Shown: positions 1 to 64,000 of the stretch, piece by piece
How the letters are laid out: the number at the start of each line of letters is the position of its first letter
How positions within the stretch are numbered: position 1 is the first letter of the stretch
Origin: Flavobacterium aciduliphilum
Lineage (GTDB): Bacteria; Bacteroidota; Bacteroidia; Flavobacteriales; Flavobacteriaceae
Assembly (NCBI RefSeq): GCF_003268855.1
Contig: NZ_QLSZ01000005.1
Span: 124,001 to 188,000 of the forward strand
Length of the DNA: 64,000 nucleotides
Reading direction: 5' to 3'
Notes under the pieces: model-generated
The model's input: the letters and a program-made list of their open reading frames with translations, nothing else
Database searches by the model: none
What the model was told of the DNA's origin: nothing
Program-made: the position numbers and the translations under genes

Positions 1-197
1 ATCGTCTCGTGTATGGCGGTAACCACATAATCATTGCTATCAATTGCGACTACAGTCAAACAAATACCATTGTGTGCCACACTTTGATCAATTTTCAATT
101 CAGAAGTCACCTCAGACCATACTTTAATTTGGAGGTTATCATCACTTTTTTGAATCTCTTTTATGATTCCAAGGGTTTCTATGATTCCTGTAAACAT
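1..197 (-). CDS. ribE: riboflavin synthase alpha subunit, N-terminal part (cut by window edge)
   Basis: Reading the minus strand from the ATG at 197 gives a protein beginning MFTGIIETLGIIKEI, with VAHNGICLTVVAID further on. These are the conserved N-terminal features of the lumazine-binding barrel of riboflavin synthase, which converts two 6,7-dimethyl-8-ribityllumazine molecules to riboflavin plus a pyrimidinedione. About 65 residues are present; the rest lies before the window. It is divergent from pdxA with a 60-bp gap that holds a -7-like box for each direction. The symbol ribE is one convention; ribC is also used for the same enzyme. Confidence 0.9.
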   Translation of the reverse strand, partial: MFTGIIETLGIIKEIQKSDDNLQIKVWSEVTSELKIDQSVAHNGICLTVVAIDSNDYVVTAIHET

Positions 198-213
198 TCT
201 CGTTTTATTTTAC

Positions 214-221
214 TAAATTTG
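214..221 (+). promoter_or_regulatory. candidate -7 box (TAAATTTG) for pdxA
   Basis: TAAATTTG matches the Bacteroidetes housekeeping -7 consensus TAnnTTTG and lies 36 bp before the pdxA start. No clear TTTG -33 element is visible at the right spacing, so the call rests on the -7 box and its position. Confidence 0.5.
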
Positions 222-226
222 CACCT

Positions 227-234
227 CAAAATTA
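227..234 (-). promoter_or_regulatory. candidate -7 box (TAATTTTG) for riboflavin synthase
   Basis: On the minus strand the sequence reads TAATTTTG, matching TAnnTTTG, 29 bp upstream of the riboflavin synthase start. It sits five bases from the pdxA box on the other strand, so the two divergent promoters would lie back to back and might compete. Confidence 0.45.
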
Positions 235-257
235 GCAATAAATAATAAGAATTCGCT

Positions 258-1298
258 ATGAAAAAAGCAGAAAATATAATTATTGGCGTTTCAATTGGAG
301 ATTTAAATGGTATTGGAAGCGAAGTTATTCTTAAAACATTCGAAGACTCGCGCATGCTTGAATTATGCACGCCTGTTATTTTTGCGAATGTAAAAATTCT
401 ATCCTTCATTAAAAGAAATCTAAATTTAGAAACACCCTTGCATGGGATTGATAAATTAGACCAAATACTAAAAGGAAAAATCAATGTCCTGAATGTATGG
501 AGAGAAGGCGTTGATTTAAACTTTGGCCAAAACGATGAAACCGTTGGAAAATATGCTATAAAATCTTTTGAAGCAACAACTAAAGCCTTAAAAGAAGGAT
601 TGATTGACGTGATGGTAACGGCACCAATTAACAAATACAACATCCAATCGGAGGCGTTTAAATTCCCCGGACATACCGATTATTTAAATCAAGAACTTGA
701 AGGAAATGCGTTGATGCTTATGGTTCAAGATAATTTACGGGTTGGCTTGTTAACCGATCATGTTCCCGTTCATGAAGTGGCAAAACATCTTACAGAATCT
801 CTTATCCTTCAAAAAGTAGAAACCATCAACAAAACCTTAATTCAAGATTTTAGAATCAACAGACCTAAAATTGCGTTGTTGGCACTCAATCCGCATGCGG
901 GTGATAACGGAGTGATTGGTAAAGAAGAAGAAATGATTTTTAAACCTGCCATAAAAAAATTATTTGAAAAAGGAATAATGGCTTTCGGCCCTTATCCTGC
1001 TGATGGATTCTTTGGAAGTGGTCAATATGAAAAATTTGATGCCGTTCTTGCTAGTTATCACGACCAAGGATTGATTCCTTTTAAAACATTGTCTTTTGGA
1101 AATGGGGTAAATTATACCGCTGGACTAAACAAAATCAGAACCTCGCCCGATCATGGTACGGCCTATGATATTGCTGGAAAAGGTGTGGCTGATTATACTT
1201 CTTTCAAAGAAGCAGTATACCTTGCCATCGACCTATACCATTCGAGAAACGAACATTTCGAACTTACAAAAAATCCATTACTTGTAAAAGAAAAGTAG
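258..1298 (+). CDS. pdxA: 4-hydroxythreonine-4-phosphate dehydrogenase
   Basis: 346 aa, normal family length. PdxA oxidises 4-phosphohydroxy-L-threonine with NAD; the product decarboxylates to 3-amino-2-oxopropyl phosphate, a precursor of pyridoxine 5'-phosphate (DXP-dependent vitamin B6 route). Family features visible are the start IIIGVSIGDLNGIGSEVILK, TAPINKYN, FPGHTDYL with a metal-ligand histidine, LNPHAGDNGVIGKEE, and SYHDQGLIPFK with the second metal histidine, followed by RTSPDHGTAYDIAGKG. The start ATG at 258 gives the expected N-terminus. It is divergent from riboflavin synthase and about 100 bp ahead of the DUF177-rpmF operon. Confidence 0.96.
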   Translation: MKKAENIIIGVSIGDLNGIGSEVILKTFEDSRMLELCTPVIFANVKILSFIKRNLNLETPLHGIDKLDQILKGKINVLNVWREGVDLNFGQNDETVGKYAIKSFEATTKALKEGLIDVMVTAPINKYNIQSEAFKFPGHTDYLNQELEGNALMLMVQDNLRVGLLTDHVPVHEVAKHLTESLILQKVETINKTLIQDFRINRPKIALLALNPHAGDNGVIGKEEEMIFKPAIKKLFEKGIMAFGPYPADGFFGSGQYEKFDAVLASYHDQGLIPFKTLSFGNGVNYTAGLNKIRTSPDHGTAYDIAGKGVADYTSFKEAVYLAIDLYHSRNEHFELTKNPLLVKEK

Positions 1299-1325
1299 TT
1301 ATAAACAAAAAAATGTATACAACGC

Positions 1326-1355
1326 TTTTGGATTTATAATAATTTTATATCTTTG
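1326..1355 (+). promoter_or_regulatory. promoter of the DUF177-rpmF-fabH-acc operon
   Basis: TTTG at 1327-1330 is followed after 17 bp by TATCTTTG at 1348-1355, a full match to the Bacteroidetes consensus TTTG-N17-23-TAnnTTTG, and then by GCAC as is common in flavobacterial promoters. It lies between the pdxA stop and the DUF177 start and would give a leader of about 40 nt. Confidence 0.75.
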
Positions 1356-1399
1356 CACACCCAAACCTAAAATATATAGGTTTAGGTCAAATTGATGAC

Positions 1400-1945
1400 A
1401 TGATGAAAGTTACAAATGAATTTTTAATTCCTTTTATAGGACTAAAATTAGGAAAACATCAATTTGAGTTTGAAATTAAGAAATCGTTCTTTGATGAATT
1501 TGAATATCATGAATATGATGATTGTTTGGTTCACGTTAAGGTAGTTTTAGAAAAAAAGACTACTATGCTTGAAATACAGTTTAAACACAAAGGTACCGTT
1601 TTGGTTCCATGTGATTTAACTGGTGAAATGTTTGATTTACCTATAAAAGGAAAATTAAAACTAGTAGTGCAATTTAGCGATGAATTTAACAATGACAACG
1701 AAGAATTATTAATTCTTCCTCACGGGGAACATCAAATAGATCTTTCTCAATATATTTATGAAATGATTGTGCTTTCGGTTCCTTTTAAACGGGTTCATCC
1801 CGGAATAAAAGAAGGAACTTTACAAGTAGAAACCTTAGAAACACTATCACAAAAAGACAACAAAGAAGCTAAAGAAACGCAAAAAGAAGAAATACATACT
1901 GACCCTAGATGGGACAAATTAAAACAACTATTAACGGATAAATAA
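1400..1945 (+). CDS. DUF177 (YceD-like) protein
   Basis: 181 aa acidic protein placed directly before rpmF, the conserved position of the DUF177/YceD family in many bacteria. In plants and some bacteria the family is linked to 23S rRNA accumulation, but the biochemical role is not settled. The core contains VPCDLTGEMFDLPI, where many family members carry a zinc-binding pair of cysteines (CxRCL); here only one cysteine of that region remains. The C-terminus (residues 150-181) is charged and ends DPRWDKLKQLL. Two ATGs are adjacent (1400 and 1403) and either may be used. The gene ends 9 bp before rpmF and is surely co-transcribed with it. Confidence 0.8.
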   Translation: MMKVTNEFLIPFIGLKLGKHQFEFEIKKSFFDEFEYHEYDDCLVHVKVVLEKKTTMLEIQFKHKGTVLVPCDLTGEMFDLPIKGKLKLVVQFSDEFNNDNEELLILPHGEHQIDLSQYIYEMIVLSVPFKRVHPGIKEGTLQVETLETLSQKDNKEAKETQKEEIHTDPRWDKLKQLLTDK

Positions 1946-1954
1946 TATAGTAAA

Positions 1955-2149
1955 ATGGCACATCCTAAGAGAAAGACCTCGAAAACAAGAAGAGACAAAA
2001 GAAGAACGCACTACAAAGCAACTGTAGCTACAATTGCAACTTGTCCAGTAACTGGTGAGGCACATTTGTACCACAGAGCGTATTGGCATGAAGGTAAAAT
2101 GTATTACAGAGGTCAAGTAGTTATTGATAAATCAGTAGCTGTTGCCTAA
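1955..2149 (+). CDS. rpmF: 50S ribosomal protein L32
   Basis: 64 aa with the canonical L32 start [20 protein letters not shown] and the [15 protein letters not shown] core. It belongs to the large ribosomal subunit. Only one cysteine is present (residue 29), so this is the zinc-free (C-minus) paralogue type rather than the four-Cys form. It sits 9 bp after DUF177 and is followed by a hairpin terminator, with fabH about 120 bp downstream. Confidence 0.98.
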
Positions 2150-2169
2150 TATACGCTTAAAATAACATT

Positions 2170-2203
2170 TAAACTCTCACTATGTGAGAGTTTTTGTTTT
2201 TTT
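2170..2203 (+). terminator. intrinsic terminator or attenuator after rpmF
   Basis: AAACTCTCAC-TA-TGTGAGAGTTT forms a nearly perfect 10-bp stem with a tiny loop, followed by TTTTTGTTTTTTT. It ends the DUF177-rpmF messenger or attenuates read-through into fabH. Confidence 0.8.
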
Positions 2204-2272
2204 AAATCTATTTTTTTTGTAAATTCAGCCACTTTTTAAAATACTTTTTTAAAGAGTACATAAAATACTATT

Positions 2273-3271
2273 ATGAATACAATAACAGCTGCAATCACCG
2301 CGGTGGGTGGTTATGTACCCGATTTTGTTTTGTCTAATCAAGTTCTTGAAACTTTGGTAGATACTAATGATGAATGGATTACAACAAGAACTGGAATAAA
2401 AGAAAGACGTCTACTAAAGGAAAACGGAAAAGGAACGTCCTATTTAGCTATAAAAGCAGCTCAAGATTTAATACAAAAATCGAATCTAAATCCTGCAGAA
2501 ATTGATTTAGTTATTGTAGCCACTGCCACACCCGACATGCCTGTTGCTGCCACTGCCGTTTTTGTAGCTACACAAATTGGTGCCGTAAATGCCTTTGCCT
2601 ACGATCTTTCTGCGGCTTGTTCGAGTTTTCTTTACGGAATGTCAACTGCAGCAGCCTATATTCAATCGGGGCGTTATAAAAAAGTGCTTTTGATTGGCGC
2701 CGATAAAATGTCCTCAATCATAGATTATACTGATCGTGCTACGTGCATCATTTTTGGTGATGGAGGGGGCGCTGTTTTATTTGAACCTAACTATGACGGA
2801 TTAGGTCTTCAAGATGAATATTTGCGCTCGGATGGAATTGGTCGTGAATATTTAAAAATTGACGCAGGGGGTTCTATTCTTCCGGCTTCAAAAGAAACAG
2901 TAGAAAACAGCCAACATTATGTTTTTCAAGACGGAAAAACCGTGTTTAAATATGCTGTTTCTGGAATGGCCGATGTGAGTGAAAAAATCATGCAACGCAA
3001 TAATCTAACCAAAGACAGTATTGACTGGTTGGTTGCACATCAAGCCAATAAGCGAATTATCGATGCTACGGCTTCAAGAATGGAACTTGATGAGTCAAAA
3101 GTATTGGTAAACATACAAAGATACGGTAACACGACCTCAGCCACTTTACCTTTATTGTTGAGTGATTTTGAAAGTCAGTTAAAAAAAGGAGATAATTTAA
3201 TATTTGCTGCATTTGGAGGTGGTTTCACATGGGGAGCTATCTATTTAAAATGGGCATACGACAAAAAATAA
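2273..3271 (+). CDS. fabH: 3-oxoacyl-ACP synthase III (beta-ketoacyl-ACP synthase III)
   Basis: 332 aa, normal length. FabH condenses acetyl-CoA (or branched acyl-CoA) with malonyl-ACP to start fatty acid synthesis. The Cys-His-Asn catalytic set is present: Cys116 in DLSAACSSFLYG, His in VAHQANKRI, and Asn in YGNTTSATLPLL. The start motif ITAVGGYVPDFVLSN and the TNDEWITTRTGIKERR segment are typical. It is followed closely by accB and accC, the biotin carboxyl carrier and carboxylase that help supply malonyl-CoA, so initiation and substrate supply are genetically coupled. Confidence 0.97.
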   Translation: MNTITAAITAVGGYVPDFVLSNQVLETLVDTNDEWITTRTGIKERRLLKENGKGTSYLAIKAAQDLIQKSNLNPAEIDLVIVATATPDMPVAATAVFVATQIGAVNAFAYDLSAACSSFLYGMSTAAAYIQSGRYKKVLLIGADKMSSIIDYTDRATCIIFGDGGGAVLFEPNYDGLGLQDEYLRSDGIGREYLKIDAGGSILPASKETVENSQHYVFQDGKTVFKYAVSGMADVSEKIMQRNNLTKDSIDWLVAHQANKRIIDATASRMELDESKVLVNIQRYGNTTSATLPLLLSDFESQLKKGDNLIFAAFGGGFTWGAIYLKWAYDKK

Positions 3272-3295
3272 ATAATAAACTAAAAGAAAAATAGT

Positions 3296-3778
3296 ATGGA
3301 TTTAAAAGAAATTCAAAATTTAATCAAGTTTGTTTCAAATTCTGGTGTAGCAGAGGTGAAATTAGAAACTGGTGATGTTAAAATTACCATCAAAACTACT
3401 TTAGAATCTAGTGCTCCAGAAGTAACTTATGTACAACAAGCTCCTATGGCGCAAGCCATGCCACAAGTAGTTTCTGTACCACAAGTTGCGGCTCCAGCGG
3501 AAACAGCTCCAGCAGCTCCGGCAGCAGACAACTCAAAATACATTACAGTAAAATCTCCAATGATTGGAACCTTCTACAGAAAACCTGCTCCAGATAAAGC
3601 GCCTTTCGTAGAAGTGGGTTCTTCTATAGGAAAAGGAGATGTACTTTGTGTGGTGGAGGCGATGAAACTTTTCAATGAAATTGAAGCTGAAATTTCAGGA
3701 AAAATCGTTAAAATTCTTGTAGACGATATGTCTCCAGTGGAGTTTGATCAACCTTTATTCTTAGTAGACCCATCATAG
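3296..3778 (+). CDS. accB: acetyl-CoA carboxylase biotin carboxyl carrier protein
   Basis: 160 aa. The N-terminal helix region (1-35) is followed by an Ala/Pro-rich linker (about 45-78) and a C-terminal biotinyl domain (80-160). The biotinylated lysine is Lys124 in VVEAMKLFNEIE. It carries the carboxyl group between AccC and the carboxyltransferase. It lies 24 bp after fabH in the same operon, and accC follows. The biotin needed to modify it could come from the bio genes at 12-16 kb. Confidence 0.97.
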   Translation: MDLKEIQNLIKFVSNSGVAEVKLETGDVKITIKTTLESSAPEVTYVQQAPMAQAMPQVVSVPQVAAPAETAPAAPAADNSKYITVKSPMIGTFYRKPAPDKAPFVEVGSSIGKGDVLCVVEAMKLFNEIEAEISGKIVKILVDDMSPVEFDQPLFLVDPS

Positions 3779-3794
3779 TCATTTTGAAATTCCA

Positions 3795-3852
3795 ATAATC
3801 AAAATACAAATTCCAATATTGGATTTTGGGATTTGGGATTTGTAATTTTAAA
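3795..3852. repeat. simple-repeat patch with dyad between accB and accC
   Basis: This spacer contains an imperfect dyad (CAAATTCCAA-TA-TTGGATTTTG, 3807-3828) and a run of GGATTTTGGGATTTGGGATTTG type. The same GGGATTTG-type repeat occurs inside bioD on the other strand at 14310-14338. It looks like a small dispersed flavobacterial repeat; any role in adjusting accB/accC expression is only a guess. Confidence 0.55.
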
Positions 3853-3862
3853 ATTTAAAAAG

Positions 3863-5209
3863 ATGTTTAAAAAAATATTAATTGCCAATAGAGGGGAAAT
3901 TGCGCTTCGAGTAATTAGAACCTGTAGAGAAATGGGCATTAAAACCGTTGCGGTTTATTCTACTGCAGACGCAGAAAGTTTGCACGTAAAATTTGCAGAT
4001 GAAGCGGTATGTATTGGGCCTCCTCCAAGTAATTTATCTTATTTAAAGATGTCAAATATTATAGCAGCTGCCGAAATTACAAATGCTGATGCGATACATC
4101 CAGGATACGGATTCTTATCTGAAAATGCTAAATTTTCTAAAATCTGTCAAGAACACGGAATCAAATTTATTGGTGCTACTCCTGAGATGATTGAGAAAAT
4201 GGGAGACAAAGCTACCGCTAAAGCTACGATGAAAGCAGCGGGAGTTCCTTGTGTACCTGGTTCTGATGGCATTTTAGAAGACTTTGAACAAGCTAAAAAA
4301 GTAGCCAAAGAAACGGGATATCCTGTGATGATGAAAGCTACCGCTGGTGGTGGAGGAAAAGGAATGCGTGCCATTTGGAAGGAAGAAGAGCTTGAAAAAG
4401 CATGGGAAAGTGCTCGTATGGAAGCCGCAGCTGCCTTCGGAAATGATGGGATGTACATGGAAAAACTAATCGAAGAACCTCGCCATATTGAAATTCAAGT
4501 AGTGGGCGATTCGTATGGAAAAGCCTGTCACCTTTCTGAAAGAGATTGTTCGGTACAAAGACGTCACCAAAAATTGACTGAAGAAACTCCTTCTCCATTC
4601 ATGACCGATGAATTACGTCACAAAATGGGTGAAGCCGCTGTGAAAGCAGCAGAATATATCAAATATGAAGGTGCGGGTACGGTAGAATTTTTAGTAGATA
4701 AACACCGTAATTTCTACTTCATGGAAATGAATACGCGTATTCAAGTAGAACATCCTATTACAGAGCAAGTCATAGATTATGATTTGATTCGCGAACAGAT
4801 TCTTGTGGCTGCTGGGGTGCCAATTTCTGGTAAAAACTATTTGCCTCAATTGCATTCTATTGAATGTCGTATCAATGCGGAAGATCCTTATAACGATTTC
4901 CGACCATCTCCAGGAAAAATAACCGTTTTACACGCTCCAGGGGGACACGGAGTTCGATTGGATACGCATGTTTATGCTGGGTATACAATTCCACCAAATT
5001 ACGATTCTATGATTGCTAAATTAATCACAACAGCTCAAACTCGTGAAGAAGCAATCAATAAAATGAAACGAGCGTTGGATGAATTTTATATTGAAGGCAT
5101 CAAAACAACGATTCCTTTCCATAGACAATTGATGGATGATCCTGATTATATTTCAGGGAATTATACTACCAAATTTATGGAAACGTTTCAAATGAAAGAA
5201 AGAGACTAG
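3863..5209 (+). CDS. accC: acetyl-CoA carboxylase, biotin carboxylase subunit
   Basis: 448 aa from the ATG at 3863, which gives the canonical start [20 protein letters not shown]; an ATG 30 bp upstream would add ten non-conserved residues and is in the repeat patch. ATP-grasp enzyme that carboxylates the biotin on AccB. Visible features are [13 protein letters not shown], the glycine-rich ATP lid [12 protein letters not shown], the [12 protein letters not shown] segment, the active-site segment [14 protein letters not shown], and a C-terminal biotin-carboxylase domain beginning near [10 protein letters not shown]. Last gene of the operon; a strong terminator follows. Confidence 0.97.
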
Positions 5210-5217
5210 ACCAAAAT

Positions 5218-5247
5218 AAAAAAAACGGCTTTTCGCCGTTTTTTTTA
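5218..5247 (+). terminator. intrinsic terminator after accC, possibly bidirectional
   Basis: AAAAACGGC-TTTTC-GCCGTTTTTTTT forms a GC-containing stem flanked by A and T runs on both sides. It therefore can stop accC transcription and also read-through from the convergent T9SS cargo gene. Confidence 0.85.
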
Positions 5248-5361
5248 TTGCTTATTATGTTAGAAAAAAACTTAAACTTCTCTTTATTTGATGTAATACC
5301 CCAAAGATTCATGAAGCTTATTTTGGGATTTTGAAAAATATTATTAGTTCACGAAATTTCT

Positions 5362-8300
5362 CTACATCGCTGTCTTCTTAGTGAGTACTTTCCCGTTTTC
5401 TAAAACAATTTTTACTATCAAAACTTGGTTTCTGAAAGCATTATTTTGCAATACTACTTCATAGGCATCAACATTAGTTTGTGTGGCGATAGGACGGCCT
5501 AAAAGATCATAAACAGTTACCTCACTAATTTTTTCAAGAGTCGATTTAACAACCATCTGACTTTCTTTAGGATGGTAGACTACTACATTGGCCAACGAAT
5601 CGGATATAGAATCTGTGCTTAAAGAGGCATTCGTATATCGCAATTCAAAACGGTTATCATAGGTTCCGTAGTTGGTGTCAAATGAATATGCACTTTGTTT
5701 TAAATCGTGAACGATACCCAAAAGTTTGTCATACAAATACACCTCTTGCGTGTCGAAAAGCCCATCATAGGATTCTAAACCTATAGAAAAATTTCCAGTA
5801 GCCGCACTAAAATAGCCAAGAGGAACTACATCATTTTCATCAAATGTGCCACGAGCTTGAATTGTATATGGATCGTCCTCTAGCAAAGAATAAAAGCGTA
5901 CATAATTATTCGATCTATTACTCAATCCATCATAGCCTTGATCATATCCCATAGTAGATTGTGGTAGATAGGCTATCAATTGTTGACTGAACATTCCTTC
6001 TGGGTTTTGAAAATTCAACCACAAACGACTTTTTTGAGCCTCGGTTTGTGTTTGTGTGAGGCTGTGTTTATAAAAAGCGTTGTTGGCATAACTTTTACTA
6101 CGCATCGAGTTGTTAAACAACACATTACCCGCGGTAACTGCTTCTACAAAAAATCCTTGCCCTGATGCAATATATCCTGTTGGTGTAGCCCCTCCATTCA
6201 ACCCAGCACGAGTTCCTCCTGTCAAATTATAGACCGCATAATCATCGGCTGTAAAGTTATATAAATCAGGTCCTGGATAGGATGTGGAGATAGCCATGGT
6301 ATGCGTCCAAAAATATAACGTGCCTGAAATATTCGAATTAGCATTGATAAAAGCATCAGCATAAATTGCTGAAGGATAAGGGTTTCCTATCAAATTCCAA
6401 TCATCATTTGCATTAGCGCTATTGCCACTCAACGCAATAGTAGGAGTAATAACTCCATTATTTTGTCGGCCTACAAAACTCACAGATGCAGTGGCAGTTG
6501 GTGTAAAAGACAATGTACTTGGCCCCATAATGGCATAGCCTTGACCCGGTGTCATACTGCTGGTATAATTACTCCAAGCCCATGGCGCATAATCATCAAA
6601 CCCATCAGGAGTATTCGCTGTAATCGTTCCTAAATTATTTATCGTTAACGTATCTGAAAAATTAGGCGCTACAAATTGGAACGAATAATCCGTTCGCCAT
6701 CCTGTAAAGATTGAGATAATCGTGGCGGTTTCTATGGGAGTAGACCAATAGGTGTAATCAAATTTTTTGAAAGGAGAGGTTCTTCGAACAATAGTGGTCG
6801 TCCCAGTATTGGTGTTTACAGCCTCATCATTCAATTGCACTAAACTGGCGTTATTAGTTACATTTATTGAACCATAATTTGTTAAGTCACTCTGTACTTC
6901 TACATAATCACCTGCCGAAACATTTAACGTGTTTCCTAAGTTAATTTGACATTCACAGGTTTGTAAACTTCCGTTTGAAGTGGTATCGTAATACCCGTTG
7001 ATGATAGCTTTTGTACTGCTGGTAGGTATTCCTGCCGACCAGGTACTTCCATCCCATGTAGTGGTTAAAGCTGATTGTCCTTTGATGGAAATATTGTCAA
7101 TAGCCCAAATTTCTGTTGCAGAATTAGACAAAAAAGTAAACTTTACCACTAAACTTGAAACATTAGGTAACTTGGTAATTTTAAACAACGAACCTGTAGT
7201 GTTTGTTGAATTATTTAATGTTCCCAATCGTGTTGGATTTGTTGCATTTGCTTTATAAGTGACCGAATTTGCAGAAAGTGAATTATTTATATCAAAAATT
7301 GAATTGTTGTTTCCTGTAATTTTCAATTGATCGTAGAATGTAGTGCCTCCATCTGTACTTATTGACACCATAACATAATCAGACGTTTCCATTCCATCAC
7401 CAGTAGCAGATGCATAAGCCCCTAAATTAAAATCCAATTCTAAATTTTGATATTGCATGGTACTAATACCTGCAAATGTCATTGTATTTAATACGGTACT
7501 CGATTGGAAACTATTCATACCTGTAAACATATTCGTTTTTGAGGTTCTATTGTCTCCATAATTGGTTCCGCCAGTAACACTATTGTTTGTATTTGTTCCT
7601 CCAATAGTATAAGTGTAGGCAACATTACTATCAAAATCATTTTGAGCAATCGCGCTTGGTGCTGTCAACGTACAACGTGTATAATTGTATACTTTCGTAC
7701 TGATTAAAAAATTGTATGTCCCATTTAGTGGATCATCGCTAGTTAAAGTTACTGTAGCCGTTTTTAAACCTGTAGCTGTCGAATTAAAAGTAATTGAAAA
7801 CGTGGCGCTTTGTCCTGCTGATAAAGTGGTACTCGATAATGCGCTCGTAATGATATAATAGGTTGTAGACGATAGCGATAGACCCGACAAGTTTAGAGTT
7901 CCAGTCCCGTTATTGGTCACTACAAACGTTTTAACTATGGGTGTATCTCCTACAAAGAACGACGAACTAAAATTAGTATTATTATTATCTGAAACCGTTA
8001 CTGAATTGTTAAATATCGTTGTTGCATTACCAAAAACTTCAATGTCTTTAGTAGCCCCAACATAATCACAAATGCTTAAATTATCAATATTTAATCTCAC
8101 GTTATTATCTTCTGTACCCGATGCAAACACAATTCGAACACGTATAGGTCCTGATTGATTAATTGCCGCACTTGTATAGGTTGCCACTGTAGTTGAAGAT
8201 GGAGAAATACTTCCTATATAAATCCAAGTATTCCCAGAATCTTTACTGTATTCCACATTAAAAGTCTGATTCACATACGTTCCAGCATAATACTTTTTAT

Positions 8301-10674
8301 AATCAAAAGAAATAGTAGAAATTCCGTTTTGTTTATCTTGAGCCATAGTAATTCCTGCATAGCTGTTTGAGCGAATTCGTGCACAATAGGTACCGATTCC
8401 AAAATCGGATGTTGTGTTGGTTCCTCCTATTAGCGCCTCTGAAAAAGTCCAAGATTTTCCATTTAATGTGACCACATCGGCTACATAGGCACTTTTTGCT
8501 GTTCCATCATCGAAGTTTACGGTATAACATCCCGCAACGTAGGCACTTATAGTATAGCTAATGGTTGTTGCGACACTGGTTCCTCCTGCATTGGTAGCCG
8601 TTACCGAAATGGAATAACTCCCTGCTGTAGTAGGTGCTCCCGATATTTGCCCTGTTGTTGTATTGAACGTCAACCCCGGAGGCAACGTCCCTGTATAGGC
8701 GTAACTGGTTGGAAAATTAGTGGCCGATATAAAATAAGAATAAGCCGAACCCACTGTTCCTGTTTCTGTAGCAGCAGTTACCACAGGGGCATTCACCGCA
8801 ATACTTGTACAACTAATAGAAATATCATCTATGGCAAGGTTTCCAGAGCCTTTTAAATAGGTCAATCGGAAACGAACAAAACCTGAATTTAAAGCTGGTG
8901 ACGAACTCGAATTGTACGTTCTGGTCACAGCGGTACTGCTACTTGCAATAAGCGTCGCACTCGAAATTGTCTCTATATTGGTCCACGTAGCTCCATCATA
9001 GCCATCTACTTGTAAGGTTGACGTAGAACCCGAAGTAATTCCTTGTCCTTTAAACCAAAACGAAAATTGTGCAGCCCCATTTCCTGTAGGCAACACCTCT
9101 GTGGTTATCACACTATTTGGGGAACTACTTGACATACTTACTGATGGTGAGGCGGCACCATAATTTCCCGCTGTGGTATAGGTTCCCGTAATCCCTGTAA
9201 AAATCCAACCTGTAGGTGCAGTAGCTCCCGAGGCAAACCCTTGTGTCACACACGCTGAAGCCACGATGGTAAACGTAAGTGTAGCTGGTGCACTTGTTCC
9301 TGTACCGTTGGTTGCGGTTACCGTTACCGAAAACGAACCTGCCGTTGTGGGCGTACCTGTAATTTGTCCTGTGGTACTATTTAATGACAATCCATTCGGC
9401 AGTGCCCCACTCGCTACTGCATAATTCGTAGGCGAATTGGTGGCTGAAATTGTATACGTAAATGCCGTGCTTACGGTACCTGATAATGTTCCTCCCGTTA
9501 CTACTGGGGCGGGCAACGAAATCGTAAACCCTATGGTAGCAGCTGCACTCGTTCCCGCTGCATTGGTAGCGGTTACCGAAATAGAATAAGATCCCGCAGT
9601 AGTGGGTGTTCCTGTAATAGCTCCCGTACTTGTACTAAAACTCAACCCTGGAGGCAATGTTCCCGTGTAAGCATAACTTGTGGGTGAATTGGTGGCCGAT
9701 ACAGTGTTACTAAAAGCTGTTCCTGTCGTTCCTGTATAGGTTGTTGCTGTCACAACTGGAACTGCTGCGGCCGCAATATTGAACGTAATAGTAGCAGCCG
9801 AACTCGTACCCGCTGTATTAGTGGCCGTTACAGAAATGGTTGATGAACCAATAGTAGTAGGCGTACCTGTAATAGCTCCGGTGGCATTATTAAAACTCAA
9901 TCCTCCTGGGAGCGTACCTGTGTAGGCATAACTCGTAGGCGAATTGGTAGCCACTATCGAATTGTTAAACGCCGTACCCACATTCCCCGAAAAGGTAGAG
10001 GCTGTAACTACGGGTGGGGATGAAACGCTTAAAGAAGTAATATTAATGTTATCTATAGAAAAACCTGGTCTATTTCCTGAACCAGATACGTCTCTAATTA
10101 TCCATCTTAATTGTAAAACAGAAACATTCTCGCATGCAGATGGTAAAGTAACAGAAACGTTAACAGTATTGACAGAAGTTGTTCCAGTAGTGTTTGTCGG
10201 ACTCATTTGATTAAGATAAGTTGCAGAAGAAACATTTGTAAAGGTTCCACTAGTCCCTATCCTATATTGTAATCCTAATTCATTTTGTCTTGTGTTTTCT
10301 GTTCTTTGTGTTGATGCATCAAAAGTAACTTGAATTGAAGTCAAACTTGTAGTATTAATTGCTAAACAAACAGATTTAATAGCACTAGAAGTTGACAATA
10401 TACCTAATTTACCATTAAAATCCCCAACATGTGCTGATGTAGAGGTATTTGTAGCTCCTGCTAATGCTTGATCTCCATTTGGTGCCAAGGAACTATAAGA
10501 AGTCCCAAGAGATCCTGACACTGTCCAGCCCTGCCATCCAGCAGGATAAGTTGTTGTAGCCCCAGTAAATGAAGAAAAATCTTGTGAATATGGTAAATTT
10601 TGTGCAGTTGGATTTGTTTGCCCCCAAGAAAAAACGCTTACGAAAAGTGCTACAAGTACTAATTTTAACTTCAT
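5362..10674 (-). CDS. large secreted T9SS cargo protein with putative-Ig repeats
   Basis: 1770 aa. The signal peptide is MKLKLVLVALFVSVFSWGQ. Residues 20-215 form a region ending DNINITSLSVS (typical of choice-of-anchor/jelly-roll domains). Four putative-Ig (He_PIG-like) repeats of about 83 aa start near residues 221, 303, 386 and 628, with TSYAYTGTLPPGLSF and ITGTPTTAGSYSISVTATN motifs. Two further jelly-roll-like segments lie near 474-625 and 715-870, then an ASH/choice-of-anchor-D-like domain (about 875-990) and a WDGSTWSAGIP region (about 1205). The C-terminus (about 1695-1770) resembles a type A T9SS sorting domain (VTVYDLLGRPIATQ, VLTKKTAM). It is probably exported through T9SS to the cell surface or medium. 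Adhesion or polymer binding is plausible but unproven; no catalytic motif was recognised. Confidence 0.88.
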   Translation of the reverse strand: MKLKLVLVALFVSVFSWGQTNPTAQNLPYSQDFSSFTGATTTYPAGWQGWTVSGSLGTSYSSLAPNGDQALAGATNTSTSAHVGDFNGKLGILSTSSAIKSVCLAINTTSLTSIQVTFDASTQRTENTRQNELGLQYRIGTSGTFTNVSSATYLNQMSPTNTTGTTSVNTVNVSVTLPSACENVSVLQLRWIIRDVSGSGNRPGFSIDNINITSLSVSSPPVVTASTFSGNVGTAFNNSIVATNSPTSYAYTGTLPGGLSFNNATGAITGTPTTIGSSTISVTATNTAGTSSAATITFNIAAAAVPVVTATTYTGTTGTAFSNTVSATNSPTSYAYTGTLPPGLSFSTSTGAITGTPTTAGSYSISVTATNAAGTSAAATIGFTISLPAPVVTGGTLSGTVSTAFTYTISATNSPTNYAVASGALPNGLSLNSTTGQITGTPTTAGSFSVTVTATNGTGTSAPATLTFTIVASACVTQGFASGATAPTGWIFTGITGTYTTAGNYGAASPSVSMSSSSPNSVITTEVLPTGNGAAQFSFWFKGQGITSGSTSTLQVDGYDGATWTNIETISSATLIASSSTAVTRTYNSSSSPALNSGFVRFRLTYLKGSGNLAIDDISISCTSIAVNAPVVTAATETGTVGSAYSYFISATNFPTSYAYTGTLPPGLTFNTTTGQISGAPTTAGSYSISVTATNAGGTSVATTISYTISAYVAGCYTVNFDDGTAKSAYVADVVTLNGKSWTFSEALIGGTNTTSDFGIGTYCARIRSNSYAGITMAQDKQNGISTISFDYKKYYAGTYVNQTFNVEYSKDSGNTWIYIGSISPSSTTVATYTSAAINQSGPIRVRIVFASGTEDNNVRLNIDNLSICDYVGATKDIEVFGNATTIFNNSVTVSDNNNTNFSSSFFVGDTPIVKTFVVTNNGTGTLNLSGLSLSSTTYYIITSALSSTTLSAGQSATFSITFNSTATGLKTATVTLTSDDPLNGTYNFLISTKVYNYTRCTLTAPSAIAQNDFDSNVAYTYTIGGTNTNNSVTGGTNYGDNRTSKTNMFTGMNSFQSSTVLNTMTFAGISTMQYQNLELDFNLGAYASATGDGMETSDYVMVSISTDGGTTFYDQLKITGNNNSIFDINNSLSANSVTYKANATNPTRLGTLNNSTNTTGSLFKITKLPNVSSLVVKFTFLSNSATEIWAIDNISIKGQSALTTTWDGSTWSAGIPTSSTKAIINGYYDTTSNGSLQTCECQINLGNTLNVSAGDYVEVQSDLTNYGSINVTNNASLVQLNDEAVNTNTGTTTIVRRTSPFKKFDYTYWSTPIETATIISIFTGWRTDYSFQFVAPNFSDTLTINNLGTITANTPDGFDDYAPWAWSNYTSSMTPGQGYAIMGPSTLSFTPTATASVSFVGRQNNGVITPTIALSGNSANANDDWNLIGNPYPSAIYADAFINANSNISGTLYFWTHTMAISTSYPGPDLYNFTADDYAVYNLTGGTRAGLNGGATPTGYIASGQGFFVEAVTAGNVLFNNSMRSKSYANNAFYKHSLTQTQTEAQKSRLWLNFQNPEGMFSQQLIAYLPQSTMGYDQGYDGLSNRSNNYVRFYSLLEDDPYTIQARGTFDENDVVPLGYFSAATGNFSIGLESYDGLFDTQEVYLYDKLLGIVHDLKQSAYSFDTNYGTYDNRFELRYTNASLSTDSISDSLANVVVYHPKESQMVVKSTLEKISEVTVYDLLGRPIATQTNVDAYEVVLQNNAFRNQVLIVKIVLENGKVLTKKTAM
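8575..10020. repeat. near-identical DNA repeats encoding putative-Ig domains
   Basis: Units of about 245-250 bp inside the T9SS cargo gene (near 9770-10015, 9520-9765, 9270-9515, and a separated fourth near 8575-8790) are visibly similar at the DNA level. All carry the equivalents of PTSYAYTGTLPPGLSF and TPTTAGS. Such a gene can gain or lose domains by recombination and can misassemble from short reads. Confidence 0.75.
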
Positions 10675-10739
10675 AAAAACAAAAAATTTTTATTAGAATT
10701 TCGAACATACAAAATTACGTTCAATTTACAGAATTTCAA

Positions 10740-10747
10740 TACATTTG
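10740..10747 (+). promoter_or_regulatory. candidate -7 box (TACATTTG) for recX
   Basis: TACATTTG matches TAnnTTTG and lies 39 bp upstream of the proposed TTG start of recX, in the short divergent spacer shared with the T9SS cargo gene. No convincing -33 box was seen. Confidence 0.4.
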
Positions 10748-10786
10748 TGTTATTAAATTATCAACATTAATACAATACGTAAGTCC

Positions 10787-11275
10787 TTGAACGCCAAGTC
10801 TAGCCTAACTTTAACAGAAATCCTCAAAAAAATGGAGTACTATTGTGCCTATCAAGATCGGTGTCATGCTGATGTTCAAGAGAAACTTCGTCACTTTTCC
10901 CTCACAGAAATCGAACGTCAAGAAGTTATAGTCCATTTACTTACAGAAGGTTTTCTTCATGAAGAACGGTTTGCTTTGGCTTTTGCAATAGGAAAATTCC
11001 ATCAAAAATTGTGGGGAAAAAACCGTATTAAAAACGAACTACAAGCGCGTCAAATTTCTGATTATTTGATTCGAAAAGCCCTTGACAGTCTTCCTAATGA
11101 CGAATACGAAATCACATTTGAAAATCTTTCCAGCCAGGTTTGGCAAAGCATCACCGAAAAAAACAGCTTGAAAAAACGCAAAAAATTCTGCGATACCCTC
11201 CTCCGAAAAGGCTGGGAAAGCGATAAAGTGTATGCTCAAATGAAAGCGTTGGAAAAGAATTCTGAAACCAACTAG
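10787..11275 (+). CDS. recX: regulatory protein RecX
   Basis: 162 aa. Family features are the N-terminal YYCAYQDRCHADVQEKL, followed by three-helix repeats with GFLHEERFALAFAIGKF, WGKNRIKNELQARQIS and CDTLLRKGWESDKVYAQM. RecX binds RecA filaments and limits recombinase activity. The start is uncertain. The proposed TTG at 10787 keeps the helix LTEILKKMEYYC that homologues usually have; the first in-frame ATG (10832) would cut it off. The gene is convergent with the ketoacyl synthase gene and both stop codons use the same palindromic CTAG (11272-11275). Confidence 0.88.
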   Translation: MNAKSSLTLTEILKKMEYYCAYQDRCHADVQEKLRHFSLTEIERQEVIVHLLTEGFLHEERFALAFAIGKFHQKLWGKNRIKNELQARQISDYLIRKALDSLPNDEYEITFENLSSQVWQSITEKNSLKKRKKFCDTLLRKGWESDKVYAQMKALEKNSETN

Positions 11276-12432
11276 GGCGTTTTAGACAATAAAATACTCA
11301 CGGCATTGCCCCCAAAACCTACTGCATTAATTAAAATTTTCGAAAAGGAAGACCTGCTTTGTGTTTGCATCACATAAGGAATTCCAATAAACTGTTGGTG
11401 TTGCAAGATGATTAGTGCCAGTTCAATATTGAGCATTCCCGAAGCGCCAAACGTATGCCCTACTTTCCATTTATTGGTAGTGAGTAACGGCATTTGATCT
11501 CCAAATACTTTTTGAATGGCGCGGTATTCTGAGGCATCCCCTTTTATGGTACCAGGCGCATGGAGCACCACTACATCTACAGCTTCCAAAGGCGTTTCTT
11601 GCAAGGCCATCTTCATCGACTTTTGAAAACAATCAGCTTCCATCGAAATGGACGTATTGTGCTCAATGGTATCCGTTGCATATCCTATACCCGCTATATA
11701 GGCTAGCGCATGGGCGGAAATTCCTGTCTCTAAGCACGCTACTGCAGCGGCTTCACCTAAGACCATTGTGTTTTTTGTTTTCTCCAAATCGAAAGCGCGA
11801 CAAGGGTATTCTTGTTCGTCTTTGGCATATATTTTCAAAGCATGCATTTGAGCCAGCGTAAACGGCGTTAAAGGCGCTTCGCTACCGCCTACCAAAAATT
11901 TGTTTGCCATCCCCGACTGCAGCCACGCCACAGCATTCAAAACCGCATGGAGTGCCGTAGCACACGTAATGGAATGTGATATCTCGGGACCTTGTGTTTT
12001 TAAATCGCGTGCCACCCACGAGGCAATATTCCCAAGGGTTGTGGTGGGCGATGCTAATGTCGCTGTTTTACCTGTTTCTATAAATTCTTGGTGGTATTTT
12101 TCAAAAAGTTGGGTAGCGCCACGAGACGACCCTATATTGATTCCGAAGGTGTCGTTGGCGTGCCATCCTGCTTGTTTTACAGCTTGACGAGCCACCAAAA
12201 TAGCGAGTAAAACGGTTTCGTCGAGCGCCTTGTATTTAGGTTCTGAATGTCGAAGTGTCTCTATCGCTTGACGCTGAAAAGCAGGAATTTTGGCAGCAAA
12301 CTGTTTTTGGCCGTCAAAATCATAGCTTGCTATCGTTGTTTTGGATGTGCCATAGGCTTCCCAAGCCGTTTCTGTATAAGAACCCAACGGCGATAAAGAA
12401 GCAAAGGAAGTAACGGCAATCTTCGTTTTCAA
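11272..12432 (-). CDS. beta-ketoacyl-ACP synthase (KAS I/II type) at the end of the biotin cluster
   Basis: 386 aa thiolase-fold condensing enzyme, slightly shorter than FabF (about 410). The Cys-His-His set with the conserved Lys is intact: Cys157 in HSITCATALHA, His291 in LHAPGTIKGDASE, Lys321 in TTNKWKVGH and His326 in GHTFGASG. Compared with FabF the motifs are drifted (HAPGT for HGTGT). It lies 55 bp after bioA on the same strand, with bioD and bioF upstream, so it is likely co-transcribed with bioA. Its place suggests a role in making the pimeloyl thioester needed by BioF, but a general fatty-acid or other lipid role cannot be excluded. Confidence 0.85.
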   Translation of the reverse strand: MKTKIAVTSFASLSPLGSYTETAWEAYGTSKTTIASYDFDGQKQFAAKIPAFQRQAIETLRHSEPKYKALDETVLLAILVARQAVKQAGWHANDTFGINIGSSRGATQLFEKYHQEFIETGKTATLASPTTTLGNIASWVARDLKTQGPEISHSITCATALHAVLNAVAWLQSGMANKFLVGGSEAPLTPFTLAQMHALKIYAKDEQEYPCRAFDLEKTKNTMVLGEAAAVACLETGISAHALAYIAGIGYATDTIEHNTSISMEADCFQKSMKMALQETPLEAVDVVVLHAPGTIKGDASEYRAIQKVFGDQMPLLTTNKWKVGHTFGASGMLNIELALIILQHQQFIGIPYVMQTQSRSSFSKILINAVGFGGNAVSILLSKTP

Positions 12433-12487
12433 CGGAATGATTTTGTTGGCAAAGGTCGCAAAGTTTTTTCGGGTTAACTAAAAAATT

Positions 12488-13759
12488 TTAGACTATTTCA
12501 AGGGCTTTTTCTATGGTCTCGTATACGTTTTGCAACTGCGTATCGGTAATGATATAAGGCGGTAAAACATAAATTGTATTCGCCACGGGACGCAAAATAA
12601 TGCCCTTTTCAATAAAGAAATGATACAGTTTGTTGCGCAGAGTTCCGTAATAACTTTCTTCTGAATCGGTTCTAATTTCTAAAGCAAAAATAACACCGAG
12701 TACCCGAGTAGTTTTTACTCTAGGGTGATTCTTTATCTTAGTTTCAAAATCTAAATGCCTGAGATGAATGCGTGAAATATGGTTTTGCATTTCGGGTGTT
12801 AGCAACAAATCGATACTTGCCAATGCTGCTGCGCATCCCGTTGGATTGGCCGTAAAGGTATGTCCGTGAAACAAGGCTTTGTTTACATCATTGTCATAAA
12901 ATCCGTCGTATATTTCTTGAGAAAATGAGGTAATCGCCATGGGAATTGTTCCGCCAGTAAGGGCTTTAGAAAGACACATCATGTCGGGTTGATGCATGAG
13001 ATAATCGCAGGCAAATGTTTTACCTGTTTTCCCGAATCCCGTCATGACTTCATCGGCAATGGTAAAGACATCATGCGCGCGACACATCGCAATCATTTGG
13101 TCGAGCACTTCTGGAGCATACATTACCATACCTGCTGCTCCTAGAACGAGTGGTTCAAAAATGAACGCCGCATAATCTTTGGATTCTACCAAGGCTTGTA
13201 ATTGTGCCAAGGTTTCGGTTTCTTTTCCCTTTGTGGGAACGGGGATACGTGTGACTTCCAACATCGCACCCTGAAAGGCTTCCGAATAAAAAGTAATGCC
13301 ACTCGCCGCCATAGCTCCAAAAGTATCGCCGTGAAAAGCATCTTCAAAAGCAATGAATTTTGTTTTTTTAATTCCTTTGTTGTAATAATATTGAAAAGCC
13401 CCTTTGAGAGCTACTTCTACGGCTGTTGAGCCATTATCGGAATAAAAAAGTTTCTTTTGGTTGGAAGGCAGTAAGGGAATTAATTTTTCAGAAAGCAATA
13501 CGGCTTTATCATGAGTAAATCCCCCAAAAAGAACATGCTCAAGCGTGGTAAGCTGTTGGTAGATAGCCTCGGCAATCACTGTGTTTGAATGCCCAAAAGG
13601 ATTAACCCACCAAGAAGCGATGGCGTCAATAAACTCCTTTCCGTGTTCATCCCAAAGCAAAGCACCTTTCCCTTTAACAATAGCGGGGTGAATCGCTGCG
13701 GTTTTATGTTGGGTATACGGATGCCAGTTATATAATAGGTCTCTTTCGGATAAGTTCAT
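12488..13759 (-). CDS. bioA: adenosylmethionine-8-amino-7-oxononanoate aminotransferase
   Basis: 423 aa, class III PLP aminotransferase converting KAPA to DAPA with SAM as amino donor. Family features: NWHPYTQHKT near the N-terminus, WWVNPFGHSN, SDNGSTAVEVALK, the PLP-contacting Asp236 in FTIADEVMTGFGKTG, the Schiff-base lysine Lys265 in MCLSKALTGG, and FHGHTFTANPTGCAAA. It is about 100 bp downstream of bioD, and that gap contains its own -7-like box, so it may be transcribed separately from bioF-bioD. The ketoacyl synthase gene follows on the same strand. Confidence 0.96.
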   Translation of the reverse strand: MNLSERDLLYNWHPYTQHKTAAIHPAIVKGKGALLWDEHGKEFIDAIASWWVNPFGHSNTVIAEAIYQQLTTLEHVLFGGFTHDKAVLLSEKLIPLLPSNQKKLFYSDNGSTAVEVALKGAFQYYYNKGIKKTKFIAFEDAFHGDTFGAMAASGITFYSEAFQGAMLEVTRIPVPTKGKETETLAQLQALVESKDYAAFIFEPLVLGAAGMVMYAPEVLDQMIAMCRAHDVFTIADEVMTGFGKTGKTFACDYLMHQPDMMCLSKALTGGTIPMAITSFSQEIYDGFYDNDVNKALFHGHTFTANPTGCAAALASIDLLLTPEMQNHISRIHLRHLDFETKIKNHPRVKTTRVLGVIFALEIRTDSEESYYGTLRNKLYHFFIEKGIILRPVANTIYVLPPYIITDTQLQNVYETIEKALEIV

Positions 13760-13817
13760 TTGTCAAAACATATAGAAAATGGAGAATAGAATATAGACTA
13801 CGCTCCAATAATTTATA

Positions 13818-13825
13818 CAAAGATA
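13818..13825 (-). promoter_or_regulatory. candidate -7 box (TATCTTTG) for bioA
   Basis: On the minus strand TATCTTTG followed by TATAAAT matches the TAnnTTTG consensus and lies 58 bp upstream of the bioA ATG. A -33 TTG was not obvious. It suggests that bioA and the ketoacyl synthase gene form a unit distinct from bioF-bioD. Confidence 0.5.
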
Positions 13826-13861
13826 GAAAAGTCTATTCTCTTTATTCTTGTTTCTGTTCTC

Positions 13862-14479
13862 TTATAAAGTTAAAAGATTTTCACGAAACTTATCAGCGTA
13901 ATATTGGATGACATTTTGATCAAAATAAGGTTCATTGTCTATTCTTCCAATGAATTTTGCGCCTGTTTTTTTAAGTATGATTTCTTCAGAAGCTTTGTTT
14001 TCATCCCCAGAAAAAACAATCCCAGAAATGGCTATTTTTCTAGTTTTTAAAGCTTCATAAGTCAAAAGTGTGTGATTGATACTCCCTAAGTAATGTCTTG
14101 AAACCACAATTACCTTATAGTCTTTCTGAATCAAGTCAACAATACAATCCGAATCATTCAATGGAACTAATATTCCGCCCGCGCCTTCAATAACCAAATG
14201 GTTCTTTGTCTTAGGTTCCTTGATTTGTTTAATGTGTATTGTAATGCCATCTAACGCAGCAGCTAAATGCGGACTTGCAGGTGTGTTTAATTTGTAGCTG
14301 TTTTCAAAAATTTGAGATTTGGGATTTGAGATTTGAGCTTTGACTTTGTGACTATCCGAATTGTCTAAATCACCTGCCTGAACAGGTTTCCAATAGTCGG
14401 CTTCCAGAGCTTGAGTTATTATGGCTGATGTAACGGTTTTACCAACATCGGTGCCAATTCCTGTTATAAATAGTTTCAT
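13862..14479 (-). CDS. bioD: dethiobiotin synthase
   Basis: 205 aa. BioD closes the ureido ring of dethiobiotin from DAPA, CO2 and ATP. The P-loop-like start FITGIGTDVGKTVTSAII is diagnostic, and YWKPVQAGD, NTPASPHLAAALDG, LVIEGAGGILVPLN and VVSRHYLGSINHTLLT follow as expected. A segment near residues 48-56 (AQISNPKSQIF) is encoded by a GGGATTTGAGATTTG-type simple repeat and appears to be an in-frame insertion. It lies 65 bp after bioF on the same strand. Confidence 0.95.
   Translation of the reverse strand: MKLFITGIGTDVGKTVTSAIITQALEADYWKPVQAGDLDNSDSHKVKAQISNPKSQIFENSYKLNTPASPHLAAALDGITIHIKQIKEPKTKNHLVIEGAGGILVPLNDSDCIVDLIQKDYKVIVVSRHYLGSINHTLLTYEALKTRKIAISGIVFSGDENKASEEIILKKTGAKFIGRIDNEPYFDQNVIQYYADKFRENLLTL
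14310..14338. repeat. GGGATTTG-type simple repeat inside bioD
   Basis: The plus strand reads TTTGAGATTTGGGATTTGAG and continues in the same pattern, as in the accB-accC spacer at 3825-3845. It stays in frame in bioD and codes for a short hydrophilic segment between the PVQAGD motif and the NTPASPH motif. Confidence 0.6.
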
Positions 14480-14544
14480 AATTTTACTTTAATTGCAAAG
14501 TTCGAATTTATTTTTTGGAATACAGAATTTGAAATGTCAAAATT

Positions 14545-15699
14545 CTAAAAAATTAGATTACGTAACAAATCTAAAACCTCTAAAATTTCCTTTTCGGAAT
14601 TGTACGCATGTAAACAAAAACGCAACCGTTCTTGGCCTTCGGGAACGGTGGGAGAAAGAATGGCTTTGACATCAAACCCTTTTTCTTGCAATTGGGTAGC
14701 AATTGTTTTTACGTTATCGTTTCCAGGAAGTATCGCCGATTGAATCGCCGATTTACTGTAAACAAACAAGGGTTTTAATCCGAAAAGTTTCTGCTGTTGT
14801 ATAAAGAATTGAATGTTGTTTTTAAGTTGTTCAAGCGTTTCTTGTTGCTGTATTAAATGTTGGTAGGCACAGATGATTGTAGCTACCGCGTGTGGCGAAA
14901 GTCCAGTAGTATAGATAAAACTTCGTGCAAAATTAACCAGATACCTTTTCAACTCTTGACTTCCTAAAATTGCTGCGCCATGGCAACCCAATCCCTTTCC
15001 GAAAGTGACAATTCGGGCGAAAATTTGGTCTTGCAAACCTAAACTTTGAAGTAATCCTTCTCCTTTCACGCCATAAACTCCCAGAGCATGGGCTTCGTCA
15101 AGGACAACATACGCGTTATACTTTTGAGAAAGCGCAATCAATTTCTCAAGATTTGGTGAATCTCCGTCCATTGAAAAAACAGATTCTGTAACTATGTAAA
15201 AAGTTGTGCGTTGTGCGTTGTGTGTTGTGCGTTTTAAAATTAATTGTTCTAAATCATAGAGATCATTATGCTGAAATTTATACGATTTAGCATGACTCAT
15301 TTGGATTCCGTCTCGGATGGAGGCATGACATAATGCATCATAAAGAACCACATCATGACGTTGCGGAACACAACTAAAAAATCCAACATTGGCATCATAA
15401 CCTGAATTAAAAATCAAGGCAGCCTCAGCTTGATGAAACTGTGCTATTTGAAATTCAGCTTGTTGATATAGGCTATGATTTCCAGAAATTAATCGTGACC
15501 CTGTGGCGCCATTTATTTTACAATTATTCTCTAAAAGATACTTATGTGTTTGATTAAAAATGACTTCCGAATGTGCAAAACCAAGATAATCGTTGGAAGA
15601 AAAATCAACTAAACGGTTTGGGGAAGGCAAATAGCGCAAGGCATTATTGACCTCGCGTTGTTGTAGTTTTTGAGATAAATCTTTTGGAAACTGTTTCAT
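14545..15699 (-). CDS. bioF: 8-amino-7-oxononanoate synthase
   Basis: 384 aa PLP enzyme of the alpha-oxoamine synthase family that joins pimeloyl thioester and alanine to give KAPA. Features: DFSSNDYLGFA, NGATGSRLISGNHSLYQQAE, IFNSGYDANVGFF, DALCHASIRDG, TESVFSMDGDSPNLEKL, LDEAHALGVYG, and the PLP lysine in VTFGKGLGCHGAAILG. A tandem run of GTTGTGC units (plus strand 15203-15234) lies in frame just before TESVFSMDGD and codes for RTTHNAQRTT. It probably starts the bioF-bioD unit. bioB and genes for pimelate assembly are not in the window. Confidence 0.94.
   Translation of the reverse strand: MKQFPKDLSQKLQQREVNNALRYLPSPNRLVDFSSNDYLGFAHSEVIFNQTHKYLLENNCKINGATGSRLISGNHSLYQQAEFQIAQFHQAEAALIFNSGYDANVGFFSCVPQRHDVVLYDALCHASIRDGIQMSHAKSYKFQHNDLYDLEQLILKRTTHNAQRTTFYIVTESVFSMDGDSPNLEKLIALSQKYNAYVVLDEAHALGVYGVKGEGLLQSLGLQDQIFARIVTFGKGLGCHGAAILGSQELKRYLVNFARSFIYTTGLSPHAVATIICAYQHLIQQQETLEQLKNNIQFFIQQQKLFGLKPLFVYSKSAIQSAILPGNDNVKTIATQLQEKGFDVKAILSPTVPEGQERLRFCLHAYNSEKEILEVLDLLRNLIF
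15203..15234. repeat. GTTGTGC tandem repeat inside bioF
   Basis: The plus strand shows about four to five 7-bp units (GTTGTGC, with one GTTGTGT). They fall in the bioF coding sequence without breaking the frame, in a surface linker between LILK and the conserved TESVFSMDGD. Confidence 0.65.
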
Positions 15700-15731
15700 A
15701 ATTTAGTTTTATCAACCCATTTAAAATCTCC

Positions 15732-16223
15732 TTATACAGTTGCGTCTAGCACATCAATATTTAATTTTGTAGAAGTTATCATAGCTAAATTCATGGCTTC
15801 CTCTTTCTTTTCAAAACGATACATTTGATAATGTTTATTTCCTTGATACCATAAGTTGACTTCAAATTCCTCTTTAGAATTAAAAAAAACAGCAACATAT
15901 TCAAGTTCGGGAATTTTTGATAAAACATCTTTAGAAAATGAACTTAATTGATACCTTGAAATTAATTTATCTTTATCCGTATCAATTAATATCGTTTTAG
16001 TCATACTTAATGAAACGATTAAAAACATAGGATAAGTAATTAATTTAATAACTCTTGCAAGGCTTTTAAAAGCCATTTCCGTAAAACCTAAATAATAAAA
16101 AAAGGTTAATGCTAAATATAAATAGTATAAAACCAGCGTTAATAAAGCCGAAGCTATTACTAATCTCCAAATAGGTATTTTTCCGGGAAAAATTATTAAT
16201 TCGTATTCGTTGATTTTTTTCAT
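15732..16223 (-). CDS. small membrane protein of unknown function
   Basis: 163 aa, not recognised. Two hydrophobic stretches (roughly residues 17-43 and 52-72) suggest two membrane helices near the N-terminus, followed by a soluble domain of about 90 aa ending NLAMITSTKLNIDVLDATV. The pattern of a short membrane hairpin plus a small beta-rich cytosolic part is seen in several flavobacterial hypothetical proteins. It lies between atpC and bioF on the minus strand with a terminator upstream separating it from atpC. No function is proposed. Confidence 0.6.
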   Translation of the reverse strand: MKKINEYELIIFPGKIPIWRLVIASALLTLVLYYLYLALTFFYYLGFTEMAFKSLARVIKLITYPMFLIVSLSMTKTILIDTDKDKLISRYQLSSFSKDVLSKIPELEYVAVFFNSKEEFEVNLWYQGNKHYQMYRFEKKEEAMNLAMITSTKLNIDVLDATV

Positions 16224-16227
16224 CTAC

Positions 16228-16268
16228 CAAAAATAAAAAAAAGCCAAACAAAGATGCTTGGCTTTTGA
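16228..16268 (-). terminator. intrinsic terminator after atpC
   Basis: AAAAGCCAA (16239-16247) pairs with TTGGCTTTT (16258-16266). Read on the minus strand, the direction of atpC, the stem is followed by a U-rich run (plus-strand A run at 16230-16240). Confidence 0.75.
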
Positions 16269-16287
16269 TAATTATTTTTTTTAAGGT

Positions 16288-16569
16288 TTAGTCAGCAAGT
16301 ACAATAACCTTATTGTCTTTCATTTCAATAGTACCTGAATTAATTTCAAGAGTATAATTCTGATCATTTACTCGAGTGAATTTATTCTCAACTTCTTTTT
16401 CAAAATGAAAACTGGTTGCTGAAATTTTTATGGCACCTTGTTTTAAAATAGAAACTATAGGAGCGTGGTTATTCAATATTTGAAAAGACCCGTCAACTCC
16501 TGGTAAAGAAACTGAAGTAACTTCACCTTTAAATAAGGTAGCTTCTGGTGATACTATTTCTAAAATCAT
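16288..16569 (-). CDS. atpC: F0F1 ATP synthase epsilon subunit
   Basis: 93 aa, containing only the N-terminal beta-sandwich domain (LEIVSPEATLFKGEVTSVSLPGVDGSFQILNNHAPIVSILKQG). The C-terminal two-helix inhibitory domain found in longer epsilon subunits (about 130-140 aa) is absent, as is usual for flavobacterial AtpC. It connects the central stalk to the c-ring in the F1 sector. It follows atpD by 74 bp; the other ATP synthase genes are not here, in keeping with the split atp arrangement in Bacteroidetes. Confidence 0.95.
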   Translation of the reverse strand: MILEIVSPEATLFKGEVTSVSLPGVDGSFQILNNHAPIVSILKQGAIKISATSFHFEKEVENKFTRVNDQNYTLEINSGTIEMKDNKVIVLAD

Positions 16570-16592
16570 AATTTAATTAATTACGAATTTAA

Positions 16593-16626
16593 AATTACGA
16601 ATTACGAAAATTAATAATTCGTAATT
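16593..16626. repeat. perfect 12-bp inverted repeat in the atpD-atpC spacer
   Basis: AATTACGAATTA (16593-16604) and TAATTCGTAATT (16615-16626) are exact reverse complements with a 10-nt loop. The flanks carry more ATTACGAA/TTCGTAAT and AATTCATAATTC copies. The transcript would fold into an AU-rich hairpin between two genes whose products are made in unequal amounts. Confidence 0.75.
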
Positions 16627-16643
16627 CATAATTCATAATTCTA

Positions 16644-18158
<1,515 letters not shown>

Positions 18159-18215
18159 TTATGTATTTATTTAATAGCGTTTTAGAAATAAAAAAACGAA
18201 GTGTTTTTCAGAGTG

Positions 18216-18245
18216 CAAAGATAAATTTTCTGAATAGAAAATCAA
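18216..18245 (-). promoter_or_regulatory. promoter of atpD-atpC
   Basis: On the minus strand TTG (plus 18243-18245) is followed after 19 bp by TATCTTTG (plus 18216-18223) and then CAC, a good fit to the Bacteroidetes promoter consensus. It lies 61 bp before the atpD ATG. Confidence 0.7.
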
Positions 18246-18387
18246 TAGTAAAAGTTGATTTTTTTATATGTTTTTTGATTTTTTTATTATGATAGACCTA
18301 AATCTTGAAAAAATCAATAGGATTTAACCCAACAAACTCACTTGGAACTAAACTTTTATTATAAAGTTATTAGTCTTGCATTGTAAA

Positions 18388-18420
18388 ACAAAAAAGGGTT
18401 GTCAGTATAGACAACCCTTC
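18388..18420 (-). terminator. intrinsic terminator after the GDSL lipoprotein gene
   Basis: AAGGGTTGTC (18394-18403) and GACAACCCTT (18410-18419) form a perfect 10-bp stem with a 6-nt loop. On the minus strand the stem is followed by a U run (plus A run at 18389-18394). The remainder of the 286-bp atpD-GDSL spacer holds only the atpD promoter. Confidence 0.85.
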
Positions 18421-18441
18421 TTGAAGTAATTTTATCTTTTA

Positions 18442-19953
18442 TTATAAAGAAGCAGGAAAAAGAATTCTATAGATTCCCAAATCAACTCCTTTAAAGTTAG
18501 AACCATAGGCTGTATTGATAGCCTCTAAAAACTTATTTGCTATCAAGGCATATCCTCTTGGACTAGGGTGCACCCCATCTAAAGAGAACGAATTCCCTGT
18601 AACATAGGTTGAGGTCATAGTAAATCCATTCAACGGAATACCTGTAGTTTCTAATTTACTCATAATGGCTTTAGCGTCTACAAAAGCTAAATTATGTGCT
18701 GTAGCCGCGGCTTGAATTGTAACATTATAAGCGTCAGTTGCTGTTTTAATCTCTTGTGACTCAGATGGAATTAAAATATGTTTATCTTGCAAAGGGAATG
18801 TAATTCCAAATTTATTAAGCGGAGATGGAGGAGCAACTCCCAATCCCGAATCACTGGCTGTAGGTGCCGTACCTATAGCTGCTTTTGTCGACAACAGAAC
18901 ATAATCTGAAGGGGTTGTTTGTCTAGCCTTCCCAAATACCGCACCATAAAAAGCTGCATTAGCTGCACCCAATGTTGGAGTAAATGCAGCGGTCAACTGA
19001 GCAGATAAATCTGTTAAATTTTCATCTTTAATTAAAAGTGGATTTGAATTTGTAGTTGACAACAAATTAATTCTATCTCCAGCTCCAAATACAGTTAATG
19101 CTTGTTTTAAAGGTCCATATAATTGAGCATTCAACGCATTGATGGTTGTCACTCCAGCAGACTGACTACCTTGCCCTAAAACAGTTGCACTTAACGGATT
19201 GTATGGTACAGTGGTAAAGAATGGTAAAGAACTAACATAAGGCAAATTGGCAATTACTCCTTTTCTACCCCCAGTTGTAAGCTGAGATACTAAAGCATTA
19301 TAAGCTATATCGAAAGTTCCAGAGGGTGTGATTGGATTTGAGCCGTCTCCTCCAGATGTTGCATAGCCTAAAACATCATTTCCTCCAATCCATAATGAAA
19401 AAAATGTAGGATTTTGAGCTACAGCATCTCCAATAACAGTAGCCGTTGAACTAGAAGCCATTCGACCAAAATATGGATTCGCTAACGCATAACCACTATA
19501 GCCTAAATGAATTGCTTTTGCACCAGGAATACCCAAATTATTAAATGGTCCGGTCAAAACTGTTGTTGGATTTGTCGAAGGTGTTCCTGAAACTGGCATT
19601 GGAGCACTAGAACCATCAGGCATAGTTGCTAAATATAACCTAGGTGTTTGACCAATAAATCCTCCTACATTATCTGCCATAAATGGAGTTTTAAAATCAC
19701 CCCCTCCAACAAGAGAAAATTGTTGTGCTAAAATGTTTGGATAAGCTCCTTTTTGTCCTTCAATAAAAAGGGCACCATCACTAAATCCTGCAGCAAAAGA
19801 ATCTCCTAAAGCCACATATTTAGAAAAATCTGCAGTACCAGCCGTCAACGGTAATCCGTCTGAGGAATTGGCAACGGTTGCAACATCATCGCTGTTGTCA
19901 CAAGCTATAAAGGTCAACGAAACCAATGCTAGCCATTTTAAATTTTTTATCAT
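18442..19953 (-). CDS. SGNH/GDSL-family hydrolase lipoprotein
   Basis: 503 aa. A lipoprotein signal peptide ends LTFIACDN with lipidated Cys18, so it is expected in the outer membrane. The GDSL motif is YVALGDSFAAGF with nucleophile Ser52, the block III motif is IGGNDVLG, and the C-terminal DGVHPSPRGYALIA carries the Asp and His of the triad. SGNH enzymes are esterases, lipases or carbohydrate deacetylases; the substrate is unknown. It is 35 bp downstream of a TonB-dependent receptor on the same strand, suggesting that the pair handles one substrate: surface or periplasmic ester hydrolysis plus uptake. A terminator follows. Confidence 0.9.
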   Translation of the reverse strand: MIKNLKWLALVSLTFIACDNSDDVATVANSSDGLPLTAGTADFSKYVALGDSFAAGFSDGALFIEGQKGAYPNILAQQFSLVGGGDFKTPFMADNVGGFIGQTPRLYLATMPDGSSAPMPVSGTPSTNPTTVLTGPFNNLGIPGAKAIHLGYSGYALANPYFGRMASSSTATVIGDAVAQNPTFFSLWIGGNDVLGYATSGGDGSNPITPSGTFDIAYNALVSQLTTGGRKGVIANLPYVSSLPFFTTVPYNPLSATVLGQGSQSAGVTTINALNAQLYGPLKQALTVFGAGDRINLLSTTNSNPLLIKDENLTDLSAQLTAAFTPTLGAANAAFYGAVFGKARQTTPSDYVLLSTKAAIGTAPTASDSGLGVAPPSPLNKFGITFPLQDKHILIPSESQEIKTATDAYNVTIQAAATAHNLAFVDAKAIMSKLETTGIPLNGFTMTSTYVTGNSFSLDGVHPSPRGYALIANKFLEAINTAYGSNFKGVDLGIYRILFPASL

Positions 19954-19987
19954 AATACTACTTATTATTTGTTATTGAATGAACTTA

Positions 19988-22831
19988 TTATGGATTGATG
20001 ATTAAAGACGCAAAATATTGATGTCCTATATATCCCGCTCCTAAAACTTGTTGGTATTCTTTTCCTCCAATGTTGGCCGCACCTAATTTAAGAACGGATT
20101 TTAATTTTGGAATAGAATAGTTTATTTGGGCATCAAAAACAGTTGCTGAAGGAATCATACCATCCGCAAAAGTAGATTGCCACAAATAGCTTGTGCTCCA
20201 TCTTCCGCTTACATTGAATCCGAAGTTTTTGAATAATTTTTCATTTCCAAACGACGCTTTTACTCTGTGTTTTGGTGTATTAAATCCTGCTTCAAAACTT
20301 GGATCTTTTGCTTGGTCAAAATCAAATTGAGCATAATTGTAATTAGCACTAACTTCGAAATTTTTATATACTTTTTTTGCTACACCAATTCCAAAACCTA
20401 AAGATTTAATTTCAATATCTGTATTTGTATATAATTGATAAGCTCTAGTATTTCCAGAAGTTAATGCATGAATAGATTGAAATCCTGGATCAGTAGGACC
20501 TGCTGCAATATTTGGAGAATCCATTGCTGTTCCATATAAAGGAGCAACAACCGTAAGATTACCCAAGAAATTATTATACACATTATAGTAGGTGTTAATA
20601 TCAAAAGAGAATCCTTTAAACTGTCCTCTATAGCCTAATTCAAATGCTTTAACCGTTTCTGGCTTAACATAAGTTGCATTAGATTTTCTCAATAAAGCTG
20701 CTGCTGCTACAGGATTGGTCCCTGCCATTGCAGCAAAAGCTTGCGCTGATGCTGCGGTATAAGAATTGTTGTATGCGTTAACTCCAGTCATAACTACAGT
20801 AGTACCACCAGCATAATTTTGTCCATTCCCATAAATATCATTTGCTACTGGCAAAGTTTCAGTATATCTTACCAAGTTATCTGGAGCAGAACCAACTAAT
20901 ACCGCACTACCTACATTAAACCCAATGTATTGATCTTGAGTAGATGGATTACGAAATCCTGTTTGAAAAGACCCTCTAAAGGTATGATTTTTCTGAGCTC
21001 CTGCAGAATAAACTGCTGAAAATCTTGGAGAAAAATTACCATCAAAATTTTTAGATTTATCATAACGAACAGAAGCTGTAAGTTTTAAACGATCTTCCAT
21101 TAATTTCTTTTGGGCTTGAGTATATAATCCATATTCATTGTAATAAATAGGACCCGTTGCATCTGTATAAATTCTACCATGAGAATTTAACCGGTATTGT
21201 CTAAAAGATCCTCCAACTTGTATTTCTACAGGTTTAAAAACGTCTTTAAAATTGTAGTTAGCATCTGAATGGTAAATTCTTGAATTATCTACTAATTTAG
21301 AACCTGAAAGCACATCTGGATTAGAAATTACATTATTAAATGCGGCTTTAAACGCATCTGTACCAGGAATCAATCTTCCTGTATCAGCTATTGCTCTTGC
21401 TGCAGCATGTGCTTGATCAGGAGTTGCACCACCCAACGTTGACTGTATAAATTGTCCTGCATATTGTCCAAACCATGTTGCATCACTTTTCCAAGCTCTG
21501 TTTATATTAAGTGCTGTAAACAACATGTCATATGATTTTCCACCATCTTCTGTTGTAGTATAACCTCTTAAGAAGAAATTTTTACCTTTTAATTCTAATT
21601 TATGTTGTTCCATAAAAAAGTCATTCAAGTAATATCTATTAGCTCCTTGATATACGGTGTTTCCAAAACCAAATTTACTTTGCCATATAATTTCTAATTT
21701 TTCATTACCAAATGGTCTTGCATGTAAAGAGAAATCTATTTTTGCGTTTCTAACTTTGTTATCGGTTAAATCTACCTCATTATATCCTGTTCTACTTACA
21801 TTGTAATTTGGTAATAAGTTAACAGCAGATGCTGGAATTAAACCCATATTTGCTAAAGTTTGTCCTACATTTTTAATATTTGTGGAAGCCTCGTCACCAT
21901 AAACATTAAGACCGTTATAGTTATAATAAGATCTGTCTTTTCCTGGATTATTAATATCTCTGTAATCTGTAGCAAACCAGTCAGTTGCTTTCAAAAAGGT
22001 AAAGTTTGCTTTCGCAGCAAAATGATTATCGAAGGCTTTCGCTACACGAACTCCATAATCGGCATAATCGTTTGTCCCTGCTGCTTTTTGATTCGTTTGA
22101 CCATATTTTACATAAGCCGAAACCCCTTGACTCGTAAACGGACTTTTACTGTTCATAAACATGATACCGTTGAAGGCATTTGCACCATACAAAGCCGATG
22201 AAGCTCCTGGTAACAATTCTACACTTTGTACATCAATTTCAGAAATACCAATCATATTTCCGATTACAAAGTTTAATAAGGGAGAGGAGTTATCCATACC
22301 ATCTACTAACTGCATAAAACGCGTGTTAGCCACGGTTGCAAACCCACGAGTATTAATCGATTTAAACGACATACTACTCGTATTCATTTGAACTTCTTTT
22401 AAATTTTCCAAACCATCATAGAATGTTGGTGAAGCTGTTTTTTTGATGTCTTTTACACTCATTCGTTCAATCGTAACTGGCGATTCTTTTACACGCTCTG
22501 GAGTACGAGAAGCAGCCACTACAATTTCGTCAAGTTGTGTATCCGTACTGTTTAGCACCACATCAACTTTTTGTGAAGCAGAAGTCACTTGTACTTTTTG
22601 AGTAGCATAACCAATGCTTGATATCTCAAGAGTAAATGGAGGCTTTTTTGTTACTTTGATAACAAACTTACCATCTACATCTGAAACACTTCCTGCTGAT
22701 TCACCAACTACTTTAATGTTAGCACCAGGAATCGGTTCGTTTTTATTGTCTTTTACCGAACCAGAAATTGTACTTTGCGCAAAGGAAATGCTGCAAAAAA
22801 ACAATGTCAAAATAAAATAATAAATCTTCAT
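19988..22831 (-). CDS. TonB-dependent outer-membrane receptor with carboxypeptidase-regulatory-like N-terminus
   Basis: 947 aa from the ATG at 22831, which gives a clean signal peptide MKIYYFILTLFFCSISFAQS; upstream in-frame codons would add 13 non-signal residues. Domains: CarboxypepD_reg-like beta domain (about 20-100, SGSVKDNKNEPIPGANIKV), TonB-box-like segment (DEIVVAASRTPERVKESP), plug (about 115-230) with INTRGFATVANTRFMQLVDG, then a long beta-barrel ending in an aromatic-poor FASLIINP. It takes up a specific large or scarce ligand using TonB energy. It is upstream of the GDSL lipoprotein rather than a SusD protein, so it is not a classical SusC/D pair. Confidence 0.93.
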   Translation of the reverse strand: MKIYYFILTLFFCSISFAQSTISGSVKDNKNEPIPGANIKVVGESAGSVSDVDGKFVIKVTKKPPFTLEISSIGYATQKVQVTSASQKVDVVLNSTDTQLDEIVVAASRTPERVKESPVTIERMSVKDIKKTASPTFYDGLENLKEVQMNTSSMSFKSINTRGFATVANTRFMQLVDGMDNSSPLLNFVIGNMIGISEIDVQSVELLPGASSALYGANAFNGIMFMNSKSPFTSQGVSAYVKYGQTNQKAAGTNDYADYGVRVAKAFDNHFAAKANFTFLKATDWFATDYRDINNPGKDRSYYNYNGLNVYGDEASTNIKNVGQTLANMGLIPASAVNLLPNYNVSRTGYNEVDLTDNKVRNAKIDFSLHARPFGNEKLEIIWQSKFGFGNTVYQGANRYYLNDFFMEQHKLELKGKNFFLRGYTTTEDGGKSYDMLFTALNINRAWKSDATWFGQYAGQFIQSTLGGATPDQAHAAARAIADTGRLIPGTDAFKAAFNNVISNPDVLSGSKLVDNSRIYHSDANYNFKDVFKPVEIQVGGSFRQYRLNSHGRIYTDATGPIYYNEYGLYTQAQKKLMEDRLKLTASVRYDKSKNFDGNFSPRFSAVYSAGAQKNHTFRGSFQTGFRNPSTQDQYIGFNVGSAVLVGSAPDNLVRYTETLPVANDIYGNGQNYAGGTTVVMTGVNAYNNSYTAASAQAFAAMAGTNPVAAAALLRKSNATYVKPETVKAFELGYRGQFKGFSFDINTYYNVYNNFLGNLTVVAPLYGTAMDSPNIAAGPTDPGFQSIHALTSGNTRAYQLYTNTDIEIKSLGFGIGVAKKVYKNFEVSANYNYAQFDFDQAKDPSFEAGFNTPKHRVKASFGNEKLFKNFGFNVSGRWSTSYLWQSTFADGMIPSATVFDAQINYSIPKLKSVLKLGAANIGGKEYQQVLGAGYIGHQYFASLIINP

Positions 22832-22950
22832 TAGGTTTTGATTTTCTTGGTTTAAGTAGCCAAAATACAACTTTTTTTTATACTATTAAAAAATTGTTAA
22901 TTTATTTTACACTTTTGTTATTTTAAGGATAAAAAAAAGTAATATGAAAA

Positions 22951-22987
22951 TAAAAAAAGGCTGAACTCTTACATGAGTCAGCCTTTA
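22951..22987 (-). terminator. intrinsic terminator after glmS
   Basis: AAAGGCTGAACTC (22956-22968) pairs with GAGTCAGCCTTT (22975-22986) with one bulged A. On the minus strand a U run follows, which fits termination of the glmS messenger. Confidence 0.75.
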
Positions 22988-23006
22988 GTTTTGGATATCA
23001 TTAAGG

Positions 23007-24854
23007 TTATTCTACAGTAACTGATTTTGCTAAATTTCTAGGTTGATCAACATTACATCCTCTCATAACCGCAATGTGGTAAGACAATAATTGTAGCGGA
23101 ATAGTAGTTAATAAAGGAGATAAAGCGTCTGATGAATCAGGAATTTCAATAACATGGTCTGCTAAATCTTTAACTTGCACATCGCCTTTGGTCACAATAG
23201 CGATAATTTTACCACTTCTTGATTTTATTTCCTGGATGTTACTTACTACTTTATCATAATGATTTTGCTTAGGTGCAATCACGACAACTGGCATTTTTTC
23301 ATCAATCAAAGCAATAGGCCCGTGCTTCATCTCTGCTGCTGGATACCCCTCTGCATGGATGTATGAAATCTCTTTAAGTTTTAGCGCTCCTTCCAAAGCT
23401 ACTGGAAAATTATAACCTCTACCTAGATACAAACAGTTTGGTGCATCTTTATATATGGCCGCAATTTCTTTGGAAATATCATTGGTTTGAAGTGCTTCCA
23501 TTACTTTTTCTGGAATCACCTCCAATTCTAACAAATAACGGTGAAAATCAGAATTTGAGATAGTCCCTTTAGCTTTTGCTAGACGTAGAGCCATCATCGT
23601 CAAGACCGTAATTTGAGTTGTAAAAGCTTTTGTAGAAGCTACTCCAATTTCAGGACCTGCATGAGTGTAAGCACCCGCGTGAGTTTCTCTTGAAATAGAA
23701 GAACCTACAACATTACAAACTCCAAATACAAAAGCGCCTTTTTCTTTAGACAATTTAATCGCTGCCAACGTATCTGCTGTTTCTCCCGATTGAGAAATGG
23801 CAATAACCACATCTTTATTCGTAATAATTGGATTTCTATAACGGAATTCTGAAGCGTATTCCACTTCAACAGGAATTCTTGCAAATTCTTCAATAATATA
23901 TTCTGCGACCAACCCAGCGTGCCAAGACGTACCACATGCAATAATTAAGATTCTATCAGCATTTAAAAATTTCTCGATATTATCTTCAATACCAGCCATT
24001 TGGATGATGCCACTATTCGCCAACAACCTTCCTCTGTAGGTGTCTTTTATAACATTAGGTTGTTCGTAAATTTCTTTTAACATGAAATGTTCGTATCCTC
24101 CTTTTTCAATTTGTTCCAAATTCATTTGGAGTTCTTGAACATAAGGATCAACTAATGTATCATCTTTAATCTTTCTAATTTTAATAGGCTTGTATAGACG
24201 AACAATTGCCATTTCTTCATCTTCTAAATAAATTGCATTAGAAGTATACTCTATAAAAGGAGAAGCATCAGAAGCGATAAAAAACTCTCCTTCACCAACT
24301 CCAATTGCCAAAGGACTTCCTAAACGAGCTGCTACAATTTCATTTGGCTTTTTCGTATCAAAAACACAAATTGCATAAGCACCTACTACTTGGTTTAAAG
24401 CTACTTGAACCGCCTTACCTAATTTAAGTTTATCCTTTTTTTGAACATCTTCAATCAAATTAATCAAGACTTCAGTATCTGTATCCGAATGAAAAACATA
24501 CCCTCTATTGATGAGTTCTTTTTTCAACGGCTCATAATTTTCAATAATTCCATTGTGAATAATAGCTAACTCACCTGAATTTGATAGATGTGGGTGCGAA
24601 TTCACATCATTGGGTACTCCGTGTGTAGCCCAACGGGTATGCCCCATACCAATACTTCCATTAATTGTATTTTCTGAAGCTGATTTCTCCTCTAAATTTG
24701 AAACCTTCCCTTTCGTCTTTGAAACATTAAGTGCTTTACCGTCATAAAGCATAACTCCAGCACTATCATATCCTCTGTATTCTAATCGTTTTAACCCTTT
24801 TATTACAATAGGGTACGCTTCTCTATATCCAATATATCCAACTATTCCACACAT
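23007..24854 (-). CDS. glmS: glutamine-fructose-6-phosphate aminotransferase (isomerizing)
   Basis: 615 aa. The enzyme makes glucosamine 6-phosphate from fructose 6-phosphate and glutamine, the first step to UDP-GlcNAc for peptidoglycan and lipopolysaccharide. The N-terminal glutaminase domain starts MCGIVGYIGYREA with the nucleophilic Cys after the initiator Met, and GMGHTRWATHG follows. Two SIS domains carry ACGTSWHAG, SQSGETADTLAA and the C-terminal end KSVTVE. It is the last gene of a unit with the DUF4270 protein and the GT5-like protein. No glmS ribozyme or riboswitch was recognised upstream, as the DUF4270 gene ends only 11 bp away. Confidence 0.98.
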   Translation of the reverse strand: MCGIVGYIGYREAYPIVIKGLKRLEYRGYDSAGVMLYDGKALNVSKTKGKVSNLEEKSASENTINGSIGMGHTRWATHGVPNDVNSHPHLSNSGELAIIHNGIIENYEPLKKELINRGYVFHSDTDTEVLINLIEDVQKKDKLKLGKAVQVALNQVVGAYAICVFDTKKPNEIVAARLGSPLAIGVGEGEFFIASDASPFIEYTSNAIYLEDEEMAIVRLYKPIKIRKIKDDTLVDPYVQELQMNLEQIEKGGYEHFMLKEIYEQPNVIKDTYRGRLLANSGIIQMAGIEDNIEKFLNADRILIIACGTSWHAGLVAEYIIEEFARIPVEVEYASEFRYRNPIITNKDVVIAISQSGETADTLAAIKLSKEKGAFVFGVCNVVGSSISRETHAGAYTHAGPEIGVASTKAFTTQITVLTMMALRLAKAKGTISNSDFHRYLLELEVIPEKVMEALQTNDISKEIAAIYKDAPNCLYLGRGYNFPVALEGALKLKEISYIHAEGYPAAEMKHGPIALIDEKMPVVVIAPKQNHYDKVVSNIQEIKSRSGKIIAIVTKGDVQVKDLADHVIEIPDSSDALSPLLTTIPLQLLSYHIAVMRGCNVDQPRNLAKSVTVE

Positions 24855-24865
24855 AATTTTTCTTT

Positions 24866-26563
24866 TTAATTTGGTTTTGTGTAATAAATTTCTAGTTTTA
24901 ATCTTTTATTTGAAGGAACACTTGGGTTGGACCCATACAATATTGTTCCTAGTGGATTTATGACAGACATTTGGGGAATGTATTTACTAAGTTGAGTTCC
25001 TGTTCCATTTAATGGTGCTGGAGAATTTGTAGAAAATGGTGATTGTAAATAAACATTAGCGCTATTACTTATATTTTCTGTTATAACCAATCCTAATCTT
25101 ACATTTGTTGAGTCTTTTAAAGGATCGGTATTTAATCCATTTTTAACCAACATTCTAAGGTAATTTGTAATTCTTATTTTATATTTCGTTCCTCTTTCTC
25201 CATTTGCCTTATTGACAATTTTTTCATTATCATCCATTAAAATACCTCCAAATATTTGTTTATTGAATTTTGATGTTGAAGCACTTGTACTAATATCCGT
25301 ATACAAGTCAATCAAAGGCCTTCTGTTAGTCAAATCATATAGATAAACTCGATTTGGTTCTGGCGCTCCAGTCATAGCATCTTTATCAATTGAAAAAGTA
25401 AGATTGGCTTCGTTAATCATCCAATTTTCATTTCTCATTTTGTTCAAATCTGCGTTATTACTATTCTTCTCTCCATTAAATAAATCAATTACCGCCATGG
25501 AACCATTACCACCTTTTAAAAAGAGCCTGTTGTCTCCTTGTGTTGGATTTGGCGTGACATAACCCGGATAGGTATTGTCATTTTCCAGCAAGTTTACACT
25601 ATGCCCTGAAAGATTAATCGTCATTTCTTTTCTTGTGATTGTGGTATCAGTAGACGAAACTTGATCTTTATATACAATAGTGATGACCCCTCTTGAAAAA
25701 TTCATCATGGCTAAGGTTCCTTGACTTTCAGAACCTGAAGCTTCCTCCACATTAAAATACAGCCCTCTAAAATATTCTTTAAACACATTGTTATTAAATA
25801 ATTTCCCAGATGGAGCTTGCATTATTTTTGAAGTAAAAAACGTTTTGTCTAAATTGACAAATAACCCTGGAGCAAGTCTAGTCCTAACATTAGTATAATC
25901 AGGATTCCCATCGGAACCATTTTTGTAAAATTTAATTTGTTTTGGACTGAATACGAATTGGTCATTTTGACTGTAATCGGGTGCTGTTACAGTATGATCG
26001 TACACATTGCTGTTATCATTATTTAAACGGTTGGCAGAATGATAGGTGTCAAAAACGGATTTCTGATTAGAATAGTATTTTTGTGGTTGCTGAAAACCTG
26101 TTGAAGCATCATAATCTTCTAGCATTTTAGTAGATTCGTATATACTTAGTTTAATTTTTCCTGAACCCTGAATAGAATCTAGTTTATATGTACTATCTCC
26201 TGAATCTGTATCGGTACTTTGAAAGGTGCTAAAATAAGGTACATAAAGATATACTGAATCAATTACAGGAGTATAAAAAGTAGGATTAGTAACCGCTAAT
26301 GCAACTTGAGACACAAAACTGGCTTTTGTTTTTCCAAAAACAGGATTGTTATAATATCCAAATTGATTAAGGGATAAATCGTTGGTTTGTACTGGGCCTA
26401 AATCTTGATTGTATGCATTGACATCAAATTGAGCCACATTCAATCCAAAGTGATCATCTCCCACAATATTTGATCCAATTTCGTTGATGTCTCTATCACA
26501 AGATGCGAAAAAAACGATTAAAACCCCAACTATAAATGCTTTTACTAAAATACTACCTTTCAT
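24866..26563 (-). CDS. DUF4270 family lipoprotein
   Basis: 565 aa from the ATG at 26563. This start gives the lipoprotein signal MKGSILVKAFIVGVLIVFFASCDRD with lipidated Cys22; longer in-frame starts would run into the end of the preceding gene. Typical DUF4270 features are NEIGSNIVGDDHFG after the cysteine, repeated beta segments and IDSVYLYVPYFS. The family is found in Bacteroidetes and its function is unknown; it is probably on the outer membrane. Its conserved position between a GT5-like protein and glmS points to envelope or amino-sugar related metabolism, but this is inference only. Confidence 0.85.
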   Translation of the reverse strand: MKGSILVKAFIVGVLIVFFASCDRDINEIGSNIVGDDHFGLNVAQFDVNAYNQDLGPVQTNDLSLNQFGYYNNPVFGKTKASFVSQVALAVTNPTFYTPVIDSVYLYVPYFSTFQSTDTDSGDSTYKLDSIQGSGKIKLSIYESTKMLEDYDASTGFQQPQKYYSNQKSVFDTYHSANRLNNDNSNVYDHTVTAPDYSQNDQFVFSPKQIKFYKNGSDGNPDYTNVRTRLAPGLFVNLDKTFFTSKIMQAPSGKLFNNNVFKEYFRGLYFNVEEASGSESQGTLAMMNFSRGVITIVYKDQVSSTDTTITRKEMTINLSGHSVNLLENDNTYPGYVTPNPTQGDNRLFLKGGNGSMAVIDLFNGEKNSNNADLNKMRNENWMINEANLTFSIDKDAMTGAPEPNRVYLYDLTNRRPLIDLYTDISTSASTSKFNKQIFGGILMDDNEKIVNKANGERGTKYKIRITNYLRMLVKNGLNTDPLKDSTNVRLGLVITENISNSANVYLQSPFSTNSPAPLNGTGTQLSKYIPQMSVINPLGTILYGSNPSVPSNKRLKLEIYYTKPN

Positions 26564-26576
26564 GTTTTTTAAATAA

Positions 26577-27383
26577 TTACGATAACAAATTTTTATAGAA
26601 AGAAGCATACGAATTCGCAAACTCTTCTTTTGGAACGAAAGGTAAAAAAGGTTTACCAGAAGATTCTATATATTTTGTTAAACTTGAAGCTAAATTTTCT
26701 GAGGCTATAATCACGCCGTCGGAATGATTTATCGTGGTTTTTATTAAATTCTCGTAGTTGGGTACTTCCATATCGGTCAGCGCGGCATGAGGAATACCGT
26801 CATATTTTATTTTATTAATCATTTCAGTATCTAAAGTTCCATCAAAAGATTGTCCATAAACCGAAGTTATAATTTTAGTTTCAGAAAACAATGCTTCATC
26901 TTTATAAAAATGCTTTAAATACACAGGAAGTAGAGAAGCCATCCACCCGTGAACATGAATAATATCGGGAACCCAGTTCAGTTTTTTTACTGTTTCAACC
27001 ACACCTTTGGCAAAAAAAATAGTACGCTCATCATTATCGGGATACAACACCCCGTCTTCATCAGAGAACGTAGCTTTTCTTTTGAAATACTCATCATTGT
27101 CAATAAAATATACTTGTATTCGTTCCCTTGGAATAGAGGCTACTTTAATAATTAATGGCATATCCACATCATTGACCACTAAATTCATTCCAGATAATCG
27201 AATCACTTCGTGCAATTGGTGTCGACGCTCATTAATATTTCCATATCTCGGCATGAAAATTCGAATTTGCCCCCCTTGATCATTCACCATTTTAGGCACA
27301 TCATAAGACATTAAAGACACTTCATTTTCCGCTAAATAAGGCACCACTTCAGATGATACAAATAATATCCTCTTATCTTCCAT
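26577..27383 (-). CDS. GT5 (glycogen/starch synthase)-like protein, N-terminal domain only
   Basis: 268 aa from the ATG at 27383 (MEDKRILFVSSEVVPYLAEN). The Rossmann-like half matches the N-terminal domain of glycogen synthases: RILFVSSEVVPY, VNDQGGQIRIFMPRYGNI, FFAKGVVETVKKLNWVPDIIHVHGWMASLLPVYLK. Complete GlgA proteins have about 480 aa; the C-terminal domain that binds the nucleotide sugar is absent. The substrate-binding KxGGL motif normally placed after the first strand is replaced by AENEVSLMSYDVP. A normal synthase activity is therefore doubtful. It heads the DUF4270-glmS unit and is divergent from panC. Confidence 0.82.
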   Translation of the reverse strand: MEDKRILFVSSEVVPYLAENEVSLMSYDVPKMVNDQGGQIRIFMPRYGNINERRHQLHEVIRLSGMNLVVNDVDMPLIIKVASIPRERIQVYFIDNDEYFKRKATFSDEDGVLYPDNDERTIFFAKGVVETVKKLNWVPDIIHVHGWMASLLPVYLKHFYKDEALFSETKIITSVYGQSFDGTLDTEMINKIKYDGIPHAALTDMEVPNYENLIKTTINHSDGVIIASENLASSLTKYIESSGKPFLPFVPKEEFANSYASFYKNLLS

Positions 27384-27419
27384 TATAATTTGTATATAGT
27401 ATTGGCAATAAAAATTATG

Positions 27420-27427
27420 CAAAATTA
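27420..27427 (-). promoter_or_regulatory. candidate -7 box (TAATTTTG) for the GT5-like/DUF4270/glmS unit
   Basis: The minus strand reads TAATTTTG followed by CAT, matching TAnnTTTG, 36 bp before the ATG at 27383. Confidence 0.5.
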
Positions 27428-27458
27428 CAAAATTTTATGTAGATATTTACTAAAGTAG

Positions 27459-27466
27459 TAAGTTTG
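27459..27466 (+). promoter_or_regulatory. candidate -7 box (TAAGTTTG) for panC
   Basis: TAAGTTTG followed by TACC matches TAnnTTTG, 22 bp before the panC ATG. The -33 region has only a weak TTATG match. Confidence 0.5.
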
Positions 27467-27488
27467 TACCCTATTTAATACAATTCAA

Positions 27489-28337
27489 ATGGTAATTTTT
27501 AGCAAAAAAGCAGATGTAATAAGCGTTTTAGAGCAAAAAAAGCATCCAAATTCTACTATCGGATTCGTGCCAACCATGGGTGCATTACATCAAGGACACC
27601 TTTCTTTGCTAAAAAAATCATTGGAAGAAAACACCATTACTGTCATCAGTATTTTTGTGAACCCGACACAATTCAACAATCTCGAAGATTTAGAAAAATA
27701 TCCGCGAACTCTAGAGCAAGACCTTAATCAAATTGGAACGATTTCAAAGGATATTATTGTATTTGCCCCCACAGTTGATGAAATATATGAAGGAAATACC
27801 GCTGCTAAACATTTTGAATTTGATGGTCTAGAACACCAAATGGAGGGCAAGTTTAGACCTGGTCATTTTGATGGAGTGGGAACCATCGTTAAACGTCTTT
27901 TTGAAATCATCTCTCCTACTAACGCCTATTTTGGAGAAAAAGATTTTCAACAATTACAGATTGTGAAAAAACTTGTAAATAAATATCACATCCCAGTCAC
28001 TATTGTTGGATGTCCTATTTTTAGAGAAGCAAATGGATTGGCGATGAGTTCTAGAAACGAGCGGTTGACAGCCACCGAACGTGAACTTGGTTCGCTAATC
28101 TATAAAACCTTATGCGAAGCCAAAAACCAATTTTCAAAAAAATCGACGAAAAAAATCACTGATTTTGTTAAAAACACATTCGATAAAAATTCTCATTTTG
28201 AGTTTGAATATTTTGAAATTGCTGACGAAGAAACTCTTTTACCTTGTATACGAAAAAGTAAACATAAGAAATATCGTGCATTTATTGCAGTTTTTATCAA
28301 CAAAATACGTTTGATAGATACAATTTCACTAAATTAA
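27489..28337 (+). CDS. panC: pantothenate synthetase
   Basis: 282 aa. PanC ligates pantoate and beta-alanine using ATP to make pantothenate, the coenzyme A precursor. The nucleotidyltransferase signature is IGFVPTMGALHQGHLSLLKKS (HxGH), followed by SIFVNPTQFNNLEDLEKYPR, GKFRPGHFDGVGTIVKRLF, YFGEKDFQQLQIVKK and the MSSRN motif. It lies 14 bp before panD, which makes the other substrate beta-alanine, so the two final steps are encoded together. Confidence 0.97.
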   Translation: MVIFSKKADVISVLEQKKHPNSTIGFVPTMGALHQGHLSLLKKSLEENTITVISIFVNPTQFNNLEDLEKYPRTLEQDLNQIGTISKDIIVFAPTVDEIYEGNTAAKHFEFDGLEHQMEGKFRPGHFDGVGTIVKRLFEIISPTNAYFGEKDFQQLQIVKKLVNKYHIPVTIVGCPIFREANGLAMSSRNERLTATERELGSLIYKTLCEAKNQFSKKSTKKITDFVKNTFDKNSHFEFEYFEIADEETLLPCIRKSKHKKYRAFIAVFINKIRLIDTISLN

Positions 28338-28339
28338 TT

Positions 28340-28347
28340 TAACTTTG
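28340..28347 (+). promoter_or_regulatory. possible internal -7 box (TAACTTTG) immediately before panD
   Basis: TAACTTTG matches TAnnTTTG but ends only 4 bp before the panD ATG. A promoter here would yield an almost leaderless panD messenger. It may be a chance match in the short panC-panD gap. Confidence 0.25.
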
Positions 28348-28351
28348 CCCC

Positions 28352-28702
28352 ATGCAAATTCAGGTAGTAAAATCAAAGATTCATCGCGTCAAAGTTACAG
28401 GCGCTGATTTAAATTATATCGGGAGTATCACTATTGATGAGGCTTTAATGGATGCTTCCAATATTATTGAAGGAGAAAAAGTCTCTATTGTAAACATCAA
28501 TAATGGGGAGCGATTTGAGACGTATGCTATTAAAGGGGAGCACAATTCGGGTGAAATTACACTTAACGGTCCTGCCGCACGAAAAGTGCAACCCGGCGAC
28601 ATCATTATCATTATTTCTTATGCCATATTAGAATTTGAAGAGGCTAAATCATTCAAACCTTGGCTGGTGTTTCCAAATGAAAATGACAACTCACTGAAAT
28701 AA
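28352..28702 (+). CDS. panD: aspartate 1-decarboxylase
   Basis: 116 aa proenzyme. Aspartate decarboxylase self-cleaves between Gly24 and Ser25 in [17 protein letters not shown] to produce the pyruvoyl cofactor and yields beta-alanine for PanC. The segment [14 protein letters not shown] and [21 protein letters not shown] are typical. It follows panC by 14 bp and precedes the flippase-like gene by 4 bp, so the three are probably co-transcribed. Confidence 0.97.
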
Positions 28703-28706
28703 TCTT

Positions 28707-29666
28707 TTGAAAAGTACGATTCGCAAATGGATATCCATTTTAATCCCTGTTTTCATAGGGCTTGGGATTGTCTTTTATCAATATCAACAATTCACCAAAG
28801 AACAGCTTACAGAAATTGAAGGGTATTTCAAAAACGCCCAGTACTTCTATGTTTTTCTTGCTGTTTTTGTAGGTTTTTTAGGAAATACGATTCGGGCCTA
28901 TCGCTGGAAATACATGCTCGATCACTTGGGGTACCACTCTACTTTCAAAAATAACTTTATGGCTGTAAACGTAGGCTATCTCTTAAACTTAACCCTACCA
29001 AAATCGGGAGAAATTTCTAGAGCGGTTATCGTAAAAAAGTATAATAAAATTCCGTTTGATAAAGGTTTTGGAACCATTGTCGCTGAGAGAATCATCGACA
29101 TGTTGTTTCTTTTACTCTTCATGGTGTTAACCATCGCCATTCAATATGATATCGTAAAGGCATTTATTTTAGATAAAATTCCGTTACATTTTATAGTACT
29201 CTTGCTATTTGTTGGAATCATTTGTTTTGTAGGTTTTATCTTATTATACAAATATTCAAAACTTAAAATAGTTGTACTATTCAAAGAAAAAATCGCAGGA
29301 TTAAAAGAGGGCTTGATGAGTATTATTCACATGAAAAAAAAAGGGCTGTACTTTTTTCATACCCTTTTAATATGGTTTTCCTACATCGTCACTTATTTAA
29401 TTGCCACTAAAGCACTTCCAGAAACGACAAACCTATCCATGGGGGCGAGTATTACTGCTTTTGTTGTGGGAAGTATTGCCATCTCATTTACCAATAGTGG
29501 TTTTGGAGCATTCCCTTTTTTAACCTCAAAAGTCTTACTTTTCTATGCCATTGCAGAACCTGTTGGAGCTGCGTTTGGTTGGATTATATGGACCTCCCAA
29601 ATGCTGCTTGTATTATTGTTGGGGCTCCTCTCTTTTTTGTTATTGCCTATTTTGAATAGAAAATAA
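28707..29666 (+). CDS. flippase-like (UPF0104/AglD-type) integral membrane protein
   Basis: 319 aa with about seven to eight membrane helices. Typical features of the lysylphosphatidylglycerol-synthase transmembrane-region family are FLGNTIRAYRWKYMLDHLG, VNVGYLLNLTLPKSGEISRA and IVAERIIDMLFLLLF. Such proteins are proposed to move lipids or lipid-linked molecules across the membrane. The start is a TTG (28707) four bases after the panD stop; the first in-frame ATG would remove the first two membrane segments. Linkage to panCD is common in Flavobacteriaceae but without known functional meaning. Confidence 0.85.
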   Translation: MKSTIRKWISILIPVFIGLGIVFYQYQQFTKEQLTEIEGYFKNAQYFYVFLAVFVGFLGNTIRAYRWKYMLDHLGYHSTFKNNFMAVNVGYLLNLTLPKSGEISRAVIVKKYNKIPFDKGFGTIVAERIIDMLFLLLFMVLTIAIQYDIVKAFILDKIPLHFIVLLLFVGIICFVGFILLYKYSKLKIVVLFKEKIAGLKEGLMSIIHMKKKGLYFFHTLLIWFSYIVTYLIATKALPETTNLSMGASITAFVVGSIAISFTNSGFGAFPFLTSKVLLFYAIAEPVGAAFGWIIWTSQMLLVLLLGLLSFLLLPILNRK

Positions 29667-29719
29667 TTTAGTATCTTGCTTGATTTTAGACAACAATCGT
29701 CTGTAATACAACAACTCTT

Positions 29720-30871
29720 ATGAAAAAAACTATAGTTCTACTTGCTCTAATCCTAGGATTTAATGGTTTTGCACAAATTATTAAAGATAGTATTTTATCA
29801 AAAAAACAAGACAAATACCGATACATTACGGTTTCGCTTCCTAAATCCTTTAAAAAAGATTCTAAAAAAACCTATCCCTTACTTTTCTTACTTGATGGAG
29901 ATTATCTTTTTGACCCTTTTAATGGCGCTATAAGTTATGGAAATTATTGGGATGATTTACCTGAAGTAGTCCTTGTAGGTTTGGACCAAAATAAAGAAAA
30001 TGAAAGAGCTGACGATTGTACTTTTGACGAAACCACAGGGCTTCCAGAAGGAAAAGGAGCTGATTTTTTCGAATTTATTGCTGGCGAATTATTGCCACAA
30101 ATTCAATCTAAATACCACCTGTCAAACTTCAAAATCATTGCTGGACATGACATCACAGCAGGTTTCATGAATGTTTTTCTCTATAAAGATGCCCCTCTAT
30201 TTAATGCTTATATTTCTATAAGTCCAGAATTACAACTTGATATGGAAACCCATATTGCTGAGAGACTGTCTATTTTTAAGCAACCTATGTTTTATTATCA
30301 ATCGGTGGGAGAAGGCGATATTAAAAGCATGAAAGAGAAAATTGCTACGCTTGATGAAAACATCAAAGCACTTAAAAATCCGACATTAAATTATAAATAT
30401 GACGAAATTAAAGGAGCTTCTCATTATTCGCTTGTTTTATTTTCGATTCCAAGTGCTTTATATCAAATCTTTAGTTGTTATCAACCGATATCAACCTCTG
30501 AATTTCAGGAAAAAATTGTCAAATTAGAATCGGGTTATGTAGAGTATTTAAAGAATAAATACGACACCTTGGAAAAAGTTTTAAACCTTAAAATGCCCAT
30601 CCGTATCAATGATTTCAGAGCAATAGAAGCCGCTATCTTAAAAAACAAAGCGTATGCTGAATTTGAACTATTGGCGCAACTTTCACACAAAATGTATCCT
30701 AAAACCATGTTGGGAGATTATCACATGGCGATGTACTACGAAAATATTGGCGACGCTAAAAATGCTGTTAAATATTATTTAAATGCCTTTCAACTTCAGC
30801 CAATTGGAGAACTCACCAAAGATCTTATGCTCGAAAAAGCAGATGCATTAAAAAGTCAGGTGAAAAAATAA
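29720..30871 (+). CDS. secreted esterase-like alpha/beta hydrolase with TPR-like tail
   Basis: 383 aa. The signal peptide is MKKTIVLLALILGFNGFAQ. Residues 30-250 follow the esterase D/IroE-like fold: YPLLFLLDGDYLFDP, VVLVGLDQNKENERADDCTF, LLPQIQSKYHLSNFKIIAGH. The nucleophile elbow is AGHDITAGF, with Asp144 where these esterases have Ser (usual GHSxGG), while the late histidine (GASHYSLV) is kept. Residues 255-383 look like helical TPR-type repeats (MYYENIGDAKNAVKYYLNAFQLQP). It may be an inactive binding protein or use an Asp nucleophile. It lies between the panCD unit and radA. Confidence 0.78.
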   Translation: MKKTIVLLALILGFNGFAQIIKDSILSKKQDKYRYITVSLPKSFKKDSKKTYPLLFLLDGDYLFDPFNGAISYGNYWDDLPEVVLVGLDQNKENERADDCTFDETTGLPEGKGADFFEFIAGELLPQIQSKYHLSNFKIIAGHDITAGFMNVFLYKDAPLFNAYISISPELQLDMETHIAERLSIFKQPMFYYQSVGEGDIKSMKEKIATLDENIKALKNPTLNYKYDEIKGASHYSLVLFSIPSALYQIFSCYQPISTSEFQEKIVKLESGYVEYLKNKYDTLEKVLNLKMPIRINDFRAIEAAILKNKAYAEFELLAQLSHKMYPKTMLGDYHMAMYYENIGDAKNAVKYYLNAFQLQPIGELTKDLMLEKADALKSQVKK

Positions 30872-30896
30872 TTCTGTAGAACCTAAATATAGCTTA

Positions 30897-32255
30897 ATGA
30901 CCAAACTCAAAACGTCATTTTTTTGTCAAAATTGCGGTACTCAATATGCGAAATGGCAAGGTCAATGTCATACCTGTAAGCAATGGAATACGCTTGCAGA
31001 AGAAATCATTCAAAAAGAAGAAAAAAAGAGTTGGAATCCTGTTTCTGAGTCAAAGAAAGCCGCAAAACCTTTAAAAATTGCCGAAATTGATTCGTCGCAA
31101 GAAGTGCGAATGGATACTTTGGACGGGGAATTAAACCGAGTGCTTGGTGGCGGAATCGTACCTGGTTCGTTAACCTTATTAGGCGGTGAACCCGGTATCG
31201 GAAAAAGTACCTTACTGCTTCAAATTTCTTTAAAACTCCCATACAAAACCTTATATGTTTCTGGAGAAGAAAGCCAGAAACAAATTAAAATGCGTGCGGA
31301 ACGAATTACACCCAATGGTGACAATTGTTACATTCTGACCGAAACCAAAACGCAAAACATTTTCAGACAAATTCAAGACATTGAACCCGAAATTGTAATT
31401 ATAGATTCCATTCAAACCCTACATACCGATTATATTGAATCAACAGCCGGAAGCATCTCGCAAATTAGAGAATGTACCGCCGAATTGATCAAATTTGCTA
31501 AAGAAACCAATGTGCCTGTCATTTTAATCGGTCATATCACCAAAGATGGAACCATTGCAGGACCCAAAATTTTGGAACACATGGTCGATACAGTTCTCCA
31601 ATTTGAAGGCGATCGAAATCATATTTACAGAATTTTACGCAGTTTAAAAAATCGATTCGGTTCTACTGCCGAACTCGGTATCTATGAAATGCAAGGTTCG
31701 GGATTGCGTGAAGTTGCCAATCCCTCCGAAATTTTGCTTTCTCATCGTGAAGAAGAACTCTCAGGTACCGCTATTGCAGCTACTTTAGAGGGAGTGCGTC
31801 CTTTGATGATTGAAATTCAAGCGCTCGTCTCAACTGCAGTATATGGAACCCCGCAACGCAGTACCACAGGATACAATGCCAAACGATTGAACATGATCTT
31901 GGCCGTTTTAGAAAAAAGAGCTGGCTTCCGACTCGGAACAAAAGATGTCTTTTTAAATATCACTGGAGGTATCACCGTAGACGATCCAGCCATTGACTTG
32001 GCGGTTGTAGCATCAATACTTTCGTCCAATGAGGATATAGCCGTTGGAAAAGATGTTTGCTTTGCAGGGGAAGTTGGTCTTTCGGGAGAAATTCGACCCA
32101 TAAATCGAGTGGAACAACGCATTCAAGAAGCCGAAAAGCTTGGTTTTGCCTCTATCTTAGTATCGAAATACAATAAAATTTCTTTAAAAAATACGCTGAT
32201 AAAAATCGTTATGGTCTCAAAAATTGAAGAGGTTGTAGAACATTTATTTGGATAG
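30897..32255 (+). CDS. radA: DNA repair protein RadA
   Basis: 452 aa. RadA is a RecA-like, DnaB-type helicase that promotes branch migration in recombination and repair. Domains: N-terminal C4 zinc finger (FFCQNCGTQYAKWQGQCHTCKQW), Walker A GGEPGIGKSTLL near residue 95, the RadA signature LKNRFGSTAELG, and a Lon-protease-like C-terminal domain (ITGGITVDDPAIDLAVVASILSS; FAGEVGLSGEIRPI). The catalytic serine-lysine of true Lon is not expected. It is 9 bp before the GT51 gene on the same strand. Confidence 0.97.
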   Translation: MTKLKTSFFCQNCGTQYAKWQGQCHTCKQWNTLAEEIIQKEEKKSWNPVSESKKAAKPLKIAEIDSSQEVRMDTLDGELNRVLGGGIVPGSLTLLGGEPGIGKSTLLLQISLKLPYKTLYVSGEESQKQIKMRAERITPNGDNCYILTETKTQNIFRQIQDIEPEIVIIDSIQTLHTDYIESTAGSISQIRECTAELIKFAKETNVPVILIGHITKDGTIAGPKILEHMVDTVLQFEGDRNHIYRILRSLKNRFGSTAELGIYEMQGSGLREVANPSEILLSHREEELSGTAIAATLEGVRPLMIEIQALVSTAVYGTPQRSTTGYNAKRLNMILAVLEKRAGFRLGTKDVFLNITGGITVDDPAIDLAVVASILSSNEDIAVGKDVCFAGEVGLSGEIRPINRVEQRIQEAEKLGFASILVSKYNKISLKNTLIKIVMVSKIEEVVEHLFG

Positions 32256-32264
32256 CAGAAGTAC

Positions 32265-34223
32265 ATGAGAACCAAAAAACAAAAAATTCAGCTCTTTCTT
32301 AAAATTACTTTTGGCATCCTCGCTGTCGGTTTATCGCTGCTTTTCTTTTTTAGAAATTCTATTTTAGAGCGCGCACTAGCGCGAATAGATGCAAAACTAA
32401 CTCGGGATTATCAGTGTGAATTTCATGTTAAAAGCGCAGAATTTCACGGAATTTCTAATATTGAGTTTCGCGACATTTCGTTAGTCCCAAAAAAAGCAGA
32501 CACCTTGATATGCATCAAATACCTTAACACTTCTGTAAATTTTTGGCATTTGTTATTGGGAACCGTTCAGCTTGGAAAACTTGAGATAAATCAGGGCTAC
32601 ATTCAATTAGTAAAAAATAAAAATGGCCTTAATTTTGATGCCTTCCTAAAACGTAAGAAAGAAGAAAAAACGGATGACCAACAAGTAAATTACGCTAAAC
32701 TAGCCTATCGCATATTGTCCAAAACACTAAATTTAGTTCCTACCGATATGAATGTAAAAGGATTTGCCTTTCGCATGGATGATATGGGTAATCAAGTCAT
32801 TTTTGATTTTTTACAATTGCAACTAGAAAATAAAAAACTTCAATTCCTAATCCAAGTAAAAGAAGATGACACTAAGCAAAATTGGAGCATCAGTGGTTTT
32901 GCCGATCCAAGAGAACGAAAAGCTAATTTAACGTTTTTCAACACCCAAAATGACAGCATCCGATTGCCCTATCTAGCAAAAAAAATCCATTTAAAAACAA
33001 GTTTTAAAACCATACATTTCAATCTTGAAAATCTAGATATGAGTGGGGGCGAATTGCATATTGACGGTTTTACTTCTATTGAAGATTTTAAAATTAATCA
33101 TGCCAAAATTGCTAAAAATGATGTACTCATTAAAAAAGCGCGTTTCGATTATCGATTCGTTTTTGGTGCTCGATTTATGGCAATTGACAGCACATCGCAA
33201 GTGAAAATTAATGATATAAAATGTGTGCCGTATCTCTCTTATATTAATGATACCGATAAAATTGTAGCATTCAAGTGGAACATCCCAAAAATGAAAGCGC
33301 AAAATTTTATAACATCATTGCCAGAAGGTTTATTCAGTCATTTTAAAGGTATGGAAGCTCAAGGGAATTTTAGTTATCGTTTGAACTTTGAATTCAATAA
33401 AAGTAAGCCCGATCAGGTGGTGTTTGAAAGCAAATTGAAACCCGAAAATCTCAAAATTACCAAATATGGTGAAGCCGATTTGAACAAAATTAATTCGGAA
33501 TTTACCTATCGCGCTATTGAAAAAGGAATTGCACAACGTCCTATTTTAGTGGGACAATCTAATGTAAACTACACCCCTTTAGATGCGATTTCACCCTTTC
33601 TTCAAAAATGTGTCCTAACTAGTGAAGACCCCTCTTTTTTTAGTCACCGCGGATTTATTACAGAGGCCTTTAAGCAATCGATTGCTAAAAATATTCGGAC
33701 GAAAAAATTTGCACGAGGCGCCAGCACCATCAGCATGCAATTAATCAAAAATGTTTTTTTGACTCGAGAGAAAACGTTGTCTCGCAAACTAGAAGAAATT
33801 TTATTGGTTTATATTTTAGAAAATAACCGAATTGCCAGCAAAGAACGCATGTTGGAAGTGTACTTCAACATTATCGAATGGGGCCCAAACATCTATGGAA
33901 TTGGAGAAGCTTCTCATTTTTATTTCCAAAAAAAACCTTCCGATTTAACGCTGAAAGAATGTTTGTTTTTGGCAACTATTATTCCAAGACCTAAAGGTTT
34001 TATGTATCGCTTTGATGCCGAGCATCGATTAAAATCGTTTGCCAACCAACAAAATGATTTTTTAACCCGATTGTTGTTGCGTAGAAATTTAATTACTCCA
34101 ACAGACACCATTGGTTATCATTTGCCCCTTACGATTTCGGGGCCTGCTCAAACCTTTCTAAAAAGTAACATGTCTTCTACTCCAAACATCGATTCTACAG
34201 CCGTGGAAGATTTTGGGTTGTAA
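32265..34223 (+). CDS. monofunctional peptidoglycan glycosyltransferase (GT51) with AsmA/TamB-like N-terminal region
   Basis: 652 aa with one N-terminal membrane helix (about 10-30). The GT51 domain lies at about 430-620: catalytic Glu454 in TSEDPSFFSHRGF, ARGASTISMQLIKNVFL, RKLEEILLVYILE, and KERMLEVYFNIIEWGPNIYG. It polymerises lipid II glycan strands; there is no transpeptidase domain. Residues 35-140 resemble the start of AsmA/TamB-type lipid-transfer proteins (IDAKLTRDYQCEFHVKSAEF, LGKLEINQGYIQLV, NGLNFDAFLK), and residues 140-420 are predicted beta-rich. This layout is unusual for a GT51 enzyme. It may be co-transcribed with radA. Confidence 0.85.
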   Translation: MRTKKQKIQLFLKITFGILAVGLSLLFFFRNSILERALARIDAKLTRDYQCEFHVKSAEFHGISNIEFRDISLVPKKADTLICIKYLNTSVNFWHLLLGTVQLGKLEINQGYIQLVKNKNGLNFDAFLKRKKEEKTDDQQVNYAKLAYRILSKTLNLVPTDMNVKGFAFRMDDMGNQVIFDFLQLQLENKKLQFLIQVKEDDTKQNWSISGFADPRERKANLTFFNTQNDSIRLPYLAKKIHLKTSFKTIHFNLENLDMSGGELHIDGFTSIEDFKINHAKIAKNDVLIKKARFDYRFVFGARFMAIDSTSQVKINDIKCVPYLSYINDTDKIVAFKWNIPKMKAQNFITSLPEGLFSHFKGMEAQGNFSYRLNFEFNKSKPDQVVFESKLKPENLKITKYGEADLNKINSEFTYRAIEKGIAQRPILVGQSNVNYTPLDAISPFLQKCVLTSEDPSFFSHRGFITEAFKQSIAKNIRTKKFARGASTISMQLIKNVFLTREKTLSRKLEEILLVYILENNRIASKERMLEVYFNIIEWGPNIYGIGEASHFYFQKKPSDLTLKECLFLATIIPRPKGFMYRFDAEHRLKSFANQQNDFLTRLLLRRNLITPTDTIGYHLPLTISGPAQTFLKSNMSSTPNIDSTAVEDFGL

Positions 34224-34304
34224 TTTTTTTATGTCCCTTCCAACCTTTTCAGTTAAAAAGTTATCTATGTAAATGAGATGAATTTTTAACCAAACTACAT
34301 TATT

Positions 34305-35057
34305 ATGAAAAAGAAGTTTTCACTAGAAATAAAAACGCCTTGTCACGAGAATTTTAACAATATGATTTCGAATGCCAATGGTTCGTTTTGCAATTCATGT
34401 GCGAAAAACGTAATTGATTTAAGTACAAAAACCAATCGCGAAGTAGCACAATTTATTGCCGAAGCTAAGGACAAAAACATCTGTGTGAGATTAAATGTTT
34501 CCCAATTAGAACAAACTTTTGAATATGAAACCCATCCAAAAAACAACAATTTTAAATATGCAGTTGCAGTTGCAGCATCAATTTTAGTAACTTCCAATAG
34601 TGTTGCTCAAGACAACAAACAACCTTTTACTACGGTGCAAACCTGTGAAGCAAAACCGCCAAAACACCTACTAGGGAAAGTTGCGATTCAACAACAAAAA
34701 ACGAAGGTAGTTACTGTAAAAGGATACGTTTTAGACAAAAAAACCAACAAACCCATTTCGGCAGAAAACTATCCAAACTTATCTATTTATGCCTACGGCG
34801 CTGCGAAAAGTACTTCAATCGATCCAAAAACTGGAGCCTATTCGCTAGATGTTGAGCTCCATGAAAATACCAAAATCATTACGATATACATTAGTAATAA
34901 TGATTTTCGTTATTCTAAAGAATTTACGATAAATCCGAAAGAAAAAAACAAAATACTACCCATTTTAGTAGATCCAGAAAAAGAATTCCAAGCACTCAAA
35001 ATAATGGGCGGCATGGGTGTGAATTATAGAACCAACAAAAAAAACAATCCCTCTTAA
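34305..35057 (+). CDS. membrane protein with N-terminal Cys-rich domain and carboxypeptidase-regulatory-like C-domain
   Basis: 250 aa. Residues 1-65 form a small cytosolic domain with the pattern PCHENF, FCNSCAKNVIDL and NICVRL. This resembles a Bacteroidetes domain (PCHExW, FCxxCxKxVxDF, CGRF) that I suspect binds a metal or iron-sulfur centre. A membrane helix follows at about 84-100 (YAVAVAASILVTSNSVAQ). Residues 138-225 look like a carboxypeptidase D regulatory-like beta domain (VTVKGYVLDKKTNKPIS, GAYSLDVEL). It is 11 bp before the DUF4139 gene, so the two probably act together in the envelope. Function unknown. Confidence 0.7.
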   Translation: MKKKFSLEIKTPCHENFNNMISNANGSFCNSCAKNVIDLSTKTNREVAQFIAEAKDKNICVRLNVSQLEQTFEYETHPKNNNFKYAVAVAASILVTSNSVAQDNKQPFTTVQTCEAKPPKHLLGKVAIQQQKTKVVTVKGYVLDKKTNKPISAENYPNLSIYAYGAAKSTSIDPKTGAYSLDVELHENTKIITIYISNNDFRYSKEFTINPKEKNKILPILVDPEKEFQALKIMGGMGVNYRTNKKNNPS

Positions 35058-35068
35058 TTTAGTATTTT

Positions 35069-36886
35069 ATGAAAAAGATTTTCCTTGCTTTTCTAGTTTC
35101 GGCTGTGGCCTTAGCACAAAAACCAATTTTTACATCGGCTAAAGTCAAAGCGGCAACGGTGTATTTCAATGCAGCCGAATTGCAGCAAACTACTTCGGTC
35201 AATCTTCCTGTGGGAACGAGCGAAATTGTGATTAAAAATGTCGCCGATTATTTGAATGAAAACACAGTTCAAATTGGCGCGCCATCTTCAGTTACCGTGT
35301 TGTCGGTGCAGTTTACGCAGAATTACATGTCAGAATACGAAATTGACGAAAGCAATCCTGCTATTAAAAAAGTGCGCGATAGCATAACGAGAGTGCAAAA
35401 AGAAATCAACAAAGTGCAAATTGAGAAGGTTTCCAATAGTAAAACTACCGAATTGTTAGACAAAAATCAGATGGTTGCGGGAGCCAATACTGGGTTGAAT
35501 GTAACCGAATTGATAAAATTAGCGGATTATTACAAAATCAAACGAACAGAATTGAGTACTACCTATCTTGTTTTAGAAGAAAAAGAGACTCTTTTAAACA
35601 AGAAGCTACAAGCCTTAAACGAAAAATTAGCCGTCAATACTCAAAAAGAAGAAAAAACTTCTAAAGGAAAATTAGTCCTTCAAGTCATGAACGAAGTAGC
35701 CGGAAACGTGAATTTGGATATCAATTACATTACCAACACAGCCTCATGGAATCCGTTTTATGATTTGAGAGTTGACAGTGTGAAAGATCCCATCAACATG
35801 ATGTACAAAGCACAAGTAACACAAAATTCGGGCATCGATTGGAAGAAGGTAAAACTTACCTTATCCAGCGGCAATCCAAATCAGAATAATCAAGCCCCTT
35901 TGTTGAGTTCTTGGTTTTTGAGGTATGGAAATTTATACAAAGCCCATGAGGAGTTGTACGATAGAAAAAATGTGATTCAATCATTAACAGGAAAAGTTAC
36001 CGGATTGCAAATAGAACCTTCACAGGGAATCAAAAAAGAAACAAGAATTCAATTGCGAGGCAGCAGAACAATAACAGACGATAATCAATCATTAGTAGTT
36101 ATAGACAATCAAATTTCAACTGCCGAAGTCATGAAACAATTACCGCAAGAGTCAATAAAATCAGTCAATGTGCTTAAAGGTGATCAAGCAGCGGCATTAT
36201 ACGGAGATCAAGGTGCCCATGGTGTAATTATAGTAACAACTAAACAAATGGATGACTACACTTCCATCAACGAGAACCAACTCAACGTTTCTTTCGATAT
36301 AGATATTCCGTATGATATTTTATCCAATGGAAAAGCACATTCCGTAGCCTTAAAAGAAATTAAATTACCTGCTACGTACAAATATTATGCAGCGCCACGA
36401 GTAGATAAAGAAGCCTTTTTATTAGCAGAAATTAATGAGTATTCAAAATACAATTTGTTGCCTGGAGAAGCCAACATTATCTTTGAAGGATTGTATGTAG
36501 GTAAAACGAGCATCAACCCTAATCAAACTGCCGATACCTTAAACTTAAGCATGGGACGCGATAAAAAAATTGTGGTTAAACGTGAAAAAGTAGCCGATAA
36601 ATCGGGAACTCGATTCTTATCTTCTTATAAAGAACAAACGTTTACGTACGATTTAACCATCAGAAACAATAAAAAAGAAGAAGTACAAATGCTATTGAAA
36701 GACCAATATCCGTTGAGCACGGACAAAGACATCACGATAGAAGTATTAGAAGACGGAAAAGCCAAAGTAAACACTGAAACAGGCATCATGACTTGGGATT
36801 TAAAACTTCCTCCAAACGAAACAAAAAAAATCAGAATCAGTTATAAAGTGAAATACCCTAAGGATAAAGTGATTGAGAATTTATAA
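35069..36886 (+). CDS. DUF4139 (mucoidy inhibitor MuiA-like) protein with SusC-plug-like insert
   Basis: 605 aa with signal peptide MKKIFLAFLVSAVALAQ. Residues 20-120 match the DUF4140 N-terminal domain (VYFNAAELQQTTSVNLPVGTSEIVIKN), followed by a coiled coil (about 95-200) and a DUF4139 beta domain (about 205-605: NTASWNPFYDLRVDS, VTQNSGIDWKKVKLTLSSGNP, FTYDLTIRNNKKEEV). Between the two DUF4139 halves, residues about 301-393 look like a SusC/RagA-type TonB-receptor plug (SLTGKVTGLQIEPSQG, IQLRGSRTI, SLVVIDNQIS, IKSVNVLKGDQAAALYG, GVIIVTTK). No barrel follows. Envelope or periplasmic protein of unknown function, translationally close to the upstream Cys-rich protein. Confidence 0.85.
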   Translation: MKKIFLAFLVSAVALAQKPIFTSAKVKAATVYFNAAELQQTTSVNLPVGTSEIVIKNVADYLNENTVQIGAPSSVTVLSVQFTQNYMSEYEIDESNPAIKKVRDSITRVQKEINKVQIEKVSNSKTTELLDKNQMVAGANTGLNVTELIKLADYYKIKRTELSTTYLVLEEKETLLNKKLQALNEKLAVNTQKEEKTSKGKLVLQVMNEVAGNVNLDINYITNTASWNPFYDLRVDSVKDPINMMYKAQVTQNSGIDWKKVKLTLSSGNPNQNNQAPLLSSWFLRYGNLYKAHEELYDRKNVIQSLTGKVTGLQIEPSQGIKKETRIQLRGSRTITDDNQSLVVIDNQISTAEVMKQLPQESIKSVNVLKGDQAAALYGDQGAHGVIIVTTKQMDDYTSINENQLNVSFDIDIPYDILSNGKAHSVALKEIKLPATYKYYAAPRVDKEAFLLAEINEYSKYNLLPGEANIIFEGLYVGKTSINPNQTADTLNLSMGRDKKIVVKREKVADKSGTRFLSSYKEQTFTYDLTIRNNKKEEVQMLLKDQYPLSTDKDITIEVLEDGKAKVNTETGIMTWDLKLPPNETKKIRISYKVKYPKDKVIENL

Positions 36887-36930
36887 ACTTTTCTTGTTTA
36901 TCAGAATTCTAGAATGAGAACTTTTCTAAT

Positions 36931-36975
36931 AGAGCATTAGGTTTATTTAAACCTGATGCTTTATTTCTTTTATAG
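36931..36975 (+). terminator. intrinsic terminator after the DUF4139 gene
   Basis: GCATTAGGTTTA (36934-36945) pairs with TAAACCTGATGC (36948-36959), with one mismatch and a 2-nt loop, followed by TTTATTTCTTTTAT. The remaining 36976-37121 spacer shows no gene. Confidence 0.7.
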
Positions 36976-37121
36976 AATTAGAAGATTGAATAACAGAAAA
37001 AATCTAAAAAAGGACACAAAACAGGTTAAACAAAAAACCAAGAAATTCTTTACGTTTAATCACACCCCTTTTTAAAATAAAATACTAGTAAAAAAAGGCA
37101 AGCATTAGATTATTAAAAAAT

Positions 37122-37715
37122 TTACTTATTCTTGCTCATACACTGTTTTCGACTTTTGTATTGTTTTAAATAATCGCCTTTAGGCTTACCATCATCAAAA
37201 GAACTATACAACAGCGGAAATGGATAAGCCGCTTTACTTCGAGCTTCCTCATTGGTCCACCCTTCATATTCGATTCGATAAATTGCCGAATACATTTGCG
37301 CACGACCTATACCATGAAAACAGTGAATTAAAACAGGATAATTTTTCTTGTTATCCATAATTTTAAAAAACAAATCTAAATTCTTCTGATTAGGTACTTG
37401 ATCGGAGCCATCGTTAAAATAATTTACCCCAGGGATCTTTGAGACAGCCAATTTTTCTGCTTTGAGTTCGCTTGGTACTTCAGGATTGTTCACATCATCT
37501 CCCGTACCTGGAAAACGAAGATCTACAATAGATTTAATATGGTATTTTTTTACATAATCGGCAATTTCATCTGGTGGAATGGCCCCACTTTTATAGACTT
37601 TACCTTCTGTAATAGTCATAAAATTGTGGTTTATGTGTCGGTCGTAAATATATTTTCCGGTCAATGCCACTACAACAAGTAACACACCAAGGCTGATTTT
37701 CTTTTTTACACTCAT
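37122..37715 (-). CDS. membrane-anchored dual-specificity/tyrosine phosphatase-like protein
   Basis: 197 aa. One N-terminal membrane segment (about 8-24), then a PTP-fold domain. The active-site loop is IHCFHGIGRAQ with Cys132 and Arg138, matching the HCx5R signature. VYKSGAIPPDEIADYVKKY and IKSIVDLRFPG are usual for the small DSP/SiW14-like group. The catalytic domain would face the periplasm if the helix is an uncleaved signal anchor. Its ATG overlaps the stop of the LTA-synthase-like gene by one base (TAATG), so the two are translationally coupled and may act on the same envelope phosphate-containing polymer or lipid. Confidence 0.85.
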   Translation of the reverse strand: MSVKKKISLGVLLVVVALTGKYIYDRHINHNFMTITEGKVYKSGAIPPDEIADYVKKYHIKSIVDLRFPGTGDDVNNPEVPSELKAEKLAVSKIPGVNYFNDGSDQVPNQKNLDLFFKIMDNKKNYPVLIHCFHGIGRAQMYSAIYRIEYEGWTNEEARSKAAYPFPLLYSSFDDGKPKGDYLKQYKSRKQCMSKNK

Positions 37716-39634
37716 TATTTATCTAATTTTTTGTCAATGATACGCGCCATGAAATCTTGTAAAAAGGCTTGACATTTTTTTTCTAACAAATTCATCGCAG
37801 CAGTTCTGTGTTTTATTAAATTGTGCTTTAATTCCTTGTCATTCTTATCATAAAAACCAACCGCTTTTTCACCATCCAAAGTGCAAATATAATTGCCACT
37901 CATCATTTGATACTGATCTGAAGAATAGCGCATCACAAAAGGAGTAGGAGCTTCTTTGCTGATGAGGCTTCGTCCCCAACTTCTAAAAGGTTTTTCATAA
38001 CCTATCATATCCAACAATGTGGGATAAATATCTATTTGTTGCGCCCAATCTTTATTGATTCCTTTATATCGTTCACTTGGCGTAAAAAACAAAATAGGTA
38101 CTGTATGAAAATTTTGATCTTTACCGTACTCAGGATAATAAATTAAATTATCATGATCGGCTACCAATACAAAAATCGTATTGGAATACCAAGGTTGTTT
38201 TTTGGCTGCTTTAAAAAATTGTTTTAATGAATAATCGGTATACCCAATACATTGATGGATTGGGTTGTCTCCTTTTGGAAATTTGCCTTCATATTTTTCT
38301 GGAATCACATAGGGTTCATGCGAAGAAACCGAAAAAAGAGTTGCCATGAAAGGCGATTTCTTTCGACTCAAAGTTGTATTAAAATACTGAAAAAAGGGTT
38401 CGTCCCAAATGCCCCATGACCCATCAAAATCGTCATCGTTATTGTATTCATTCTTTCCATAATAATGATCAAAACCAAGGATGTTGCTAAAGCCTAAAAA
38501 ACCCATGGATCCATTGGGAGCCCCATGAAAAAATGACGTATCATAGCCCTCACTTTTGAGCACTGAAACTAAAGATTCTATCTTTTGCTTCGGATAAGGC
38601 GACGAGGTAAACGCATCTTTAAACGAAGGAATTCCTGCCAAAACCGATGACATCCCGTGAATAGACTTATACCCATTCGCGTAAGCATTGGTAAAAATCA
38701 GGCTGTGTTGAGCCAAAGAATCGACAAACGGCGCATATCCTTTATAATTTGGTATTTTATTGTCTTTGTTAAAAGCACTGATGTATTCTTTACCGAAACT
38801 TTCCAATATAAATATAACAATATTGGGTTTAATTTTAGGATTTTTGTTGTAGTGTTTCACAGGAATAACTAGTGAATCAATTGTTTGTTGATTTACCAAG
38901 TGTACTTTTTTAAATGTATTGGTATTCCAAGTTCTGATAATAGCAAATGGCGTATTGAGTACAAAATCAGCTTGAGAAGCATCAGTAACATATTTACTTG
39001 CATCGAGCATGTTGATGGGTCGAGTACTTTTTTTAAAATCGCCTCGAATACCTCCCACACACAAAGTAGCCACAAGCAAAAGACTAAGTATCGACACTGT
39101 GAAAAACCGTGGGGATGGTTGATGTTTAATATGTCTAACTTTTACTTTTTTGTAGCCATACACCCAGAGAAAAGCACAACAGAAAAACAACAAAAAGACA
39201 TGCCAATATTCAACTACAAAATTTAGAAACAACCGTGTTTTGTTGCTTTCATGCTCCAAGGTATCGAGCGAGGCTCTCGTACTTCTGTTAAAAGTATATT
39301 TGTAATAAATAAAATCAATAAAATTGGCAGCATAAGCCAAAAGATTGGTCACAAAGTATAGATAAAACAACCCTTTTTGAAAGGATTGACGCGTGTTGAT
39401 AAGTAGAGGCAACAAAGACAAAACAATGAAAAGCGCATTGATATATAAAATAGTGGTTGTATCAAATGCGATACCGTGATAGGCTAGCTTTAAAAAATCG
39501 GAAATTGAATCTATTTTAATTAAATCCTTGTTATAAATAAAGAAAAGCAATCGTGCAATCATATAAAACACGTATGCCAATCCGATTCTATACAATAAGG
39601 CTTTATATTCGTTGATTCGTAAATGTTTTTTCAT
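37715..39634 (-). CDS. LTA synthase family sulfatase (phosphoglycerol or phosphoethanolamine transferase-like)
   Basis: 639 aa. About five N-terminal membrane helices within residues 1-190, then an extracytoplasmic sulfatase-fold domain (about 255-600). Metal and nucleophile regions: NIVIFILESFGKEYI, NAYANGYKSIHGMSSVLAGIP, FFHGAPNGSMGF, WDEPFF, SSHEPYVIP, VADHDNLIYYP. Gram-negative bacteria do not make classical lipoteichoic acid, so the acceptor is probably a lipid, LPS or periplasmic glycan. It is co-transcribed with the downstream phosphatase and has its own TAGTTTTG -7 box. Confidence 0.88.
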   Translation of the reverse strand: MKKHLRINEYKALLYRIGLAYVFYMIARLLFFIYNKDLIKIDSISDFLKLAYHGIAFDTTTILYINALFIVLSLLPLLINTRQSFQKGLFYLYFVTNLLAYAANFIDFIYYKYTFNRSTRASLDTLEHESNKTRLFLNFVVEYWHVFLLFFCCAFLWVYGYKKVKVRHIKHQPSPRFFTVSILSLLLVATLCVGGIRGDFKKSTRPINMLDASKYVTDASQADFVLNTPFAIIRTWNTNTFKKVHLVNQQTIDSLVIPVKHYNKNPKIKPNIVIFILESFGKEYISAFNKDNKIPNYKGYAPFVDSLAQHSLIFTNAYANGYKSIHGMSSVLAGIPSFKDAFTSSPYPKQKIESLVSVLKSEGYDTSFFHGAPNGSMGFLGFSNILGFDHYYGKNEYNNDDDFDGSWGIWDEPFFQYFNTTLSRKKSPFMATLFSVSSHEPYVIPEKYEGKFPKGDNPIHQCIGYTDYSLKQFFKAAKKQPWYSNTIFVLVADHDNLIYYPEYGKDQNFHTVPILFFTPSERYKGINKDWAQQIDIYPTLLDMIGYEKPFRSWGRSLISKEAPTPFVMRYSSDQYQMMSGNYICTLDGEKAVGFYDKNDKELKHNLIKHRTAAMNLLEKKCQAFLQDFMARIIDKKLDK

Positions 39635-39658
39635 TCTTGAAAGACATCAATTTTAGTG

Positions 39659-39666
39659 CAAAACTA
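39659..39666 (-). promoter_or_regulatory. candidate -7 box (TAGTTTTG) for the sulfatase-phosphatase operon
   Basis: The minus strand reads TAGTTTTG followed by CAC, a good match to TAnnTTTG, 24 bp before the ATG at 39634. Confidence 0.55.
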
Positions 39667-39747
39667 CTAAATCCTAAAACTATAATATAAAATATATTGT
39701 TAATATATAAATTATTGGTTAATTTGCATCAAATAATGTTGTTTATA

Positions 39748-41523
39748 ATGAGTACGATAACACGTCTTTTCGATTTTCCCTATCATCAATTAGAAAAAAA
39801 TAATTTATCCGATTGTTTGGTTACCAAATATAATGGAAAATGGGTAAAGACCTCAACAAAAGAATATATTACTAAATCGAATGTAATTTCACGTGCTTTG
39901 CTTCGATTGGGTGTTGAAAAAAACGACAAAATTGCTATCATTTCGTCTACAAATCGCACGGAGTGGAATATTATGGATATCGGGGTGTTACAAACAGGAG
40001 CGCAAACAGTCCCTATTTACCCCACCATTTCAGAAGACGATTATGAATATATTTTAAATCATTGCGAAGCAAAATATTGTATCGTTTCTGATGTAGAAGT
40101 CTTATACAAAGTAAACTTGATTCGTGAAAAGCTTACTTTTTTAAAAGAAGTCTATTCGTTTAATGAAATTGAAGGGTGCAAAAATTGGAAAGAACTCTTA
40201 AAACTAGGAGAAGACGAAAGCAATCAACTAGAGGTAGAAGACAGAAAAAACAACGTACAATCTGACGAATTAGCCACAATTATCTATACTTCTGGAACCA
40301 CAGGAAAACCAAAAGGTGTCATGCTCTCTCACAACAATATTGTTTCAAACGTGTTGGATAGTGCTTCTCGAATCCCTTTTAAAGAAAGCAGCAGTAAAGC
40401 GTTAAGTTTTTTGCCGATTTGCCATATTTTTGAACGGGTCATTTTGTATATCTATCAATATTATTCGGTATCCATTTACTTTGCCGAAAGCATAGACAAA
40501 TTATCCGACAATATAAAAGAAGTACAACCTACAGTTTTTTCGGTTGTGCCTCGTTTACTCGAAAAAGTATACGATAAAATCATCGAAAAAGGCTCTGCGT
40601 TAACAGGAATTAAGAGAAAATTATTCTTTTGGGCGGTAGATCTCGGTCTGCAATATGAACCTTATGGCGCCAATGGAATCTGGTACAACTTTAAATTGGG
40701 CATCGCTCGAAAATTAATTTTTAGCCAATGGCAAAAAGGTCTCGGTGGAAATTTAACCGTGATGGTTTCTGGAAGTGCCGCTTTACAAACTCGTCTCACT
40801 CGTATTTTTGCAGCCGCACAAATGCCTGTTATGGAAGGGTATGGTTTAACTGAAACTTCACCCGTAATTACTGTAAACGACAAGAGAAACCGCTTGTTTA
40901 AAATAGGAACAGTTGGAAAACCAATTCACAATGTCACAGTAAAAATTGCTGAAGATGGCGAAATTTTATGCAAGGGACCCAATGTAATGCTAGGGTATTT
41001 CAAAGACAAAACCCTTACAAAAGAAGTACTTGTCGAGGGCTATTTTCATACGGGAGATATTGGCGAAATTGATGCGGAAGGATTTTTAAAAATCACCGAT
41101 AGAAAAAAAGAAATGTTTAAAACTTCGGGAGGAAAATACATCGCACCTCAAGTTATTGAAAACACTATGAAACAATCCTTATTTATTGAGCAAATCATGG
41201 TGATTGGCGATGGTGAAAAAATGCCTGCCGCTTTTATTCAACCGAATTTTGAATACACCAAACAATGGGCTTCTTCACTTGGTATAGAATTGGGTGCAAC
41301 TCATGAATCATTAATTACACATCCAAAAGTGTTGCAAAAATTCCAAGAAGAAATCGAACACTACAATGAAAAATTTGGAAATTGGGAAAAAATCAAAAAA
41401 TTTGAATTGACATCAAATGTTTGGAGTATTGATGGAGGCGAATTAACTCCAACCTTAAAATTAAAACGTATAATAATCAAAGAAAAGTATAAGGCTCTTT
41501 ACGAGAAAATTTACAACGAATAA
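39748..41523 (+). CDS. long-chain fatty acid-CoA ligase (AMP-dependent synthetase)
   Basis: 591 aa from the ATG at 39748 (MSTITRLFDFPYHQLEK); 17 codons further upstream in frame look non-conserved. ANL-superfamily enzyme activating fatty acids to acyl-CoA through acyl-AMP. The AMP-binding P-loop is IIYTSGTTGKPKGVMLSH, followed by LSFLPICHIFERV, the YGLTETSPVI motif, GYFHTGDIGEID and the hinge ITDRKKEMFKTSGGKYIAP. It could serve fatty-acid recycling or beta-oxidation. It is divergent from the sulfatase gene. Confidence 0.93.
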   Translation: MSTITRLFDFPYHQLEKNNLSDCLVTKYNGKWVKTSTKEYITKSNVISRALLRLGVEKNDKIAIISSTNRTEWNIMDIGVLQTGAQTVPIYPTISEDDYEYILNHCEAKYCIVSDVEVLYKVNLIREKLTFLKEVYSFNEIEGCKNWKELLKLGEDESNQLEVEDRKNNVQSDELATIIYTSGTTGKPKGVMLSHNNIVSNVLDSASRIPFKESSSKALSFLPICHIFERVILYIYQYYSVSIYFAESIDKLSDNIKEVQPTVFSVVPRLLEKVYDKIIEKGSALTGIKRKLFFWAVDLGLQYEPYGANGIWYNFKLGIARKLIFSQWQKGLGGNLTVMVSGSAALQTRLTRIFAAAQMPVMEGYGLTETSPVITVNDKRNRLFKIGTVGKPIHNVTVKIAEDGEILCKGPNVMLGYFKDKTLTKEVLVEGYFHTGDIGEIDAEGFLKITDRKKEMFKTSGGKYIAPQVIENTMKQSLFIEQIMVIGDGEKMPAAFIQPNFEYTKQWASSLGIELGATHESLITHPKVLQKFQEEIEHYNEKFGNWEKIKKFELTSNVWSIDGGELTPTLKLKRIIIKEKYKALYEKIYNE

Positions 41524-41606
41524 TTGTATGTAGACTTGCTTTTTAGAGTTAGATCTTCCTCCTTTTTCAACAAAACGTTTAATATAATTTTACTACTTTA
41601 GCACCC

Positions 41607-42368
41607 ATGAATAGTGTAGTAATTATAGGTTCGGGAAATGTAGCACAACATCTTATCAAAGCGGTTGAAAAGGCCCCCGATTTGGACTTGGTGCAAGTGT
41701 TTTCTAGATCGCATTCGGGATTAAAACACCTTGTCCCTCAAGAAAAAATTACTTCAAACTACGAAGAACTTAAAGACGCTACGATATACCTAATCTGCGT
41801 ATCAGACAATGCGATTCCTAGTGTGTCTTATGCTCTGCCGTTTCAAGGAAAATTAGTAGCACATACTTCGGGTAGTGTGACGCTACAAGAGATGAGCACT
41901 CAAAATAGAAGAGCGGTTTTATATCCACTACAAACATTTTCTAAACAAAAAGAACTTGATTTTACAAAGGTCCCCCTTTGTTTAGAAAGCGAGTATGAGA
42001 CCGATTATGAAATTCTCGAAAAAATAGCTTCTGCCCTCTCCCATACGGTATACAAGATTGATTCTACACAACGTCAGGCATTGCATGTTGCTGCTGTTTT
42101 CGTTTGTAATTTTGTCAATCATTTGTATAAAATAGGAAACGATATTTGTGATGAATACGACATTCCTTTTGCTATATTGCGTCCACTTATTATGGAAACT
42201 GCTTCAAAAATAACCGTTTTGTCGCCCAACGAAGCGCAAACAGGACCTGCCAAAAGAAATGACACTACTACAATAAATAAGCATCTGAATGGGTTAACAA
42301 AACCAAACCAAAAAGAACTTTACAAAATACTAACAAAATCTATCATTGATGATGTCGAAAAACTATAA
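41607..42368 (+). CDS. Rossmann-fold/DUF2520 domain protein
   Basis: 253 aa. The N-terminal NAD(P)-binding Rossmann domain starts SVVIIGSGNVAQHLIKAVEK. The C-terminal DUF2520 domain (about 125-250) contains RQALHVAAVFVCNFVNHLYKIGND and ETASKITVLSPNEAQTGPAKRND. The family resembles NADP-dependent F420 or ketopantoate-type reductases; the substrate is unknown. It overlaps the KdsC-like gene by about 20 bp and begins a four-gene run with KdsC, UbiA and Maf homologues that is common in Flavobacteriaceae. Confidence 0.88.
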   Translation: MNSVVIIGSGNVAQHLIKAVEKAPDLDLVQVFSRSHSGLKHLVPQEKITSNYEELKDATIYLICVSDNAIPSVSYALPFQGKLVAHTSGSVTLQEMSTQNRRAVLYPLQTFSKQKELDFTKVPLCLESEYETDYEILEKIASALSHTVYKIDSTQRQALHVAAVFVCNFVNHLYKIGNDICDEYDIPFAILRPLIMETASKITVLSPNEAQTGPAKRNDTTTINKHLNGLTKPNQKELYKILTKSIIDDVEKL

Positions 42369-42879
42369 AGAACTATTAAACCAAATTACAACATTTGTTT
42401 TTGATGTAGACGGCGTACTTACCGATAGCTCGGTACACATCACTCCTACTGGAGAAATGTTACGAATCATGAACATCCGTGATGGATTTGCGATGAAAGC
42501 TGCCTTGGAAAGTGGTTATCGCGTATGCATCATCTCGGGAGGCAATAACGAAGGGGTTCGAATTCGTTTGCGCAATTTAGGCATTTACGACATTCATTTG
42601 GCGAGTCCAAACAAAGTTGATACGTTCAACGAATATATTGAATTGTATGGCATTCAACCTGAAAATGTATTATACATGGGCGATGATATTCCCGACTATC
42701 ATGTGATGCAATTGGTAGGATTGCCAACATGCCCCCAAGATGCGAGCCCAGAAATTAAAACTCTTTCAAAATATATTTCACATAAAAATGGTGGAAAAGG
42801 CGCCGTTAGAGATGTCATTGAACAAGTGATGAAAGTACAAGGAAAATGGCATTTGTATTATAATGGTAAACACGATTAA
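42349..42879 (+). CDS. KdsC-type HAD phosphatase (Kdo-8-phosphate phosphatase-like)
   Basis: 176 aa. A cap-less HAD protein with nucleophile motif FVFDVDGVLTDSSVHI, IISGGNNEGVRIRLRNLG, and the acidic motif YMGDDIPDYHVM. KdsC hydrolyses Kdo 8-phosphate to Kdo for lipopolysaccharide; the length and sequence fit, but related proteins act on other sugar phosphates. Two ATGs (42349, 42352) are adjacent and both overlap the end of the DUF2520 gene, so translation is probably coupled. Confidence 0.88.
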   Translation: MMSKNYKELLNQITTFVFDVDGVLTDSSVHITPTGEMLRIMNIRDGFAMKAALESGYRVCIISGGNNEGVRIRLRNLGIYDIHLASPNKVDTFNEYIELYGIQPENVLYMGDDIPDYHVMQLVGLPTCPQDASPEIKTLSKYISHKNGGKGAVRDVIEQVMKVQGKWHLYYNGKHD

Positions 42880-42885
42880 AGTAAC

Positions 42886-43812
42886 ATGAACTATTTACGA
42901 TTCATTCGCTATAAAAATTTACTTCTTTTAGCCTTAATGCAATTGGTATTTCGATTGGGTTATCTAGAACTTATCAAAATCCCTTTGTCTTTATTTTATT
43001 GGCAATATGCTCTATTGATGGCTTCTACAGTATTAATAGCAGCTGGAGGTTATATCATTAACGATATTTTTGATCAAGACATTGACGGAATAAATAGACC
43101 CCATCAAAATTATATTGGGTCATTGATTTCAGAAAACAATGCCTACACCCTCTATGCAGTGCTCACTATTATGGGTGTGGGTTGTGGGTTTCTATTAGCC
43201 AATTCCGTGGACCATGCCAACTTTGTCATTATCTTTGTTCTTGTCGCTACCTTGCTATATTTCTATGCCAGTTATTTGAAACGAATAGCCTTACTAGGTA
43301 ATATTCTCATTGCAGCCTTGCTGGCTTTTAGTGTTATTATTATTGGCATTTTTGATATTTTCCCCAATACTTTTGATGTCAATCGGGCGCAAATGGCGGT
43401 GGCTTTTTCCATTTTGCTAGATTATGCAAAATTTGCCTTTTGTCTTAATTTAGTTCGCGAAATCGTCAAAGATATCGAAGACATAAGTGGTGATGCAACC
43501 TATGGTTTACAAACCTTACCTATTCTAATTGGAGCTACCAAAACCCGAATTATTGCTTTTGTATTGCTTATACTCCCTGCACTTTATTTACTATACTACA
43601 CCTACAATTATCTTTTTGCAAATGGATTGTACTATGCCATTGCGTATATGGTTTTGCTCGTACTTTCACCGCTATTTGTATGTGCAATAAAAATTATACA
43701 CGCCCGCGAAAAGCAAGAATACCATCAAATCAGTACGCTTTTAAAGTGGATTTTATTTTTCGGAATCATTTCTGTTGCAGTCATTACATTAAACATTATC
43801 CACCATGCCTAA
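42886..43812 (+). CDS. UbiA-family prenyltransferase
   Basis: 308 aa with about eight to nine membrane helices. The first Asp-rich motif is NDIFDQDIDGINRP, and a second one lies in EIVKDIEDISGDATYG. The C-terminal half is hydrophobic. Flavobacterial members are often annotated as geranylgeranylglycerol-phosphate geranylgeranyltransferase-like, but the true substrate is unknown. It begins 6 bp after the KdsC-like gene and overlaps maf by 8 bp. Confidence 0.88.
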   Translation: MNYLRFIRYKNLLLLALMQLVFRLGYLELIKIPLSLFYWQYALLMASTVLIAAGGYIINDIFDQDIDGINRPHQNYIGSLISENNAYTLYAVLTIMGVGCGFLLANSVDHANFVIIFVLVATLLYFYASYLKRIALLGNILIAALLAFSVIIIGIFDIFPNTFDVNRAQMAVAFSILLDYAKFAFCLNLVREIVKDIEDISGDATYGLQTLPILIGATKTRIIAFVLLILPALYLLYYTYNYLFANGLYYAIAYMVLLVLSPLFVCAIKIIHAREKQEYHQISTLLKWILFFGIISVAVITLNIIHHA

Positions 43813-44395
43813 TAAAATAAAAATCATACTCGCATCAGGTTCGCCAAGACGGCAACAATTTTTAAAAGATTTGGATTTAGATGCCTTTTTCGATTTGGAA
43901 ATACGAGTAAAAGAAATCGAAGAACACTATCCCAAGGATTTAAAAGCAGCCGAAATCACCAACTATTTAGCGCTATTAAAAGCACAAGCTTTTGACAATG
44001 AACTTGCTCCAAACGAGGTGTTAATCACTAGCGACACAATTGTTTGGCACAAAGAACAAGCCCTTGGCAAACCCAAAGATTATGAAGATGCTGTGCGTAT
44101 TCTACAATCCTTGTCTGAGGCTACACACCAAGTAATCACATCGGTTTGTTTTAAAACTAACGAAAAAACAGCGCTCATACACGAAGTGACAGAAGTAACT
44201 TTTTCAAAATTAACTCCTTCACAAATTCACTATTATTTAGACCACTACAAACCCTTTGATAAAGCGGGGGCTTATGGGATTCAAGATTGGATTGGATTAA
44301 TTGGGATTTCAAAAATTGATGGTTCTTATACAAATGTGGTAGGGTTGCCAACAGAAAAAGTATATCATTATTTAACAACACATTTCATAAAATAA
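43805..44395 (+). CDS. maf: Maf family nucleoside triphosphate pyrophosphatase
   Basis: 196 aa. Features: IILASGSPRRQQFLKDL at the N-terminus, ITSDTIVWHKEQALGKPKDYEDA with the acidic catalytic residues, and FDKAGAYGIQDW near the C-terminus. Maf/YhdE proteins hydrolyse non-canonical or canonical NTPs (dTTP, UTP and modified forms). It overlaps the UbiA-like gene by 8 bp and is the last gene of the run. Confidence 0.95.
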   Translation: MPNKIKIILASGSPRRQQFLKDLDLDAFFDLEIRVKEIEEHYPKDLKAAEITNYLALLKAQAFDNELAPNEVLITSDTIVWHKEQALGKPKDYEDAVRILQSLSEATHQVITSVCFKTNEKTALIHEVTEVTFSKLTPSQIHYYLDHYKPFDKAGAYGIQDWIGLIGISKIDGSYTNVVGLPTEKVYHYLTTHFIK

Positions 44396-44439
44396 TCGTA
44401 ACTTTCGACTTGTAAAATGATTTTTAATAGACTATTACT

Positions 44440-44685
44440 ATGGAAACCGAACAAGAAATCAATGCGAAAATTATGAAAGTGACTATGGTAATTCATGAAA
44501 ACTATCCCGAATTATCAAAATATTTAAACGAAATGCCTATCACAGTTCCTGTGGATTCAAATCCCGAGGTGAATGTGAAAAACCTTCAAAAATATTATGA
44601 TACTTTGCTTACCTTGTTTCGGAATTATGTTGCCGAGCATCAGTTAAAATATGTAAACCAACATAACGATCAAGGGCATTTATAA
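44440..44685 (+). CDS. small conserved-looking soluble protein
   Basis: 81 aa, not assigned to a family. It is acidic with predicted helices: MKVTMVIHENYPELSKYLNEMPITVPV then a second helix YYDTLLTLFRNYVAEHQ. The codon use is like that of its neighbours, and the spacing (45 bp after maf, 11 bp before the micro-ORF) fits a real gene in a unit with the symporter. No membrane segment or catalytic motif is visible. Function unknown. Confidence 0.65.
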   Translation: METEQEINAKIMKVTMVIHENYPELSKYLNEMPITVPVDSNPEVNVKNLQKYYDTLLTLFRNYVAEHQLKYVNQHNDQGHL

Positions 44686-44696
44686 AAACTAAAAAC

Positions 44697-44798
44697 ATGG
44701 CAAAAGATTTTACTTGGAAAACGAGCTACTCTTGGTTGTTAATTATCAATATTGTGTATGTCGTTTTTTTCTACATTTTAATGCAAATTTTTTCCTAA
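44697..44798 (+). CDS. 33-aa single-pass membrane micro-protein before the symporter
   Basis: ATG at 44697 to TAA at 44796-44798. The product starts MAKDFTWKTSYSW, followed by a 17-residue hydrophobic helix (LLIINIVYVVFFYILMQ) and ends IFS. The stop lies 3 bp before the symporter ATG, which suggests translational coupling. Small membrane partners such as DUF485, DUF4212 or YhdT/PanF-type subunits are known next to sodium:solute symporters, but this one is much shorter and matches none that I can name. It is too short to be sure. Confidence 0.55.
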   Translation: MAKDFTWKTSYSWLLIINIVYVVFFYILMQIFS

Positions 44799-44801
44799 AC
44801 C

Positions 44802-46517
44802 ATGAAACAACTCGACTGGATTATTCTCTCCATTACGTTACTCTTTATTGTTTTTTATGGCGTTTATAAAACCCGTGGAAGTAGAAATGTAGAAGAATAT
44901 ATTCTAGCCAATAAAGAAACACCGTGGTGGCTCGTAGGCCTTTCTGTAATGGCGACTCAAGCCAGTGCCATTACCTTTTTGTCTACACCAGGACAAGCTT
45001 ATCACGACGGAATGGGTTTTATACAGTTTTATTTTGGATTGCCTCTTGCGATGGTAGTCATCAGCTTGGTATTTATTCCTATCTACCATAAAGCTAAAAT
45101 ATTTACCGCTTATGAATACCTCGAAGGTCGTTTTGACATTAAAACACGTTCCTTGGCTTCTCTGCTTTTTTTATTGCAACGAGGATTAGCCGCAGGCATT
45201 ACCATATATGCACCCGCCATCATTTTATCGACACTACTGGGCTGGAATTTAACTTTGCTCAACATCATTATTGGGGTTTTAGTCATTTCATACACTTTTA
45301 TTGGCGGTACCCGAGCAGTCAATGTCACGCACAAACAACAAATGTTTATCATTATGCTTGGGATGGCGCTTGCATTTTACCTCATTTTACACCTATTGCC
45401 AAATGAAATGACGTTTTCTAATGCGTTGCATATCGCTGGAGCCAATGATAAAATGACCCTTTTAGATTTTTCTTTTGATACCGAAACACGATATACTTTT
45501 TGGAGTGGCATCACTGGAGGTTTTTTCTTGATGCTCTCTTATTTTGGAACCGACCAAACGCAAGTGGGACGCTATTTGTCAGGCAAAACCGTTCGAGAAA
45601 GTCAAATGGGGTTGATCATGAATGGTTTTTTAAAAGTCCCCATGCAGTTTTTTATTCTATTAACAGGTGTGATGGTGTTTGTCTTTTATCAGTTTAATCC
45701 CGTGCCGCTCAATTTCAATCCGAACAATAGCGAATTGGTGAAACATTCCAAATATCAAGAAGCCTATGCGACTCTAGAAAAACGTTTGGCAGCCTTAGGC
45801 GAAGAAAAGAAAGAATACAACCTTTTGTATATTGACCATTTAAATCAGAATTTTGACAACCCTATTCTAAGAAACAAACTCATAGATTTGGCAGGTCGTG
45901 AAAAAGATTTGCGCGATCAAGCCAAAGAACTCATCGGAAAGGCCGATCGAAAAGCCGAAACTAATGATAAGGATTATGTTTTTCTTCATTTCATTTTACA
46001 TTACCTCCCTACAGGTCTGATAGGCTTGTTACTCGCCGTAATCCTATCGGCAGCGATGTCGTCTTCGGCTTCAGAATTAACTGCCTTAGCCTCGACTACC
46101 GCTATAGATATCTACAAAAGGAATTTAAAAAATGAAAAATCAGACAAACACTATCTAAGAGCCACCCAGCTCTTTACCTTATTTTGGGGATGCGTCGCTA
46201 TTCTGTTTGCTTGCATTTGCACCTTATTTGAAAATCTAATCCAATTGGTCAACATCTTAGGGTCGGTTTTTTATGGCACGCTACTGGGTATTTTTTTAGT
46301 CGCTTTTTTGCTCAAGTATGTCCGTGGGAATGCGGTCTTTTGGAGTGCCGTTTTAAGTCAAATTTCAATTTTTTTAATCTATTATTTTTTCATTCATCAG
46401 TATCCAAGTGGTCAAGAACGATTGGGGTATTTATGGCTTAATTTTATTGGAGCAGTACTTACTATTGGTTTTTCCCTTATCTTTCAATTTGTTCAAAATC
46501 GTAAAATAACAATTTAA
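44802..46517 (+). CDS. sodium:solute symporter (SSS family)
   Basis: 571 aa with about 13 membrane helices. Characteristic segments: VEEYILANKETPWWLVGLSVMATQASAITFLSTPGQAYHDG, AYEYLEGRFDIKTRSLASLLFLLQRGLA, FGTDQTQVGRYLSGKTV, and SAAMSSSASELTALASTTAIDIYKR, each typical of SSS transporters. Residues about 305-388 form a long charged, probably coiled insertion (KYQEAYATLEKRLAALGEE, REKDLRDQAKELI) between helices 8 and 9. The substrate cannot be told from sequence; flavobacterial homologues are related to sialic acid or sugar carriers. A 33-aa membrane protein gene lies 3 bp upstream. Confidence 0.92.
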   Translation: MKQLDWIILSITLLFIVFYGVYKTRGSRNVEEYILANKETPWWLVGLSVMATQASAITFLSTPGQAYHDGMGFIQFYFGLPLAMVVISLVFIPIYHKAKIFTAYEYLEGRFDIKTRSLASLLFLLQRGLAAGITIYAPAIILSTLLGWNLTLLNIIIGVLVISYTFIGGTRAVNVTHKQQMFIIMLGMALAFYLILHLLPNEMTFSNALHIAGANDKMTLLDFSFDTETRYTFWSGITGGFFLMLSYFGTDQTQVGRYLSGKTVRESQMGLIMNGFLKVPMQFFILLTGVMVFVFYQFNPVPLNFNPNNSELVKHSKYQEAYATLEKRLAALGEEKKEYNLLYIDHLNQNFDNPILRNKLIDLAGREKDLRDQAKELIGKADRKAETNDKDYVFLHFILHYLPTGLIGLLLAVILSAAMSSSASELTALASTTAIDIYKRNLKNEKSDKHYLRATQLFTLFWGCVAILFACICTLFENLIQLVNILGSVFYGTLLGIFLVAFLLKYVRGNAVFWSAVLSQISIFLIYYFFIHQYPSGQERLGYLWLNFIGAVLTIGFSLIFQFVQNRKITI

Positions 46518-46526
46518 AAAATATTT

Positions 46527-47813
46527 ATGGTCCTTTTTTGGTTTCGAAGAGATTTAAGACTCGATGATAATGTAGGGTTGTATCATGCCCTAAATAGTGG
46601 CGCTCCTGTTTTACCTATTTTTATATTTGACAGCAGTATTTTAGACCAGTTGGAGCCCAATGATGCCCGAGTGACTTTCATTGCACAACAATTGGAAAAA
46701 ATCCAATCGCAACTGCAACGTATCGGAAAATCACTGGCTGTGTTTCATGGAAAACCTCTCGATATTTTCAAAAAGCTACTTGCCGAAAACACCTTTGAAG
46801 CCGTCTACACGAATCACGATTATGAACCTTATGCTCGCAAAAGAGATGTAGAATTGTATCAGCTCTTCAAAACACACGATGTTGCCTTTAAAACAAGTAA
46901 AGACCAAGTGATTTTTGAAAAAAATGATATTAGTAAAGACGATGGAAGTCCCTATGTGGTGTATACGCCTTATTCAAAAAAATGGAAAGAGACCTTACAA
47001 AAAAACCAATGGAGCGCATTACCTTCTGAGGAAGTTCTTGACCGGATTGCCTCCCACAATTATCCTTTTTTATCCTTATCGGATATCGGATTTGTGGTGT
47101 CTTCGATTAAAATTCCTGACTACAATGTTTCGCATGATTTGATTGTTCATTATGAAGCCACTCGAAATTTTCCTGCGCTAAACAAAACCTCCTTTTTGGG
47201 AATATACCTCCGATTTGGCGCGGTTTCCATTCGAAAAATTGTGACCAAAGCATTAGAACATCAAAACGATACGTTCTTAAAAGAGCTCATTTGGCGTGAA
47301 TTTTTTATGCAGATACTATGGCATTTTCCCCATACGGTACACGCGAGTTTCAAACCCAAATATGATGCCATTGCCTGGGAAAATAATGAAACTCTATTTA
47401 AAAAATGGTGTGAAGGAAAAACAGGCTATCCTTTTGTGGATGCTGGCATGCGCGAACTCAATGCTACGGGGCACATGCACAACAGAGTTCGCATGATTGT
47501 AGCCAGTTTTTTGTGCAAACATCTGCTCATCGATTGGCGTTGGGGCGAAGCTTATTTTGCCAGCAAGTTATTAGATTATGATCAATCGAGCAATGTAGGG
47601 AATTGGCAATGGGCTGCTGGAAGTGGCGTCGATGCAGCACCCTATTTTAGGATTTTTAATCCTACAGAACAAATCAAAAAATTTGATTCTGACTACAAAT
47701 ACATCAAAAAATGGGTGCCCGAATGGAATACGGCTCGGTACCCTAAACCGATTGTAGACCATAAAGAAGCACGAGAAAAATGCTTGCAAACCTATAAAGC
47801 GGCTGTGGGTTAA
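46527..47813 (+). CDS. deoxyribodipyrimidine photolyase / cryptochrome family
   Basis: 428 aa. N-terminal antenna-cofactor domain (VLFWFRRDLRLDDNVGLYHAL) and C-terminal FAD-binding domain with LIWREFFMQILWHFP, GYPFVDAGMRELNATGHMHNRVRMIVASFL and the NWQWAAGSGVDAAPYFRIFNPTEQ signature. Most proteins of this size and motif set are class I CPD photolyases that repair UV-induced cyclobutane dimers using light. It starts 9 bp after the symporter and is convergent with the HAD gene, with a gap of 10 bp. Confidence 0.93.
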   Translation: MVLFWFRRDLRLDDNVGLYHALNSGAPVLPIFIFDSSILDQLEPNDARVTFIAQQLEKIQSQLQRIGKSLAVFHGKPLDIFKKLLAENTFEAVYTNHDYEPYARKRDVELYQLFKTHDVAFKTSKDQVIFEKNDISKDDGSPYVVYTPYSKKWKETLQKNQWSALPSEEVLDRIASHNYPFLSLSDIGFVVSSIKIPDYNVSHDLIVHYEATRNFPALNKTSFLGIYLRFGAVSIRKIVTKALEHQNDTFLKELIWREFFMQILWHFPHTVHASFKPKYDAIAWENNETLFKKWCEGKTGYPFVDAGMRELNATGHMHNRVRMIVASFLCKHLLIDWRWGEAYFASKLLDYDQSSNVGNWQWAAGSGVDAAPYFRIFNPTEQIKKFDSDYKYIKKWVPEWNTARYPKPIVDHKEAREKCLQTYKAAVG

Positions 47814-47823
47814 TTGCGTTGGA

Positions 47824-48483
47824 TTAGAATTTGAGATTGGAAATGAGCTCAAAATTTAAGGTTCTAAAATCGGAAATTACCACATCGGCTCGAGAATAAT
47901 CTTGAAGTTTTGAATGTGGACTATCATACCCAATGCAGAATATTCCCGCACCTTTGGCGGCATGAATGCCATTGGTACTGTCTTCAATGACCACACACTG
48001 AGTTGCCGTATTTTGTGAAAGACGCACCGCTTCTTCAAAAATAGCGGGGTGGGGTTTTGATTGAGGGAACTCTTCACCAGACAAGATATGTGTAAAATAG
48101 GGATGTAATGCAAAACGTGTAAATACTTTCTCGATGGTTACTTTTGCCGAACTGGAGGCCAAAATTAGTTGCATTCCCTTTTGATGCAAGTCTACTATCA
48201 ACTCATGAACGCCATCTAGAAGTTGTAATTCATTAGCCTGATCAAAAGCTTCGTTAAACAACCTGCGTTTGGTATCAATCAACGTATCTACAGACTCGTT
48301 TATATCGAAAAGCGCTTGTAGTTTTTGATAGACATTTTTAGTTGAATTACCCGTAAATGAGGCATACAACTCGTTTGACACCTCAATTCCTAATTGCTCA
48401 AAATGTTGTTGAAAAGCAAAATGATGGAGTGGTTCGGTATCGACAATCACACCATCCATATCAAAAATTACAGTGCGTATCAT
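47824..48483 (-). CDS. HAD family hydrolase (beta-phosphoglucomutase-like)
   Basis: 219 aa from the ATG at 48483. The start MIRTVIFDMDGVIVDTEPLHHFAF has the HAD nucleophile motif, followed by a helical cap, LASSSAKVTIEKVF and SKPHPAIFEEAVRL with VVIEDSTNGIHAAKGAG. The fold matches beta-phosphoglucomutase or small sugar-phosphate phosphatases (subfamily IA). Longer in-frame starts would run into the TcdA gene. It overlaps the end of TcdA by 4 bp (ATGA), so the two are coupled. Confidence 0.9.
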   Translation of the reverse strand: MIRTVIFDMDGVIVDTEPLHHFAFQQHFEQLGIEVSNELYASFTGNSTKNVYQKLQALFDINESVDTLIDTKRRLFNEAFDQANELQLLDGVHELIVDLHQKGMQLILASSSAKVTIEKVFTRFALHPYFTHILSGEEFPQSKPHPAIFEEAVRLSQNTATQCVVIEDSTNGIHAAKGAGIFCIGYDSPHSKLQDYSRADVVISDFRTLNFELISNLKF

Positions 48484-49202
48484 TTTTTGTGTTTTATCAA
48501 ATAGCGCACCACTGTTTCTGCGGCATGCAACCCAAAGAGACAGGGCATCCAACTATTGGTTCCGTAAAACGATTTTTTAAAATTGGTTCCATCAGTCATT
48601 TTTAAGCTGCTTTCGTCGGGACGCTCATAGGAATAAACTACTTTCACACCAGAGGAAATGCCTTCTTTCTTTAATCGTTTTCGAATGACTTTAGCCAACG
48701 GGCAATAGTCTGTTTTTCGGATATCGGTTACTTTTACCTTGGAGGCTTCAAATTTTCCTCCTGCACCCATACTACTAATGACTTTGACCCCTTTTCGTTT
48801 CGCCGCTAGAATTAAGTTTAATTTTGGCGTAATGCTGTCTATACAATCAAAAACATAATCAAATTGTGGCGTGACCAATTCGAAAGCACGCTCGGGAGAT
48901 AAAAACTCTTCGATTCGGGTTAAATGCAATTCAGGATTAATATCCATGAGGCGATCGCCCACCACATGCACTTTTGGCATCCCTACAGTAGAATGTAACG
49001 CGGGTAATTGTCTATTGATGTTCGTGATGTCTACCACATCACCATCCACAATGGTCATGTTGCCCACTCCTGCACGAGCTAAAAACTCGGCTGCAAAAGA
49101 CCCAACACCTCCTAATCCGACTACTAAAACATTTGCTTTAGTTAAATTTTCTAACCCTTCTTCTTTAAAAAGAAGTGCCGCACGTTCTTGCCACTTTGCC
49201 AT
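48480..49202 (-). CDS. tcdA: tRNA threonylcarbamoyladenosine dehydratase
   Basis: 240 aa ThiF/E1-like enzyme. The ATP-binding loop VLVVGLGGVGSFAAEFLARAGVG is followed by IVDGDVVDITNINRQLPALHSTVG, and FDYVFDCIDSITPKLNLILAAKRKG. TcdA (CsdL) dehydrates t6A to cyclic ct6A at tRNA position 37. tsaD, required to make t6A, lies 10 kb further in this window. The gene is 12 bp downstream of the TatD gene on the same strand and overlaps the HAD gene. Confidence 0.92.
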   Translation of the reverse strand: MAKWQERAALLFKEEGLENLTKANVLVVGLGGVGSFAAEFLARAGVGNMTIVDGDVVDITNINRQLPALHSTVGMPKVHVVGDRLMDINPELHLTRIEEFLSPERAFELVTPQFDYVFDCIDSITPKLNLILAAKRKGVKVISSMGAGGKFEASKVKVTDIRKTDYCPLAKVIRKRLKKEGISSGVKVVYSYERPDESSLKMTDGTNFKKSFYGTNSWMPCLFGLHAAETVVRYLIKHKK

Positions 49203-49214
49203 GATTCTCTGTTT

Positions 49215-49874
49215 TTATTTTATTTGGTTCGTTTGGAACACTTGATTAAAATTATGTTGTATTTGATTTTGTATCACTGTCACCGATTGTTTTTTATAGC
49301 GTGCCGCTACCTCATAGACGGTTTCAATAGAGGCGCTGGTCGTATCGGTTTCTAAAAAAAATCGGTCGTTGGGCACCGCTTCAAATACCGCTTCCAATTC
49401 GGGATTTTGCAATAAATATTTCCCAAAAGAAAGGTAAAATCCCTGTTCTACTAACTGTTTTGCCAAGGGCTTGCTTTTTGAAAATCCATGAATAATCATC
49501 GGAACGGTGGGATTGTATTTCTTTTTTACGTGCAATAATTCCTCAAAAGCGGCTACAATATGCAATACCAAAGGTTTTTGATGCTGTTCTGCCCATTGAA
49601 GATGTTGCTCAAAAACACGCAACTGCAGGTCAAAAGGTATCGAAATCCTTTTATCCAATCCGCATTCACCAAGCGCCAAACATTCGGGTTGCGTGAGTTG
49701 TTGTTCTATAATTCTCACATCTTCTGCCATTCGAGCTTCATCGATATACCACGGATGAATGCCAATAGAATAGCAAGGCAAGGACGCGTCGAATTCCCAA
49801 GGATATTGATTGACCAATTCAACCACATGGGGTGTATTAGTGCCTTGATGCGTATGAAGATTGAAAAATTGCAT
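49215..49874 (-). CDS. TatD family metal-dependent hydrolase
   Basis: 219 aa from the ATG at 49874 (MQFFNLHTHQGTNTPHVVEL); an earlier TTG adds two residues only. TIM-barrel hydrolase with metal ligands in NLHTHQG, LALGECGLDKR, VLHIVAAF, MIIHGFSKS and FLETDTTSAS. TatD-like proteins act as DNases or hydrolyse modified nucleosides. It is somewhat shorter than E. coli TatD (260 aa). It heads a minus-strand unit with tcdA and the HAD gene. Confidence 0.88.
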   Translation of the reverse strand: MQFFNLHTHQGTNTPHVVELVNQYPWEFDASLPCYSIGIHPWYIDEARMAEDVRIIEQQLTQPECLALGECGLDKRISIPFDLQLRVFEQHLQWAEQHQKPLVLHIVAAFEELLHVKKKYNPTVPMIIHGFSKSKPLAKQLVEQGFYLSFGKYLLQNPELEAVFEAVPNDRFFLETDTTSASIETVYEVAARYKKQSVTVIQNQIQHNFNQVFQTNQIK

Positions 49875-49942
49875 CCGCAAAAATAATCGAAAACTTTTAA
49901 AGTGAAAAAAAGAAAAGATTCAAAAAAACGGCTTTAAGTTTG

Positions 49943-49950
49943 TAGTTTTG
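49943..49950 (+). promoter_or_regulatory. candidate -7 box (TAGTTTTG) for the MFS gene
   Basis: TAGTTTTG followed by TAC matches TAnnTTTG and lies 27 bp before the ATG at 49978, in the divergent spacer with the TatD gene. Confidence 0.45.
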
Positions 49951-49977
49951 TACTTTCTAAAGTCTCGAACCTCGTCC

Positions 49978-51204
49978 ATGCTAAAAAACGCCTTCCGCAA
50001 ATACATCAACAATTTTAAAGGTTTTTCTAGAGAAATTTGGATTCTCACTTTCATTACCTTTATCAATCGTGCGGGAACGATGGTCTTGCCCTTTCTTTCA
50101 AAATATTTAAAAGAAGATTTACATTTTACCTATGCACAAGTGGGTTGGATTATGGTATGTTTTGGGTCGGGCTCCATGATTGGGTCGTGGTTGGGAGGCA
50201 AACTCTCTGATAAAATTGGGTTTTACAAAATCATGATTTTTAGTTTGTTTACGAGTGGATTGGCCTTTTTTGTACTGCAATTCATCACAACATTCTCTGC
50301 GTTGTGTATCAGTATTTTTATTCTGATGATTATTGCCGATATGTTTCGTCCAGCTATGTTTGTTTCGCTCGGTGCCTATGCCCCTGCCGAAGATCGCACA
50401 CGGGCGTTAACTTTGGTGCGTCTTGCCATCAATCTAGGCTTTGCGGCGGGACCCGCTTTAGGAGGACTCATCATTATGAATGTTGGCTATAACGGGCTGT
50501 TTTGGGTAGATGGTGCTACGTGTATTCTCGCCATTTCTATTTTTGGCTTGACCGTAGCAAATAAAAATACAAACGTTGTGCCCCATGATGAAAAACAACG
50601 CTTGGATTCCAACAGACCTTCTGTGTTTAAAGACCTTCCGTTTTGGATTTTTCTATTTTGTTGTGTCATTACGGGTGTGCTTTTCTTTCAATTGTTTACA
50701 ACCATTCCGTTGTATCATAAAGAACAATTTAATTTAACCGAATTTCAAACGGGCTTGTTGCTTACCCTCAATGGCGTTTTGGTTTTTTTCCTCGAAATGC
50801 CCATTGTGAGCTATGTAGAACGCAAAAAAATAGACAAAGCCTTGATGGTTACTTTGGGGTGTTTGTTGATGGCGGTGAGTCTATTCTTGCTTCTCATTCA
50901 TACCTGGACAGGCATTTTGCTGGTGATGATGGTATGCATGACTTTTGCCGAAATGTTTTCGTTTCCCTTTTCCAATTCCTTTGCGATGAGTAGAGCCCCA
51001 AAAGGGCATGAAGGCCGCTATATGGCTATTTTTACGATGAGTTATAGTTTGGCGCATATTATTAGTGCCAAACTGGGCATGTTTATTATTGACACACTAG
51101 GCTATCAAGCCAATTGGTTTTTTATGGGATTACTAGGTTTGATAGGCGTTCTTTTGGGGTATTATGTGGTGTATTTGATTCGACAAGAGAAAAAAATAGC
51201 CTAA
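49978..51204 (+). CDS. MFS transporter
   Basis: 408 aa from the ATG at 49978 (MLKNAFRKYINNFKGFSREIW). Twelve membrane helices. Signature segments are GSWLGGKLSDKIGFYKIM between helices 2 and 3, APAEDRTRALTLVRLAINLGFAAGPALGG in helices 4-5, and MSRAPKGHEGRYMAIFTM in the C-terminal half. It is of the drug or small-molecule exporter type (MdtH/YfcJ-like), with unknown substrate. The last codons (REKKIA-stop in sequence context) are the left edge of a direct repeat whose second copy lies at 54495. Confidence 0.88.
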   Translation: MLKNAFRKYINNFKGFSREIWILTFITFINRAGTMVLPFLSKYLKEDLHFTYAQVGWIMVCFGSGSMIGSWLGGKLSDKIGFYKIMIFSLFTSGLAFFVLQFITTFSALCISIFILMIIADMFRPAMFVSLGAYAPAEDRTRALTLVRLAINLGFAAGPALGGLIIMNVGYNGLFWVDGATCILAISIFGLTVANKNTNVVPHDEKQRLDSNRPSVFKDLPFWIFLFCCVITGVLFFQLFTTIPLYHKEQFNLTEFQTGLLLTLNGVLVFFLEMPIVSYVERKKIDKALMVTLGCLLMAVSLFLLLIHTWTGILLVMMVCMTFAEMFSFPFSNSFAMSRAPKGHEGRYMAIFTMSYSLAHIISAKLGMFIIDTLGYQANWFFMGLLGLIGVLLGYYVVYLIRQEKKIA

Positions 51205-51389
51205 CCTTTCTACCCTTTTTTAAGACCAACGCACCTTGACAGCGTGGTAACATTAGATTTCAGAGTTATAACTCTACTTTTTAGAACTACATCTCTATTT
51301 TTCAGAACTACATCTCTACTTTTTAGAACTATAACTCTACTTTTCAGAACTACAACTCTCCTTTTTAGATTTAAAAATTCTTTCACTCA
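51186..51389. repeat. left copy of the direct repeat flanking the accessory block
   Basis: It starts in the last codons of the MFS gene (AGAGAAAAAAATAGCCTAACC) and runs through CCAACGCACC, GGTAACATTAGATTTCAGAG and AATTCTTTCACTCA. The other copy is at 54495-54612. By hand alignment about 86 of the first 97 columns agree. This copy is longer by about 86 bp because it carries four extra 21-bp units. Confidence 0.75.
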
Positions 51390-51579
51390 TGTTCTAGATT
51401 CCAGAACCCCTATTCTAGATTTCAGAACTCATGTTCTAGATTTCAGAACTCATGTTCTGGATTTCAGAGCTCATGTTTTAGATTTCAGAGCCCTTGCTAT
51501 AGATTTCAGAACTCATGTTCTAGATTTCAGAACTCTTGTTCTGGATTTCAGAACTCATGTTCTGGATTTCAAGGCATAC
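51271..51579. repeat. 21-bp tandem repeats with internal dyads
   Basis: Two related blocks of 21-bp units: four of the type ACTCTACTTTTTAGAACTACA (51271-51354) and nine of the type GTTCTAGATTTCAGAACTCAT (51391-51579, the last diverged), joined by a 36-bp spacer. Adjacent units create AGAAC-TCAT-GTTCT dyads. Because 21 is a multiple of 3, one frame stays open for 129 codons (51244-51633), but this is a heptapeptide-repeat translation of the DNA repeat and is not called as a gene. Confidence 0.85.
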
Positions 51580-51633
51580 ACTAGTAAATACTTCGTCAGA
51601 AATCTCTATCTCATTAAATCTTACAGAGAATAG

Positions 51634-51753
51634 CCTAAAAAAGACACAGTTCATTTATAACTATACGTAAAATTTTCTATTTTTGGAATGAATAAAGCCT
51701 GACGTTTGTCAGACATATACACCCAAATAAGGGTCTGATTGTGTCAGACATAT
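51634..51753. repeat. spacer with paired TGTCAGACATATA repeats
   Basis: No gene. TGTCAGACATATA occurs at 51707-51719 and exactly again at 51742-51754. Each copy has a partner that makes a small dyad: CTGAC-GTTT-GTCAG (51699-51712) and GTCTGA-TTGTG-TCAGAC (51733-51749). This region directly precedes the first cassette boundary and could be the remains of an attC-like site or a promoter/operator for the first cassette gene. Confidence 0.6.
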
Positions 51754-51772
51754 AAACGAGTTACCAGCAATT
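51754..51772 (+). other. attC-like right core (R'), start of cassette 1
   Basis: AAACGAGTTACCAGCAATT aligns with AAACGTTAGCAGTAATT at 53397-53413 and GGACGTTAGCGGTAAGTT at 52734-52751. Its GTTACCA (51760-51766) is the exact reverse complement of TGGTAAC at 52582-52588, the left core at the end of the same cassette, as the integron circle model predicts. Confidence 0.55.
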
Positions 51773-51785
51773 ATAAACACACCAT

Positions 51786-52577
51786 ATGAAATTACTTGAC
51801 GAAAAAGAATTTAAAAGTTATATTGAAGAAAATTTTGAATCTATTTATAAAGATGTAGATGATTCTACAATTTCTCAACAAATTCCTGGCACTTGTGATT
51901 CTTGCTCAAGAGATGTTTTCTTGAAAATATATTCTGAAACTTTCAACCAAGCATATTATAGTGACAATGGATTACCGAGATTTGTAAATATTTTCGTTGA
52001 ATGTCCAAACTGTAGAAAAAAGAGTTTCATTTTTGCTGTTCAATTTGTTGATGAAAAAAGAATTCCACATGTCACAGGTGGTAGTAGTTTAGTCTATAAA
52101 TTTTCATTATATAGATTATATCGGTTACCTATTCAAAATGAAAATTACATAAACGAAGATATACCTGCAAAATATGACTCACTCAGAAAAACAGCAACAG
52201 AGGCTAGCTATTGTTTAACTAATTCAAAATTTATTGCTTCTGCAATTTTATTTAGGAGAGCTATACAAATTCTAGCTAAAAGTGTCCTGGGTGCAAAAGG
52301 GAAAACTTTGTTTAATCAGTTGGAATGGTTAAAATCTAATCAAAATCTTCTAGCTATAGACCTAACGGAAATATTTCATGAGAATGCACAAATAATAAAA
52401 GACATTGGTAATCAAGGTGCACATCCCGATGACGACATAACCCTACATGATTTTACAAAAGAAGACGCAAATGGACTTCATGATTTATTCATTTCTATTA
52501 TACATGAAATTTTTGTTAAACCAGAAAAAATGAAAGCATTACAAGAAGAACTAAAAAAGAACCGAAAGCTAAAATAA
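51786..52577 (+). CDS. zinc-ribbon plus DUF4145-like protein (cassette 1)
   Basis: 263 aa. Two CxxC pairs, CDSC (residues 37-40) and CPNC, suggest an N-terminal zinc ribbon. The C-terminal half (about 130-245) resembles DUF4145: ASAILFRRAIQILAKSVLGAKG, IFHENAQIIKDIGNQGAH, LFISIIHEIFVKP. DUF4145 occurs in stand-alone proteins and in restriction or other nucleic-acid related proteins; its activity is unknown. The gene lies alone between two attC-like cores and is AT-rich. A defence role is possible given the setting but not shown. Confidence 0.7.
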   Translation: MKLLDEKEFKSYIEENFESIYKDVDDSTISQQIPGTCDSCSRDVFLKIYSETFNQAYYSDNGLPRFVNIFVECPNCRKKSFIFAVQFVDEKRIPHVTGGSSLVYKFSLYRLYRLPIQNENYINEDIPAKYDSLRKTATEASYCLTNSKFIASAILFRRAIQILAKSVLGAKGKTLFNQLEWLKSNQNLLAIDLTEIFHENAQIIKDIGNQGAHPDDDITLHDFTKEDANGLHDLFISIIHEIFVKPEKMKALQEELKKNRKLK

Positions 52578-52752
52578 CTGCTGGTAACAGCCGTTTGCAC
52601 CAATGGCGTGGCTCGGGATTTATCAGAATGCGGAAGTAATTATCTTTTTTCTTTCTATAGCGCTTTTTCTTTCTAACTTTTCGGTATATTTGTTATCGTC
52701 AGTGTGTGAAAATCGCCACTGGCGCAAGCGACAGGACGTTAGCGGTAAGTTA
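52576..52752 (+). other. attC-like site between cassettes 1 and 2
   Basis: Begins at the stop of the DUF4145 gene with AACTGCTGGTAACAGCCGTT and ends ACGTTAGCGGTAAGTT. The inner arms TTGCACCAATGGCG (52595-52608) and CGCCACTGGCGCAA (52714-52727) pair at 12 of 14 positions with both exceptions G-U type, separated by a variable middle. The left core is TGGTAAC (52582-52588) and the right core GTTAGCG (52738-52744), i.e. the layout of an integron attC site of about 170 bp. Confidence 0.55.
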
Positions 52753-52776
52753 GCACCAATTTTAAACTCACATTAA

Positions 52777-53265
52777 ATGAGACAAATTCTTTTCCTATTC
52801 ACATTCTTTCTATTTTGGAGTTGTGATACTAAAAAGTATCCGTTAGATATGCCAAATGACTTTGCAATTAAAATAGATTTTGGCCATCAAAAATATAATT
52901 CAAAAACTGGAATTCTTACAAGGGAATTTATGAGAAGTCCTGATAAGCATATTAGAATAAATCTGACTGTTGAACAGAAAATGGAAATTTATGACTATTA
53001 TAAAAAAGTAGATTTTTTATCTTTCCCTTCAGAATTTGAATGTGACACATTAAAACCTGGTGGAGTTATTCCATGCTATGATTTTGAAATAGAAATAACA
53101 TCAAATAAAATTGTCAAAAGTTCAAGAACAAGTGATTATTGTCAAAATAAAATCGAAAAAGAAAAAGAGAAGAAATTAATTGTATTAGAACATATGATTT
53201 TGAAAATCATCGAAAATGATGAAGGATATAAAAAAATGCCTGATAGTGACTATATAAGTTTATAA
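52777..53265 (+). CDS. short lipoprotein of unknown function (cassette 2)
   Basis: 162 aa. Lipoprotein signal MRQILFLFTFFLFWSCDTK with the lipobox Cys at residue 16. The rest is a small mixed domain with segments FAIKIDFGHQKYNSKTG, HIRINLTVEQKMEIYDYY and a Cys pair (CDTLKPGGVIPC) that may form a disulfide. The 'KMEIYDYYKKVDFLSFP' segment resembles single-domain secreted proteins commonly seen as orphan genes in Flavobacteria. Start ATG is 32 bp after the right core of the preceding attC-like site. No function recognised. Confidence 0.65.
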   Translation: MRQILFLFTFFLFWSCDTKKYPLDMPNDFAIKIDFGHQKYNSKTGILTREFMRSPDKHIRINLTVEQKMEIYDYYKKVDFLSFPSEFECDTLKPGGVIPCYDFEIEITSNKIVKSSRTSDYCQNKIEKEKEKKLIVLEHMILKIIENDEGYKKMPDSDYISL

Positions 53266-53415
53266 AAAACTGGTGCTAACAGCCGTGTCTCGCAATTGCG
53301 AATTTTGTGGTAAGTTCACGTTTACGTTTCGCAAGAATTTTTATCTTTAACAGAAAATAATTCGTTCCGAAGTTCGCAACTGACGCCAAGCGTGGAAACG
53401 TTAGCAGTAATTGTC
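53266..53415 (+). other. attC-like site between cassettes 2 and 3
   Basis: Begins 3 bp after the lipoprotein stop: AACTGGTGCTAACAGCCGTG; ends ACGTTAGCAGTAATT. The outer cores TGCTAAC (53274-53280) and GTTAGCA (53400-53406) are exact reverse complements, and the inner arms CAATTGCGAA (53293-53302) and TTCGCAACTG (53373-53382) pair at 9 of 10 positions. The 70-bp middle is unlike that of the first site, as for integron attC sites. Confidence 0.6.
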
Positions 53416-53426
53416 AATCAAGATTC

Positions 53427-53873
53427 ATGAGAAAAAAACATTTAATATTGACGTTTGTATTTTCTCTCTCTTTTTTCTCTTGTGGAAATGGAGAATTCGA
53501 ACAATTTTATGCCAATTACGAAGACTTTAAAAAGATACCAAATAAGAGACTTACGGGTTGGTTTCCTGAAATTATAACTCGTGATAGCTATGAAATCAAA
53601 AATTCGTCTCATTTGGATATTTGTGCATTCTGTTCAATAAAATACAGAAATAAAAAAAGTATAGATTCTATATTTAGTATTTACAAATCAGTTCCTGTTT
53701 CAAACTTTAAAATAGTTTTAGAAAAATATTCCGAGAAAACTCCAGAGTGGTTTCCGAATATAGATTCCGAAAGAAAATTTTATAATGTAATAAAACTTAA
53801 TAATCACGTTTGGGCCTTAAGAGAGAAAAATAAAAAACAAGTGTTTACAATTTCTTTGCTAATGAATGAATAG
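53427..53873 (+). CDS. short lipoprotein of unknown function (cassette 3)
   Basis: 148 aa. Lipoprotein signal MRKKHLILTFVFSLSFFSCGNG with Cys19. The rest is a small alpha/beta domain containing LTGWFPEIITRDSYEIKNSSHLD split by short loops, and VALREKNKKQVF-like C-terminal strand (read as WALREKNKKQVFTISLL). Unrelated in sequence to the preceding lipoprotein. The ATG is 27 bp after the right core of the attC-like site. Function unknown. Confidence 0.65.
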   Translation: MRKKHLILTFVFSLSFFSCGNGEFEQFYANYEDFKKIPNKRLTGWFPEIITRDSYEIKNSSHLDICAFCSIKYRNKKSIDSIFSIYKSVPVSNFKIVLEKYSEKTPEWFPNIDSERKFYNVIKLNNHVWALREKNKKQVFTISLLMNE

Positions 53874-53895
53874 CAACTACTGCCAACATCGGTTA
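53874..53895 (+). other. left half of a third attC-like site (truncated)
   Basis: CAACTACTGCCAACATCGGTT directly follows the third cassette stop and aligns with AACTGCTGGTAACAGCCGTT and AACTGGTGCTAACAGCCGTG. Its core TGCCAAC is complementary to GTTAGCA at the start of the same cassette at 6 of 7 positions. The right half is not found, so this end of the array seems to be broken by a later rearrangement. Confidence 0.5.
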
Positions 53896-53916
53896 CTATT
53901 TAGTAAACTCTCATTT

Positions 53917-54072
53917 CAGCGTGGACATGAAGGGTTTGTTTCGTTTATTGCTAAAACACAATTAATTGAACATTACAAAAAATCATTAGGAGCTATAAAT
54001 TTTGGAGGGCAGTTAATGATTATTAACAATAAAGCAGCATTAAGTTTAATTGGTAAATATTTTAAAAATTAG
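53917..54072 (+). pseudogene. C-terminal fragment of a GNAT-like protein gene
   Basis: The frame reads GHEGFVSFIAKTQLIEHYKK then SLGAINFGGQLMIINNKAAL and ends at TAG 54070-54072. From memory this matches the C-terminal end of a Bacteroidetes family annotated as N-acetyltransferase-like (G-Y-V-S-F-x-A-K-T-x-L). About 50 residues remain, and the upstream part has been replaced by the broken attC-like site. The small ORF that normally follows such genes is retained 4 bp downstream. Remnant of an older gene pair. Confidence 0.5.
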
Positions 54073-54076
54073 TAAA

Positions 54077-54244
54077 ATGGGATTAATTAAAGAACCTTTA
54101 AACATAGATTTTGTAGTTGAAAACAGACCACTAACAAAGGAAGAAGAAAAACAAATTAGTGAATATATAATTTCTCAAAAAAAGAAAAGAGAATCAAAAA
54201 ACAACACTAATTCTAGAATTTCAAAAACTAAACAAAAAGTATAA
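54077..54244 (+). CDS. small basic protein, partner ORF of the GNAT-like fragment
   Basis: 55 aa starting MGLIKEPLNIDFVVENRPLT and followed by a Lys-rich tail (EEKQISEYIISQKKKRES). Small proteins of this type (MGxIKEPxxVDFxV) follow GNAT-like genes in Flavobacteria in my recollection, which suggests a two-gene unit, perhaps toxin-antitoxin-like. Here its partner is truncated, so the small gene may be an orphan. Start chosen at 54077, since the longer in-frame version begins inside the preceding fragment. Confidence 0.5.
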   Translation: MGLIKEPLNIDFVVENRPLTKEEEKQISEYIISQKKKRESKNNTNSRISKTKQKV

Positions 54245-54494
54245 ATGTACTTCTGTTAATAGCTAGGATTCGTTGGGCTTGCAAAAAACCATAAATAAAA
54301 CGAATGAGGTAAACCCCAGCTCCTCAAATATCTCCTGAGTTTTCGTAATTTTTTATACAAGATTACCCCTATAGTATGCTTCAATATACGTTGATGGCAA
54401 AGAAATTGTTGAAGTAGAAATAGTTCAAATTCTAATTGTAAATGTTATGAATCTTAAATTCAATTTTAAAATATAGTAGTTGTGGTAAATAACT
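54245..54494. other. non-coding or decayed stretch
   Basis: About 250 bp with no convincing gene. Short peptide-like traces occur (VDGKEIVEVEIVQI in the plus frame near 54395), flanked by stops, and look like a decayed ORF. GTTGGGC at 54272-54278 fits the attC right-core consensus GTTRRRY but no matching left core was found. With the right repeat copy (54495-54612) and the 140-bp leader of the SRPBCC gene, the whole 54245-54752 gap is without a gene. Confidence 0.5.
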
Positions 54495-54612
54495 AGAGAA
54501 AAAATAGTCTAACCTTTCTACACCTTTTTAAAACCAACGCACCATGACTGCGAGGTAACACTAGATTTCAGAGTTACAACTCTACTTTTCAGATTTAGAA
54601 TTCTTTCACTCA
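54495..54612. repeat. right copy of the direct repeat flanking the accessory block
   Basis: AGAGAAAAAATAGTCTAACC, CCAACGCACC, GGTAACACTAGATTTCAGAG and AATTCTTTCACTCA follow each other as in the left copy at 51186-51389, including the bases that form the end of the MFS gene. This copy holds only one 21-bp-type unit. The first 97 columns agree at about 86 positions by hand alignment. Confidence 0.75.
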
Positions 54613-54752
54613 AAATTTTGCATGTAGGTACCGTTTCACAGATAAACAGAACTTGGGCTGGTTTGTCGTAAGAAACCCAAAAGTAAACCTTACAATTTGG
54701 ATTTATTTTTTGACTTTTTTAAATTTGACTATTCGATTTTAATTGAAACACT

Positions 54753-55223
54753 ATGGCATTTTATCAATTTACACAAACACAAAAGATACCTGCAACTATT
54801 GATGCTGTGTGGGACTTTATATCAAATCCAGCAAACTTAAAGGATATTACACCAAGCTATATGGGTTTTAAAGTAACAAGCAATAGCGGAAGCAACAAAA
54901 TGTATGCAGGAATGATTATTACTTACATCGTGAAACCAGTATTTGGCATCCCTATGAAATGGATGACCGAAATAAGCCATGTAAAAGATAAAGAATACTT
55001 TGTAGACGAACAACGCATGGGACCCTACAAACTGTGGCATCATCAACATAAAATAACGGTTATTGATGGTGGCGTTTTAATGACTGATATTGTTACTTAT
55101 ATTCCACCCTTTGGAATTATTGGGGCGTTAGCAAATGCTCTTTTTATTAAAAACCAACTTAAAAAAATCTTTGAATTCAGAACAAAAGCTGTTGAAGAAA
55201 AATTCGGTGTGTTTAAACCCTAA
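54753..55223 (+). CDS. SRPBCC family ligand-binding protein
   Basis: 156 aa START/polyketide-cyclase-like fold: FTQTQKIPATIDAVWDFISNPANLKDITPSYM at the N-terminus, GMIITYIVKPVFGIPMKWMTEISHV, and YKLWHHQHKITVIDGGVLMTDIV in the middle. Such proteins bind small hydrophobic ligands; several are annotated as cell division inhibitor-like or coenzyme Q-binding-like. It lies just outside the right direct repeat and probably belonged next to the MFS gene before the block arrived. Substrate unknown. Confidence 0.85.
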   Translation: MAFYQFTQTQKIPATIDAVWDFISNPANLKDITPSYMGFKVTSNSGSNKMYAGMIITYIVKPVFGIPMKWMTEISHVKDKEYFVDEQRMGPYKLWHHQHKITVIDGGVLMTDIVTYIPPFGIIGALANALFIKNQLKKIFEFRTKAVEEKFGVFKP

Positions 55224-55358
55224 AAATTAACATTTAGCTTTGCGATATGATACATGTTGTAATCTATACGATTGTCAGTTCTGTATTTTACGCTAAAGTT
55301 TTAAGTCAAATTAGGTAGGAACGTAAATGTATTTTATGTTCAATAGACAAGGTAGTCG

Positions 55359-58300
55359 CTACTTTTTTTTATTGTTTTCTATTTCAATATAAGCAGGGAG
55401 CATCTCTTGTTTTTCGGGTTGTGGCGGATCTTTAGGAACTCTATCGATGATTATTTTTTTCTTAAATATTTTGTTGACTAATTCCTTGAACGTATCAAAA
55501 TCTACTTCATAAGAAAGTCCTGCACCTTGGGTGTAGCCAATTCCTTGTCCGATGTAATTGATATCGTTTTCTCTATTAAAAACCCTCAAATTTAATGTCC
55601 CATCTTCGTTAACACGATATTGCAATTCGAAATTTCCCACTACAGCCGTTTCTGAAACCCCCCCAGTAGGAACACCTACTTTTCCATTTATACTAATTCT
55701 ATCGCTAATAACGGTCGATACCGTGGCGACAACTCGACCCGTTTCTGTTGGGTTTACCGTATTTTTATTAGTGGCAGAATACGTTACATCGACATTAATT
55801 TTATCGCCTTCTCCATTAAATAAATCCCTGAAAAGCCCACTCGCTTTTTCATAGAAACTGTTGGTAACTTGTGACTGACTCAATCCTTCTGGACTTAAAA
55901 ATCCTCCTGTAGAAAGCAAATATAACGCTTGCTTTTGTCGAGTATCACTATCGGCTAATTTGGTCTCAATTTCCGAGCGGAGCACCGAACTAACATTAGG
56001 AAAATTGATGTTAAAATCGGGTTCTGGATTTAATATTGTTCCCTTCAATCCGATGACCACTTCTACGGGAATAATTTTGTTAAAGGAAGCATTGTCTACC
56101 AATACAGCTGGATTTGCCATAATATTTTTAGATACTGCTTCTAGATTGAGCGTAGCATTGTAGGGATTTCCAGACCAAGAAATATAGCCAAATTTTTTAA
56201 CATCAAATTTTTTATCAATAAGTCCCCCGTATTTAAAGTTATAGGACCCTTCCCAAACAGTAAAGTCCCCAAACATCTCAAACTTTCCAAGGGTATTGAT
56301 ATTCATGTTTAACGTTCCTTTTCCTTTTCCTCGCATACCATGTCCCGATTCTCGGTTGAGGATGACTTCAATATTGGCATTCGTTTCAATATCAAAATCA
56401 AAATTCATTTGAAGTCCGTTGTAGTTTCGAATAAATTCAACTTCTTTCTTTTTAATTCCTAGTTTTTCTTCTCGAGTTAGAAAGTGTATGTAGTCGTTGT
56501 CGCTTACCGCTTCGGCATCATTTATGGGGATTTTAATATCAGTCCCTTTGGAAGATTTGGCTTTTACATTAATCTCTAACGCATTTGTGGGGCCTTTGAT
56601 TGTAGCATTTCCCTCTATAAAAGCGGTTCCAAAGTAAGCTACATCTTCATGATCTTTGGTGTCTAAAGCTAAAATTCTATCGGAGTCAATGGCTAAATCG
56701 AGTTCCCAATCGCCAAATTGCTTGTGTTTTACAAAACCTTGAATACTTCCCTCGGTATTAAATTTTGTATCGTTTACCTTTGATTTATAAATGATAAACT
56801 TATTCTGTGTTACGTCAACAATGGAGTGCTGAGCAACTTTATAATCTACATTCAAATAGGGAATTGTGACTCCAGCATCGTCTACAAACAAGCGTCCTTT
56901 ATAATCGATATCATTAACATCTCCACTCAAATTGGCATTTCCAGATACATTCCCTCGAATGTTGGATAAAACGGTGCCTCCAAACTTACTTAAAACACCT
57001 AAGTTGAATTTCTGGAAATTTAAATCCAAGTCAATTAATGTTGCATCATTTACTATTTCAAGGTTTCCGTTGGCGGTAAAGGATTTTATATTTTCATTTT
57101 CAATTTGAGAAGAAATTGCAAAATTTGAAAAATCATTATTCCCTTTAATATCCAAATTCATAGTCCCTAACACATTGTCATTCACATAAAAATTATTTAT
57201 GTTGAGGGCTGCTGTAGGCTGATAGACCGCATTATTTTGTTTCAAATAGGCATTCCCATTTAATTTTCCTTCAAAACGGAATTGATTGATTTCTGGGGTA
57301 ATTTTGTTCAAATTTACATCATGAAAGGTAACCTGAATGTCTTTATTTTTGGTTCCGTTTACAGTCCCTTTCAATAAAATAGATTGATTTTCGTGCGAAA
57401 GCATCACATCTTCAAAGGTAAACTGCTTGAAATCTTTATCAAAAACGACTTTGTTTTTTTCGTTTTCTTCTTTATTAATGTACCATAAATAGTCTTTAAA
57501 CATCACTTCAGATTGATTAAAACCAATGATATTGTGATTGTTTTTATCTAAAGTATGATACAGGTTTAAATTATAATAATCGTTGCCCGAAACTCCGCCT
57601 TTAAATTCTGTTCTAAAAGATAAAGTATCTCGTGCCGTAGCGTTAATCAAGGAAAAATCCCTGAATTTATAGTATTTTGTTTTTATACTATCCATTTGTA
57701 CGTAGGTATTGTACAAAGGGTTTTTATTATCTATTTCAAGCGCTACTTTATCAAAATGCACTTGATAAGCATCGATTGTTTTGGCGTTAAAGTTAAGTTT
57801 GAAATTGTTATTGTCTGCATATATGATTCCATCGAGAGTAGCACCATCATCTAGTGTAATTTGCGGATATAGAATTTCTATGATTTCGCTAAACTTAGAA
57901 AAATCAAATTTCATATACTGTCCTTTTTTAAGAAGTATTGGTTTGTAATTAGTATATAAACTACCTAGTGAATTTTCAATCATCCCGGGAATTTGATTGA
58001 AATCGAATTTTCCTTTTATAAATCCTTTCAATTGATTGGGCGATGCCATCGTAATGGTTCGCTCTTGGTTGGCATCAAAAGTTGATTGCACCCGTAAATC
58101 ATCAAAAAAATAAATATCCTTACTGTTTTGATAGGAAGCATTGCTTAGATGTGCTTCCCCTACAGCATTATTTAGGCTTGTTCCTGTTATATTTAAAACC
58201 ACATCACCCTTAAAAACAGCTATTTCATCATTTACAAAATGCAACTTACTTAGATTTGCATAATCGGTTTTAGCGTGAAAACTATAGATGTTTTCCTTTT

Positions 58301-59834
58301 TACTTAAATCGATTACTCCATCAAAGTCTAGAAATAAATTAGGGTCATTGCAATTTACTTTACCCTTAAAAATGGGTTTTTTAAAACTCCCATCGGCAAT
58401 AATATTTTGATAGGAATAGGAATTATAATCCAATCGAGAAATAGTTCCTGAGAACTTTGTATCGAGGTATTTTTCTACAAATCCCTTACCGTCTACATCC
58501 ATATTCATTGATACTTTACCAATTGTTTTTCTATTGATTAAAGTACCCACATCAAAGGCATCAAAAACTACATTTCCTTTATATTCCGCATTGTCAATAT
58601 TGTCAATATGCACCATACTCAAATTGGATATGATGGTGCCCAATGCGGTGTGAAGTGTGAAATCGGTATTGATTTTCTGAGTCGTCACTTCAATATCCCC
58701 AGCAAAAGTAAATTGACCGAGTTTTTTTAATGATGAGGGTAGTTTTTTCCCCAACACATTGGGTAATAATTTAGAAAGGTTCTCATAATTGGAAGTGACT
58801 TTACGAAACGACCCTTTCATAAAAAACGTGCCTTGATTCTTTCTAGCAAATAAATTTCTAAAGTTTACATTCCCTGCAATAATCGATTTTTTATCATCAA
58901 TAAGAAGTAAATGTTTAGCATAAAAATTATTTAATGTTCCGTCTATTTTCCCTTTAAGGGTAAAATATTTGTTTCTGCCTATTTCTTTATAAAAATACCA
59001 AACATCATTAGACGCTATTTTGGCATGGCGTGTGGTTACATCAAAAAGCACTTTGTTATTAAAATCTCTAAAATCTTTTCGATCATATCGTAAAATTACC
59101 TTTCCCGAAAAACTCGACTCAGCGGTTTTTAAATCGAGTTGTTCCAAACGTATGTTCTTTTTTGTGTAGGTAAATTGCGATTTTAAATGAGTTACAAAAA
59201 CCCCACGATGGTCAAGAAAAGACATATCGTTTATATTGAAATAAACATTAGGCCCTTTGATTCTAAAACGATTAATCTCGGCATCAATTTTAGTAAAATC
59301 AACATCTAAAGGCACCTCGCGATTGTAATCTATTTCTCTAAAACGACAAGATTGTAGCAAAATCTTATTGGTAATCATCCTGAATTTTCCTGAAGCCGGT
59401 TTGCCGTCATCAAATGCCGCAACGAATTTGTCTAAATTAGTATCAACATCTCCTTTGTAGGTTTTGACATTCACAAATAAGTCATTGGCTCGAATGGTTC
59501 CAAAAAACAATTTCCCATCAATCAGTTTTTTTGCATCAATAATGTTGGTATTGATTCTTTTAGAAAAAATTAAGGTGTCTTTTTTCTCATCTTTAATCAA
59601 TACTTTTTTGAGTTGTACGCCTCCAAAAATATTGATTTCCACTTCATCAACCTCTATATGAACGCCAAATTGCTTATTTAAATCTGCCGTGACGTAGTGC
59701 GCTATTTTGGTTTGTACAAAAGGAAGCGATAGGATAATACCCAAGAAAACAAGAAGCAAGAACAAAAACAAGAACGTGCGCCACACAATCTTTTTGATCC
59801 TCTTCAAACGGGTATTTTCTTTTTTTTCTTTCAA
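55359..59834 (-). CDS. tamB: translocation/assembly module TamB-like protein
   Basis: 1491 aa. An N-terminal membrane helix (about 17-38) is followed by a long beta-repeat region of AsmA/DUF490 type and the conserved C-terminal TamB domain (about 1130-1450; YNFKYGGLIDKKFDVKKFGYISW, LRSEIETKLADSDTRQKQALYLLSTG, FELQYRVNEDGTLNLRVFNREND). TamB-type proteins bridge inner and outer membranes and are thought to guide phospholipids outward, or outer-membrane proteins with TamA. In Bacteroidetes it replaces the enterobacterial pair member. It is divergent from tsaD, as is common in this phylum. Start chosen at the first ATG (MKEKKENTRLKR). Confidence 0.9.
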   Translation of the reverse strand: MKEKKENTRLKRIKKIVWRTFLFLFLLLVFLGIILSLPFVQTKIAHYVTADLNKQFGVHIEVDEVEINIFGGVQLKKVLIKDEKKDTLIFSKRINTNIIDAKKLIDGKLFFGTIRANDLFVNVKTYKGDVDTNLDKFVAAFDDGKPASGKFRMITNKILLQSCRFREIDYNREVPLDVDFTKIDAEINRFRIKGPNVYFNINDMSFLDHRGVFVTHLKSQFTYTKKNIRLEQLDLKTAESSFSGKVILRYDRKDFRDFNNKVLFDVTTRHAKIASNDVWYFYKEIGRNKYFTLKGKIDGTLNNFYAKHLLLIDDKKSIIAGNVNFRNLFARKNQGTFFMKGSFRKVTSNYENLSKLLPNVLGKKLPSSLKKLGQFTFAGDIEVTTQKINTDFTLHTALGTIISNLSMVHIDNIDNAEYKGNVVFDAFDVGTLINRKTIGKVSMNMDVDGKGFVEKYLDTKFSGTISRLDYNSYSYQNIIADGSFKKPIFKGKVNCNDPNLFLDFDGVIDLSKKENIYSFHAKTDYANLSKLHFVNDEIAVFKGDVVLNITGTSLNNAVGEAHLSNASYQNSKDIYFFDDLRVQSTFDANQERTITMASPNQLKGFIKGKFDFNQIPGMIENSLGSLYTNYKPILLKKGQYMKFDFSKFSEIIEILYPQITLDDGATLDGIIYADNNNFKLNFNAKTIDAYQVHFDKVALEIDNKNPLYNTYVQMDSIKTKYYKFRDFSLINATARDTLSFRTEFKGGVSGNDYYNLNLYHTLDKNNHNIIGFNQSEVMFKDYLWYINKEENEKNKVVFDKDFKQFTFEDVMLSHENQSILLKGTVNGTKNKDIQVTFHDVNLNKITPEINQFRFEGKLNGNAYLKQNNAVYQPTAALNINNFYVNDNVLGTMNLDIKGNNDFSNFAISSQIENENIKSFTANGNLEIVNDATLIDLDLNFQKFNLGVLSKFGGTVLSNIRGNVSGNANLSGDVNDIDYKGRLFVDDAGVTIPYLNVDYKVAQHSIVDVTQNKFIIYKSKVNDTKFNTEGSIQGFVKHKQFGDWELDLAIDSDRILALDTKDHEDVAYFGTAFIEGNATIKGPTNALEINVKAKSSKGTDIKIPINDAEAVSDNDYIHFLTREEKLGIKKKEVEFIRNYNGLQMNFDFDIETNANIEVILNRESGHGMRGKGKGTLNMNINTLGKFEMFGDFTVWEGSYNFKYGGLIDKKFDVKKFGYISWSGNPYNATLNLEAVSKNIMANPAVLVDNASFNKIIPVEVVIGLKGTILNPEPDFNINFPNVSSVLRSEIETKLADSDTRQKQALYLLSTGGFLSPEGLSQSQVTNSFYEKASGLFRDLFNGEGDKINVDVTYSATNKNTVNPTETGRVVATVSTVISDRISINGKVGVPTGGVSETAVVGNFELQYRVNEDGTLNLRVFNRENDINYIGQGIGYTQGAGLSYEVDFDTFKELVNKIFKKKIIIDRVPKDPPQPEKQEMLPAYIEIENNKKK

Positions 59835-59872
59835 TTTTATTCAGGGCTATCGATAAGAACCTTTAAAATAAT

Positions 59873-59880
59873 TACCTTTG
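59873..59880 (+). promoter_or_regulatory. candidate -7 box (TACCTTTG) for tsaD
   Basis: TACCTTTG followed by TAA matches TAnnTTTG and lies 63 bp before the tsaD ATG in the divergent spacer with tamB. No clear -33 TTG was seen. Confidence 0.5.
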
Positions 59881-59943
59881 TAATCGTTGTAAAAATAATC
59901 GTTTTATAGCGGTTTATCAAATATTATTCAAAAAATATGCCTC

Positions 59944-60966
59944 ATGAAACCCCATGATGTTTACATTCTTGCGATTGAAAGTTCTTGCGATGACACCGCA
60001 GCCGCGATATTAAAGAACAACACGGTATTGTCAAATGTGGTGGCAGGTCAAAAGATACACGAAGAATACGGAGGCGTTGTCCCCGAGTTGGCGTCACGTG
60101 CTCATCAGCAAAACATAGTTCCAGTGGTTGATGCAGTACTTAAACAAGCGAAAATAACGCTACAAGAACTCCATGCTGTTGCTTTTACTCAAGGTCCCGG
60201 ATTGATGGGGTCGCTACTAGTGGGCACTTCCTTTGCAAAATCGTTAGCCTTAGCCCTAGGAATTCCTTTGCTTGCTGTGAATCACATGCATGCCCACATT
60301 TTAGCCCATTTTATCAAAGAAGAAGGATTTGACCAGCCTGAATTTCCCTTCTTAGCCTTAACTATTTCTGGTGGACATACCCAAATTGTGAAAGTAACTG
60401 GTTTTTTTGACATGGAAATTATTGGTGAAACCACAGACGATGCTGTTGGCGAAGCCTTCGATAAATCGGCAAAAATTTTAGGTCTACCCTATCCAGGTGG
60501 TCCACTCATTGATAAATTGGCAAAAGAAGGCAATCCTAAAGCCTTTCATTTTACCAAACCTAAAGTAGACGGATTGAATTTTAGTTTTTCAGGGCTCAAA
60601 ACCCAAATTTTATATTTCATCCAGAAACAAACAGCCGTAAATCCCGAATTTATTGAAACTTATAAAGCCGACATTTGTGCCTCCATTCAGCATACTATTA
60701 TTGAAATTCTAATGGAAAAAATCAAATTGGCTGTCCAAGAAACTGGCATTACACAAATTGCTATTGGAGGAGGTGTATCGGCTAATTCAGGCATTCGGGC
60801 GGCATTAAAAGCAACTGAATCAAAATATGGATGGAAAACCTTTATTCCAAAGTTTGAATACACAACCGACAATGCTGCTATGATTGGGATTGTAGGATAT
60901 CAAAAATATAAAGAGCAACAATTTAACGATGCAACCGTCGCATCAAAAGCAAGAATCGCGTTTTAA
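59944..60966 (+). CDS. tsaD: tRNA N6-adenosine threonylcarbamoyltransferase
   Basis: 340 aa. TsaD (Kae1/Gcp family) transfers the threonylcarbamoyl group to A37 of ANN-decoding tRNAs. The N-terminal ILAIESSCDDTAAAIL, the iron-binding HMHAH in LLAVNHMHAHILAHF, LTISGGHTQIVKV, and GLPYPGGPLIDKLAKEG are diagnostic; the C-terminal AIGGGVSANSGIRAAL and DNAAMIG complete the set. It runs with rsmE 2 bp downstream. The TcdA enzyme that further cyclises t6A is encoded at 48480-49202. Confidence 0.98.
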   Translation: MKPHDVYILAIESSCDDTAAAILKNNTVLSNVVAGQKIHEEYGGVVPELASRAHQQNIVPVVDAVLKQAKITLQELHAVAFTQGPGLMGSLLVGTSFAKSLALALGIPLLAVNHMHAHILAHFIKEEGFDQPEFPFLALTISGGHTQIVKVTGFFDMEIIGETTDDAVGEAFDKSAKILGLPYPGGPLIDKLAKEGNPKAFHFTKPKVDGLNFSFSGLKTQILYFIQKQTAVNPEFIETYKADICASIQHTIIEILMEKIKLAVQETGITQIAIGGGVSANSGIRAALKATESKYGWKTFIPKFEYTTDNAAMIGIVGYQKYKEQQFNDATVASKARIAF

Positions 60967-60968
60967 TT

Positions 60969-61676
60969 ATGCAATTGTTTTACAACCCAACGATTTCAGA
61001 ACACCAAAATTCATTTGTTTTTGACAAAGACGAAAGCAAACATATTATTAAAGTTTTACGAAAAAAAGAAGGCGATATTTTATATGTTACTAACGGTTTA
61101 GGTAAGCTATTTACTACGGAAATCATTTTGGCATCTGACTCAAAGTGTACGGTTAAAATTAACGATACTACGACGCAAGAAGCTCCAAAATATCGACTGC
61201 ATATTGCTGTGGCTCCAACAAAAATGAACGAGCGTCTGGAATGGTTTTTAGAAAAAGCTACTGAAATTGGGATTCAAGAAATCACGCCTATTATTTGTGA
61301 GCATTCCGAACGAAAAGTGATTAAAATTGAACGCTTCGAAAAAATCATCGAATCGGCCATGAAACAATCGCTACATTCCTTTTTACCCAAAATACATGCG
61401 CCTGTTTCTTTTAAAGATTTTATTAAAAAAATACATGCTGGGCAGAAATTTATTGCTCATTGCGAAGATACGCCTAAAAACAGCCTTAAAACCCGTCTCG
61501 AATTAGGAAAAGATGTATTAATTTTAATAGGGCCAGAAGGTGATTTTTCTGTTAAAGAAATTGAAATGGCCTTGCAACATGATTTTATTCCTGTATCTTT
61601 GGGAGAGACTAGACTCAGAACCGAAACAGCTGCCCTAGTAGCCTGTCATAGTGTTGTATTATTAAATGAATCATAA
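60969..61676 (+). CDS. rsmE: 16S rRNA (uracil-1498-N3)-methyltransferase
   Basis: 235 aa SPOUT-class methyltransferase. The N-terminal PUA-like domain (HIIKVLRKKEGDILYVTNGLG) precedes the knotted domain with AVAPTKMNERLEWFLEKATEIGI, IICEHSERKV, LIGPEGDFSVKEIEMA and VSLGETRLRTETAAL, which holds the SAM-binding trefoil knot. It methylates U1498 of 16S rRNA. It follows tsaD by 2 bp, and its stop lies just before the thioredoxin gene start. Confidence 0.96.
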   Translation: MQLFYNPTISEHQNSFVFDKDESKHIIKVLRKKEGDILYVTNGLGKLFTTEIILASDSKCTVKINDTTTQEAPKYRLHIAVAPTKMNERLEWFLEKATEIGIQEITPIICEHSERKVIKIERFEKIIESAMKQSLHSFLPKIHAPVSFKDFIKKIHAGQKFIAHCEDTPKNSLKTRLELGKDVLILIGPEGDFSVKEIEMALQHDFIPVSLGETRLRTETAALVACHSVVLLNES

Positions 61677-61677
61677 C

Positions 61678-62865
61678 ATGAAAAAAATCATACTTTTATT
61701 TTGTTTTTTGGTATGTGTTTGGGGTAATGCGCAAAATCAAACTCTATTTTTAGATAAAAACTATCAAGAGGTTTTACGAGAAGCTCAACAATCTAACAAG
61801 CCCATTGCTTTGATGTTTTATGCTACATGGTGTCAACATTGCAAAAAAATGAAAAATGAGGTTTTCACGGATGCTGATGTTGCAACCTACTATAGTTCTC
61901 ATTTCGTTTGTATGGCTATTGATAGTGAATCGAAAGACGGTACGCAACTAAAAGAATACTTTCAAAAAAAATTTAATGTAAAATATTATCCTACTATTGC
62001 ATATTTAGATGCTCATGAGAATTTACTGAACTGCATTTCGGGTGAGTTTAAAAAAGAAGATTTTATAAAAGAAGGGCTACTAGCCTTAACTCCCGAAACT
62101 CAATTTGGCACCATTAAAAACGAATTTTACAAAGACGTAAGTCAGGGAGAAAATTGTTTGCGTTACATCGTTTTTGCACGAAAAGCAGGATTGGACGCAA
62201 CTAGCATTGCCCAAACGTATCTAAAAACCAAAAAAGAAGACGATTATTTTACCGAATTGAATTGGAAAATAATGGCTAATGGTATTAACAATATTGAAGC
62301 TAAAGAAGTATCTTTTATCAATTTGCACAAAGAGGATTTTGCTAAAGTATCGTCTCCGATTCGAGTGGAAAAAAAGCTTGTGTTTCTAGCATCCGATAAT
62401 TTGAGACCTTTAGCCGAGCTTACCGATACCCTTAATTATTTTAGAATCAGACCTATTGCTGCTGCTTTTCATATACGAAAAGTTGATTCGTTACTATTTA
62501 AGTTTGATTTAACGATTTGTGCCAATGCCAAAAACTGGAAAAAATATCAAAAATACGCAGAAACATCTGTATCTGATTTTGCTTGGAAAGATTCCAATAC
62601 TTTAATTCAAATAGCAACCGATTTCAAGGATTTTATTGCTGAACCTAAAGCATTAGAACTTGCCATTTCATGGACACAACAAGCGATAACACTTGGCCCT
62701 GCTATGAACAAATATGTTTTACTTACACAATTGTATATGAAAACAAAAGCCTATACTAAAGCTCTTGAGAGTGCAGAACAAGGTAAAAGTATCGCAACTT
62801 CTTTTGGCTGGAAGACAGACGAAATTGACCGACTCATAACAGAAATTAAAACCAAAAAGAAATGA
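61678..62865 (+). CDS. secreted thioredoxin-family protein
   Basis: 395 aa from the ATG at 61678 (MKKIILLFCFLVCVWGNAQ, signal peptide); an ATG four codons upstream overlaps the rsmE stop. Thioredoxin-like domain (about 22-135) with the redox motif ATWCQHCKKM, so both catalytic cysteines are present, and VKYYPTIAYLDAHE with the usual cis-Pro. Residues 140-395 form a helical, TPR-like region (ALELAISWTQQAITLG, QLYMKTKAYTKALESAEQG). It probably acts in periplasmic disulfide exchange. It overlaps the DUF4159 gene by 4 bp. Confidence 0.88.
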   Translation: MKKIILLFCFLVCVWGNAQNQTLFLDKNYQEVLREAQQSNKPIALMFYATWCQHCKKMKNEVFTDADVATYYSSHFVCMAIDSESKDGTQLKEYFQKKFNVKYYPTIAYLDAHENLLNCISGEFKKEDFIKEGLLALTPETQFGTIKNEFYKDVSQGENCLRYIVFARKAGLDATSIAQTYLKTKKEDDYFTELNWKIMANGINNIEAKEVSFINLHKEDFAKVSSPIRVEKKLVFLASDNLRPLAELTDTLNYFRIRPIAAAFHIRKVDSLLFKFDLTICANAKNWKKYQKYAETSVSDFAWKDSNTLIQIATDFKDFIAEPKALELAISWTQQAITLGPAMNKYVLLTQLYMKTKAYTKALESAEQGKSIATSFGWKTDEIDRLITEIKTKKK

Positions 62866-63509
62866 TGAAACGCTTTACAATTGCTGCCCTATTATTTTTC
62901 TGTTTTTCAGTGGGCTTTTCACAACAAATCGCACTATTGAAATATAATGGCGGGGGTGATTGGTATGCCAATCCTACCTCGTTGCCTAATTTGATTAAAT
63001 TTTGCAATCAAAATTCAAATATGACGCTTTCATCAAAACCAGCTACGGTTGAACCAGGAAGCCCCGATATTTTTTCTTATCCTTATGTACATGCTACGGG
63101 TCATGGGAATATTCTTTTTAGTGATGCTGAAATTTTAAATCTTCGCAATTATATGCTTTCAGGAGGCTTTATGCATTTTGATGACAATTATGGAATGGAT
63201 GAGTATTTGAGACGTGAAGTGAAACGTATTTTTCCTACTGAAAATTTGGTCGAAATCCCTGCCAATCACCCTATATTTCAAAAACCGTATGTTTTTCCAA
63301 GTGGTTTGCCTAAGATTCACGAACATGACGGCAAAAGACCTCAAGCTTTTGGAATTTTTATCGAAAATCGGTTGGTGTTTTTATACACTTACGAATGTGA
63401 TTTAGGAGACGGTTGGGAAGATGCCGAAGTACACAACGATCCTAAAGAAGTACGAGAAAAAGCTTTGAAAATGGGAGCAAACATTTTGTACTATATTTTT
63501 ACCAATTAA
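62862..63509 (+). CDS. DUF4159 family secreted protein
   Basis: 215 aa with signal peptide MMKRFTIAALLFFCFSVGFSQQ. DUF4159 features are LLKYNGGGDWYANPTSLPNLIKFCN, YPYVHATGHGNILFSDAE, LSGGFMHFDDNYGMDEYLRREVKRIFP and YTYECDLGDGWEDAEVHNDP. The fold resembles a glutamine-amidotransferase-like domain, function unknown. The ATGA overlap with the thioredoxin gene indicates coupling. It is followed without gap by the AI-2E-type transporter gene. Confidence 0.88.
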   Translation: MMKRFTIAALLFFCFSVGFSQQIALLKYNGGGDWYANPTSLPNLIKFCNQNSNMTLSSKPATVEPGSPDIFSYPYVHATGHGNILFSDAEILNLRNYMLSGGFMHFDDNYGMDEYLRREVKRIFPTENLVEIPANHPIFQKPYVFPSGLPKIHEHDGKRPQAFGIFIENRLVFLYTYECDLGDGWEDAEVHNDPKEVREKALKMGANILYYIFTN

Positions 63510-64000
63510 TGATGATGACTTCTAAAACCCTAGCTCATGGAATGGTTCGCGCCGTAGGAATCCTTGTTCTGATTGGACTAGGTTTGTTTGTTGTATATCA
63601 AATTCAAACGGTACTGGTTTATCTCGTAGTCGCAATGATTGTGTCTTTGATTGCAAACCCTATAACAGAATTTTTAAGAAAAAAACTAAAAGTTCCCAAT
63701 ACACTCGCAGTAGCCGTTACTTTATTATTCTTTTTAGCCTTACTTTTAGGATTATTTTCCTTGTTTGTCCCTCTTATCACCGCTCAAGGGAATAATCTTT
63801 CATTACTAGATACCCAAGCCATTCAAAACAAAACCATTCAATTATACACACAAATTGATCAGTATTTGAGCCGTCATCATATTGATTTGGGACGAATTCT
63901 CAAAGAAAGCAATCTTACTTCCAAACTAAAATTTAATTATTTCACCGATTTTGTGAATACCGTTTTTTCAACCATTAGTTCCTTTGGAATGGGGATAGTG
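63509..64000 (+). CDS. AI-2E family transporter, N-terminal part (cut by window edge)
   Basis: The frame from the ATGs at 63509, 63512 and 63515 stays open to the end of the window (about 163 residues). After GMVRAVGILVLIGLGLFVVY come hydrophobic helices, SLIANPITEFLRKKLKVPNT and FFLALLLGLFSLFVPLITAQ, which match the N-terminal half of AI-2E/PerM-type membrane permeases. These export autoinducer-like or other solutes; most members have no proven substrate. The first ATG overlaps the DUF4159 stop (TAATG). The C-terminal half lies outside the window. Confidence 0.85.
   Translation, partial: MMMTSKTLAHGMVRAVGILVLIGLGLFVVYQIQTVLVYLVVAMIVSLIANPITEFLRKKLKVPNTLAVAVTLLFFLALLLGLFSLFVPLITAQGNNLSLLDTQAIQNKTIQLYTQIDQYLSRHHIDLGRILKESNLTSKLKFNYFTDFVNTVFSTISSFGMGIV

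Follow-up and report, generated by a model that had tools for sequence, protein, structure and literature searches.

Results

A SusC-type plug within the DUF4139 domain of a MuiA-family protein

The window, that is, the whole stretch of 64,000 nucleotides that was analyzed, carries a gene for a 605-aa protein in which a SusC-type plug interrupts a DUF4139 domain, and a smaller open reading frame lies directly before it:

34305..35057, + strand: 250-aa open reading frame, 11 bases upstream of the DUF4139 gene (open reading frame list)
35069..36886, + strand: DUF4140-DUF4139 (MuiA-family) protein with plug insert, 605 aa (open reading frame list, Pfam, NCBIfam)
35153..35455, + strand: DUF4140, residues 29-129 (Pfam)
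35357..35653, + strand: predicted long helices, residues 97-136 and 145-195 (AlphaFold2 model)
35714..35914, + strand: first part of DUF4139, residues 216-282 (Pfam; strands in the AlphaFold2 model)
35915..35968, + strand: linker on the N-side of the insert, residues 283-300, pLDDT mostly below 50, TonB box not found (AlphaFold2, loop survey)
35969..36247, + strand: SusC-type plug, residues 301-393 (Pfam, NCBIfam, profile search, structure comparison, alignment)
36254..36862, + strand: second part of DUF4139, residues 396-598 (Pfam, AlphaFold2 model)

Residues 1-17 of the 605-aa protein resemble a signal peptide, as judged by eye without a predictor. Pfam placed DUF4140 at residues 29-129 (E 1.5e-17) and DUF4139 at residues 216-598 (E 1.4e-62), both over the cut-off and in the order of the MuiA family, and the NCBIfam model of that family, TIGR02231, scored 250.5 bits (E 3.1e-74) against a curated cut-off of 112.6, which places the protein in the family. 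The domain by which SusC/RagA plugs are recognized, Plug (PF07715), was found at residues 300-386 (E 9.7e-8; 32.9 bits against a cut-off of 23.9). A sequence-only reading of this DNA had described plug hallmarks in order at residues 301-393, set within the second domain of a MuiA-like protein without a barrel, and the profile searches bear this out: the motifs VTGLQI (310-315), IQLRGS (327-332), VVIDNQI (343-349), SVNVLKGDQAAALYG (365-379) and GVIIVTTK (385-392) follow one another in that order, Pfam and NCBIfam each place a plug match there, and the DUF4139 match encloses the Plug match. The SusC/RagA model TIGR04056 aligned to residues 299-400 only (E 5.3e-26), with 91 bits against a full-length cut-off of 368 and over positions 111-213 of 981, and no C-terminal outer-membrane beta-barrel was found in the 605 residues by Pfam or by TIGR04056, which matches in its plug part only. 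Likewise, the NTE (PF13715) had no match in the protein by Pfam or in its loop by the loop survey, and no TonB box was found before the plug in the loop, where the profile of SusC N-termini matched from 122 to 218 only, the TonB box consensus lying at approximately 87-97 by our reading of that profile. The protein is a member of the MuiA family and not a SusC. We know of no established mechanism for DUF4139/MuiA proteins.

An AlphaFold2 model of the protein, built with 50 relatives (mean pLDDT 76.9, pTM 0.50), was confident over most of the scaffold, with pLDDT below 50 at residues 273-282, 284-300, 316-324, 330-332 and 398-404; within the insert, ten-residue means were 48-54 over residues 301-340 and 69-79 over residues 341-390. 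The scaffold strands stop at residue 266 and restart at residue 408, indicating that the insert occupies a loop, and the plug together with the low-confidence linkers that flank it falls within this one loop, which answers the earlier question of whether the boundaries of the insert coincide with a loop. When the plug was modelled alone, only its second half was confident and the first half was poor. SusC, RagA and further TonB-dependent transporters made up almost all of the best Foldseek matches of this model, none of which reached E 0.001 (top match 1.6e-3), with an rmsd of 1.7 over 54 columns to RagA (6slj), and the maximum VIA-align Z of 4.2 (BT1763, 60 residues, rmsd 3.0, 40% identity) is weak taken alone. 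A profile of 25 inserts, that of the window among them, matched solved SusC/RagA chains with E values down to 1e-26, and within the same genome the nearest plug, encoded in a 1087-aa open frame on a different contig (G000:C15), shows 64% identity to residues 299-394. Since the insert profile matches SusC/RagA chains and this identity is to a plug in a SusC-sized frame of its own genome, the plug likeness is not due to chance; structure prediction agrees that the insert resembles SusC/RagA plugs, more weakly by predicted fold than by sequence. The genome holds 19 plug matches at E <= 0.01, among which the insert of the window lies in the shortest open frame (607 aa, compared with at least 647 aa elsewhere). 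A fold search with the whole protein gave no match at E <= 0.001, and the 50 matches listed were weak adaptin-type and other proteins with no plug among them. No solved relative of DUF4139 was listed by sequence, all 23 rows listed lying on or across the insert and consisting of SusC/RagA chains plus weak ubiquitin rows.

The same loop holds different SusC pieces across Bacteroidota

A survey of the genus gave a match at E <= 1e-20 in 77 of 150 genomes, some of them through the SusC plug alone, and a plug was present in 5 of the 38 genus MuiA-family proteins examined, most of the plug-free proteins being 530-560 aa in length. Short SusC-like pieces were found in the same loop of many relatives in the genus, such as LQEVVVMGYG (TonB box) and LQGRVAGVQ (plug start), and four distant relatives (L035, L037-L039) carried a CarboxypepD-type NTE with a TonB box in the loop. 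DUF4139 was detected at E <= 1e-8 in 36 of 118 genomes of the phylum survey and at E <= 1e-15 in 166 of 247 genomes of the class survey, and both showed the same loop pattern as the genus. Among the named relatives, the loop contains a plug in Flavobacterium swingsii, psychrophilum, branchiophilum, difficile, limnosediminis, terrigena, stagni and others, and also in Chitinophagaceae, for example in Ferruginibacter and Taibaiella; Pfam detected the Plug domain in 31 of 51 aligned proteins, a plug-rich set chosen by hand.

Loops were scored against a profile of 36 SusC N-termini with a threshold of 8 bits, and shuffled loops, of which 0.08-0.26% reached this threshold, served as the control. It was reached by 23/38 genus loops and 63/80 loops of named relatives, two sets taken best match first so that their frequencies are biased, as well as by 13/30 phylum loops and 17/126 class loops. 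The named set comprises the best 80 of 356 and yielded its 80 loops from 78 of the 80 loci, two loci giving two loops each; the phylum set is 30 of the 38 matches listed; the class set combines 26 search loci with 100 further listed rows, the gene G304 being counted twice and L150 giving no protein above 440 aa; and the sets overlap, the protein of the window being both L001 and L056. The class loops were a plain linker in 101 of 126 cases and held an NTE with a TonB box in 15, while this combination was seen in 7 of the 30 phylum loops and a TonB box without NTE in others. Across Bacteroidota the loop therefore holds a plug, a TonB box, an NTE with a TonB box, scraps, or a linker only, the TonB box and scrap classes being assigned by profile score or simple patterns, and a number of relatives have a TonB box in this loop, unlike the protein of the window. 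DUF4139 proteins with and without the insert were thus both found, many relatives being plug-free, and together with the SusC/RagA matches this excludes the case that the earlier reading had named as fatal to itself, namely a segment integral to the fold in all homologues and without likeness to a plug.

On a quick tree of 81 proteins (the window protein and the named relatives, with the loop left out and with some long branches), plug presence changed at least 15 times, a few short loops such as L236 and L264 being scored as half-plug, and eight of the changes are forced by well-supported branches. These changes, together with the mixture of SusC pieces, indicate that the loop often gains and loses such pieces.

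Several further features of these loops were observed. Many plugs of the Chitinophagaceae and related loops L275-L290 have VVNG or IVNG, SusC usually having VVDG, and in some of them, for example L289 and L286, a TonB box lies inside a shortened plug, as if pieces had been rearranged. Adjoining pairs of DUF4139 genes occur at L040, L273, L282 and L048, the first three having a plug in one copy and a scrap or linker in the other. At L054 (G132:C192), the DUF4139 relative extends over two adjoining open reading frames (436 and 218 aa), possibly because the gene is broken or through a sequencing error.

The insert follows the plug of a core SusC gene beside rnhB

We compared 16 inserts with 52 transporter plugs from their 16 genomes, a pool gathered from 14 genomes through similarity to the insert of the window, with further plugs for three genomes, and so not every plug of each genome. 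A plug of the insert's own genome ranked first seven times where 0.99 was expected, a count matched by none of 10,000 permutations. The matching SusC gene had the rnhB pattern on 14 of the 16 stretches examined, and most stretches presumably have the order lysS - lipB - rnhB - SusC - SusD, the genes being named by their protein sequences; on most of them the protein of this core SusC begins with MRSKFKW. For the main test, 23 plug-bearing MuiA proteins were each paired with the core SusC from their own genome, the test genomes being Flavobacterium-type ones for which both a plug insert and a core SusC were available, and the Chitinophagaceae copies and L060 being excluded. Of the 23 core SusC genes used, 22 had the rnhB pattern on their stretch, and for L394, L398 and L400, where the pattern search missed the plug, it was cut out separately.

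The core plug of the same genome was the best of 23 for 11 inserts (one tie), compared with 1.02 expected and reached by 0 of 20,000 permutations, its rank having a median of 2 and a mean of 4.5. With the pool widened to 33 core plugs by adding ten, it still came first for 10 of the 23 inserts (one tie), and against the core plug of the nearest scaffold relative it won 16 times and lost 6. Insert similarity was correlated with core-plug similarity when scaffold similarity was held constant (partial Mantel r 0.70, P 2e-4, 22 genomes), and the correlation of scaffold with insert similarity was r 0.11. A typing of plugs as A or B, set by hand, gave a Fisher P of 0.006 over 22 genomes with kinship ignored, and on the tree it yielded three independent pairs on well-supported branches, a number that gives a test little power. 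The own core plug was last of 23 for the L226 insert, and for that of L212 it was 15th of 23 and 23rd of 33. At the level of sequence, the Flavobacterium inserts follow the plug encoded by a single gene of their genome, the core SusC next to rnhB, with some exceptions. The plug-bearing DUF4139 protein and the matching importer are therefore probably linked.

The plug types of the rnhB-linked core SusC themselves differ strongly (L051:3926-7153; L390-L396, L398-L402, L404; L405-L409, L411-L416, L418-L423), with contrasting types such as ALVVIDNAIS and DPLYVIDGFPS at what seems to be one syntenic locus, and they differ even among genomes with close MuiA scaffolds.

For each pair of genomes, we counted the sites at which both inserts agree in residue with the core plug of their respective genome while the two genomes differ (matched), and those with the reverse sharing (crossed); similar numbers of both are expected if the insert left SusC before the genomes split and evolved freely. 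The 253 genome pairs contained 2431 matched and 214 crossed sites, with 222 pairs leaning to matched, 15 to crossed and 16 tied, and the difference of 2217 was above all 500 permutations (sd 314, maximum 976). Ten independent pairs, chosen by hand so that no branch of the scaffold tree was used twice, with L214/L224 and L225/L271 resting on weakly supported forks, gave 77 matched and 9 crossed sites, nine leaning to matched and one tied. Matched sites were spread over the whole plug. A single ancient capture followed by plain vertical descent is insufficient to explain these data, as the similarity of the inserts follows the core SusC and not the scaffold. In a control SusC paralogue from 11 of these genomes, picked by hand via a plug motif, there were 49 matched and 83 crossed sites (P 0.91), compared with 501 and 60 for the core SusC in the same 11 genomes (P 0.001), and a genome-wide likeness of all SusC plugs is thus unsupported by this control.

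The clearest switch is seen between L223 and L213, whose inserts are of two types that fit the two types of their resident core SusC (16 matched and 0 crossed sites), and their scaffolds differ by dN 0.029 and dS 1.0; given this scaffold dS, the switch of type need not have been quick. Among other pairs, L213/L279 had 0 matched and 1 crossed sites, L271/L213 had 1 and 3, and L215/L216 had 6 and 2.

Probable old copying and present constraint

Of 46 rows, just two share a one-residue insertion, those of the L220 insert and of the core SusC in its genome, and this, together with the switches of many residues between nearly identical scaffolds, points to copying. None of the 23 pairs of insert and own core plug had a dS below approximately 1, and identical residues used the same codon in 45.4% of cases with the own core compared with 45.0% with other cores, so that these pairs carry no DNA trace of recent copying in dS or codon sharing. 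The copying is therefore old in the genomes seen, and recent gene conversion as the sole cause is ruled out by the high dS and the absence of excess codon sharing.

Two close pairs allowed the rates in the insert, core plug and scaffold to be compared. In L213/L279, dN and dS were 0.20 and 0.89 for the insert, 0.19 and 0.80 for the core plug, and 0.020 and 0.75 for the scaffold; in L215/L216 the corresponding values were 0.25 and 0.43, 0.39 and 1.01, and 0.032 and 0.41. Because the dS of the insert is close to that of the scaffold in both, the insert was inherited there. Its dN is approximately 8-10 times the scaffold value and similar to or lower than the core plug value. The dN/dS of the insert is 0.22 and 0.57, compared with 0.24 and 0.39 for the core plug, indicating that the insert is constrained in the range of a working plug. 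In addition, 9 positions are invariant across the 23 inserts, and the reading frame and the plug hallmarks are kept. As judged by these substitution rates, the insert is kept by purifying selection in the same range as the transporter's own plug.

Discussion

We propose that an exported MuiA-family protein has, in its DUF4139 domain, one loop that tolerates insertions, and that pieces of the SusC N-terminus (NTE, TonB box, plug) would have entered this loop repeatedly in Bacteroidota. In the window protein and a set of Flavobacterium relatives, the source of the copied plug would be the rnhB-linked core SusC gene of the same genome, and the insert may have been replaced anew in some lineages when the core SusC changed its plug type, the DNA event being deduced from the present sequences. 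The copied plug may serve as an allele-matched contact module through which a periplasmic protein is recruited to the core SusCD/TonB machinery for import, or it may instead stand in for the plug there. Taken jointly, the tolerant loop, the copying and re-copying from the core SusC and the retention as a SusC/TonB contact module form an explanation that we consider reasonably probable. The origin of the plug from the core SusC is well supported. Its function as a link to the SusC/TonB import system is what we infer. Excerpts of PMC7782687 report that in BT1763 the TonB box mutants grow as poorly as a SusD deletion, that an NTE deletion gives no growth in 24 h, and that the barrel lacks plug density when the lid is closed. 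A periplasmic protein with such parts whose plug fits that of a single resident SusC most plausibly belongs with that import system, and plug matching may in turn reflect physical contact. The earlier suggestion that the plug had been reused as an interaction module fits the apparent purifying selection and the matching to one resident SusC, both of which bear on it indirectly.

The loop could alternatively be merely permissive, with SusC pieces entering by recombination and decaying without function and the core SusC matching because it is the usual donor. Scraps of many sizes and in mixed order, the many gains or losses of the plug on the tree and the prevalence of a bare linker in the class would all follow from such drift, but the inserts retain their frame, hallmarks and invariant positions, and the two close pairs with unsaturated dS show an insert that is both inherited and constrained, which makes this a rather unlikely account. 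Coevolution without copying, in which the insert and the core plug face the same third partner and change in parallel residue by residue, would be compatible with matched sites across the whole plug, with the lack of extra codon sharing and with L215/L216, where the inserts are vertical by dS and yet lean to matched sites. However, the L213/L223 switch changes many residues on nearly the same scaffold protein, although the scaffold dS is 1.0, and the unique insertion is common to the L220 insert and its own core SusC, so that we regard parallel change as distinctly improbable.

A different possibility is that an ancestral NTE with a TonB box, with or without a plug, bound TonB as a tether or decoy, and that the plug-only form in Flavobacterium is a leftover. 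The NTE and TonB box loops of the class and phylum sets, and the loops elsewhere with a TonB box without NTE, speak for it, and excerpts of PMC7782687 describe the SusC TonB box as required for import in BT1763; an excerpt of PMC12204202 reports that an NTE-type domain is implicated in the interaction between TBDT and TonB. Against this, neither the survey rules nor inspection by eye revealed a TonB box in the window protein or in 21 of the 22 other Flavobacterium copies of the test set, and in these copies the plug is nevertheless kept and tracks the core SusC, making a leftover tether an unlikely origin. Because no TonB box was found in it, the window protein is itself unlikely to bind TonB, and the TonB-like partner suggested earlier finds no support for this copy. 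Within the preferred reading of a matched contact module, one can imagine the DUF4139 protein acting in trans, its plug docking in, or competing for, the SusC barrel or the factors that meet an ejected plug, and thereby gating or guarding one importer. We hold this action in trans to be a doubtful, tentative idea; if it were true, the VWA-YfbK and alpha-2-macroglobulin proteins with a similar plug described below would be further members of such a plug-matched set.

The window protein shares its scaffold and domain order with the MuiA family, DUF4140-DUF4139 (TIGR02231, PF13600, PF13598), and differs by the plug in the DUF4139 loop, which in many relatives contains a linker or different SusC pieces. 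With the SusC/RagA transporters (TIGR04056; BT1763, RagA), it has the plug sequence in common and also the fold over the half that was modelled confidently; unlike them it has no barrel, NTE or TonB box, and its scaffold is different. Similar plugs without a barrel also occur in VWA-YfbK proteins with CarbopepD_reg_2 and Plug (L046 and L044 by Pfam, L435 by similarity) and, as a SusC N-terminal module again with CarbopepD_reg_2 and Plug, in L053, by Pfam an alpha-2-macroglobulin protein; unlike the window protein, these keep the NTE, and their module lies outside DUF4139. Among the matches listed, a clear plug-bearing VWA-YfbK copy was present in one of the 23 genomes. For four such barrel-less proteins, four cases only, the plug of the own SusC ranked 1, 2 and 2 of 33 and, for a Taibaiella protein, 1 of 34, with G048 and G512 taken as one genome for L046 and a tie for L434; so small a number makes this a lead only. 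Plug modules outside transporters thus exist, and the DUF4139 host and the tracking of a resident importer are the new part; as far as titles and the first parts of abstracts of open-licence PMC articles tell, no report of either was found.

The VWA-YfbK proteins with NTE and plug lie at L046:2072-4384, L044:2454-4661 and L435, and in several other Flavobacterium genomes, for example G204, G490, G493, G500 and G097, the VWA-YfbK match extends over the NTE and the later part and skips the intervening plug. Very long open frames of 2176, 2163 and 1985 aa with a SusC-type plug were seen at L053:2699-9229, L434 and L353, respectively.

A plug copy that follows the type of one importer names a candidate partner, the rnhB-linked core SusCD, from sequence alone, and hints that proteins other than TonB may also interact with the side of SusC that faces the periplasm. 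The nearly identical scaffolds that carry different plug types, each fitting a different type of resident SusC, amount to a natural experiment.

As to the gene upstream of the DUF4139 gene, a conserved operon was considered and rejected, as a relative of the 250-aa open reading frame was present in 6 of 80 related loci, some of these with little upstream DNA. The 250-aa product had no Pfam match above the cut-off; cysteines lie close to its N-terminus, and inspection by eye suggests a carboxypeptidase-regulatory-like stretch.
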